In this document: positions 1 through 36,068 of the stretch, piece after piece
How positions within the stretch are numbered: position 1 is the stretch's first letter
Layout: every line of letters starts with the position of its first letter
IMG/VR virus record: IMGVR_UViG_3300021170_000046
Location: 1 to 36,068 of that record
Strand: one strand, 5' to 3'
Origin: a virus
DNA length: 36,068 nucleotides
Position numbers and translations under genes: made by a program
Notes under the pieces: model-generated
The model's input: the letters and a program-made list of their open reading frames with translations, nothing else
The model's database searches: none
Told to the model about the DNA's origin: nothing

Positions 1-1376
1 CATTACAGGCATTTGTTTCTAATGCTCTAGTAGGTGCTTCGAATGAGACTACTAAAGCGATGCTAGGACAGGGAGATCCTATTCATCCGGTAGCTGGATT
101 CCTAGCAAATGTAGGATTAACTGGTCTAATTGGTGGAGCATTGCAGGGTGCAGGACAAATATTATCAAGTTCAGAAGCAAAAATAGGCTCAAAAATAGCT
201 TCATTGGCGGCAGGATTTGGGGCTAAATCATCTAATATTCCTATTATAAGTAATGAAGGTACTCAAATAGGTCTAAATCTATTAGATAAAAATCTATATG
301 ATGAGGGGGCATTCAATGCGGGATATAAACTTTATGATAAAATGATTAGTGGTGCAGTTAGCAGTGCTTCAATAGGATTAGCTTCGCAAACAACAAATAC
401 TTTAGGCGCAAGCGCTTATTATGCTTTGCCGATTATAGAAAAAATTATAGGTCCGGTAGTTAAAAAAGCCGGAAATTTGATAATGCCGACTTTAGCTAAG
501 ACTTTATCTGAAGGCCTTCCCTCTAAAACTTTACCTATATTAAATTATGCAACTCAAATAAATCATGGAAATATTCTCCTGAATAGCATGACAAGTGCTC
601 TTGTAAAAGGAGGAGCCATGCAAACGGCACGACCGATCTCTAATGCCGTTTTGAATGAAATGGATAATTGGATTAAAAATGGCGGTGTTGATCAAGAACT
701 TCAAGATGAACAAAATCTTCAGAATACAGAAACCCCCGAAGGATATGCAGACGGAGGAGAAGTAAAAGAACCGGAGAGAAAAGGAGTTCTTCAAGAGAAT
801 CCGATTTCAATGGTATATCCCGAACAAAATATACTTTTGCAAGCTGCAAAAGGTAGGATTTCTAATTATCTCAAATCGATCAGACCTCAAAAAAATCAAC
901 AAAAATTGGCGTTTGATCCGGAACCAGATCAAACTATTCAAAATAAATCCTATCAAAAAGCATTGAAATTGGCAGCAAATCCACTTTCAATCCTACATGA
1001 AGCTCAAAATAATATGCTTGATATGGATCATATGAAACATTTTGGTGCTATGTATCCTGAGCTTGGAAATATAATTCAACAAAAATTGACAGAAAAAATC
1101 ACAGATGCTCAATTGAAAGGTGAAAAACCAAATCATAAGATAAGACAAAGTTTAAGTCTTTTGATGGGAACTCCATTGTCTTCGGAATTTACTCCACAAA
1201 ATATGCAGGCAGCGCAAACTGCATTGCAAATGACACAGCAATCATCTCAGCCTCAACAGTCTCAACAACAACCAGTTACTAAGAATAAGAAAAATACTTC
1301 TACTTTAAGTAAATCTAGTGAGGCTTTTTTGACTGGGAATCAGGCACTTCAGAAACGTCAGCAGAATGTGAAGTAG
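1..1376 (+). CDS. Internal virion protein, C-terminal part (5' end outside window)
   Basis: The frame is open from base 3, so the Met at 60 is probably internal and the gene enters from the left edge. The N-terminal visible part is Ala/Gly-rich and hydrophobic (IGGALQGAG, IASLAAGFGA), resembling membrane-interacting ejection proteins. About residue 230 of the 60-1376 reading it carries YADGGEVKEPER, a motif also found in the proteins at 18133, 31902 and 35407. The C-terminal third is Gln-rich and hydrophilic and ends in EKRQQNVK-like residues (QALQKRQQNVK). If the window ends are joined across a shared CATT, this frame continues the gene starting at 35407, giving one protein of about 677 residues. 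Function as an internal virion protein is inferred from composition and neighbours (31902, 33785); no enzymatic motif is visible. Confidence 0.6.
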   Translation, partial: LQAFVSNALVGASNETTKAMLGQGDPIHPVAGFLANVGLTGLIGGALQGAGQILSSSEAKIGSKIASLAAGFGAKSSNIPIISNEGTQIGLNLLDKNLYDEGAFNAGYKLYDKMISGAVSSASIGLASQTTNTLGASAYYALPIIEKIIGPVVKKAGNLIMPTLAKTLSEGLPSKTLPILNYATQINHGNILLNSMTSALVKGGAMQTARPISNAVLNEMDNWIKNGGVDQELQDEQNLQNTETPEGYADGGEVKEPERKGVLQENPISMVYPEQNILLQAAKGRISNYLKSIRPQKNQQKLAFDPEPDQTIQNKSYQKALKLAANPLSILHEAQNNMLDMDHMKHFGAMYPELGNIIQQKLTEKITDAQLKGEKPNHKIRQSLSLLMGTPLSSEFTPQNMQAAQTALQMTQQSSQPQQSQQQPVTKNKKNTSTLSKSSEAFLTGNQALQKRQQNVK

Positions 1377-1488
1377 AATAAATAACCCAAAGAATTAAAA
1401 ATGCGGATCTAAAAGGATGTGAAAAATCAAGCATTCCTAGATAAGTCATAAGTCCGATGAGCATAAAATTAATCACAAAATCAACCAT
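1315..1488 (-). CDS. Small two-helix membrane protein, antisense to the upstream gene end
   Basis: This 57-residue frame runs opposite to the surrounding genes and overlaps the last 62 bases of the first gene. Its start is well supported: the minus strand reads AAAAGGAGGATCTT then ATG, a near-perfect ribosome binding site about six bases from the start. The protein begins MVDFVINFMLIGLMTYLGML and has a second hydrophobic stretch, FRSAFLILWVIYS, followed by a polar tail. The two-helix architecture and small size are compatible with a holin-like or other phage membrane protein, but there is no specific similarity I can name. No endolysin lies beside it. Existence of the gene is supported by the binding site; function is open. 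Confidence 0.55.
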   Translation of the reverse strand: MVDFVINFMLIGLMTYLGMLDFSHPFRSAFLILWVIYSTSHSADVSEVPDSQSKKPH

Positions 1489-1567
1489 AAGATCCTCCTT
1501 TTATTCTCTTATCGGCAAATTCTCCTAAATCTTTAGTTAATTTTTAAGCATTTGATTCCATAGGAAT

Positions 1568-1597
1568 AAACCACTCATTTGGAACTCTTATATAGAG
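1568..1597 (+). promoter_or_regulatory. Promoter-like motif, copy A, before tail-fibre operon
   Basis: AAACCACTC, 11 bases, then TTATATAGAG. The same two blocks at the same spacing (17 bases from CCACTC start to TTATA start) recur at 17315-17344 and, with a weaker second block (TTATGAAGAT), at 24231-24260. All three lie just before rightward structural genes. TATATA/TATAGA suits a -10 element; CCACTC is not a consensus -35, so an alternative recognition factor or activator is possible. A small palindrome (ATTCC-ATA-GGAAT) lies immediately upstream. Confidence 0.5.
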
Positions 1598-1602
1598 GCC
1601 TG

Positions 1603-1642
1603 GGAGATCCCTTGCGCCCAAATAGGAGATCCCTATGGCCCA
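1603..1642 (+). repeat. Imperfect direct repeat in tail-operon leader
   Basis: GGAGATCCCTTGCGCCCA (1603-1620) and GGAGATCCCTATGGCCCA (1625-1642) match at 15 of 18 bases. They lie between promoter-like motif A and the first tail gene. The second copy contains AGGAG six bases before an ATG at 1635, which would open a 27-codon frame (1635-1718) overlapping the start of the 1675 gene; whether that leader is translated is unknown. Confidence 0.5.
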
Positions 1643-1674
1643 CCTGATAATCTTAAAAATAAGGCAACATAAAC

Positions 1675-2067
1675 ATGAGCACAAGAACGCGAATAGCGCC
1701 TACTCAAGTTATTACTAATGGTGCGATGAGTGGAAATATCACTTCTTTGCCTACGATCTTACAATCCATTTCTGGGGTGAGTTATGAAATCTCATGGTCT
1801 GGAACGAGTCCTACTGGAACTCTTTCAGTTCAGATTTCTAATAGCTACAGCGTCAATCCAAATGGAAGTGTGAATAACGCGGGTACTTGGACCACAGTAT
1901 ATTTAGATGAAGGTGGTACTCCGACTATGACCATAGCTATTTCGGGAAATACAGGAAGTGCATTCATAGATCCTATCGAAACTGATGGATATGCAATTCG
2001 TCTTATTTATACAGCAGCAAGTGGCTCAGGAACTATGCAAGCCTATATTTGTGGAAAGGTGCAATAA
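1675..2067 (+). CDS. Small virion surface protein
   Basis: This 130-residue protein (MSTRTRIAPTQVITNG...) is rich in Ser, Thr, Gly and Ile with alternating hydrophobic residues, the composition of a beta-sandwich virion decoration or fibre-accessory protein. It has no signal peptide or membrane segment. AAGGCAA lies upstream as a ribosome binding site. Its TAA overlaps the next ATG by one base (TAATG), so it is translationally coupled to the tail-fibre gene at 2067. The role is inferred from composition and position as first gene of the tail-fibre operon; no catalytic motif is visible. Confidence 0.6.
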   Translation: MSTRTRIAPTQVITNGAMSGNITSLPTILQSISGVSYEISWSGTSPTGTLSVQISNSYSVNPNGSVNNAGTWTTVYLDEGGTPTMTIAISGNTGSAFIDPIETDGYAIRLIYTAASGSGTMQAYICGKVQ

Positions 2068-3971
2068 TGACAAATTATTCAGCAAGCTATCCAGTTATAG
2101 GTTCAGGTGGTGGCGGTGGTTCGGGAACAGTCTCAAGTGTAGGATTATTAGACGGAAGTTCGACGCCGATTTATGTGATATCTGGTAGTCCCGTGACCAC
2201 ATCTGGCACCTTAGTTTTTACATTGGGGACTCAATCTGCAAATAAAGTTTTTGCGGGTCCAACATCTGGTTCTGCAGCACAACCCACATTTAGATCTTTA
2301 GTATCCGGGGATCTCCCGGCGGGAACTGGTACAGTAACATCCGTGGCAATGACAGTTCCTGCATTTTTATCTATAAGTGGGTCTCCAATCACGACATCGG
2401 GCACTCTTGCCGTTTCTTATTCAGGAACTGCATTGCCTATTCTCAATGGAGGCACAGGTCAAACGACTGCATCCGCGGCATTCGATGCTTTATCTCCTAT
2501 GACTACTGCAGGAGATCTTATCTATGGAGGAGTATCGGGAGCGGGCACGAGACTGGGTATAGGATCGACAGGAAACGTTTTGACGGTATCAGGGGGTAAT
2601 CCAGTATGGTCTCCTCCTGCAACGTCAGGAACAGTAACATCCGTGGCGATGACAGTCCCGGCGTTTTTATCAATCTCAGGCAGTCCCATTACTTCAAGCG
2701 GGACGTTAGCCGTTAGTTATTCTGGAACTGCTCTTCCAATATTAAATGGTGGTACGGGCTCTACTACAGCGACAGGTACTGGAAGTGTAGTTTTAGCCAA
2801 TAGTCCAACATTAGTAACTCCGGCTTTAGGAACTCCGACAGCGCTTGTCGGAACAAATATTACGGGCACTGGAACTGGATTTACATCTGGGGTTACGCAA
2901 GCTCTTGCTAGTGCAACGACAACAGTCAATGTAAGCTCTGCTACAGCACCTACTTCTGGTCAAATATTAACAGCTACTTCTGGAACTGCTGCAACTTGGC
3001 AAACTCCTTCAGGTGGTTCAGGAACAGTAACTTCCGTGGCGATGACAGTCCCCGGATTCCTATCTATTTCTGGTAGTCCAGTGACTACTTCCGGTACGCT
3101 TGCCGTTTCTTATTCGGGAACGGCTCTACCTATCGCAAATGGGGGAACTGCAGTTACATCTGTGACTACAGCTCCAACTGCCACATCTTTTGCCGGATGG
3201 GATGCAAATAAAAATCTAAGTGCTAATAATTTTTTATATCCGCTAAATGATACCAGTGCTTCTAGTATTACTTTAACAGTCGCCAGTAATTATATGCAAT
3301 ATGGTGATACGGGGGGCAATTCAGCAATAACTGTAAAACTTCCTGTTGTAACTACATTAGCTATCGGACAAGCTTTTTTAGCTTATAATAACTTTACTTC
3401 TACTTCGGCTACGGGAAGTAGTACAGTTTTGACTGTTACTTCATCAGGTAATAATACAATCGATTCGTTATCCCCCGGAGGATGGGGAATCTATGTCTAT
3501 TATGCAAATAATGGTACTGGAGTAAATTCATGGAAACGTTACGGACTTGTTCCAGGTCAAATTCCTGGAAATCAAACAAATACAGCAGCAGCTGCTGGTA
3601 ATGTAGGCGAGTTGATTACAGCAACAGGAACATCAGTTTCTGTGACTTCATCCGGATTCACAACTGTTACATCAATCACAGTTTTCAGTGGAGACTGGGA
3701 TGTCAGTGCAATGGTATATGAACCAGGTTCAACTGGAGTTACATCAATTTCTGGTGGAATCGCTACTGCAACAAACTCAAATACTGGATGGACATTAGGA
3801 ACCACTGCTGGAACCACTCCTATTACGGCAACGATAGGCTCAACTATCACAATTCTTCCAGTTCAAAAATTAATATCTTCCAATGGAGGGACTACTTATT
3901 ATCTAACTGCAGCTGCAACAGGTGCTACAGCAACAATAACTGGCATCATTAGAGCGAGACGTATGAGATGA
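2067..3971 (+). CDS. Repeat-containing tail fibre protein
   Basis: The start at 2067 is chosen because AAAGGTGCAATA precedes it and its ATG overlaps the preceding stop; the frame extends 18 bases further upstream without support. The 634-residue product begins MTNYSASYPVIGSGGGGG and contains repeats of the type GTVTSVAMTVPAFLSISGSP followed by TTSGTLAVSYSGTALP and NGGTG. Full copies are encoded at about 2328-2459, 2628-2759 and 3021-3149, with a diverged one near 2122. Such repeats are typical of phage tail fibres and probably form a repetitive shaft. The segment LSPMTTAGDLIYGGVSGAGT, also common in fibres, lies between copies 1 and 2. The C-terminal 250 residues lack the repeat and are Thr/Ser/Gly-rich, possibly a host-recognition or trimerisation tip. 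Confidence 0.8.
   Translation: MTNYSASYPVIGSGGGGGSGTVSSVGLLDGSSTPIYVISGSPVTTSGTLVFTLGTQSANKVFAGPTSGSAAQPTFRSLVSGDLPAGTGTVTSVAMTVPAFLSISGSPITTSGTLAVSYSGTALPILNGGTGQTTASAAFDALSPMTTAGDLIYGGVSGAGTRLGIGSTGNVLTVSGGNPVWSPPATSGTVTSVAMTVPAFLSISGSPITSSGTLAVSYSGTALPILNGGTGSTTATGTGSVVLANSPTLVTPALGTPTALVGTNITGTGTGFTSGVTQALASATTTVNVSSATAPTSGQILTATSGTAATWQTPSGGSGTVTSVAMTVPGFLSISGSPVTTSGTLAVSYSGTALPIANGGTAVTSVTTAPTATSFAGWDANKNLSANNFLYPLNDTSASSITLTVASNYMQYGDTGGNSAITVKLPVVTTLAIGQAFLAYNNFTSTSATGSSTVLTVTSSGNNTIDSLSPGGWGIYVYYANNGTGVNSWKRYGLVPGQIPGNQTNTAAAAGNVGELITATGTSVSVTSSGFTTVTSITVFSGDWDVSAMVYEPGSTGVTSISGGIATATNSNTGWTLGTTAGTTPITATIGSTITILPVQKLISSNGGTTYYLTAAATGATATITGIIRARRMR
2328..3149 (+). repeat. Three diverged coding repeats in tail fibre gene
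   Basis: About 130-base units start at 2328, 2628 and 3021, each encoding GTVTSVAMTVP, then a SISGSP segment, a TSGTLAVSYSGTALPI segment and NGGTG or NGGTA. They are separated by unique spacers of different length, so they are dispersed repeats within one gene and not a strict tandem array. Synonymous differences among copies show they are old, or maintained by selection on the protein. Confidence 0.8.
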
Positions 3972-4762
3972 TTTATAGAACCCAAACTCCTATTCTTCAG
4001 ATAACCACATCAGGAGGTAGCTCTCAATTAGTGGCTTCAAATTCCAATACTGTCCTTTTGAATGGAACTATGACTCATACGATCATATTGCCTGATGTGA
4101 CTACTATGTTCATAGGATTAGATTGTTCAGTTTGGAATTTATCGACGCAATCTGTGACAATAGAGTCTTTTGGATCAAATATTCTTTTGATTCTAGCTCC
4201 ACAAACTGGCGCTAATTTCTTTTGCAAAGCAATTACAGGAACTGATGGATCTCCTTGGATAATGAGTATGCTTCCAACTCTAGGACAGCTTGTTGGAACT
4301 ATGACGAATGATACTGCAGGTTTTGGAGTCATTGGTGAGACACAGATAATATCTCGTCTTCGATCAAATGCCCTATCTATAAGCAATGCAACTCCCGTGA
4401 ACGTCGGAACAACAACTGGAATTACATTGGATGGAGGTAATTATCTAGGTTATGCCATGGTTGGATTTAAACATTCAGGTATTTTGGGGACCGTAACTGA
4501 ATTAGATGCTGCTGTGTCAATGACATCTGCGACTCTTCCGGCTTCTGATACAATAGCAAATCCAACAAATGGAGAAGTTTGGATTACTCAAGGATTTGCT
4601 GGGATTGGTTTGGCTGCGAAAGATTTTTGCATACAAATAATTCCATTTCAAATCAATATTCCAGCAGGAACTATGAAGACTTTCTATTTAGTCGCAAGTG
4701 CAAGTTTTACATTGGATTCAGTGGCAGTGTATGGATCATTTATGACAATAAGATCAAGATAG
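3968..4762 (+). CDS. Tail fibre-associated or surface protein
   Basis: ATG overlaps the previous stop (ATGA), indicating coupling to the fibre gene. The 264-residue product (MIYRTQTPILQITTSGGSS...) is beta-rich by composition, with many Thr, Ser, Gly and Ile, and no membrane segment. Its first half (residues about 20-100, VLLNGTMTHTIILPDVTTMFIGLDCSVWNLSTQSVTIESFGSN) resembles the receptor-side domains of fibre proteins in which a coordinate-free beta domain follows a shaft, but I cannot assign a family. It is the last gene of this operon and converges with the leftward operon, with only three bases between the two stop codons. Confidence 0.5.
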   Translation: MIYRTQTPILQITTSGGSSQLVASNSNTVLLNGTMTHTIILPDVTTMFIGLDCSVWNLSTQSVTIESFGSNILLILAPQTGANFFCKAITGTDGSPWIMSMLPTLGQLVGTMTNDTAGFGVIGETQIISRLRSNALSISNATPVNVGTTTGITLDGGNYLGYAMVGFKHSGILGTVTELDAAVSMTSATLPASDTIANPTNGEVWITQGFAGIGLAAKDFCIQIIPFQINIPAGTMKTFYLVASASFTLDSVAVYGSFMTIRSR

Positions 4763-4765
4763 GAT

Positions 4766-5086
4766 TTAATCCTTCATTTCTTTTTCGAGTTCGGATGCAA
4801 TATGTTGCATAAATGCTTTTAAAAATTTAACACATTTTATTCGAATTTCTTTTTTGCATTCAATAAGTGGTTTTTCTATTTCATCCTGAATATTGATATA
4901 AATCAACCTCTTATCTTTCCATCCCAGATATTTGATGTTTGAAATTTTAGATCCATACATCTTATTTATACCCGCATTTTGCAATTTCATCTCAAATTCT
5001 TTTATACTATCTGAAATAGTATCTAAATATTTTTTATATGCATCAAGAGATCCTTCAAATTCTTTAAAGAAACCTGTCATAGTCAT
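4766..5086 (-). CDS. Hypothetical helical protein, last gene of leftward operon
   Basis: The 106-residue product (MTMTGFFKEFEGSLDAYKKYLDTI...) is rich in Lys, Glu and Ile and predicted by eye to be mostly helical, possibly coiled coil in residues 10-40 and 70-106. No Cys pairs, membrane segment or catalytic motif is present. A second Met two codons in (MTGFFKEF) is an equally possible start. It is separated by 22 bases from the preceding leftward gene and ends three bases from the convergent tail gene. I do not recognise it. Confidence 0.5.
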   Translation of the reverse strand: MTMTGFFKEFEGSLDAYKKYLDTISDSIKEFEMKLQNAGINKMYGSKISNIKYLGWKDKRLIYINIQDEIEKPLIECKKEIRIKCVKFLKAFMQHIASELEKEMKD

Positions 5087-5108
5087 TTTTTAAAAACTTT
5101 CTTCAATT

Positions 5109-5336
5109 TTAACCGAATGATTTGGAAAAAATATCTTTTGATCGAACTTTTCGAGCTTTTTCAAACAATTTTCTATTTCTTTTAAGATCTTCTATAACCT
5201 TTTCCCATTGTTTAGGAGTAAGTTTTGGATTTAAAAATTCCTGTCTTTTTATTTTATGATAAGAATAGGGGATTCTTTCAAAGCATTGACAGCCTGGCAT
5301 TGGACATTTAATTTTTTCTTCTTTCTTCTTTTTCAT
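5109..5336 (-). CDS. Small Lys-rich protein with Cys motif
   Basis: The 75-residue product begins MKKKKEEKIKCPMPGCQCFERIPYSYHKIKRQEF. CPMPGCQC gives three Cys in eight residues, and with the nearby His it could bind a metal ion. The rest is highly basic (KVIEDLKRNRKLFEKARKVRSKD), consistent with nucleic-acid binding. AAGGA precedes the start on the minus strand. An 19-bp perfect palindrome lies about 80 bases upstream at 5413-5431 and might control it. Function is not recognised; the zinc/nucleic-acid reading is inference. Confidence 0.5.
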   Translation of the reverse strand: MKKKKEEKIKCPMPGCQCFERIPYSYHKIKRQEFLNPKLTPKQWEKVIEDLKRNRKLFEKARKVRSKDIFSKSFG

Positions 5337-5524
5337 AAGACAATCCTTATATCATCCCTAATCGGATAAAATATAGAAAATCTTAGCCGTCAATAAAGAA
5401 TAGTTAAGTAATAAATATTACTGTAATATTTGGGATCGTGACTGAAAAGATCGCTATCCTCTGGGCATCTTAAAGTTTGCATCTTCTTTGAAGCTAGCGC
5501 ACGGATGAAAAAGAAAGATGTGAA
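5337..5524. other. Non-coding gap inside leftward operon
   Basis: No convincing reading frame is present in this 188-base stretch. It holds the 19-bp palindrome at 5413-5431 and otherwise AT-rich sequence. As the flanking leftward genes are nearly contiguous elsewhere, the gap may hold an internal promoter or processing site for the two distal genes. Confidence 0.4.
5413..5431. promoter_or_regulatory. 19-bp perfect palindrome, operator candidate
   Basis: AAATATTAC-T-GTAATATTT has two perfect 9-bp arms around one central base. It lies in the only sizeable gap of the leftward operon, 77 bases upstream of the Cys-motif gene. An odd-centred palindrome of this length is typical of a dimeric repressor site; a ribbon-helix-helix-like protein encoded at 6965-7183 is a candidate binder. 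It has no T-run, so it is not a good terminator. Confidence 0.45.
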
Positions 5525-5860
5525 TTATTCAGGCATAATCTCACTTTGATTTCCTTCCTTAACTTCCACTATTCCTACATTATCATATAACATTTTTTCT
5601 AAATTTTTAGATATAACATAGCCTAATTCACCAGCTTGTTTATTGAGAAGATAAATATTAGCTCTGCGTTCTATCTCGATTCCTGAAAAATCTTGTGGAG
5701 ATCTCAAAATTGGCATTATTTCTTTCAATGCTTTTAATTGATCTTCGATAAAGATCTTCTCCCGATTATCCGAAGACAGATTTTTGGTTATATTAGCAAT
5801 ATCTTCTTCAAACGCAGCAAAATCTTCCAATTTCAATAAATCTCTAGTAATTTCAGTCAT
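5525..5860 (-). CDS. Hypothetical acidic protein
   Basis: The 111-residue product (MTEITRDLLKLEDFAAFEEDIANITKNL...) is acidic and helical by composition, without Cys motif or membrane segment. Its start ATG overlaps the stop of the upstream zinc-ribbon gene (ATGA on the minus strand), so the two are coupled. It sits in the same leftward operon as the annealing protein at 6147-6938, suggesting an early role in DNA metabolism, but nothing in the sequence shows one. Confidence 0.5.
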   Translation of the reverse strand: MTEITRDLLKLEDFAAFEEDIANITKNLSSDNREKIFIEDQLKALKEIMPILRSPQDFSGIEIERRANIYLLNKQAGELGYVISKNLEKMLYDNVGIVEVKEGNQSEIMPE

Positions 5861-6087
5861 TCTCTACTCCAAAAAAGTGCATGATTACAATAAGGACACA
5901 TTACATATCTAATTTTTTCGGTTCCAGGAAATTTACAATTCTTATTGAGACATTTTGCTTTAGGCTTTAGATGCTTTTTTCTATCCATTGGATTATAGCT
6001 GTTTGATGAATAGGGATATTCATCATATGAAACAGATGGATTAAAATGCACAGTTCTTCCTTTGAAAAGATCTTGATCTAAAGCCAT
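5857..6087 (-). CDS. Small zinc-ribbon-like protein
   Basis: The start at 6087 (MALDQDLFKGRTVHF) is preferred over one five codons upstream because GAGGTG lies directly before it. The 76-residue product has two Cys pairs in its C-terminal half, CLNKNC and MCPYCNH, with 19 residues between them, the spacing of a zinc ribbon. The N-terminal half is Tyr/Ser/Asn-rich. Zinc ribbons of this size in phages are often nucleic-acid or protein adaptors; no specific partner can be named. It follows the annealing-protein gene by 59 bases and overlaps the next gene by four. Confidence 0.6.
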   Translation of the reverse strand: MALDQDLFKGRTVHFNPSVSYDEYPYSSNSYNPMDRKKHLKPKAKCLNKNCKFPGTEKIRYVMCPYCNHALFWSRE

Positions 6088-6146
6088 ATTCACCTCATTC
6101 AAAGTGAATCAAATTCTTATCAAAAAATCCTCAATATTTGAACATC

Positions 6147-6938
6147 TTATTCCTCCGGCTGTATTTCTTCTCTCGAACTTTTCTCTATCTCATAGATAGA
6201 ATCCAAATATTGAACAGCATTTTCAAGCCATCCGGGGATCATTTCTTTTCCTTCCAAATGGCAAATCAACCGATACTTATATTCAGCATTAAATTCACGA
6301 TCTTTAAATTTATCTTGTATAGTCTTTAACACTTTAGGAGCATCTTCAGAAGCTGGATCAAAGACTCTTGGTTTGGGTGGTGGAATGCTGACAATATTTC
6401 CTTCTTCGCATATTTCGATATCGGGATTTAATTCCTCAGGAGTATAACTCATTCCCATCAAAGCATCAGGAAACATCGACCGTGCCATTTCAGACACACA
6501 TCTGGATCTAAACATCGCTCTAGGATGTTTTTTCCAATTATCTTTATTAATGAGTCCTGCTCTCGTAGCATCTTCCTTATCAAATCTGAATTCGGTAGGT
6601 TTCCCACTAGGTCTAGAGGCTCTAATGAGACATTCATCATCTTCAATTTTAAGAAAATCAATTTTGGCACCGGGACAATTCTTATAAATCAATGCCAATT
6701 GCAGGGTTGCTTTGCAGGTAGGTCTTCCTTGAATGATATCGATTTCTGATAGAGCTTGCATAGGAGGAATACCTAGCTCGTATCCTTTCATCATAATTGC
6801 GATCGCTTGAGGTCCTGTTTTTATAGATGTAGGTAAGAACCCTGATTGTAATAGGACCGTTGCTTGATCCTTTAGAGTATTCCAAACTTGAGGGCTTAAT
6901 AAGTTTGTCTGAACGTCTTTTGATAATTGATTTGTCAT
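6147..6938 (-). CDS. RecT/Bet-like single-strand annealing protein
   Basis: The 263-residue product has the pattern of phage RecT/Bet-type annealing proteins: SGFLPTSIKTGPQAIAIMMKGYELGIPPMQAL (residues about 32-62), IIQGRPTCKATLQLALIYKNCPGA (about 68-92) and the later SGKPTEFRFDKEDATRAGL, KHPRAMFRSRCVSEMARSMFPDALMG and SYTPEEL. In that family the protein anneals complementary single strands during recombination and replication of phage DNA, usually with an exonuclease and a resolvase. No exonuclease gene is recognisable here, but a RuvC-like resolvase is at 9777. Family assignment rests on remembered motifs. Confidence 0.65.
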   Translation of the reverse strand: MTNQLSKDVQTNLLSPQVWNTLKDQATVLLQSGFLPTSIKTGPQAIAIMMKGYELGIPPMQALSEIDIIQGRPTCKATLQLALIYKNCPGAKIDFLKIEDDECLIRASRPSGKPTEFRFDKEDATRAGLINKDNWKKHPRAMFRSRCVSEMARSMFPDALMGMSYTPEELNPDIEICEEGNIVSIPPPKPRVFDPASEDAPKVLKTIQDKFKDREFNAEYKYRLICHLEGKEMIPGWLENAVQYLDSIYEIEKSSREEIQPEE

Positions 6939-6964
6939 ATTTTTCCAATCTTCAGATCCATTTT

Positions 6965-7183
6965 TTAGACAGATTTTTTTAACTCTTTTTTCTTTTTTCT
7001 ACATTTTGATGTTTCTTCAAAATTTATATGTATATGGGTCTGATGATCTAATGCTCCTTTTAAAAGCATCCTTACATAAGTCGAAATAGGTAAAGAATGA
7101 TTTTCGGCAAACATCATACAATCCTGATACATTTGGCGAGATATTCTTATCTTTATATCGCATTCTAAAATTTCTTTGTTCAC
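6965..7183 (-). CDS. Ribbon-helix-helix-like regulator
   Basis: This 72-residue protein begins MNKEILECDIKIRISRQMYQDCMMFAENHSLPISTYVRMLLKGAL. A short beta-type segment (CDIKIRIS) followed by two helices (QMYQDCMMFAENH and SISTYVRMLLKGAL-like) is the order found in Arc/MetJ-type ribbon-helix-helix repressors. The tail is Lys-rich. It is the first gene of the leftward operon and sits next to the divergent promoter region 7184-7243, the usual position for an autoregulator of an early phage switch. The fold is inferred from pattern only. Confidence 0.5.
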   Translation of the reverse strand: MNKEILECDIKIRISRQMYQDCMMFAENHSLPISTYVRMLLKGALDHQTHIHINFEETSKCRKKKKELKKSV

Positions 7184-7243
7184 TTTCGTATCCTTTGGTG
7201 TTACAAACGATTACGAATATATAGGAAGGGATTTGAGGTGTCA
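7184..7243. promoter_or_regulatory. Divergent early promoter region
   Basis: Sixty bases separate the leftward regulator gene from the rightward membrane-peptide gene, so they must hold start signals for both operons. The central segment ATTACGAATATATAGGAAGG contains TATATA-type -10 candidates readable on both strands. No clean -35 can be assigned by eye. The rightward ribosome binding site AGGAAGGGATTTGAGGTG follows directly. Confidence 0.4.
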
Positions 7244-7426
7244 ATGGATTGGATCATCGATAATATTGTGGTAATTTTATTAGTGTGGATCGGATTATCA
7301 TTTGGATTCAATATATATTATTCCATTTGGTCTCAACGAAAATTAAATAAAGCTCTGATAGAGGCAGAAGAAATTATGCGGATCTATTCGGAAGCATTAA
7401 AAAGAATCGAGAAAAAAAATGACTGA
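7244..7426 (+). CDS. Small membrane protein with cytoplasmic coiled coil
   Basis: The start at 7244 follows GAGGTG; a GTG two codons upstream is possible. The 60-residue product has one hydrophobic segment, IIDNIVVILLVWIGLSFGFNIYY, followed by a charged helix (RKLNKALIEAEEIMRIYSEALKRIEKKND). One membrane span with a charged helical tail is seen in many phage early and lysis-related proteins; no family can be named. It ends in AAAAATGACTGA, the last eight bases being shared with the start of the next gene, so translation of the operon is coupled. Confidence 0.6.
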   Translation: MDWIIDNIVVILLVWIGLSFGFNIYYSIWSQRKLNKALIEAEEIMRIYSEALKRIEKKND

Positions 7427-7703
7427 AGAAAAAATTCATAAAATAAAGCTTAAGATATTTTCTTTTCTTCAAAAAGATCTGTCTTGCATTACAGAAGCTC
7501 ATTGTACTGCAGTTGCTTGTTTGCAATTAACTTCAGATATAATTAGATACATATCTTTTCTTCTAAATACCCAAAAGAGTGACTTCATTGAAGAAGCTTT
7601 CAAACAAGAATGGCTTTCACTATTTAAACAATATTTAGATCATAAGGATATTGAGGATTTGGAGCTTCAAATGAAGCATAAATTTGGCGACAAATGGAAA
7701 TGA
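7419..7703 (+). CDS. Unknown early protein, paralogue 1 of a tandem family
   Basis: The 94-residue product shares a layout with those at 7941 and 8281: N-terminal charged helix, a Cys/Ala segment (HCTAVACLQLTSDIIRYISFLL), then FKQEWLSLFKQYLD and a C-terminal MKHKFGDKWK. The 7941 protein has CCSATACLQIAANLIS, FKEHWEALFKDYI and MKMKFGDKWK at the same places. No known domain is recognised. Its start overlaps the preceding stop by eight bases (ATGACTGA). The family was probably formed by tandem duplication within this operon. Confidence 0.6.
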   Translation: MTEEKIHKIKLKIFSFLQKDLSCITEAHCTAVACLQLTSDIIRYISFLLNTQKSDFIEEAFKQEWLSLFKQYLDHKDIEDLELQMKHKFGDKWK

Positions 7704-7948
7704 AACATATGGATATCATGAGTAAATTGGGAAAGATTCGAGAATCTATGGATGAAAAGCTCTTAGAGGAAATGAATAAACCAATGGATGAATTCGATCA
7801 TCTAGCACATAAAATTGAGCTTATGGATGCTGAAATTGATCAATTAAAGAAGAAAATGGCGACATTAGTATCTCTTTTGCAAGATTTCATGGAACTTGAA
7901 AGCTCTACGATTGTGAAAATTCTAGAAAAGTTGGCAAAAAATGACTGA
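7700..7948 (+). CDS. Small coiled-coil protein
   Basis: The start at 7700 overlaps the previous stop (ATGA); an ATG two codons upstream is also in frame. The 82-residue product is helical with heptad-like spacing in HLAHKIELMDAEIDQLKKKMATLVSLLQDFMELESSTI, indicating an oligomerising coiled coil. No Cys or catalytic motif. It lies between two members of the tandem family (7419 and 7941) and ends in AAAAATGACTGA with an eight-base overlap onto the next gene. Function unknown. Confidence 0.55.
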   Translation: MKHMDIMSKLGKIRESMDEKLLEEMNKPMDEFDHLAHKIELMDAEIDQLKKKMATLVSLLQDFMELESSTIVKILEKLAKND

Positions 7949-8288
7949 AGAAATGAGAAAAATGGAAAATATTACACGTGAAGAAATGGACGAAAATATA
8001 GATAAAATCAGAATTTTAATTCATGATTGTCTCGGCTCAGAAATCAAAGATTTTTATGGAGCATGTTGTAGCGCTACAGCTTGTTTACAGATAGCTGCAA
8101 ATCTTATTTCTTGTATGATTTTATCATCGAATAAAGAATTTTCCATTTCGGATGATTCTTTTAAAGAACATTGGGAAGCTTTATTTAAAGATTATATAAA
8201 AATAGGGACAATTTTTCTATCTCAAGATATTTCATATCAAATGAAAATGAAATTCGGCGACAAATGGAAGGACGAAAAAAATGACTGA
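7941..8288 (+). CDS. Unknown early protein, paralogue 2 of a tandem family
   Basis: The 115-residue product is the longest family member. Shared with 7419 are ACCSATACLQIAANLIS, DDSFKEHWEALFKDYI and QMKMKFGDKWK. An alternative start lies four or more codons in (MENITREEMDENI). It begins and ends with eight-base ATGACTGA overlaps, so it is coupled to both neighbours. The conserved Trp/Phe pattern FKxxWxxLF suggests a folded helical domain, but no family is recognised. Confidence 0.6.
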   Translation: MTEEMRKMENITREEMDENIDKIRILIHDCLGSEIKDFYGACCSATACLQIAANLISCMILSSNKEFSISDDSFKEHWEALFKDYIKIGTIFLSQDISYQMKMKFGDKWKDEKND

Positions 8289-8565
8289 TGAAGAATCTGC
8301 TAAAAAAATATTGTCTCATATGGAGAAAGAAATAAAAAATATAGGTTTAATCTCAGCTTCATTAGATATAATTGCATATATCGTTTGCTCATCATTTTCC
8401 AGATTATATCCGGAAGATCCTGGAGAGACCCGAGATTCTCAATGGAAAAAATTTCGAGAAAAATGGAAAACATTGTTTTTGAGCCATTTAGATGCAGCTT
8501 ATAAGCAATCTTCAAATAATAAAAGTTTACAGCAGCTTACAGACGAAATAAATTCCGCACAATAA
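8281..8565 (+). CDS. Unknown early protein, paralogue 3 of a tandem family
   Basis: This 94-residue protein is the most diverged member. It keeps FREKWKTLFLSHLD, corresponding to FKEHWEALFKDYI of the 7941 protein, and an Ala/Ile segment SASLDIIAYIVCSSF in place of the Cys/Ala segment. The C-terminal FGDKWK signature is absent. It is the last of the coupled block 7244-8565, and is followed by a non-coding stretch with a large inverted repeat. Function unknown. Confidence 0.55.
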   Translation: MTDEESAKKILSHMEKEIKNIGLISASLDIIAYIVCSSFSRLYPEDPGETRDSQWKKFREKWKTLFLSHLDAAYKQSSNNKSLQQLTDEINSAQ

Positions 8566-8620
8566 TTAATCACCAAATTATTCAGCAATAAAATCATAAA
8601 TCTGTGTTAAAAAAGGAGGG

Positions 8621-8651
8621 TTCTAGGAAACGCGACTAACGTTCCCTAGAA
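8621..8651. promoter_or_regulatory. 31-bp inverted repeat before replication gene
   Basis: TTCTAGGAAACG, seven bases, CGTTCCCTAGAA: two 12-bp arms with one mismatch. It lies in the gap between the early operon and the replication-type gene. No T-run follows, so a simple terminator is unlikely. Operator, RNA hairpin controlling downstream genes, or replication-initiator binding site are all possible. AAAAAAGGAGGG lies directly before it without a well-placed start codon. Confidence 0.5.
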
Positions 8652-8740
8652 AACGGAAGCGCCATCTCTGATGTTAGGTTCAGACATGGCTTTGAAACAA
8701 TGGTTGCATGAGGAACAAAAGGAAACGGGTAGGAGTCACA

Positions 8741-8884
8741 ATGAATACGTGGTTCTTATACGTCTCTCTTTTCCTCTGTGCAATCAAAAAAACACAGAAG
8801 GACTATCAATGTCACGATACTCAAAAGGTTGGTGTAAATTCCCAAGACCGTGGTTATCTATTTCACGTAGAGATCCCTTCCTAA
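8741..8884 (+). CDS. Possible small membrane peptide overlapping replication gene start
   Basis: A 47-codon frame begins at ATG 8741 with TAGGAG five bases upstream, a strong ribosome binding site. The peptide starts MNTWFLYVSLFLCAIKKTQKD, a hydrophobic N-terminus ending in a basic cluster, as in a signal-anchor or lipoprotein-like leader, then a short polar tail with one more Cys. An in-frame ATG at 8708 would add a basic N-terminus (MRNKRKRVGVT). It overlaps the next gene in a different frame. Translation is plausible; function unknown. Confidence 0.35.
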   Translation: MNTWFLYVSLFLCAIKKTQKDYQCHDTQKVGVNSQDRGYLFHVEIPS

Positions 8885-9780
8885 GAGCCCTTATAGCCAC
8901 TCTATGCGCCTGGGCGAAACCAGATGATGATCCAGATCCAATTATTCAAACCGGTCAAATTTTAACAAGCGATAACGAACTTGCCGCCGAGATGGCATGC
9001 GACCGTACGACAATCATGCGAAAATTAAAATTCCTCGCCAAACATGGATTTCTTACTTTGGATCGTCATGGAAAACGTGGCCGAATCATCTCAATAACCC
9101 ATTTATTTGTCCCAAATGCGCACACTTCCTGCACATCAAATGCAACAAGTGATCCCTTAGAGTCACAAGGGTTTCAAGAGAATGATGTCCCAAACTTGCA
9201 CGGATTCTGCCCAGATGTTGCAACACATAGTGAGAAAGAGAAACAGAAAGAGAAAGAAGGGGAGGGGAACGCGCGCGCGCGAAGCGCGCCGAAAACTCCC
9301 CCCTTTTTAAATTCGAATAAAGAATTGAAAACAATAATCCCGATACGTCCTGAAATAAGCATAAACCCACCGCCCGAGGATTTAAATCCTTTGACAATAG
9401 GATGGCATAGGAGATGCCAAGAACTGGCTCCAATTCGTCGATTTTCAATCACGGAGATATCTAGCCAAATTAGAAAATTAAAAGCTTGCGGATACTCTGA
9501 GGAACAACTCAGCCAAATTTTGAGATTTATTGAAAAGGATAAGATAGGACAAAAATTTATCGCGCCTATTGATGGCTTTAAGGACCATTTTGACCTTCCC
9601 CTAATTGAAGCTGCTTATTCAAAATATAAAAATTCTCCTGAAGGGAAATTGCAAGAAGCCAAGAAAGTTCAAACTGCATCATCGAATGGGAAAGAAACTT
9701 TGAGAGAAAGATTGCAACGAGAAACATTGGAAAATTCTAAGAGAGCCATAGATAAATTGAAACTAGAAGGAAAATTATGA
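8809..9780 (+). CDS. Winged-helix replication-type protein
   Basis: The start at 8809 (MSRYSKGWCKFPRPWL) is chosen because AGAAGGA lies seven bases upstream; the frame is open to 8671 but the extra 46 residues look unlike protein. The 323-residue product has an N-terminal helix-turn-helix region, about residues 45-95: ILTSDNELAAEMACDRTTIMRKLKFLAKHGFLTLDRHGKRGRIIS, the pattern of phage replication-initiation proteins. A low-complexity linker (KEKQKEKEGEGNARARSAPKTPP) joins it to a C-terminal helical part. It is followed with a four-base overlap by the RuvC-like gene, consistent with a DNA-replication and recombination unit. It could instead be a transcription regulator. Confidence 0.6.
   Translation: MSRYSKGWCKFPRPWLSISRRDPFLRALIATLCAWAKPDDDPDPIIQTGQILTSDNELAAEMACDRTTIMRKLKFLAKHGFLTLDRHGKRGRIISITHLFVPNAHTSCTSNATSDPLESQGFQENDVPNLHGFCPDVATHSEKEKQKEKEGEGNARARSAPKTPPFLNSNKELKTIIPIRPEISINPPPEDLNPLTIGWHRRCQELAPIRRFSITEISSQIRKLKACGYSEEQLSQILRFIEKDKIGQKFIAPIDGFKDHFDLPLIEAAYSKYKNSPEGKLQEAKKVQTASSNGKETLRERLQRETLENSKRAIDKLKLEGKL
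9275..9289 (+). other. GC-only hairpin inside AT-rich gene
   Basis: GCGCGC-GAA-GCGCGC forms a perfect 6-bp stem with a three-base loop within the linker of the 8809 gene, embedded in a run of alternating GC and followed by C and T runs (CTCCCCCCTTTTT). It encodes NARARSAPK. The base composition is sharply unlike the rest of the window. Confidence 0.5.
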
Positions 9781-10274
9781 TTTTCATCGGAATTGATCCC
9801 GGAATAAGTGGTGGTATCGTTGGAATTGATGAATACAAAAACATAATGTTTCTTCATGTAATGCCTTCCACTATCCAAGAATTAGAAAAGATCTTTTCGG
9901 ATCTTCAAAAGAAGAGATATATCTTAATGATTTATCTCGAAAAAGCTCAGGCTTTCCCCGGGAACGGCAGTGTTTCCATGTTCAATTATGGATGTCATTT
10001 TGGAGAGCTTTTATGTCTTTTAAAGACCATGGGTATTCCATATGAATTAGTTCCTCCTCAAACCTGGACAAAAAAAATTCATCTTCCTTATAAAAGAGGC
10101 ACTAAGAAAACTTCGAAAGAAAAATCAAAAGAATCGATCTCGATATTATATCCAGGAGTTTGTCTAAAAGATCCTTCGAAAAAGAAAGCTAAAGAATTTC
10201 ATTTAGGATTAATTGATGCACTTCTAATAGCAGAATTTGGAAGACAAAAATTGATGAAAAGAAAAAACCCCTAA
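9777..10274 (+). CDS. RuvC-like Holliday junction resolvase
   Basis: The 165-residue product starts MIFIGIDPGISGGIVGID, with the first catalytic Asp of the RNase-H-like resolvase fold in GIDPG. YLEKAQAFPGNGSVSMFNYG (about 59-79) supplies a second acidic residue, PPQTWTKKI a conserved Trp/Lys segment, and HLGLIDALLIAEFGR near the C-terminus the last acidic residue. This order and length fit phage RuvC-type enzymes, which cut branched DNA before packaging. ATG overlaps the preceding stop (ATGA). The C-terminus is Lys-rich (RQKLMKRKNP). Confidence 0.8.
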   Translation: MIFIGIDPGISGGIVGIDEYKNIMFLHVMPSTIQELEKIFSDLQKKRYILMIYLEKAQAFPGNGSVSMFNYGCHFGELLCLLKTMGIPYELVPPQTWTKKIHLPYKRGTKKTSKEKSKESISILYPGVCLKDPSKKKAKEFHLGLIDALLIAEFGRQKLMKRKNP

Positions 10275-10299
10275 GCCATCCCTGGATCTTAGAGGTTCC

Positions 10300-10347
10300 T
10301 CTCTGAGAAGAAAGCCCTCTTTCAGAGAAATGATTCTTTACAGAATC
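10300..10347. terminator. Paired hairpins between convergent genes
   Basis: Two perfect inverted repeats lie just after the resolvase: TCTCTGA (10300-10306) with TCAGAGA (10322-10328), and GATTCT-TTAC-AGAATC (10332-10347). Neither is followed by a long T-run, though the second is followed by TTACTTTG. They sit between the rightward resolvase gene and the small leftward frame at 10364-10471, so a bidirectional transcript end is the likeliest role. Confidence 0.4.
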
Positions 10348-10363
10348 TTACTTTGTAAGTCAA

Positions 10364-10471
10364 TCAATTAGCTCTCATATCTTGATATTTTTCCCATGCT
10401 TCATTTTGAGGTCTTAATCTCACAAGCAATAGAATCTCTAAAATTCTTAAAAATATCTCTAATAGGAACAT
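10364..10471 (-). CDS. Small antisense membrane peptide
   Basis: The otherwise empty 300-base gap 10275-10574 contains a leftward 35-codon frame: MFLLEIFLRILEILLLVRLR followed by PQNEAWEKYQDMRAN. The first 18 residues are strongly hydrophobic, the remainder polar. GGGGGAAAG lies four to five bases before the ATG on the minus strand, and further upstream GATACAAT could serve as a -10 element. It ends just before the paired hairpins at 10300-10347. A small membrane peptide of this kind could be regulatory, lysis-related or superinfection-related; nothing distinguishes these. Confidence 0.45.
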   Translation of the reverse strand: MFLLEIFLRILEILLLVRLRPQNEAWEKYQDMRAN

Positions 10472-10574
10472 AATCTTTCCCCCATATTGCCTAATATTGT
10501 ATCACACAGAAAAAATAACGCCGCATTTTATTTTAAGGGATTTAAACGAATTGGCTTGATTTAAGGCTATAGTT

Positions 10575-11060
10575 ATGGAAACTTACGATTTTGAATTATT
10601 ACAGGAATATTACTTGGCATTTGGTAGACCTACAAAATACGATCCAAAGTTTTGTTCTATGCTTCTAGATCATATGACTTCGGGGCTTTCATATGAAAGC
10701 TTTGCAGGAGTCATTAGTGTACATCGAGATACACTTTATAATTGGGAAAAAGAATACTCTGACTTTTTCGATGCCAAAAGAAGAGGTTCGGCAAAAAATC
10801 TCCTATATTGGGAGAAAGAAGGTCAAAAAGGTCTATGGGATGAAACTGAATATAATGATCAAGGAAAACCTATTCACAAGAAGACTCTTAATTCCACAGT
10901 TTGGATCTTCAATATGAAGAATCGACATAAATGGCGTGATAGACAAGATGTTGATATCACAACAACAGATACACAATTAGAAGAAAAAGAAAAACTTGCA
11001 AAACTTTCGATGCAAGAACTTAAACAACTCGTCAAAGATCAATTGAAAGATGACAAATAA
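10575..11060 (+). CDS. terS: Terminase small subunit
   Basis: The 161-residue product contains GRPTKYDPKFCSMLLDHMTSGLSYESFAGVISVHRDTLYNWEKEYSDFFDAKRRG (about 17-72), a helix-turn-helix of the type that recognises packaging sites in phage small terminases. It continues with LYWEKEGQKGLWDE and STVWIFNMKNRHKWRDRQ, a pattern shared by many phage proteins with this annotation. The C-terminal 35 residues form a charged helix. In packaging, this subunit oligomerises, binds viral DNA and loads the large subunit (14650 here). It opens the late rightward block; the large subunit is unusually distant, about 3.6 kb downstream. Confidence 0.7.
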   Translation: METYDFELLQEYYLAFGRPTKYDPKFCSMLLDHMTSGLSYESFAGVISVHRDTLYNWEKEYSDFFDAKRRGSAKNLLYWEKEGQKGLWDETEYNDQGKPIHKKTLNSTVWIFNMKNRHKWRDRQDVDITTTDTQLEEKEKLAKLSMQELKQLVKDQLKDDK

Positions 11061-11457
11061 ATCTCAATTTGTTCATTGGTGCAAACCATGGACTAGAAGG
11101 CCTCCCTTGAAAAAGAAAATAATGAGCAAAAAAACTTCTCCTAAGAAAATTGTAGAACATCTTAATGAACCCCGTCCTATTCCTATGGGGATGAAAGAAT
11201 TTGATGAATGGGCAGAGCGTATTATAGCTGGAGCTATGATTCCGGGCCTCACAGAAGAATCTGCAAGATTCACATTAGCTTGTATGATTCTTCATTTGGG
11301 ACCTACAGAATCCCATAAACCTGATGCCCATTTCATACACGGGCTTAGAACGTCTGCTAATAAGCAAGTAGCTCAAGAAGTTCTCCGAAAGATTGATGAA
11401 GATAAAAAAGAAAGAATTAAAGACGATCTGGAAGAATTGGCTCGTAGCGAAAAATAA
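11050..11457 (+). CDS. Hypothetical protein after terminase small subunit
   Basis: The longest reading starts at 11050, overlapping the terminase gene by 11 bases; an ATG at 11122 (MSKKTSPKKIVEHL) would give 111 residues and lacks the odd Trp/Arg-rich leader, so it may be the true start. The core has PIPMGMKEFDEWAERIIAGAMIPGLTEESARFTLACMILHLGPTESHKPDAHFIHGLRTSANKQVAQEVLRKI. It is helical with no metal site or membrane span. I associate such genes with terminase-adjacent positions in related phages but cannot give a function. Confidence 0.55.
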   Translation: MTNKSQFVHWCKPWTRRPPLKKKIMSKKTSPKKIVEHLNEPRPIPMGMKEFDEWAERIIAGAMIPGLTEESARFTLACMILHLGPTESHKPDAHFIHGLRTSANKQVAQEVLRKIDEDKKERIKDDLEELARSEK

Positions 11458-11469
11458 AAGGAAATAGTA

Positions 11470-11751
11470 GTGTTCAGAGAACTTTGCTCATATGTCTATG
11501 AAGATCTGATGCCATGTTCAAAACCTGGTTTTAGAGAATCATATATTAGAGAGCAAGCGACTTTAAAACGTGCCGAAGAAATGAAATTCAAAGCATTAAT
11601 GAAAGGCCATATCTTGCATTTTAACGCGGCAAAGGCTTCAGCTAAAGACCTTAAACAGGCATTTACTCAACCGGAAAGGCCAGAGCGAACTGGTATTCCA
11701 GTTTATAAGCTCAGCGAGTTGAAACAAATGAATGAAGCTTTCAAAGTGTGA
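11470..11751 (+). CDS. Hypothetical basic protein
   Basis: The start is GTG at 11470 with AAAGGAAA nine bases upstream. The 93-residue product (MFRELCSYVYEDLMPCSKPGFRESYIREQATLKRAEEMKFKAL...) is basic and mostly helical, with a TQPERPERTGIPVYKLSELKQ segment near the C-terminus. Two Cys lie ten residues apart in the first 17. It overlaps the following gene by 20 bases. No family is recognised. Confidence 0.5.
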   Translation: MFRELCSYVYEDLMPCSKPGFRESYIREQATLKRAEEMKFKALMKGHILHFNAAKASAKDLKQAFTQPERPERTGIPVYKLSELKQMNEAFKV

Positions 11752-12145
11752 ATTTGAAGCCCTCCAATCAGAATGGTATGAAAAGTTGAGACAACAAGGA
11801 TTTATTGATATTGAACAAAAAGATCCTAGGTCTGTACCATCTCATATTGCTGCTATGGAAACACCGCGAAAACTTCTTTTATTTGAAACCACTGAAGAAT
11901 ATTTCAGAAAAATATCGGATGCAGCGTTCGATCCCAAAACAAAATTCAAAAGTAAAAAAGATAAATATGTTATGGGTTTATATGCCAGAGGCGTTAAACA
12001 AATAGATATCATGTTGCTTTTAAAGCAAAGAGGGACGCCATTACGAAAGGAAGCCATTAGATTTATTATTAGGAAATATGAAATGGCTTGGAATATAAGA
12101 CATTATACTAAAAAACAACTGGGATTAAAGGAAAAGCGTGAGTGA
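11732..12145 (+). CDS. Hypothetical protein with helix-turn-helix-like C-terminus
   Basis: The 137-residue product starts within the preceding gene. The C-terminal part, KFKSKKDKYVMGLYARGVKQIDIMLLLKQRGTPLRKEAIRFIIRKYEMAWNIRHYTKKQLG, has the spacing of a small helix-turn-helix domain as found in phage DNA-binding proteins (ARGVKQIDIMLLLKQRGTPLRKEAIRFII). The N-terminal half is helical and charged. A role in packaging or late gene control would fit the position between the terminase subunits, but this is inference. Confidence 0.45.
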   Translation: MKLSKCEFEALQSEWYEKLRQQGFIDIEQKDPRSVPSHIAAMETPRKLLLFETTEEYFRKISDAAFDPKTKFKSKKDKYVMGLYARGVKQIDIMLLLKQRGTPLRKEAIRFIIRKYEMAWNIRHYTKKQLGLKEKRE

Positions 12146-12575
12146 TTCAATAGATTCTACATATTCAATTCTCGTTTATCCTTCAAAGCTATTACCAACG
12201 ATGTATATATCTTTAATTTTTTCTAGATGGCTTAGAAGTTTAAGATATGGAAATCCATTATTTAGAAAGATGCGTTCCAAAGAATATTTTGACCATTATC
12301 ATATCTATATAGAAAATCTTCTAAGTAAGCCGGATTCGGAAATTAGATTGGCTGTCTTAAGTGATGATCATGATAATGTATTGGGATTCTCAGTGGTCCG
12401 AGAAGATGTTCTGGATTATATTCATGTCCATGACAATAATCGCAATGTTGGGATTGGTAAATCTCTATTGCCTAAAAATGTAACAACATTTACACATATA
12501 ACTGGGCCTGCTATTCAGATATGGCAAAAAACGGGATCGAAATATAAAGAATTGAAATTTAATCCTTTTGCTTAA
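12138..12575 (+). CDS. GNAT-like acetyltransferase-fold protein
   Basis: The start codon is GTG, overlapping the previous gene by eight bases. The 145-residue product contains RLAVLSDDHDNVLGFSVVREDVLDYIHVHDNNRNVGIGKSLLP, matching the GNAT pattern of a beta strand followed by the acetyl-CoA-binding turn (here RNVGIG, where R/QxxGxG/A is usual). The family transfers acetyl groups from acetyl-CoA to amines. In this phage it lies between the terminase subunits with packaging-region genes, so it may act structurally or on a host protein. A second GNAT-like gene is at 31565. Confidence 0.55.
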   Translation: MSDSIDSTYSILVYPSKLLPTMYISLIFSRWLRSLRYGNPLFRKMRSKEYFDHYHIYIENLLSKPDSEIRLAVLSDDHDNVLGFSVVREDVLDYIHVHDNNRNVGIGKSLLPKNVTTFTHITGPAIQIWQKTGSKYKELKFNPFA

Positions 12576-12584
12576 AGGTCAATA

Positions 12585-12977
12585 ATGACATTAGACGAAT
12601 TAAATGATTGTCTCAATATGATAATATCAACATATGCAATGAATCCGATTCCTACAATTCGATATAATTCTCGCAAAGAATTTCTAAAAATTACGAATGA
12701 TCTTAAAGAAGATTTTTCTAAAATGAAAAAAATCACGGAAAAATTAAACAACAAATTATATCTTCTTGGCGCCCATATGGAAAAAATCGAGAAGCCCTAT
12801 ACTGATATATGTGATAATTATCATGCGGTTAGAGAATCTTATACCAGAATGCTCGATTATACTGATTCACAAAAAAGAGATATTCTTCTTTCTCTTGAGA
12901 GAGTTGATGAGAAAGAAAATTCTGAAGAATTTCAGGCATTAAAACAATTATTAAGCAAAAGAAAGATCATTAAATGA
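12585..12977 (+). CDS. Hypothetical coiled-coil protein
   Basis: AAAGGTCAATA precedes the ATG. The 130-residue product is helical throughout, with heptad-like stretches in FLKITNDLKEDFSKMKKITEKLNNKLYLLGAHMEKIEKPY and RDILLSLERVDEKENSEEFQALKQLLSKRK. It overlaps the next gene by four bases (ATGA). No motif identifies it; an oligomeric accessory protein is the most that can be said. Confidence 0.5.
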   Translation: MTLDELNDCLNMIISTYAMNPIPTIRYNSRKEFLKITNDLKEDFSKMKKITEKLNNKLYLLGAHMEKIEKPYTDICDNYHAVRESYTRMLDYTDSQKRDILLSLERVDEKENSEEFQALKQLLSKRKIIK

Positions 12978-13324
12978 CTAAAATAGATATAAAATTCGCA
13001 GAACTCAAATCTCCATTATTTTTCGCCGGCACAAATTGGGGTTTGAAACTTGATCCAGGAAAATCCTCAAAACATTCAGTGATGATTCTTGTCTACGACA
13101 GACAAGAAAAAGAGCTTATAATTTCAATTGGGGAAAAGCTATGCATAATTCCTTCATCAAATGTAAATAGCATGGAGATAGGAAAGCCTGAAATGTCTGT
13201 CCCTCAATATACTCATCCTATTGTTGCAGGTAGGCTTCAAACAGCGCAAGTTGAGAGTCCTATGAGTCATGTTCATGCTGGAGAAGGACATGGTAAAACT
13301 GGCATTGGTGGTAAGGTTAAATAA
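12974..13324 (+). CDS. Hypothetical protein with His-rich C-terminus
   Basis: The 116-residue product starts MTKIDIKFAELKSPLFFAGTNWGLKLDPGKSSKHSVMILVYDRQEKELIISIGEK, a beta-rich domain by pattern, and ends in HVHAGEGHGKTGIGGKVK with three His in seven residues, possibly a metal ligand set. Start overlaps the preceding stop. Its position between small genes before the terminase large subunit is shared by similar proteins in phages of this kind as I recall them, but their function is not known to me. Confidence 0.5.
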   Translation: MTKIDIKFAELKSPLFFAGTNWGLKLDPGKSSKHSVMILVYDRQEKELIISIGEKLCIIPSSNVNSMEIGKPEMSVPQYTHPIVAGRLQTAQVESPMSHVHAGEGHGKTGIGGKVK

Positions 13325-13654
13325 ATGGGCAGTAATTTTGAAGCTGATTGTTTTGATATATCATTCTAATGAGGGAATTTAGACACAAATAATGGAAAAA
13401 TAAAATGTTCATAAGACCAATATTTTTGGATGCAGGAAAATATATTATTGTATTAGCGGGATTGAAAAAAATTTCGATTGATCTTGATATATTGACAGCA
13501 GAATATGCTGCGATTGACAATCTTATTTTACAATATCATACTACTAGTGAAGCACTGGCTGCTTTTGAACTGATCAAAAAGCAAATTTGTCGATCGAATG
13601 AATAAGATTTCCAACAGGAAAATATCTATGGGCAGTTCTTTTGAAGCTGATTGA
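13325..13654 (+). repeat. Duplicated 26-bp gene-start remnants
   Basis: Bases 13325-13350 and 13628-13653 match at 24 of 26 positions. Each begins with ATG: the first opens a 14-codon frame, MGSNFEADCFDISF, the second an 8-codon frame, MGSSFEAD. They flank the gene at 13405-13605. They look like copies of one gene start that have lost the rest of the gene, or mobile gene-cassette boundaries; short translated peptides cannot be excluded. Confidence 0.5.
13405..13605 (+). CDS. Hypothetical small protein
   Basis: The 66-residue product (MFIRPIFLDAGKYIIVLAGLKKISIDLDILTAEYAAIDNLILQYHTTSEALAAFELIKKQICRSNE) has a short beta-like start and a helical remainder, without strong membrane character. GGAAAAATAAA precedes the ATG. 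It is flanked on both sides by the 26-bp duplicated gene-start remnants. Not recognised; it may have entered as a cassette. Confidence 0.4.
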   Translation: MFIRPIFLDAGKYIIVLAGLKKISIDLDILTAEYAAIDNLILQYHTTSEALAAFELIKKQICRSNE

Positions 13655-13672
13655 CTTAAGAGGATATTTATA

Positions 13673-13864
13673 ATGGATATATATCGAATTCCTTTTCCTG
13701 AAGGATTTTTAGAAAAATCTTTAGGAGAAATAAGGATGGAATTTATAATATTAAAAAATCAATTTTCGATTCTTGAAAAGATTTTTGAGAAACATGGAAT
13801 TGATTATAAATCCGATAAACTTTGGATGGATGAAAATGGCCATCAACATTGGCTTGAAAAATGA
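13673..13864 (+). CDS. Hypothetical small protein
   Basis: AGAGGATATTTATA gives a good ribosome binding site. The 63-residue product (MDIYRIPFPEGFLEKSLGEIRMEFIILKNQFSILEKIFEKHGIDYKSDKLWMDENGHQHWLEK) is helical in its middle and ends in an aromatic/His segment. Its stop overlaps the next start (ATGA). No family is recognised. Confidence 0.45.
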   Translation: MDIYRIPFPEGFLEKSLGEIRMEFIILKNQFSILEKIFEKHGIDYKSDKLWMDENGHQHWLEK

Positions 13865-14112
13865 AACGTTTCGCCATATTTCAGTGCCCAGATCCTCCTC
13901 ATCAAGGAGGGATGAATGATTTTATTGGAGCATTTGATAATCTAAAAGACGCGGAATTGTTCGTTTCGAAAGCTTCTTATTCGGAACTTATAATTGAAGA
14001 TATGGAAGATTATTTGGCTCGTAATTCCCCTTATATCAGACAAGTAGATGATAATAAATATATTGCAATTGGCTCAACAGGGGAATATCTGTGGGGAATT
14101 GAAAATGATTGA
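13861..14112 (+). CDS. Hypothetical small protein whose 3' end abuts a terminase remnant
   Basis: The 83-residue product (MKRFAIFQCPDPPHQGGMNDFIGAFDNLKDAELFVSKASYSELIIEDMEDYLARNSPYIRQ...) has an alternating beta-helix pattern typical of a small alpha/beta domain. Its last residues WGIEND align with WVVDED of the terminase large subunit, and the terminase-like frame simply continues after its stop codon. The C-terminus may therefore have been acquired from the fused remnant. It overlaps the next start by eight bases (ATGATTGA). Function unknown. Confidence 0.5.
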   Translation: MKRFAIFQCPDPPHQGGMNDFIGAFDNLKDAELFVSKASYSELIIEDMEDYLARNSPYIRQVDDNKYIAIGSTGEYLWGIEND

Positions 14113-14295
14113 ACTTTTTATCGATTTGACATGGGGAAAAATATTTGTAGCACTAATTTACCATATCTTTCTATGGGAGAGTGGGCGTATTTACTCGATT
14201 TGGACACTGGATGGGAAGATGAATCTGCTTTCGTATTATATGCTTTTAATATTAACCACTCTATCTTATATAGACTTAATGGTTTCAAGAAAAAA
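14092..14295 (+). pseudogene. Fragment of a diverged terminase large subunit (nuclease-domain start)
   Basis: Read in the frame of the preceding gene and through its stop codon, this segment gives WGIEND, stop, TFYRFDMGKN, then WAYLLDLDTGWEDESAFVL, INHSILY and FKKK. The intact terminase at 15403-15609 gives WVVDEDKLVYRFDLQKN, WTFVLGVDTGWEDDSAFVL, INDSFLY and FKQKK in the same order, with one codon less here. At base level an AAA codon of the intact gene corresponds to the TGA stop. It carries the first nuclease Asp motif (DTGWED) but no ATPase region and no later Asp motifs, so it cannot be a working terminase. It is either a recombination scar from a related phage or a decayed duplication. 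Confidence 0.7.
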
Positions 14296-14320
14296 AATAC
14301 GAGAAGTTCAAAATGACTGA
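14105..14320 (+). CDS. Small membrane-protein frame overprinted on the terminase remnant
   Basis: In a different frame from the terminase fragment, a 71-codon frame starts at 14105 (ATGATTGA overlap with the previous stop) and ends in ATGACTGA overlapping the next gene, the same stop/start arrangement used in the 7244-8565 operon. The product, MIELFIDLTWGKIFVALIYHIFLW... then LSYYMLLILTTLSYIDLMV and a basic tail, has two hydrophobic segments. A GGGGAA lies about eight bases before the start. The coupling suggests that it is translated, making it a candidate new gene born by frame change on a relic; alternatively it is a chance frame. Confidence 0.4.
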   Translation: MIELFIDLTWGKIFVALIYHIFLWESGRIYSIWTLDGKMNLLSYYMLLILTTLSYIDLMVSRKKIREVQND

Positions 14321-14648
14321 ACTTAGTTTTCTCCTAGAACTTCTTTTGAATCATAAATTGCCCAAGATCACAAAAGATCTCATTTCGACTAGAATTAAAG
14401 AAGTCGAACAGGAATTGAATTGTACTAAAGTCGCATATCGAACAATTCCAGATCCCTCCACAACCCCAGATTCTCCATTCTCTACCACAAAAAAAACAGG
14501 ACTTAATGTTGTTGAACATCAAGTTCCCATCGACCAAGTAGCCCAGACTCCTCAAGCAGCTCAAGCACTTGCATCTAGACAGCAAGCAATTCAAGAAGCA
14601 ATAAGTGGTAAAATCCAAAAAGGACAAGAAAGGCCTAAGAAGTGGTGA
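14313..14648 (+). CDS. Hypothetical protein preceding terminase large subunit
   Basis: The 111-residue product has a helical N-terminus (MTELSFLLELLLNHKLPKITKDLISTRIKEVEQEL), a Pro/Thr/Ser-rich linker (PDPSTTPDSPFSTTKK) and an Ala/Gln-rich helical C-terminus ending QERPKKW. I recall proteins of this layout immediately before terminase large subunits in related phages, but not a function. Its start shares ATGACTGA with the preceding frame and its stop is one base before the terminase start. Confidence 0.55.
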   Translation: MTELSFLLELLLNHKLPKITKDLISTRIKEVEQELNCTKVAYRTIPDPSTTPDSPFSTTKKTGLNVVEHQVPIDQVAQTPQAAQALASRQQAIQEAISGKIQKGQERPKKW

Positions 14649-14649
14649 A

Positions 14650-16128
14650 ATGAATGATGGATACTCTTCTAGATCTATCCTTGAAGAATATGCTGCTCGC
14701 ATAGCCAGACAAAAGGCAATTCCTGATGTTTTAGATTATAAATTCCCGCAACAAGTTGCTTTTATCAAAGATCCATCCAAACAGAAGGCTCTATTTTGTA
14801 CCCGCCGTTCTGCGAAGTCCTATACTGTGGGCTTATATCTTGTTCAGGAAGCATTACAAAATCCTGGCTGCAATTGTTTGTTTATAGGTCTTACGCGAGA
14901 TTCTGCTAAGTCTATAATTTGGAAAGACATCCTGACCGTAATTGATCGTAAGCATAATTTGAAAGCGAGCTTCAATCAGACTGAACTCGCCATGACATTG
15001 GCAAATGGATCTATGATAAAGATTGTGGGTATTAACGCCGATCAAAATGAAATGCAAAAGCTTCTAGGACGCAAATTCAGACTTGTTTGTATCGATGAAG
15101 CTTCTATGTATACCATTGATGTTAGAAACCTTGTATATGGGATTTTAGGCCCTGCTATGGTTGATCCTAACTTCGAAGGAGATAGAGGAACTATATGTCT
15201 CACAGGAACAGCAAGTAACTTTCCTCGCGGACTTTTCTATGAAATTACCAAAGGGGAGGAAGGGGGATGGAAGTTATTTCAGTGGACAGCATTTGATAAT
15301 CCTTATGTTTCAAGACAATGGGGTGAAGCATTAGAGCAAATAAGAATTGAACGTCCCCAATACATGGAAACGCCCCAGTATAAACAATGGTATCTTAATA
15401 AATGGGTGGTTGATGAGGATAAACTTGTTTATAGATTTGATCTCCAAAAGAATTTATCTAAATGTTTGCCTATGGCTTTATATCCGGATGGTTGGACATT
15501 TGTGCTGGGTGTGGATACGGGATGGGAAGATGATTCAGCTTTTGTGCTCAGTGGATATCATATCAATGACTCTTTCTTATATATTATTAAATGCTTCAAA
15601 CAGAAAAAGATGACTTTTGAAGATGTCGCATTAAAAATTCAAGAATTCATGAGAGATTCTTTATATGCTCCTCATAAGATTATCATAGATGGTGCCAATA
15701 AACAGGGCGTCGAATCAATGCGATTTAGATCTGCAATCCCATTCGAATATGCTGACAAACAGGATAAAGTTACATTTATAGAACTATGTAATAGTGATCT
15801 AATCCAAGGAAAGATTAAGATCTTGGATACTCCCGAGAATAGGCCTCTATGGGAAGAAATGTCTGGATTAGTCTGGGTTACAGATGGGGATAAAATAAAA
15901 TATCCTAAGAAAGAACATCCTTCTTTACCAAATCATTTAACCGACGCGTTCATTTATGCCTGGAGATGCGGATATCATTACGCTTCTATTGCTCCCGAAA
16001 AGAAGATTATAAAATATACACCGGAATGGCATAAGCAGCAAGCTGATGGAATTTGGGATAGAGAAAGAGAATATCTCGAAAGACGCAATGATTGGCCTGA
16101 AGAAGGAAGTTTAGGAGATTTGGGGTGA
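14650..16128 (+). CDS. terL: Terminase large subunit
   Basis: The start at 14650 lies one base after the preceding stop; the frame extends to 14605 within the previous gene. The 492-residue product has the packaging-motor ATPase: a Walker A variant CTRRSAKSY (about 45-55), FIGLTRDSAKSIIWKDIL, and Walker B LVCIDEASMY (about 153-162), followed by a coupling-type TGTAS. The C-terminal nuclease has GVDTGWEDDSA (first Asp), IIIDGANKQG (second) and NHLTDAFIYAWR (third). The enzyme translocates DNA into the prohead through the portal (18941) and cuts concatemers. After the stop, a GTG-started 12-codon frame (TLEEMKKEALE, 16125-16163) may be a truncated follower gene. Confidence 0.9.
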   Translation: MNDGYSSRSILEEYAARIARQKAIPDVLDYKFPQQVAFIKDPSKQKALFCTRRSAKSYTVGLYLVQEALQNPGCNCLFIGLTRDSAKSIIWKDILTVIDRKHNLKASFNQTELAMTLANGSMIKIVGINADQNEMQKLLGRKFRLVCIDEASMYTIDVRNLVYGILGPAMVDPNFEGDRGTICLTGTASNFPRGLFYEITKGEEGGWKLFQWTAFDNPYVSRQWGEALEQIRIERPQYMETPQYKQWYLNKWVVDEDKLVYRFDLQKNLSKCLPMALYPDGWTFVLGVDTGWEDDSAFVLSGYHINDSFLYIIKCFKQKKMTFEDVALKIQEFMRDSLYAPHKIIIDGANKQGVESMRFRSAIPFEYADKQDKVTFIELCNSDLIQGKIKILDTPENRPLWEEMSGLVWVTDGDKIKYPKKEHPSLPNHLTDAFIYAWRCGYHYASIAPEKKIIKYTPEWHKQQADGIWDREREYLERRNDWPEEGSLGDLG

Positions 16129-16177
16129 CGCTTGAAGAAATGAAAAAAGAAGCATTAGAATAAGTAATTGAAGTTTG

Positions 16178-16202
16178 AACTGTCCGGTTTTTCCGGATAG
16201 TT
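16178..16202. terminator. Bidirectional terminator between convergent genes
   Basis: AACTGTCCGG-TTTTT-CCGGATAGTT forms a 10-bp stem with one G.U pair and a five-base loop. It lies between the terminase stop (plus strand) and the end of the leftward Gly-rich frames, where both transcripts must end. Confidence 0.6.
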
Positions 16203-16235
16203 GGAGAAAAGTAACCTATTTTTATTCCATTTATC

Positions 16236-16508
16236 TTATCCCTTACCATTGCCTGAGCCTGAATACGAACCAAAGCCGCAACCAAAGCCGTCTCCGAAAC
16301 CTGAATCGAAATTTGACCCAATACCTGAACCAAAACCTGAACCGATGCCATTACAAAAATCGTCCCCGTCACCGGAACCTGAACCATAACTTGACCCATA
16401 ACCCAAACCGTCACCGTTACCTGAACCGTCCCCATAACCGTCCCCGTAACCGGAACCCAAACCGTCACCGTTACCTGAACCGAAACCACTATTTATTTCT
16501 GTTCCCAT
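16236..16508 (-). CDS. Gly/Ser/Asp repeat protein, third copy of leftward series
   Basis: The 90-residue frame starts MGTEINSGFGSGNGDG and is almost entirely GSGYGDG-type repeat, with one Cys-containing patch (DDFCNGIGSG and CGFGSYSG). It shares its MGTEIN start with the frames at 16628 and 16922. The plus strand of the same DNA can be read as Pro/Glu repeats, but the shared starts and the upstream DUF6948-like gene favour the minus strand. Such repeats may be flexible surface or binding segments; function unknown. Confidence 0.4.
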   Translation of the reverse strand: MGTEINSGFGSGNGDGLGSGYGDGYGDGSGNGDGLGYGSSYGSGSGDGDDFCNGIGSGFGSGIGSNFDSGFGDGFGCGFGSYSGSGNGKG

Positions 16509-16511
16509 ATA

Positions 16512-16628
16512 TTATCCATTACCATCATCGGAATCGAAACCGAAACCATAACCGGAACCATCACCTGAACCTGAACCGTCGCCGAAACGGTGATCTTTTC
16601 GGCGATCATTAATTATTTCTGTTCCCAT
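16512..16628 (-). CDS. Short Gly-rich frame, second copy of leftward series
   Basis: This 38-codon frame starts MGTEIINDRRKDHRFGDGSGSG and ends in a short Gly-rich run (GYGFGFDSDDGNG). The charged insert after the common MGTEI start (INDRRKDHR) interrupts the pattern seen in the other two. It is probably a truncated member of the series, or a recent recombination product; independent expression is uncertain. Confidence 0.3.
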   Translation of the reverse strand: MGTEIINDRRKDHRFGDGSGSGDGSGYGFGFDSDDGNG

Positions 16629-16631
16629 ATG

Positions 16632-16922
16632 TTATCCATAACCATTACCGTCACCTGACCCGGAACCAAAACCTGAACCGATGCCATATCCGAAAACATC
16701 ACCGTCACCGTCACCATCAATAGAACCGGAACCGGAACCTAAACCATCACCGTAACCGTCACCGGAACCTGAACCGTCACCGGAACCGGACCCGTATCCA
16801 GAACCATAATCTATACCTGAACCTGCACCGTAACCTGAACCGTAACCTGAACCGTCACCGGAACCTGAACCGTCACCGGAACCATACCCATAACCATAAC
16901 CACTATTTATTTCTATTCCCAT
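16632..16922 (-). CDS. Gly/Ser/Asp/Tyr repeat protein, first copy of leftward series
   Basis: The 96-residue frame starts MGIEINSGYGYGYGSGDGSGSGDGSG and consists of GYGSGDG-type repeats to its end. In phages I recall, DUF6948 proteins are associated with C-terminal GDGYGSG repeats; here the repeat is in a separate frame whose ATG overlaps the end of the DUF6948-like gene in copy form. An 85-bp duplication (16873-17042) placed an extra copy of the junction between them, so this frame may once have been directly coupled to, or fused with, that gene. Confidence 0.45.
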   Translation of the reverse strand: MGIEINSGYGYGYGSGDGSGSGDGSGYGSGYGAGSGIDYGSGYGSGSGDGSGSGDGYGDGLGSGSGSIDGDGDGDVFGYGIGSGFGSGSGDGNGYG

Positions 16923-17042
16923 ACTGGTACGCTTTCGATTGATTTTTTGGCAGCTTCTCACCGGAACCATACCCATAACCATAACCACTATTTATTTCTA
17001 TTCCCATACTGGTACGCTTTCGATTGATTTTTTGGCAGCTTC
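16873..17042. repeat. 85-bp perfect tandem duplication
   Basis: Bases 16873-16957 and 16958-17042 are identical and adjacent. The unit holds, on the minus strand, the last codons of the DUF6948-like gene (AAKKSIESVPVWE) and the start of the Gly-rich frame (MGIEINSGYGYGYGSG). Because 85 is not a multiple of three, the copy nearer the gene opens a 34-codon frame (16903-17007) that runs out of frame through the second copy. Perfect identity means the event is recent or is an assembly artefact. Confidence 0.85.
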
Positions 17043-17285
17043 AGTTGTGGGGATTATTTCTATGGCTTCTAATAGGAGAATCAATGGGACTTCTCTAGGG
17101 AATTTACATTCTGCTGGTTTCTTAGTCCCTTCCATTGCAAGTTGAGAAAGAGAACATGCGCCAGCCCAATACCAAATACGTCTGGCATTCTTGAGAGTAA
17201 CTTCTTTTCCTTCGCGTTTTTGTAATTCTCCTGCAAAAACACCGGCTGAATAAGTTCGAACTATGACATAGCTACCAATTTCCAT
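16998..17285 (-). CDS. DUF6948-like phage protein
   Basis: The 95-residue product (MEIGSYVIVRTYSAGVFAGELQKREGKEVTLKNARRIWYWAGACSLSQLAMEGTKKPAECKFPREV...) matches my memory of DUF6948 proteins: VRTYSAGVFAG, REGKEVTLKNARRIWYWAGA, SLSQLAMEGT and CKFP, ending ESVPVW. The function of that family is not known to me; it occurs widely in phages. AAAGGAGTAATAA gives a strong ribosome binding site. It is transcribed away from the head operon, from the region also holding promoter-like motif B. Confidence 0.75.
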   Translation of the reverse strand: MEIGSYVIVRTYSAGVFAGELQKREGKEVTLKNARRIWYWAGACSLSQLAMEGTKKPAECKFPREVPLILLLEAIEIIPTTEAAKKSIESVPVWE

Positions 17286-17314
17286 TTATTACTCCTTTGT
17301 TCATTTTTCTCAAA

Positions 17315-17344
17315 AAACCACTCTTTTTTATCCTTTATATAGAG
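17315..17344 (+). promoter_or_regulatory. Promoter-like motif, copy B, before head operon
   Basis: AAACCACTC, 11 bases, TTATATAGAG, identical in both blocks and in spacing to the copy at 1568-1597. The first head gene starts 26 bases downstream, after a short leader with AAAAGGATC as ribosome binding site. It is the best placed of the three copies to define a transcription start. Confidence 0.55.
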
Positions 17345-17369
17345 ATTTTTCTCAAAAAAGGATCGAAAA

Positions 17370-18131
17370 ATGACAATAAACAGTCTCCAGGTGAATAATT
17401 CTACAGTAGTCGGCGGTCTCGGAACTCAAACGTTTAATGTTGTCACGACGGGAAACTATACTTGTTCCTTTAAGTCTTTTATCCCCTATTTAGCTGCTGG
17501 CGGTCAGCCAGTTACGACTCAACCAACTCAAAATATCCAAACTATCACTACAGTTGCAGATTCAAGCGGAAGTTTGAATAGTACATATTGGACATTTTAT
17601 AGTGCGGGCGCACTGCAAGGTTTCTATGTTTGGTATAACATAAATAGCGCCGGAGTAGATCCGGCTCCAGCAGGTCTAACCGGTATCCAAGTTACGGGTG
17701 CAACAAACGTAACTGCAAACAATATTGCATCTGCTACTAGAACTGCTATTGCGGCAAACGCTGCAGCGGCAGCTTACGTAACTGTAACTGGTGCTACAAA
17801 TAATATAATTCTCACAGATATTCAGCCTGGCACTACTACTGCAGCTGCAAATGGGACTGCATCACCAGGATTCTCCTATGCAACGGGAACAATAGGTTCC
17901 TATGGCGTACCTGCAATTTCAGGACTTAATATTGTCATTAATCAGAATTCCACAGTTCTAGCACGATATGGATTTCCTAGTCCTACCCAACCAATCATGG
18001 GTGGTTCAGTTGTTATTTCTGCAACAGCTGGAGATGTCATCGCAGTTGTGTTTAGTTCTCAATCGACTGCAGATGCTGCCCCTAACGCTGTTAAATCAAT
18101 CGTTAACCTCTATCAAGGAATAGGAAACTGA
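17370..18131 (+). CDS. Virion structural protein, possibly head decoration or fibre
   Basis: AAAAGGATCGAAAA precedes the start. The 253-residue product (MTINSLQVNNSTVVGGLGTQTFNVVTTGNYTCSFKSFIPYL...) is rich in Ala, Thr, Ser, Gly and Val with beta-strand periodicity, a composition shared with the neighbouring surface proteins at 24342 and 1675. The C-terminal part PIMGGSVVISATAGDVIAVVFSSQ resembles a jelly-roll-like strand pattern. It is the first gene of the head operon. Decoration protein or head fibre is inferred; no family is recognised. Confidence 0.5.
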   Translation: MTINSLQVNNSTVVGGLGTQTFNVVTTGNYTCSFKSFIPYLAAGGQPVTTQPTQNIQTITTVADSSGSLNSTYWTFYSAGALQGFYVWYNINSAGVDPAPAGLTGIQVTGATNVTANNIASATRTAIAANAAAAAYVTVTGATNNIILTDIQPGTTTAAANGTASPGFSYATGTIGSYGVPAISGLNIVINQNSTVLARYGFPSPTQPIMGGSVVISATAGDVIAVVFSSQSTADAAPNAVKSIVNLYQGIGN

Positions 18132-18132
18132 T

Positions 18133-18735
18133 ATGCCTTTGATCGAAGGAAAATCACCAAGTTCTTTTTCTAAGAATGTCCGAACCGAATATGAGGCGGG
18201 TAAACCATTGAAACAAAGTTTAGCAATTGCTTATGGGATGAAGAAAAAAGCTCAAGATAATGAGATGGCAAAAGGAGGTATGTGTGCCGCTCATGGTGCC
18301 TATGCCTGTCATATGTGCCATGGTGGAAAGATGTATGCCGCAGGTGGTGAAGTAGATGCAGAGCATGAAGATGAGCGCATGCTGGATTATGAGGATTCCG
18401 AACAAGATGAAGCCGAAGATATGGTCGGAAGAATCATGAGACAACGTATGGAAGGTTCTGAACAAGAAGATATGCTTCGTTACGCAGATGGCGGAGACAT
18501 GCCCTATGACGAACCCCGTAATGAAGAAGAACCCGTTGCAGATTTCGAACCCAATGATTTCGAAAGAATGAACCAAGAGGAAGTTCCTCAAGCTTCATAT
18601 ACCGGTGAAAATTCTGGAGATGAAATAGGAAATGAAATGAATGATGAAGAAATGCGAGATATTGTTGAGCGCATTATGCGTCAACGTCGCATGAAACCAG
18701 GAATGAGTTCAGGATCAAATGAAAGAATAGCATAA
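18133..18735 (+). CDS. Cys/His and ADGG motif virion-associated protein
   Basis: The 200-residue product opens MPLIEGKSPSSFSKNVRTEYEAGKPLKQSLAIAYGMKKKAQ, a motif widespread in small phage proteins. MCAAHGAYACHMCHGG follows, a Cys/His cluster with metal-site spacing, then YAAGGEVD, an acidic stretch, YADGGD and a repeated VGRIMRQRM / VERIMRQRR. The GG-motifs recur in virion proteins at 31902, 35407 and the window start, suggesting shared assembly signals. It lies one base after the preceding gene and directly before portal-proximal genes. Confidence 0.55.
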   Translation: MPLIEGKSPSSFSKNVRTEYEAGKPLKQSLAIAYGMKKKAQDNEMAKGGMCAAHGAYACHMCHGGKMYAAGGEVDAEHEDERMLDYEDSEQDEAEDMVGRIMRQRMEGSEQEDMLRYADGGDMPYDEPRNEEEPVADFEPNDFERMNQEEVPQASYTGENSGDEIGNEMNDEEMRDIVERIMRQRRMKPGMSSGSNERIA

Positions 18736-18941
18736 TGCTAAATACTCGCGATGAGCTTGAAGCATTCTTTAAATTATGTAGAAAACAAGGTGTAACTGAA
18801 ATCAAATTTCATGATATCGAAGTTAAATTTGGTGAACTTCCAATTAAAAAGAAGAACATTGAATCTAATGAAGAAATTCCGACTGATGAACTTACACCTG
18901 AAGAATTACTTTATTTAGCTGTGCGTGACCCGGGGATATAA
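18735..18941 (+). CDS. Small portal-adjacent protein
   Basis: The 68-residue product (MLNTRDELEAFFKLCRKQGVTEIKFHDIEVKFGELPIKKKNIESNEEIPTDELTPEELLYLAVRDPGI) has a compact alpha/beta start (VTEIKFHDIEVKFGEL) and an acidic helical end. It overlaps both neighbours by one base (stop TAATG at the portal start), so its translation is coupled to the portal gene. Proteins of this kind are frequent before phage portals; the function is not known to me. Confidence 0.55.
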   Translation: MLNTRDELEAFFKLCRKQGVTEIKFHDIEVKFGELPIKKKNIESNEEIPTDELTPEELLYLAVRDPGI

Positions 18942-20851
18942 TGAATATTACACCTGCTAAAAAATCACCTGATTCAATCACTTTTAAAACAAAATCTGGA
19001 AGTGATCCTGTTTCATTATTGGCGGAGTGGTGGAAAGCTGAAGATGATCAATCTCTTGCTAGCCAATTATGTGGGACTGCATCTTATCTTAAACAGAATC
19101 AAACATGGCGTTTACGTCAGTTGGCTGTTTCTATTAGACTCTATTGCGGGCTCAGCGTTTATTCATATGCCGGATCAAATGTCAGCAAAATGGATAAAAC
19201 GAAAACATTGCCCGATGATAGACCTTCATTCAATATCATCGAATCATGTACAGATACGCTCACATCACGTCTTACGCAGAATCAACCGGAACCGAAATTC
19301 TTAACGGATGGCGCAGATTATAAGCAAAGACATTTGGCACAAGAGCTGAATAGATTCATTCTAGGTGAATTTTATCAGACAAAAATTTACGAAAAAGCTT
19401 CTAAAATGCTTCGTGATGGCATTGTGACAGGAACGGGCGCTTTAAAAGTTTATCGTGGAGATAATGATAAAGTCTGCATTGATCGAGTAATGGCAACAGA
19501 TCTATATGTAGATGATAATGATTCCCTAAATGCTGATCCTCAACAGCTCATTCAACTCAAGCTTGTTGATCGTGATAAAGTCATGGCTAATAATCCGGAT
19601 GCCAAAAAAGTAATTGCTGGAACGGAACAAGCAGTTCCCGATAATTCGGCAGATTGCGGTAAAACAATTGCAGATCAAATAATGGTTGTCGAAGGATGGA
19701 GACTTCCTTCTGGATCAGATCCTGAGGCACCAGGATATATACCGGGTAGACATTCTATAGTGACAGTCAATGGTGTGATATTGGATGAAGAATGGAATAA
19801 GCCTAAATTCCCATTCGTCTTCTTCAAATATAGTGACCCATTCTTGGGATTCTGGGGACAAGGTCTTGGAAGCAGACTTTTTGGTACTCAAATTAGCATT
19901 AATAGAATTATGTACACTATTACTCGCGCTATTTCTCTTGTGGGTGTTCCAAGAGTATTCATAGAACAGTCTTCAAAAGTCGTTAAAGCCCATAACAATA
20001 ATGAAATAGGTGTAATAATTACATATTCTGGAACTAAGCCTTCTTATGAAATTGCTCCCTGTAATGCACCTGAATTGTATGCCGAAAGAGATAAGCTGAT
20101 TGCATATGGATTCCAACAAGAGGGAATTTCTACTATGCAAGCCACAGGACAGAAACCTCAAGGTTTAGATAGTGGCGAAGCTATACGTATGGCTGACGAT
20201 GTAAATTCAGATCGATTTGCTGAAACATCTAAAAAATATGAAAATGTGTTCATAGAATTAGCATATCATATTGTTGATGAAGCTATGGATATTGCTAAAG
20301 AAACTGGATCATATCAAACTGTGTATCCAAACAAAGATGGAACTAAAGAAATCGATCTTCCAAAGATGTCATTTCTTAAAGATCCATTTGTCATTAAATG
20401 TTTCACAGAATCTTCTCTTCCCAGAACTCCTGCAGGTCGTATAGCTACTGTTACAGAACAAGTCCAAGCAGGAATGCTAAGCCTAAAAGAAGGTCGTCGA
20501 TTGATGAATTTCCCAGATCTTGAGGAAAATCAAAAATTGATGAATGCTTCTGAGGAACGTATCTACAAATATCTCGATGAAATTGTCGAAAATGGAAAAT
20601 ATACACCACCCGATCCTTTTATGGATCTTCCTTTAGCTACTGAAATTGTTGTTCAATATATCAATTTGTATCGAGCAGCAAATCTTGAACAAGAAAAAGA
20701 TGATATGCTTGTGACATTTTTCAATCAAATTAATGCCTTAGTGCAAGCATCGCAGCCGGTTCCTCAACCAGTTCAACCACAACCTACTGCGAATCCAATG
20801 CCTGCACCTGTTTCTCCTTTAGTCCCAAATACAAATGCACAAGCAGCTTAA
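18941..20851 (+). CDS. Portal protein
   Basis: The 636-residue product matches the pattern of large podovirus-type portals: WKAEDDQSLASQL, RPSFNIIESCTDTLTSRLTQNQPEPKFLTDGADYKQRHLAQELNRFI (about 88-140), GIVTGTGALKVYR, FPFVFFKYSDPFLGFWGQGLG (about 286-310) and a long C-terminal region with ITR-type helices. The dodecameric portal sits at one head vertex, docks terminase (14650) and later the tail. The C-terminus is Pro/Gln/Ala-rich (VPQPVQPQPTANPMPAP), probably an extended tail. ATG overlaps the preceding stop. Family assignment is by remembered pattern, length and position before scaffold and coat. Confidence 0.8.
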   Translation: MNITPAKKSPDSITFKTKSGSDPVSLLAEWWKAEDDQSLASQLCGTASYLKQNQTWRLRQLAVSIRLYCGLSVYSYAGSNVSKMDKTKTLPDDRPSFNIIESCTDTLTSRLTQNQPEPKFLTDGADYKQRHLAQELNRFILGEFYQTKIYEKASKMLRDGIVTGTGALKVYRGDNDKVCIDRVMATDLYVDDNDSLNADPQQLIQLKLVDRDKVMANNPDAKKVIAGTEQAVPDNSADCGKTIADQIMVVEGWRLPSGSDPEAPGYIPGRHSIVTVNGVILDEEWNKPKFPFVFFKYSDPFLGFWGQGLGSRLFGTQISINRIMYTITRAISLVGVPRVFIEQSSKVVKAHNNNEIGVIITYSGTKPSYEIAPCNAPELYAERDKLIAYGFQQEGISTMQATGQKPQGLDSGEAIRMADDVNSDRFAETSKKYENVFIELAYHIVDEAMDIAKETGSYQTVYPNKDGTKEIDLPKMSFLKDPFVIKCFTESSLPRTPAGRIATVTEQVQAGMLSLKEGRRLMNFPDLEENQKLMNASEERIYKYLDEIVENGKYTPPDPFMDLPLATEIVVQYINLYRAANLEQEKDDMLVTFFNQINALVQASQPVPQPVQPQPTANPMPAPVSPLVPNTNAQAA

Positions 20852-20865
20852 TAAGAAAGGTAACA

Positions 20866-21720
20866 ATGCAAGTTTCTCCAATTCCTAGTCCACAAATACA
20901 ACCAAATAATACTATGCCTCAAGCTGTACCAATCCAGATGAGGACTAATCATACTCCTTTACCAAATGAACAATTCATTAATGAATCTCAAAAACCACTC
21001 ATTACCAACCCTAATGGGAACGTGGCGGCTGTCGAAGCGACGAAGCAGTTAGATCCACAATTAGCTCGGATAGCGAAACAGAGAAGACAATTGCAGTTAA
21101 AAGAGCAAGAACTTCTCACTCGTGAAAAAGCTCTCCAATCAGTTCCTCAATCACAAGGAATTGATGTAGAGAGACTGAAATCTGAGCCATTAAATGTTCT
21201 CATTGAGAATGGTGTGACATATGACCAATTGACGGAAGCGATTATCAAAGGTCAGGGAAACTCCGAAGTCAATGCTCTAAGAGCGAAGTTGGCGTCGCTT
21301 GAAAAAGGTATTGATCAGAAGTTTGAAGAACAAAATGCACAAGCTCGACAACAAGTTTTAGTGGAAATGAAAAATGAAGCTATACAACTTGCTAGAGCTA
21401 GTGATGAGTTCGAATTAGTACGGGAAATGCGAAGTGTTCCCGATGTCGTGCGATTAATTGAACGAACTTACGATAAAACCGGTGAGATTCTTTCTGTCCC
21501 TCAAGCAATGCGCTTGGTGGAAAATGAACTCTTTAAAGACGCTCAAAGAATCGCAAGGGCAAAAAAATTACAGGGCATGCAGAGACCTCAAATGCAAGCT
21601 CAGCCGCAGCAACGGCAATATCAAGGAATGAGGACATTGACCAATAGAGATACGGCTACCGTACCGTTATCTCCCAAGCAAAGAGCTATGGCAGCGTTTT
21701 ACGGGAATTTAAAACGATGA
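20866..21720 (+). CDS. Scaffolding protein
   Basis: AGAAAGGTAACA precedes the start. The 284-residue product has a Pro/Gln/Asn-rich N-terminus, then long charged helices (LDPQLARIAKQRRQLQLKEQELLTREKALQSV; NALRAKLASLEKGIDQKFEEQNAQARQQVLVEMKNEAIQLA) and a C-terminus ending TVPLSPKQRAMAAFYGNLKR that is basic. This charged helical architecture between portal and coat is typical of phage scaffolds, which shape the prohead and leave before DNA enters; their C-terminal basic hook binds coat. No protease gene is visible. Confidence 0.75.
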   Translation: MQVSPIPSPQIQPNNTMPQAVPIQMRTNHTPLPNEQFINESQKPLITNPNGNVAAVEATKQLDPQLARIAKQRRQLQLKEQELLTREKALQSVPQSQGIDVERLKSEPLNVLIENGVTYDQLTEAIIKGQGNSEVNALRAKLASLEKGIDQKFEEQNAQARQQVLVEMKNEAIQLARASDEFELVREMRSVPDVVRLIERTYDKTGEILSVPQAMRLVENELFKDAQRIARAKKLQGMQRPQMQAQPQQRQYQGMRTLTNRDTATVPLSPKQRAMAAFYGNLKR

Positions 21721-21729
21721 GGTAATTAA

Positions 21730-24099
21730 ATGGCAATAGCACCTGTATATGCTAACTCGAGTAACCAGTTAGCAGCTTTAAAAGAATTATATGTGGATGA
21801 CAAAGACTATATGAAAAATTTAGTCTACAAGAAAAATCCTTGGCTCGCATTGGTGCCAAAAAACGAGTCGCCAGATGGTTTTGCCGGTTAAAATACTTGC
21901 CGGCATCTAGTGGGTTTTTGAAGTATATACCAGTCCCACTGGAATACGGTAAAACGAGTGGATTGCCGTATTAAAATCGGGTAAAAACGGTGAACCCTGT
22001 GATGGGAATACCGTGGTAAAGCGGGAACTAAAAATCCCGGCTCACCGTAACGCGTAGTGGATGAACCTCGAGAGAGAATATAAGCCACCAAGAGTGCCCG
22101 ACACTTTTTATAGGTGAAAATGTACGCTGAACTTGAACTAAAAATTTGTCGGATTTGTAAGATTGAAAAACATAAATCTCAATTTTCCTCTTTCAAAAAG
22201 AAAAATGGAAAACTATATCCGAGACCTTTTTGTAAAGAATGTAAGAGTCAAGGGAATTTCGAATGGGATTTGTGGAAAAATTATAGAATTCGACTTGAAG
22301 ATTATCAGAAGCTTTATGAAGATCAAAATGGACGTTGTGCCTGTTGTGGTCAGCTTGAAAGTTCTTTTAAAAGAAACTTACATGTCGATCATGATCATGA
22401 ATCAGGGAAAGTACGTGGTCTTTTATGTACTCAATGCAATCCTGGTTTAGGTTATTTTAAGCATTCGATTGATCGTTTGAAGCTTGGGATAATTTATCTT
22501 GAGAAGTTCAAGAAGTAGAGGATAAAAAGCCTTTACGATAACAAAGGCCATGAGGCTCTGAATCCACAGGGTAGAGCGCACACATTTGCGAATGCTCAGA
22601 ATCAGCAAACTGCTTCTGATGTAGTTTCGTATTTTGTGTATGCAATACAAGACTTAATTTGTAGGTCCGCTTGGCAGGGATGCTAAGTAGTAAATTCTCT
22701 CTGATTGACTTGGAAGTCTGGAAGCAGACGACAGGGCCGAAGCGAAAGCACGGTGAACGACTGAGTGAGAGAACATCCAGAACGGATGATGCGACAGTCT
22801 GGTCTCTCGTATAACAAAAGAAGCGAGAGAGCCGAAGCCCGAAGAGGTGAGTAGGCCACGTCGAAAGACGGAGTAACAAGAGCGATCAATTAGTCACTAT
22901 CACTAACTTGTTGATGGAACAGACCAAAACGAATGCCGGTGCATTTGTAGACGAAGCTTCGAGAACTTTAGATAATGGATTCTCGAATATTTCGAACAAC
23001 ATGGCATTTGAAGGATTTTACGGAGGTACTGCAAGTAGAGGTCAAATTTCTGCAGCTGGTGTTACATATGTTGCACCTACTTTGAGTTTTGTATTGGCTA
23101 ATCCCCAATCTGTAGTTCAATTTGAAGTAGGTATGACGATGCAAGCTACTGCTACAGATGGTGGTTCTGCATTGCAAAATACTCCCGGTACTATTGATGC
23201 AATTCAAATTACATCAGTGAACCGTGGAACAGGTGCAATTTCTGGAACAGTAGTTCAAGGAGCTCCTCAAACTTCTTGGGGTGCTAATGATTTCCTACAG
23301 GTTCTAGGTGATATTGGTATTGGTGGTTCTTCTACCATTGCCGGTATGCTTGGAATGTCTGGATTAGCTGCATGGGTAAACATAAGTGCCCAGTGTGAGA
23401 GGGAACTCCATGCTGCATAATCCCGAATTACGGTTAAAATCCGGAAGCGGACAAGACCGTAGCGCCAATCGAAGAAGCGCTCGAACGACTGACAAGGGCT
23501 GCAAGAACTGCAGGATATACAGTCTGCTCTCACGCTATAACATTATGAAACGTGAGTTAACACAACGACCAGCAGTAGATCCTCCTTCAACAGACAATTT
23601 CTGGGGTGTTAATCGTTCTGTAGACCCCACTCGTCTTGCCGGATTGCGCTATAATGCCGCAAGTCAAAGCATTTCTGAAGGGATTACAAACGCGTTAGCA
23701 TTTGGAAACCGAGAAGGTGCATCTTTCGATCTTATCATTTTGGATTTCTTGTCATATTCTACTCTCATCAATGAACTTGGTGCAAAAGTACAATATGTCA
23801 TGATCAACCATGATGAAGTCGAAGTAGCATTTGAAGCGATTCATTTCCATAGTGCTTATGGAAAAATTCCTGTTCTTGCTGACAGATCATGCCAACCTCA
23901 AACTGCATGGTGTCTGACAACAGATACATGGAAATTGAGAACTTTAGGTAAGGCGCCACATATTTTGACTTATGGGATGGAAGGACTTGAAGGTCTTCGT
24001 GTTGGAAATGCAGATGCATTGGAAATCAGGATTGCATATTATGGAAACTTAATATGCTCAGCTCCTGGCTACAATATGCAAGTTGCACTTTCAGCATAG
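21730..24099 (+). CDS. Major coat protein, gene split by three group I introns
   Basis: The segments 21730-21888, 21921-21950, 22561-22654, 22885-23377 and 23568-24099 join to 1308 bases, a 435-residue coat protein. At the joins it reads DGFAG-KYIPVPLEYG, EYG-NPQGRAHTFANAQ, YAIQD-Y-QLVTITNLL and GLAAW-V-PAVDPP, matching the remembered coat pattern (FxGxxxxxPxxYGxPQGR; DYxLV; GLxAWIP; FxGVxRSxDxTRLxGxRY). The C-terminal half has RSVDPTRLAGLRY, FDLIILDFLSYSTLINELGAKVQYV and GYNMQVALSA. It forms the icosahedral shell around the scaffold. Without splicing, each frame ends early. The 32 bases at 21889-21920 also have to be passed; they are not an ordinary intron. All splice points are inferred from frame, P1 pairing and terminal G. 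Confidence 0.8.
21889..21920 (+). other. 32-nt frame-breaking interruption in coat exon 1
   Basis: The coat frame reads GAT GGT TTT GCC GGT, then TAA at once. Coding resumes in another frame at AAG (21921) with KYIPVPLEYG. Coat-family spacing (13 residues from F to YG) leaves no room for the insert. TGCCGGT (21882-21888) pairs with GCCGGCA (21899-21905), with a U.G pair at the boundary, as in a group I P1 helix, and the insert ends in G. A second stem, AGTGGG with CCCACT (21909-21914, 21935-21940), spans its end. It may be a translational bypass element, a deleted intron remnant, or an assembly collapse. Confidence 0.65.
21951..22560 (+). ncRNA. Group I intron 1 of coat gene, with HNH gene
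   Basis: The 5' splice site after GGT (21950) has P1 AATACGGU paired with GCCGUAUU (loop about 14 bases) and a U.G pair at the junction. The intron ends in G (22560), before AAT CCA CAG. GTGG and CCAC around AUGAACC and AUAAG (about 22055-22089) are candidates for P7. The core is about 160 bases before the nuclease gene, and a P9-like segment with GCC-ATGA-GGC follows it. Splicing joins EYG to NPQGR in frame. Confidence 0.7.
22120..22518 (+). CDS. Intron-encoded endonuclease VII-like HNH homing endonuclease
   Basis: The 132-residue product (start ATG 22120, just after AGGTG; GTG 22114 possible) has two Cys pairs, CRICKIEKH and FCKECKSQG, then CACCGQLE, HVDHDHESGKVRGLLCTQCNPGLGYF. The last block is the catalytic HNH-type motif of the recombination endonuclease VII family: HVDHDH with structural Cys pairs. 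In introns such enzymes cut intronless alleles near the insertion site and start homing. It lies wholly inside coat intron 1, and its stop is 42 bases before the 3' splice site, so it is translated from unspliced RNA. Confidence 0.85.
   Translation: MYAELELKICRICKIEKHKSQFSSFKKKNGKLYPRPFCKECKSQGNFEWDLWKNYRIRLEDYQKLYEDQNGRCACCGQLESSFKRNLHVDHDHESGKVRGLLCTQCNPGLGYFKHSIDRLKLGIIYLEKFKK
22655..22884 (+). ncRNA. Group I intron 2 of coat gene, ORF-less
   Basis: The 5' splice site after GACT (22654) pairs GACUU with AGGUC, with U.G at the junction. P7 candidate: GACTG (22759-22763) and CAGTC (22795-22799). P8: CATCC-AGAAC-GGATG (22774-22788). The intron ends in G at 22884. Joining gives GAC-TAT-CAA (D-Y-Q), continuing to LVTITNLL in frame. 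At 230 bases it has no reading frame of note. Confidence 0.75.
23378..23567 (+). ncRNA. Group I intron 3 of coat gene, ORF-less, 190 nt
   Basis: The 5' splice site after TGGGT (23377) pairs UGGGU with GCCCA, U.G at the junction. P7: GACTG (23487-23491) and CAGTC (23520-23524). P8: CTGCA-AGAAC-TGCAG (23499-23513), with the same AGAAC loop as intron 2. GGATATACAGTC resembles the conserved 3' core of phage introns. It ends in G at 23567. Joining GT to A gives Val and reads GLAAWVPAVDPP in frame. At 190 bases it is near the minimum for a group I intron. Confidence 0.75.
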
Positions 24100-24155
24100 T
24101 GTGATAAAAGCGATTTGCTTGGACATCTTTTCTGAAGTTGAATCAACATTTCGGG

Positions 24156-24193
24156 AAAGCCTCGGATTGAGAAATTGATCTGGGGCTTTTTTC
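24156..24193 (+). terminator. Rho-independent terminator after coat gene
   Basis: AAGCCTC (24157-24163) and GGGGCTT (24182-24188) form a 7-bp stem with one G.U pair, followed by TTTTTTC. It ends the head operon and precedes promoter-like motif C. Confidence 0.65.
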
Positions 24194-24230
24194 TGTCTAT
24201 TATATAAACAAATCCCTTAAATTTGTCTTA

Positions 24231-24260
24231 AAACCACTCTTTTTCATCAATTATGAAGAT
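24231..24260 (+). promoter_or_regulatory. Promoter-like motif, copy C, before tail module
   Basis: AAACCACTC followed after 11 bases by TTATGAAGAT. The first block is identical to copies A and B and the spacing to the second block is the same, but the second block is diverged. It follows the coat terminator by about 40 bases and precedes the next gene by 81 bases, in a gene-free stretch (24100-24341). Confidence 0.4.
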
Positions 24261-24341
24261 AGAAATGTTTTTATCATACTGGCGGACAAGTGGTGCAGAG
24301 CTATCCGCAGAGAAATTTCTGCTCATACATTGGGGACAGCC

Positions 24342-25040
24342 ATGTCAGTAGCCCGCGGATTCGGTCTTAATGGAAAATCCTTATATACTAACGTCACGAT
24401 GCCAAAATATGTTTGGTGTAATTTTATTGTAGATTCCACTAATGGAAATGGATGGGGAGTTCGTTCTGTAAAAAGTAATGGCTATATCGAAGCTGTTTTT
24501 ATGCATACGAGTGCGACTCCTGGTAAACAGAACGCTTTAACAAATCCTAACCCTCAAGCAGGCTTTGCTTTAATAGTCTTTAAAAACAATTTTAATTATT
24601 ATTTGGGTGGATTTTCAGGCCAAGTCATTCCTTTGACTTCTACGAGTACTACTTCTTTGACCACAGGTAATGTTTATGCAATTACCTCCGTGGGAACTAC
24701 CACTCTAGCTCAATGGCAAACAGCTGGCTTACCTGCTGGATTTGCCCCAACTGTTGGCCAATCCTTTGTCTCTGCAATTACTGGGTCTATATCTGGTAGC
24801 GGCACTGTGGGCATTCCTGGTGTCCCTAATGCTACTGTAGTCTCTGTAGTTGGCGATCCTAATCAGACTATAGCAAATTCAAACATCGCTACTAATGCTG
24901 GTGCTCAAATTATGGTTCAATTTGCTGCTCCTACAAATTCTTCAACAACGACATTAGTCGCTGCTTCTCCTTCAAATAATACAGTTGTTGGCATGCAATT
25001 CTGTTTTGATGGCAGTTCTGTAACTATTGATGGGATTTAA
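24342..25040 (+). CDS. Virion structural protein
   Basis: GGGGACAGCC places the start at 24342 (MSVARGFGLNGKSLYTNVTMPKYVWCNFIVDSTNGNGWGVRSVKSNG...). The 232-residue product has a first segment of about 80 residues with mixed strands (GYIEAVFMHTSATPGKQNALTNPNPQAGFALIVFKNNFNYYLGGFSGQ) and an Ala/Thr/Ser-rich second part (TSTTSLTTGNVYAITSVGTTTLAQWQTAGLPAGFAPTVGQSFVSA). Proteins of this kind downstream of coat are often decoration or neck proteins. I do not recognise a family. Confidence 0.5.
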   Translation: MSVARGFGLNGKSLYTNVTMPKYVWCNFIVDSTNGNGWGVRSVKSNGYIEAVFMHTSATPGKQNALTNPNPQAGFALIVFKNNFNYYLGGFSGQVIPLTSTSTTSLTTGNVYAITSVGTTTLAQWQTAGLPAGFAPTVGQSFVSAITGSISGSGTVGIPGVPNATVVSVVGDPNQTIANSNIATNAGAQIMVQFAAPTNSSTTTLVAASPSNNTVVGMQFCFDGSSVTIDGI

Positions 25041-25053
25041 TGTCGAATAGACT

Positions 25054-25074
25054 GACATATTAAAAATATATGTC
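25054..25074 (+). repeat. Short hairpin in intergenic gap
   Basis: GACATAT-TAAAAAT-ATATGTC is a perfect 7-bp stem with a 7-base loop, flanked by two TGTCGAA copies (25041-25047, 25071-25077). It sits between structural genes; no T-run follows, so an mRNA-stability or processing role is more likely than termination. Confidence 0.35.
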
Positions 25075-25096
25075 GAAAAATTGAGAGGAATTCGAC

Positions 25097-26152
25097 ATGG
25101 CAATTCCATATCAGCCACAGAACTTGAATGCTGAACAAGCAGATGGTAATATTCTTTTGACTTGGACAGGATCTTTAGGTGCTACGGGATATCAAATCCA
25201 ACGGTCAACCGATGGAGTAAATTTCTCAAACCTGGGGACGACTACTTATGCGACACAGTATATTGATAGTTTTCCTGGCATTGGCGTCATGTTCTATTAC
25301 CAAGTCGCTGCTACTAATGGAAGCGGAACAAGTCCTTATTCCTCCATTGCTCAAATGGTCGCAGCACCACCTTCCGAAATGTCCTTGTATGAGCTTCGAC
25401 TTAGATCCCAACAGACCGCTGATAGAGTTAACTCTGAGTTTGTCACTATATCCGAATGGAATTCATTTTTGCGTTTGGCACTTTATGAATTGTATGACAT
25501 TTTAATAGATAGTTATGAAGATATATTCTCGGATCAAACAGTTTTAATTCCTACTAATGGGACTGTTGCAAATTATCCATTGCCAAATGGGGTGAATAAT
25601 TATCTTGGCGGTTCATATGGAGGAGCGAGTGGAACTCCTGCTAAAGCGTTTTATAAACTTATTGGCATGGACCTCAATCTTAATACTTCTAACAATGCTT
25701 GGGTCACTCTTAATAAATTCGATTTCATTAAACGAAATACTTATGTTTATCCTAACAGTACTTCGACAATCTATGGCGTCTATAACATGCGATATAGACT
25801 TATGGGACAGAATATAAATATCATCCCTACGCCTGCAGGTAATCAAGTTTTAAGAATGTGGTATGCACCGAGACTTCCTGCATTGCTTGCAGATACAGAT
25901 TTGACCACTGTAGGATTTTCAGGGTGGCTTAGATATCCCATTGTAAGAGCTGCAAAGTATGCTTTAGATAAAGAAGAAGGTTCCGATACCTCAAAACTTG
26001 ATCAGGAGATTGTATTCTTGAAATTGAGAATTGAGGAAGCAAGTCAAAATAGAGATGCGGGTGTACCTGATACAATCTCTGAAACCAGATCCGATATTAT
26101 TTATGGAGGAACTGGGTTTGCGGGGAATGGTGCTGGACAAGGCGGGTGGTAA
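25097..26152 (+). CDS. Head-tail adaptor-like protein with fibronectin type III domain
   Basis: GAGAGGA precedes the start. Residues about 5-92 form an Fn3-type domain (PQNLNAEQADGNILLTWTGSLGATGYQIQRSTDGVNFSNLG... SFPGIGVMFYYQVAATNGSGTSPYS). A helical domain follows from about 97: MSLYELRLRSQQTADRVNSEFVTISEWNSFLRLALYELYDILIDSYEDIF, the pattern of podovirus-type adaptor (head-tail connector) proteins. The middle has LGGSYGGAS-type strands and RMWYAPRLP. Such an adaptor binds the portal's distal side. The N-terminal Fn3 fusion is unusual for an adaptor and may decorate the neck or help adsorption. Confidence 0.6.
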   Translation: MAIPYQPQNLNAEQADGNILLTWTGSLGATGYQIQRSTDGVNFSNLGTTTYATQYIDSFPGIGVMFYYQVAATNGSGTSPYSSIAQMVAAPPSEMSLYELRLRSQQTADRVNSEFVTISEWNSFLRLALYELYDILIDSYEDIFSDQTVLIPTNGTVANYPLPNGVNNYLGGSYGGASGTPAKAFYKLIGMDLNLNTSNNAWVTLNKFDFIKRNTYVYPNSTSTIYGVYNMRYRLMGQNINIIPTPAGNQVLRMWYAPRLPALLADTDLTTVGFSGWLRYPIVRAAKYALDKEEGSDTSKLDQEIVFLKLRIEEASQNRDAGVPDTISETRSDIIYGGTGFAGNGAGQGGW

Positions 26153-26632
26153 TTGGCATTACTTTCCACAAAATTGCCATGGGATCTTGCTCAGACAAAA
26201 TGGGCTTCTATTTTGAATCCAGTATTAAGTCTTTTGGGATCGGGAACCGATCAACAAGTTCTCATTGGTGGTAGCTTTCCTAAATTTCAAACTATTTATA
26301 TTAATGGAACTTATACGCCAATTTTGACAAATATTTCCAATACAACTGCATTAATTTCAAATATTACTCAATTTTATCAAATTGGAAAAATGGTAACAGT
26401 ATTTGGATCAATATCTTATAATACATTAGGAGCCAATCATTCATTGACAATGACACTTCCAATTTTGCCCTCAGTTTTTACTGAAACATATCAAGCAGGT
26501 GGCGCTGCAAATAAACTGACAGGTTTAGGTCCTCAAATTTCATCAACGGTGAATTCTACAACCATAACAATATCATCCAGTACAGATGTTGGAAATGGAA
26601 TTATGCCGTTTCAATTTAGTTATAGGTTATAA
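26153..26632 (+). CDS. Small tail accessory protein
   Basis: The start codon is TTG at 26153, directly after the preceding stop (TAATTG); GGCGGGTGGT provides the ribosome binding site. The 159-residue product starts MALLSTKLPWDLAQTKWASILNPVLSLLGSG, which I recall from small proteins in the tail regions of other phages, followed by a beta-rich Thr/Ser/Asn section (FQTIYINGTYTPILTNISNTTALISNITQFYQIGKMVTVFGSISY). A tail or fibre-attachment role fits the position between adaptor and collar-fibre genes. Confidence 0.5.
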   Translation: MALLSTKLPWDLAQTKWASILNPVLSLLGSGTDQQVLIGGSFPKFQTIYINGTYTPILTNISNTTALISNITQFYQIGKMVTVFGSISYNTLGANHSLTMTLPILPSVFTETYQAGGAANKLTGLGPQISSTVNSTTITISSSTDVGNGIMPFQFSYRL

Positions 26633-26640
26633 GAAATATA

Positions 26641-28013
26641 TGGCAAACACGGTAATTTCTCCAAATATGCTTCTTCCTGTTCCTGTAGTAAGTATTGATC
26701 CAGGTCCAGACTGGGCAAATAATATCAATTCTTGCTTGGGAATTATCGATGGACATAACCATACAACAGGTCAAGGTGTTCAAATTACTCCTGCCGGTAT
26801 TGATATTAATACCGATCTTCCGTTAAATGGCAATAATCTCATTACTGCAAGGAGTGTGAGATTTAGCCCACAAAGTGTAACTTTGTCTAACCCTGCTGAT
26901 ATTGGATGTCTTTATGAGGTGAATGCCGATCTCTATTATAATGATGGCGCTGGGAATCAAATTAGAATAACTCAGAGTGGTTCTGTGACCGGATCATCTG
27001 GAACTATCACAGGTCTTCCTTCTGGAACAGCAAGTGCATCTTATTCTGCAGGAACTTTTACATTTCAAAGTGCAACAAATACACCTGCAACTTTGAATGT
27101 TGGTAATATCATTATCGGTCAAGAAGTCCCCAGCGGATTTAATGTCACATTAGAAACTTCTCCGAGCCAAGCTGCAAATTATGCTTTGGTCTTTCCGGCA
27201 GTTTCTCCTACTGCAAATCAAGTTTTACAATCTGATGGTTCTGGCAATTTAACATGGACTAGAGGACTAATTCCTTTAGGGTCTGTGATTGCAACTTTTC
27301 CCAATCTTAGTGGAGCCTATACAACAGCTGCTACTACCACTGCTGATGCAAATGGATATGTATTATGTGCCGGTCAAACTATTGCAGATTCTACATCTCC
27401 AATGAATGGTGCAATTGTTCCCAATATAAATAATTCTGTCTTTTTAATGGGTAGTACTACTGCCGGATCAACAGGAGGAAATAATACAAATACTCAAGTC
27501 GCTGCGCATACGCATGGAGCTGGAACATTTGTTACTTCTGTTGGAGTAACAGGAGGTACAGCTTCTCTAACAGGTACAACAAGTTTCGCTGCAACTAGTC
27601 ATACTCATAATTTTGCTCATTCACATCAATGGGCTTATTATGCAGGAGGAACAAATACTTATGGTTTAGTCGCTGCAAATAATGCTAATGCAGGATTAAG
27701 CACTGGCAATACCAATATTATGCAACAAAGCAATATAGCTTATACGAGTGGATCATTTCCGGCTGTTTCCTTTGGATGGGTCACAACTGCAGGAGGTATA
27801 TGGACCACTGGCGTAGCTTCGAATAACAATTCGGGAACTGGATCTTCTGCTTCTACAGGTACTGAATCTGCTGATGCTTCAGTAGGTATTTCAAGTACAG
27901 CTGCCAGCATGACAGGTTCTAATTCAGTAACGGGAACTTCTGCATCAACTGGATCTAGTTATGATTCACGTCCCAATTTTATATCAGCTGTCTATCTTAT
28001 GAGAATCAAATGA
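26641..28013 (+). CDS. Tail fibre with collar-like receptor-binding tip
   Basis: The start at 26641 (MANTVISPNMLLPVPVVSIDPGPDWANNINSCLGIIDGHNHTTGQG) follows AAGAAATAT; the frame extends upstream without support. The 457-residue product contains, at about 210-300, GLIPLGSVIATFPNLSG, GYVLCAGQTIADSTSPMNGAIVPNINNSVFLMGSTTAGSTGGNN and VAAHTHGAG, the arrangement of phage tail-collar/tip domains in which His clusters can bind iron (AHTHGAG; SHTHNFAHSHQW). The tip (SYDSRPNFISAVYLMRIK) closes the fold. It is the likeliest receptor-binding protein here, alongside the fibre at 2067. Confidence 0.7.
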
Positions 28014-28249
28014 GTACTTTTGTTTTTAAATGGAAAAGAAAATTTCTTTGGCATTCAACTGAAATATCAGGATTTGAATGGGTAAAAGATATGGACCGCA
28101 TGGTATTATTTTATGAAGATGGATCTATATATGAGATCCCAAAATGGAATGAATGTCATTGTCTATTGGGTCATGATTTCTATATTTGGAAATTGAAAAA
28201 AGCTGAATCTGAAGCGGGTCAAAAAATTCCTACTAAAGTCGTGGACTGA
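28010..28249 (+). CDS. Hypothetical small protein in tail module
   Basis: ATGA overlap couples it to the fibre gene. The 79-residue product (MSTFVFKWKRKFLWHSTEISGFEWVKDMDRMVLFYEDGSIYEIPKWNECHCLLGHDFYIWKLKKAE...) is strongly aromatic with beta-strand periodicity and a CHC pair. Its pattern VKDMDRMVLFYEDGSIYEIPKW suggests a small beta-barrel or a fibre chaperone; no family is recognised. Confidence 0.5.
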   Translation: MSTFVFKWKRKFLWHSTEISGFEWVKDMDRMVLFYEDGSIYEIPKWNECHCLLGHDFYIWKLKKAESEAGQKIPTKVVD

Positions 28250-28251
28250 AA

Positions 28252-31200
28252 ATGCTTAATAAACAAGCTATAGACATAAGTTTCGCTCAGGGTCTCGATA
28301 CTAAAACAGATCCTAAAAGAGTCCCTGTTGGGAAATTTGTCCAGCTTGAAAACATGGTTTTTAATAAAGGAGGCCTTCTTCAAAAGAGAAATGGATTCGG
28401 TCAATTGACTTCTTTGCCAGATACATCTTATTCGTATCTTACAACTTTTAATGAAGATTTAACTGCAATAGGACCTAATATTGCGGCATATAGCGCTTCA
28501 AACGCAGCATGGGTAACAAAAGGAAGTTTAGAACCTTTAAGTTTATCCACACTATCAGTAATAAGAAACAATCTTAATCAAATCCAAGGTGATATAGTAG
28601 TTTCTGCCAATGGATTGGCATGCTGCGTATATCTCGAAAAAAACAATAATACCACTACCAATAAATATGTCATTTTTGATGCAAATACAGGACAAAATAT
28701 AATTGCTCCGACTGCTATTCCAGTAAATACTGGTACAGTTTCCGGAGGCATGAGAGTATTCATTCTTGGAAATTATTTCATTTTAGTCTTCACAAATACT
28801 ATTTCGGCAACTCCTCATCTTCAATATATCGCTATAAATATAGCCACTCCAACCACTAAAACTGCAAATACTGATATAGCTTCGGCTTATGTTTCAGCTA
28901 CTACCCTTTCATGGGATGGAGCTGTTTTAAATAATTATCTTTATATAGCGTATAATACAGCAACAGGAGGTCAATCGGTAAAAATAGTAGAATTATCCAC
29001 AAGCTTGGTTGTTTCGGCGCCTACTACATTTTTAGGCTACACCGCAACAATGATGAGCGTGACCATAGATAGTTCTAATCTGACTAATGCCGTCATTTAT
29101 GGAAGTTTTTATGATAGCGGCTCAAGTACGGGATATACATTTGCGGTATCTAGTACTTTAGGCGTTATTATGAATCCAGTTCAGATAATTTCATCTGGAA
29201 CCATTCTAAATATTACGTCTGCAGCTCAAAATGGTACTTGTTCAATATTTTACGAAGTATCGAATAATTATTCTTATGATAGCAGTATACCAACTCATTA
29301 TATCGGATCTATCTCTGTAACTCCTCTCGGTTTCACTTTTAACTCTGTTTTCAGCTCAGGAGCATCTTCCATTACAGCAAGTTCCGCATCGGGTCTTGTT
29401 AATGGAATGTATTTGATAGATGAAACAACTCCTGCAAATATCACCGCGGGGACAACTTTTACAATATCTGGGACTACTCTCAGTTTATCACATAATACAG
29501 CGGGAAATTCTGCAGGATCTCCCGGTGATAAATTAACGACTGCAACATTATCTTCTCCTATTGTCTCAATACGAAGTGTTGGATTGGCATCAAAAGCTTT
29601 TATAATCAATGGATCTATTTATTATCTTGCTGCTTATCAGAGTACTTATCAGCCTTCTTATTTTCTTATCGATGGTTCATTAAGTACTTCGGCCTCTCCA
29701 GTGATTGCAGCTAAACTAGCTTACGCAAATGGAGGAGGTTATATAACATTAGGACTTCCTAGTGTTACAGTTCTTGATCAAGATGCTAAGATTTTCTATC
29801 TCTTCAAAGATTCCATCCAGGCTGTAAATAAAGGAACTAATTTACCTTCTGGGACTCAAACTGCGGGCATCTATTCTCAAACGGGAATTAATCTTTCTAC
29901 ATTTTCATTCGGAACTCAAAATCAGGATGTGGCAGAAGTAGCCAATAACCTGAATATTTCTGGTGGTTTAATATCGATTTACGATGGCTATCTTCCAGTT
30001 GAATTAAATTTCCTAGTTTGGCCAGATTCTATTGAAGCAAGTTGGTCTACTTCCGGAGGAAGCATTGTTGCACAACCTGATGGAAGCACAAATACCAATG
30101 CTTACTATTATCAAGTCACTTATGAATGGACAGACAATCAGGGAAATGCCTTCCGCTCAGCACCTTCCATTCCAATTCCAGTTACAACTACTGGTAGTGG
30201 AACTTCGGGAAGCATCACAATAAATCTCCCAACTTTACGTTTGACTATGAAAGTAGCCAATCCTGTAAAAGCTGTGATTTATCGATGGTCAGTGGGACAA
30301 CAGGAATATTATCAAACAACTAGCATTACAGCTCCTCTTCTTAATAGTACAACTACAGATCAACTTCAATTTGTTGATACAAATGCCGATGCAACAATCT
30401 TAGGAAATAATCTAATCTACACAACAGGAGGAGTCGTCGAAGATATAGCTCCGCCTGCTTCAAATATCTTGGCTCTATTTGATACTAGATTATGGCTTGT
30501 AGATGCTGAAGATCCAAATCTTCTTTGGTTTTCAAAGCAAATTATAGAAGCTACTCCAGTTGAAATGAGTGATTTGTTCACTATCTATGTTCCTCCTATC
30601 ACTTCCACTGAAACAAGCACGGGACCGATTACTGCGCTATCTCCTATGGATGATAAGTTAGTAATTTTTAAGGAGAATTCATGCTTCTATCTCAACGGAA
30701 ATGGCCCCGATAATACTGGAGCAAATAATCAATATTCTCAAGCCACATTTATTACGACGGCAGTAGGATGTCCAAACGATAGAAGTATAGTTTTGATGCC
30801 TTCCGGATTGATGTTTCAATCTAATCGAAAAGGAATTTGGCTCTTAGATAGAGGATTGGGAACTGAGTATATTGGGGCTCCTGTTGAACAATTCACACAA
30901 AATGCAAATGTAACCAGTGCTGTGGATGTCCCAGAATCAAATCAGGTTAGATTCACTTTAGATTCTGGCATTGTGTTGATGTATGATTATTATTATCAAC
31001 AATGGGGAACTTTCGTTGGCATTCCAGCTATAAGTTCTTGTATATACAATCAATATCACACCATTATAAATGCAGAGGGCCAAGTATATCAGGAGAATCC
31101 TGGAACTTATTTGGATGGATCAAATCCAGTTCTAATGATGTTTCAAACCGGCCCATTAAGATTAGGTGATTTGCAAAATTATCAGAGATCCTATTTCTTC

Positions 31201-31563
31201 TATATTTTAGGAACATACATTTCCCCACATAAACTTCAGATAAGCATTTCCTATGATTATGAACTGACACCATCTCAAAGTTTAACTTTAAAGCCAATAA
31301 ATTTTAGTACTCCTTACGGTTCGGGAACTTCACAATCTCCTTATGGACAAGGAAATCCCTATGGAGGAGGTTCTAGTCTAGAAAATTGGAGAGTATTTTT
31401 GCAGAAGCAAAGATGTATGGCTTTTGCGATTCAGATTCAAGAAGTGTTTGATTCCACATTTGGGGTTCCTGCAGGAGCAGGATTTAATCTATCAGGGCTT
31501 AATGTAGTAATGGGATTCAAACAAAGATTCAGACCACAAGCTGCACAAACGAGTATTGGATAA
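28252..31563 (+). CDS. gp10-like tail nozzle/hub protein
   Basis: The 1103-residue product is the longest in the window. It starts MLNKQAIDISFAQGLDTKTDPKRVPVGKFVQLENMVFNKGGLLQKRNGFGQL, a pattern I associate with podovirus tail-hub/nozzle proteins of the P22 gp10 type: GLDTKTDP, then ENxVFxKGxxLxKRNG. The middle is beta-rich, and the C-terminal third has IILALFDTRLWLVDAEDPNLLWFSKQI-like segments (SNILALFDTRLWLVDAED) and SPMDDKLVIFKENSCFYLNGNGP, as in propeller-containing nozzle proteins. These cap the neck after DNA packaging and form the distal tube. The C-terminus is Gly/Gln/Tyr-rich before RVFLQKQRCMAFAIQIQE. Confidence 0.7.
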   Translation: MLNKQAIDISFAQGLDTKTDPKRVPVGKFVQLENMVFNKGGLLQKRNGFGQLTSLPDTSYSYLTTFNEDLTAIGPNIAAYSASNAAWVTKGSLEPLSLSTLSVIRNNLNQIQGDIVVSANGLACCVYLEKNNNTTTNKYVIFDANTGQNIIAPTAIPVNTGTVSGGMRVFILGNYFILVFTNTISATPHLQYIAINIATPTTKTANTDIASAYVSATTLSWDGAVLNNYLYIAYNTATGGQSVKIVELSTSLVVSAPTTFLGYTATMMSVTIDSSNLTNAVIYGSFYDSGSSTGYTFAVSSTLGVIMNPVQIISSGTILNITSAAQNGTCSIFYEVSNNYSYDSSIPTHYIGSISVTPLGFTFNSVFSSGASSITASSASGLVNGMYLIDETTPANITAGTTFTISGTTLSLSHNTAGNSAGSPGDKLTTATLSSPIVSIRSVGLASKAFIINGSIYYLAAYQSTYQPSYFLIDGSLSTSASPVIAAKLAYANGGGYITLGLPSVTVLDQDAKIFYLFKDSIQAVNKGTNLPSGTQTAGIYSQTGINLSTFSFGTQNQDVAEVANNLNISGGLISIYDGYLPVELNFLVWPDSIEASWSTSGGSIVAQPDGSTNTNAYYYQVTYEWTDNQGNAFRSAPSIPIPVTTTGSGTSGSITINLPTLRLTMKVANPVKAVIYRWSVGQQEYYQTTSITAPLLNSTTTDQLQFVDTNADATILGNNLIYTTGGVVEDIAPPASNILALFDTRLWLVDAEDPNLLWFSKQIIEATPVEMSDLFTIYVPPITSTETSTGPITALSPMDDKLVIFKENSCFYLNGNGPDNTGANNQYSQATFITTAVGCPNDRSIVLMPSGLMFQSNRKGIWLLDRGLGTEYIGAPVEQFTQNANVTSAVDVPESNQVRFTLDSGIVLMYDYYYQQWGTFVGIPAISSCIYNQYHTIINAEGQVYQENPGTYLDGSNPVLMMFQTGPLRLGDLQNYQRSYFFYILGTYISPHKLQISISYDYELTPSQSLTLKPINFSTPYGSGTSQSPYGQGNPYGGGSSLENWRVFLQKQRCMAFAIQIQEVFDSTFGVPAGAGFNLSGLNVVMGFKQRFRPQAAQTSIG

Positions 31564-31564
31564 T

Positions 31565-31900
31565 ATGTCTAGTTTATATGCACAATATTTACGAGAAAAA
31601 TCGACGGATCATATTTATGAACATGAATTTGGATTTGCGACTTTTAGATACTTAAATGATGGAAACTCTGTATATATAATTGATATTTATGTTGTTCCTG
31701 AAATGAGAAGACAAGGTTATGCTTTTGATCTGGTCGACAAAATTGTGAAGATAGCTAAAGAAAATGGCTGTACTGAATTATTAGGCACTATTGCTGTTAA
31801 TTCAACCTATAGTTCAATCAGTTTAAAAGGCCATTTATCGTATGGCTTAGATATTATATCTGCTGCTGACAATGTAATTATTCTTAAAAAGGATATTTAA
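31565..31900 (+). CDS. GNAT-like acetyltransferase
   Basis: Start ATG 31565 lies one base after the previous stop; TTG 31556 would overlap it. The 111-residue product contains VYIIDIYVVPEMRRQGYAFDLVDKIVKIAKENGCTELLGTIAVNS, where VVPEMRRQGYAFDLV is the acetyl-CoA-binding motif A of GNAT enzymes (RRxGYA) and the following helix and strand fit. It is shorter than typical free-standing GNATs (about 140-170 residues), lacking part of the C-terminal half. It lies among internal virion-protein genes; a substrate cannot be inferred. Confidence 0.6.
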   Translation: MSSLYAQYLREKSTDHIYEHEFGFATFRYLNDGNSVYIIDIYVVPEMRRQGYAFDLVDKIVKIAKENGCTELLGTIAVNSTYSSISLKGHLSYGLDIISAADNVIILKKDI

Positions 31901-31901
31901 G

Positions 31902-33785
31902 ATGGGTGGAATATCAGGACTTTTAGGAACCGCAGGGGGAGCATCGGGGACTGGATATTCAAAACCCAGTTCTGCAAATATTCAAAGTGGAGTAACTACA
32001 GGTCAAACGGCACAGGCATACAATCAGAATCAACAAGCATTAGGCTCGCAGCAGGCTTTATTGCAGGCTTTACAGGCTCAACAAGGATTGAGTTCACAGA
32101 CAAATGTATATAATCAACAACAAGCTCTCGCTAATCAACAAGCAGCTGTAAATGGAGTTGGTAATCAGGCAAATGCTTATTCGCAAGCGCAAAGATTAGC
32201 CAATCAACAAGCCAATGTTAATGGTGTAGGTGCTCAACAAGGTGCATTAAATCAGCAACAAACATTAAATCAACAATTAGCTGCCAATAATGGAGCTGCG
32301 AATGTGGGAAGCGCCTACGCTCAAACTCAAGGCCTTGCCAATCAATTAGGGGCATCTAATGGAGTAGGAAATCTAAGCTCCGCTTTAGGCTCTCAACAGG
32401 CACTAGCGAGTCAACAGCAAGGAACCGTTAATCAGCTGCAAGGCATTGCAAATGGAACTGGTCCAAATCCTGCAATGGCTGCTCTAAATCAACAGACCGG
32501 TCAAAATGTTGCAAATCAAGCAGCTCTTATGGCGGGACAACGTGGAGCAGGATCAAATGTTGGATTGATTGCAAGACAGGCAGCTCAACAAGGTGCTGCA
32601 ACACAACAACAAGCAGTAGGCCAGGGAGCCACTTTACAAGCTCAACAATCCTTAAATGCATTAGGACAAATTGGAGCACAGCAACAAGCAATAGGTCAGA
32701 CTCAACAAAATGTTGCAAATATAGCACAGTCTCAAGTTGGCTTAACTCAAGCCCAACAACAGGCCTTAGCTTCACAGGCAGCTAATCAAGTTGCCCAACA
32801 ACAAACAGGAACTTCGGCGGCTCAAACTGCAGCAAGCAATGTAGTGGGTCAGCAACAAGCTCAACAAGCTCAGTTAGCGAATCAAGCTGCGATACAGGTA
32901 GGTCAACAGCAATCCCAACAAGCTCAACTTGCAGGACAGGCTAATACAATTGCAGGACAACAAATCGGAGCAACAACTGCCAATACTCAAGCACAACAAT
33001 CTGAACAACAGATTTTACAAAATGCATTGGCTGCTCAAAATAATGCAAATGTTGGTATGCAATCGAATATTAACAATGTTACGGGCGGTCTTACTCAAAC
33101 ACAAATGCAGGGGCAACAAGGAGTAATTGGTGGTTTAGCAAATGGAGCAGGAGCTGTCTTAGGAACTGTTTTAGGTCCCGCTGCTGGCTCTTTGGCAAAA
33201 GGGGGAATGGTAGAAAGTCCAAAACATTATGATTATGGAGGCCCAGTCGATACATCAGCTCAATCTGTTCCCAGTGTAGATCCTAATTCCCCTCAAAGTC
33301 CCATAGGAAAATTTCTAAAAAAAGGAATTTTTCAAATGGGAAATCCTAATATGGGACATATCCAAGGAACTCCGCAAAATGGCGCTCAAGCATTAAATCA
33401 GGGTATTACAAATTTGGGTTCCAATATTGCTATGATTTTGAAAAATCCAAATCAAACTCCAGCTTCTCCTTCTGATGCCTATACAGGTCAAGATGTAAAT
33501 AATTCTTCGGATGGACAATCTGCTTCATATGAAGCTCCTCAAGAAGCTTTAGCCGCTAAAGGAGGATTATTAAAAAAGAATATGACATCCGGCGGACCTG
33601 TAAAAGCTGACTCTTCTCAGGAGAAAGCAGTCAAATCTGGGAATTCATATGACAATGATAAAATTCCTGCCTATCTTTCCGAAGGTGAAATAGTTATTCC
33701 TAGAAGTGTGACTCAAAGTAAAGATCCTATTAGAGGAGCTGCCGATTTTGTGTCAAAAGTTCTCGCAAAAAAGAGGATTGCATAA
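31902..33785 (+). CDS. Gln/Ala-rich internal virion protein
   Basis: AAGGATATTTAAG precedes the start. The 627-residue product has about 400 residues of Gln/Ala/Asn-rich helical repeats (QQALANQQAAVNGVG type), a Gly-rich hydrophobic stretch (GGLANGAGAVLGTVLGPAAGSLAKGGMVES), then DYGGPVD, LAAKGGLL and a C-terminal KIPAYLSEGEIVIPRSVTQSKDPIRGAADFVSKVLAKKRI. The last block is recurrent in phage proteins of this kind as I recall them (SPGEIVIPRS). Its composition resembles podovirus ejection proteins that line the head core and are released into the host envelope. Coupled by one-base overlap (ATAATGG) to the next gene. Confidence 0.6.
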   Translation: MGGISGLLGTAGGASGTGYSKPSSANIQSGVTTGQTAQAYNQNQQALGSQQALLQALQAQQGLSSQTNVYNQQQALANQQAAVNGVGNQANAYSQAQRLANQQANVNGVGAQQGALNQQQTLNQQLAANNGAANVGSAYAQTQGLANQLGASNGVGNLSSALGSQQALASQQQGTVNQLQGIANGTGPNPAMAALNQQTGQNVANQAALMAGQRGAGSNVGLIARQAAQQGAATQQQAVGQGATLQAQQSLNALGQIGAQQQAIGQTQQNVANIAQSQVGLTQAQQQALASQAANQVAQQQTGTSAAQTAASNVVGQQQAQQAQLANQAAIQVGQQQSQQAQLAGQANTIAGQQIGATTANTQAQQSEQQILQNALAAQNNANVGMQSNINNVTGGLTQTQMQGQQGVIGGLANGAGAVLGTVLGPAAGSLAKGGMVESPKHYDYGGPVDTSAQSVPSVDPNSPQSPIGKFLKKGIFQMGNPNMGHIQGTPQNGAQALNQGITNLGSNIAMILKNPNQTPASPSDAYTGQDVNNSSDGQSASYEAPQEALAAKGGLLKKNMTSGGPVKADSSQEKAVKSGNSYDNDKIPAYLSEGEIVIPRSVTQSKDPIRGAADFVSKVLAKKRIA

Positions 33786-35392
33786 TGGCTGATTATTCAC
33801 AAAATGAGGATCAGGATTCCAATGATACTCAACAAAATGAAACTTCTGTTCAAGACTCTGAACAGGCTACTAATCAAAATCCTGAGGGAATATACGATAC
33901 ATTGCCTCAAGAAGCAGATGCGACACAGCCAGCTCAAGAAGACTCAACAAACGCGGTTCAATCACAAGGAGCAGCTACCTCCTCATCTCCTGATGCAACA
34001 CAAATTCCGGACGCGAACCAAGCCCCGCAAGAAACACAGCAACAGCAAGCAACGCCGACTTTACAGATAACTCCCACCACCCAAGCTGAATATATGCAGC
34101 ATGCGAATCAAACCTCTGCAGATCTTGCAAATGGCCATATTCAGCCTGAGACATATTCAGATCTTTTTGCACACAAAAGTACATTAGGAAAAATAGGAAC
34201 TTTATTTGGATTGATGTTATCAGGAGCAGGATCGGGATTGGCTCATCAACCGAATATGCTCATGGATATGATGAATAAAGAGATCGATAGAGATCTTGAT
34301 GCTCAAAAATCATCTGCACTCAATGCACAAAATATTCTAAGAATAAATCAGCAAGATGCCCTCAATAAAACCAATATTGCATTGAACCAAGCTTTAACTG
34401 TATCTGCGCAAAAAAATGCAGGTCTTATAAGTGCTCAAACAGTTACAGCTCAAAAACAACCCGCGTTGGTTCAAGCTCAAACTCAGCAAGCTCAAGCTGG
34501 AACACAAGCTAATTTAGCAGATGTCAAATATAAAATGGCTCAAGCAGGATTAACAGCTGCTCAGATCAAAAATTGGGATGCACAGACTGCTTTATCAGTT
34601 CAGACAAAAAGTCAAATTGATATGCAAAGAATTGCATTTGCAGATTTAATCAATAAGAAAAATAAACTTCCCGTGGGAAGTCCCGAGAGATTAGCTGCAG
34701 AGCAACAGATTGCTGTAATGGCTCCTTTAGTTCAAGGAAAAGAATTTGATCTTGGTTCCAGAGCAGATGCTTTGGGAACTATGATCAATAATACTCTTAA
34801 TCCTCAGCAGGAAGAAGGAAATGCGCAAAATGGACCTGTGAATCAGGGTAAAATGAATGATTTGATTAACAAAGGAAGAGTCTTACCTGCTACTACTCCC
34901 GGCGTAATTCCTCCATCAGAAGTTCAGCCCGTGAAAGCCGAACAAGCCAAGGCGGTCGTGAATAGAAATGCTGCTCAAGCCTATAATTCTGCAGTTCAAA
35001 ATATGCTTTCCGTAAAAGATAAATTAACTCCAAATTTGAGAAATGCTTATATTGCAGCCTATCATAAAGCTGCAACCGGATCTGCAATTCCTCCTTCTGC
35101 TGATGAAATGAAACAATATGATCCAATTTTTCCAAGTGGGACGGATTACTTAGTCCCAAAAGTATGGAAACAAAAATATAATAATCAGATGGCTCAATTT
35201 AAAAATAATGAACAAACTCTCACATATTTAAAAGGTTATGGTCTTTTAAATCCTTTCCCTAATTATGGGATAAAACAACCAGCATCTCAGCAAATTACAA
35301 ATCAACCACAGACTAAAACAGTCAATGGTATTACCTATAAACGTGGTCCTACTGGAGAGGCTATTCCTATTCCAAGTACTGCAGCTCAATAA
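33785..35392 (+). CDS. Gln-rich internal virion protein
   Basis: The 535-residue product has an acidic, Gln/Asp/Asn/Ser-rich N-terminus (about 1-110), then THQAEYMQH-like helices, a short hydrophobic segment (LGKIGTLFGLMLSGAGSGLAHQPNMLMDMMNKEIDRDLDAQ, about 135-175) and long Ala/Gln-rich helices (QTVTAQKQPALVQAQTQQAQAGTQANLADVKYKMAQAGLTAAQIKNWDAQTALS) typical of coiled ejection proteins. It ends in a Thr/Pro-rich tail (GPTGEAIPIPSTAAQ). It lies between the 31902 and 35407 genes, which have similar character; together they probably form the internal core. Confidence 0.6.
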   Translation: MADYSQNEDQDSNDTQQNETSVQDSEQATNQNPEGIYDTLPQEADATQPAQEDSTNAVQSQGAATSSSPDATQIPDANQAPQETQQQQATPTLQITPTTQAEYMQHANQTSADLANGHIQPETYSDLFAHKSTLGKIGTLFGLMLSGAGSGLAHQPNMLMDMMNKEIDRDLDAQKSSALNAQNILRINQQDALNKTNIALNQALTVSAQKNAGLISAQTVTAQKQPALVQAQTQQAQAGTQANLADVKYKMAQAGLTAAQIKNWDAQTALSVQTKSQIDMQRIAFADLINKKNKLPVGSPERLAAEQQIAVMAPLVQGKEFDLGSRADALGTMINNTLNPQQEEGNAQNGPVNQGKMNDLINKGRVLPATTPGVIPPSEVQPVKAEQAKAVVNRNAAQAYNSAVQNMLSVKDKLTPNLRNAYIAAYHKAATGSAIPPSADEMKQYDPIFPSGTDYLVPKVWKQKYNNQMAQFKNNEQTLTYLKGYGLLNPFPNYGIKQPASQQITNQPQTKTVNGITYKRGPTGEAIPIPSTAAQ

Positions 35393-35406
35393 ATGGAGAT
35401 TTATTT

Positions 35407-36068
35407 ATGACATCTTATGAGGCTTATAATGCAGGCCTTCCTTGTCAAAATCCAAGCTGCAAATCTTATGGCAAACCTCATCCAAATTGCCGCTGTTATA
35501 GTAATATGGCAGAAGGTGGTGAATCTAAAAGATTTTGTTCCATGAATCAATCTCATGAAAAAGATTGTCAATATTTTGCAGATGGGGGCGAAACTCCTAG
35601 TGATCAAACACAAGATAATTCACAATCTTCTTCATCTTCACAACCTCTGATGTTTGACGACTTACAAAATGATTCAAAGACGTCTCAGCCTCAACAATTC
35701 GATACTTTGCAGGATGATTCCAATGCACAACTTCCAAGTTTTGATGACCTGCAGGATGATTCGATAACAGAAAAAAAACAAAGTTATCCTGAGATGTTAG
35801 GAGCTAGTTTAGAAAGTGTGGGACGTGGATTTCTCGGGCCTATACCAGGCTTAGTAGAAGAAGGAGCGTCTAAATTAGGAGTTCCAGATCTTAGTTTTGA
35901 AGATCAATCACAGAGACAACAAGCAATAGGTCCTGTTGCAGATGCGGCTTATGAAGTAGCCGGATTGGGAGCAAGCGCAGCTACTTCATTTGGATTACTG
36001 CCTGCTGCAGCTCATGCTGCTGAGCTTCTTAATATTCCGAAATTAGGAATTATAGGTGGGAAAGCATT
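35407..36068 (+). CDS. Internal virion protein, N-terminal part (3' end outside window)
   Basis: AATGGAGATT gives the ribosome binding site. The N-terminus has a Cys-rich block, GLPCQNPSCKSYGKPHPNCRCYSNMAEGGESKRFCSMNQSHEKDCQYFADGGE, with ADGG motifs like those in the protein at 18133. Three FDDLQDDS-type repeats follow (FDDLQNDSKTS, FDTLQDDSNAQ, FDDLQDDSITEK, about 78-120), then SYPEMLGASLESVGRGFLGPIPGLVEEGASKLG and a hydrophobic Ala-rich stretch. The frame is open at the right edge and continues in frame into the left edge through the shared CATT, giving about 677 residues in all. Confidence 0.6.
   Translation, partial: MTSYEAYNAGLPCQNPSCKSYGKPHPNCRCYSNMAEGGESKRFCSMNQSHEKDCQYFADGGETPSDQTQDNSQSSSSSQPLMFDDLQNDSKTSQPQQFDTLQDDSNAQLPSFDDLQDDSITEKKQSYPEMLGASLESVGRGFLGPIPGLVEEGASKLGVPDLSFEDQSQRQQAIGPVADAAYEVAGLGASAATSFGLLPAAAHAAELLNIPKLGIIGGKA

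Follow-up and report, generated by a model that had tools for sequence, protein, structure and literature searches.

A decayed piece of the large terminase gene ahead of the intact gene in a viral genome, probably the relic of a partial duplication

Gene remnants in phages and the terminase locus

Gene remnants left by partial tandem duplication followed by deletion are known in phage genome evolution. The locus described here, in a virus record of 36,068 bases analysed over its whole length (the window), shares their makeup: a truncated and diverged copy of a neighbouring gene lies beside the intact one and is accompanied by a short duplicated boundary. It does not differ from them in principle; here the boundary is a translation start, so that gene coupling is kept. 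For terminase genes in particular, a passage of PMC9958956 cites the T4 Hp17 amplifications of terminase gene 17 (Wu, Wu and Black 1991), and gene amplification around pac is discussed in a passage of PMC3012670. The present locus would resemble Hp17 in recombination at short homologies around terL and in having extra terL sequence in the same neighbourhood. The T4 copies are recent, selected and intact, whereas the copy in our window is old, single and decayed. Compared with the large terminase subunit families, to which its parent gene belongs, it has about 60 of 507 codons left and lacks a complete active site. In kind the remnant is ordinary, the apparent footprint of a partial duplication later cut down.

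The intact parent gene, terL (Table 1), matches the PHROGs large-terminase families phrog_38, phrog_5653 and phrog_7579 (E-values from 2.6e-7 to 9.4e-7), and its match to Pfam Terminase_3 (E-value = 0.001) falls short of the cut-off of that family. The TerL profile found no solved structure by sequence, and among named phages its kin are remote (identity <27%). Two scans of IMG/VR with terL returned 18 relatives at 57-72% identity, besides the contig L001, and then 80 loci; identity of terL to its relatives spans 45-73%. L001 represents the same phage as the window, with 0 mismatches and one gap in 9,082 bases compared and with the same arrangement. Relatives show the ancestral gene order, which is 116, 111, terL and lacks the remnant. 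Gene 111, conserved next to terL in relatives, is likely a packaging-module gene, of unassigned function.

Several other features of this neighbourhood and of the window were observed. In the window terL no intein is seen. In the relative L012, terL is broken near codon 445 by a 301-aa Hint-domain insertion (L012:5425-6327; Pfam Hint_2, E-value = 2.2e-9), apparently an intein in the terminase nuclease domain, and gene 111 is separated from terL by a tRNA gene (L012:3491-3563). Downstream of terL in the window, positions 16172-17042 consist of low-complexity, GAACCG-like repeats of 6-30 bp, closed by an exact 85-bp tandem duplication (16873-17042) that is present in L001 too. Another local duplication, with both copies open, is the pair of neighbouring paralogues at 7419-7703 and 7941-8288 (36% identity over 101 aa, E-value = 2e-17, no Pfam match). 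No group I intron or other catalogued RNA was detected in the window at Rfam gathering thresholds.

Table 1. Positions of the features discussed in the text
Feature	Position	Strand	Evidence or remarks
Lineage-specific insert, ORFs of 66, 63 and 83 aa, 31% G+C	13325..14092	+	between the conserved gene 116 and gene 111, directly left of the scar
Left copy of gene-111 start region (weak ribosome-site sequence, ATG at 14105, codons M-I-E-L)	14093..14116	+	19/24 bases identical to 14301-14324
71-aa ORF, hydrophobic, in frame with the start codon of the left gene-111 copy, out of terL frame	14105..14320	+	codon usage log-odds -0.013
terL remnant, ~180 bases, terL codons ~275-335	14117..14298	+	~47% aa and 63% nt identity
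61-aa ORF read in terL frame, without a recognisable ribosome-binding site, overlapping gene 111 at ATGA	14131..14316	+	codon usage log-odds 0.196
Right copy of gene-111 start region, the one in use	14301..14324	+	start of gene 111
Gene 111, 111 aa	14313..14648	+	found by tblastn ahead of terL in 11 first-set relatives and in more of the second set
terL, intact, large terminase subunit, 507 aa	14605..16128	+	PHROGs families, relatives
terL segment paralogous to the remnant	15428..15609	+	alignment; the remnant is its diverged copy

Extent of the remnant and its left boundary

A self comparison of the whole window recovers the pair formed by the remnant and terL (E-value = 7e-15), and tblastn matches between the two have E-values of about 4e-12 to 1e-11. 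Translated in the terL frame, positions 14092-14298 exhibit 47% identity to TerL residues 267-335. The Smith-Waterman score of the amino acid sequences is 143, against a mean of 28.8 (sd 4.0) and a maximum of 48 in 1000 shuffles, and at the DNA level the score is 58, against 13.1 (sd 1.5) for shuffles. Given this similarity above chance and the agreement of L001, the outcome that would have counted against the initial annotation, a score no better than that of shuffled sequence, is therefore absent. The annotation had described a decayed terminase nuclease fragment ahead of the intact gene, and this description holds for a piece of 60 codons. The first catalytic aspartate of the nuclease fold (DTGWED) falls inside the remnant in the alignment with the family, and the other two of the three nuclease carboxylates are absent; a passage of PMC9958956 gives the corresponding triad of T4 as Asp401, Glu458 and Asp542. 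The ATPase domain with Walker A/B is missing as well, and 5 of the 18 residues invariant in 16 TerLs are broken, against 0-2 in genuine TerLs. Judged from these features, the remnant cannot work as a terminase. A comparable extra piece of terL was found in none of the other loci among the approximately 85 related ones; the split terL matches in L012 and L018 correspond to an intein and a frame break inside a single terL.

The left end proved to be of a different nature from that first described, in which the fragment started at 14092 and its homology continued past a stop codon (AAA to TGA) into the previous gene. Anchored at the secure part of the alignment, leftward extension along terL scores 5.8, a value matched by 3% of shuffles, whereas extension along the gene-111 start region scores 14.5, above all 400 shuffles (maximum 11). 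Because the leftward extension fits the start of gene 111 and not terL, the terL-derived part begins at about 14112-14117, and we dropped the homology through the stop codon in favour of a copy of the gene-111 start. No terL homology was found upstream of the remnant, either in this extension test or in the comparison of the approximately 85 loci. The repeat, which first surfaced as D2 in a repeat listing, was compared in ATG register with 28 other starts in the window; these reach at most 14 identities with a mean of about 11, against the 19 of the two gene-111 copies. Such a duplicated boundary sequence is expected of a tandem duplication scar. The left copy overlaps the stop of the 83-aa ORF as ATGATTGA, corresponding to ATGACTGA at 14313, and the TGA at 14110-14112 is best read as the normal stop of this ORF, placed inside the copied gene-111 start in the usual overlap. 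The bases AACTT are common to both sides of the left joint (terL ...GATAAACTTGTTTATAGATTTGA, remnant ...ATGATTGAACTTTTTATCGATTTGA). With its left end assigned to a copy of the gene-111 start, the remnant is thus bracketed by two gene-111 starts.

Immediately to the left, the three ORFs of the lineage-specific insert have no homologue in the approximately 85 related loci, and for the 83-aa ORF neither IMG/VR, apart from the L001 contig, nor phage records contain one. In many close relatives 3-30 bp separate gene 116 from gene 111, and in the window about 990 bp, including the scar; three other relatives (L003-L005) carry about 800 bp more between the two genes. In L003 this slot holds a gene for a papain-family cysteine protease (L003:3943-4683; Pfam PF00112, E-value = 1.8e-15). 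The insert of the window also contains a 26-bp direct repeat (92%; 13325-13350 and 13628-13653, ATGGGCAGT..TTTTGAAGCTGATTG), absent from the relatives, each copy of which is an abortive start (MGSNFEAD and MGSSFEAD). This repeat may be another scar, left in the insert by duplication of a gene start.

Ancestry of the remnant and a model for its formation

In a codon model fitted on the terL tree, the best attachment point of the remnant is the terminal branch of the window: the second-best branch is worse by 4.3 units of log-likelihood (lnL), the base of the clade by about 6.5, and branches beyond the immediate clade by about 20. Concerning derived bases of the window terL at otherwise conserved sites, 9 of 20 are shared by the remnant, where independent AT-biased change, allowed for generously, would predict 2.2 (P = 0.0001); three of the nine are T to C, and so run against the AT bias. 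A loop has 28 residues in both the remnant and the window terL and 27 in the nearest relatives, the length of 28 recurring elsewhere. The nucleotide tree joins the remnant to the window with weak support (65/86), and alternative placements are not rejected by it. A protein tree attached the remnant to L024/L027 on a branch of 2.05, a placement we distrust because the branch is so long. From the codon placement and the shared derived bases, which put the origin inside the parent lineage, we read the remnant as derived from the phage's own terL lineage or from a very close unsampled sister. Two origins had been proposed in the initial annotation, one by recombination involving a diverged terminase, the other by duplication followed by loss. 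The codon-model placement, the shared derived bases and the duplicated gene-111 start favour the second, and the first two of these speak against a far-diverged donor.

The presence of two gene-111 starts suggests that the block formed by gene 111 and terL was duplicated and then underwent deletion. We consider it likely that the remnant is the relic of a partial duplication of this block, later trimmed. From the observed arrangement (gene-111 start, terL codons 275-335, gene-111 start) we infer the following order and mechanism of events. Unequal or template-switching recombination would have joined terL at about codon 335 to sequence just upstream of gene 111, giving a first product of the form 111' - terL'(1-335) - 111 - terL, in which the source of the extra copy may be either the resident terL or a sister phage within this lineage. 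Most of 111' and terL' would then have been lost by deletion at a few bases shared by the gene-111 start (...GAACTT) and terL (...AAACTTG), and the leftover, the start of 111' fused to codons 275-335 of terL', would subsequently have drifted. A one-step template switch gives the same order of parts. Neither an intact tandem copy of gene 111 and terL nor an intermediate with a full second copy was found among the approximately 85 related loci.

Alternatively, the remnant might result from illegitimate recombination with the terL of an unsampled sister of the same immediate clade, perhaps together with the small-ORF insert. This agrees with the position of the remnant at the end of the lineage-specific insert, with an amino acid identity of 51% to L027, a little above the 48% to the window terL, and with the resemblance of most of its divergence to constrained terL evolution. 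However, the derived bases and loop length are common to the remnant and the window terL specifically, and the copied gene-111 start requires the 111-terL block, not terL alone; we therefore regard such a donor as unlikely, although a very close sister as donor would look the same as self-duplication.

Constraint, open frames and significance of the remnant

On the remnant branch, with about 59 codons and hence low power, the codon model with omega fixed at 1 fits slightly worse than with a free omega of 0.10 (by lnL 2.2, p about 0.04), and a two-phase (mixture) fit on the same codons, again of low power, places most of the divergence in a constrained phase. Changes at conserved sites, counted separately for the three codon positions (11/53, 8/54, 5/25), look neutral; these counts were set aside and replaced by the codon model, because third positions that are conserved form a biased sample. 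The remnant can be read through without a stop in two frames, each with a chance of about 4-8% and jointly 0.1-0.5% under neutral drift to such divergence. The constrained fit and the open frames thus suggest that the parent copy was probably functional for much of the divergence, here or in a sister. A second copy that was functional for a while and then cut down would explain both the broken invariants and the signal of constraint.

The same open frames could be taken to mean that the remnant is kept as a small gene, either for a 61-aa peptide in the terL frame (e.g. an interfering TerL fragment) or for an overprinted 71-aa protein. The ATG that opens the 71-aa frame overlaps the stop of the preceding ORF, the frame closes inside the following gene start, and codon usage in the terL frame is still gene-like, close to the 0.187 log-odds of the same region of terL. 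Nevertheless, the intact terL already has this +1 frame open, codon usage in the 71-aa frame does not resemble that of a gene, and the 61-aa ORF lacks a ribosome site. The broken invariants also argue against a preserved peptide, as does the absence of such a gene from other phages in the phage records searched, where the fragment ORF, the 71-aa frame, the 83-aa ORF and the whole 1-kb insert had no matches. Retention as a small gene is thus improbable, and it is very improbable that the remnant has been reused as a new overprinted hydrophobic protein, translated from the start codon of the gene-111 copy in a frame different from that of terL. An assembly artefact can be practically dismissed: the window and L001 could share a sample and so perhaps be dependent, but the two contigs agree over 9 kb, and the DNA of the remnant is never more than 63% identical to any terL found, so that a misjoin of the phage's own reads is excluded.

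We judge the remnant of terL to be a non-functional relic, most likely without a function of its own, and its 61-aa and 71-aa ORFs to be probably incidental. A gene caller could name either ORF as a new protein; both are better treated as relics. Since the two open frames end within the start of gene 111, ribosomes from the 83-aa ORF can pass to gene 111, and the leftover survives because this downstream gene start is intact. In this phage, the relic would record how the gene slot ahead of the packaging module is built and pruned, by unequal duplication and by deletion at a few matching bases.
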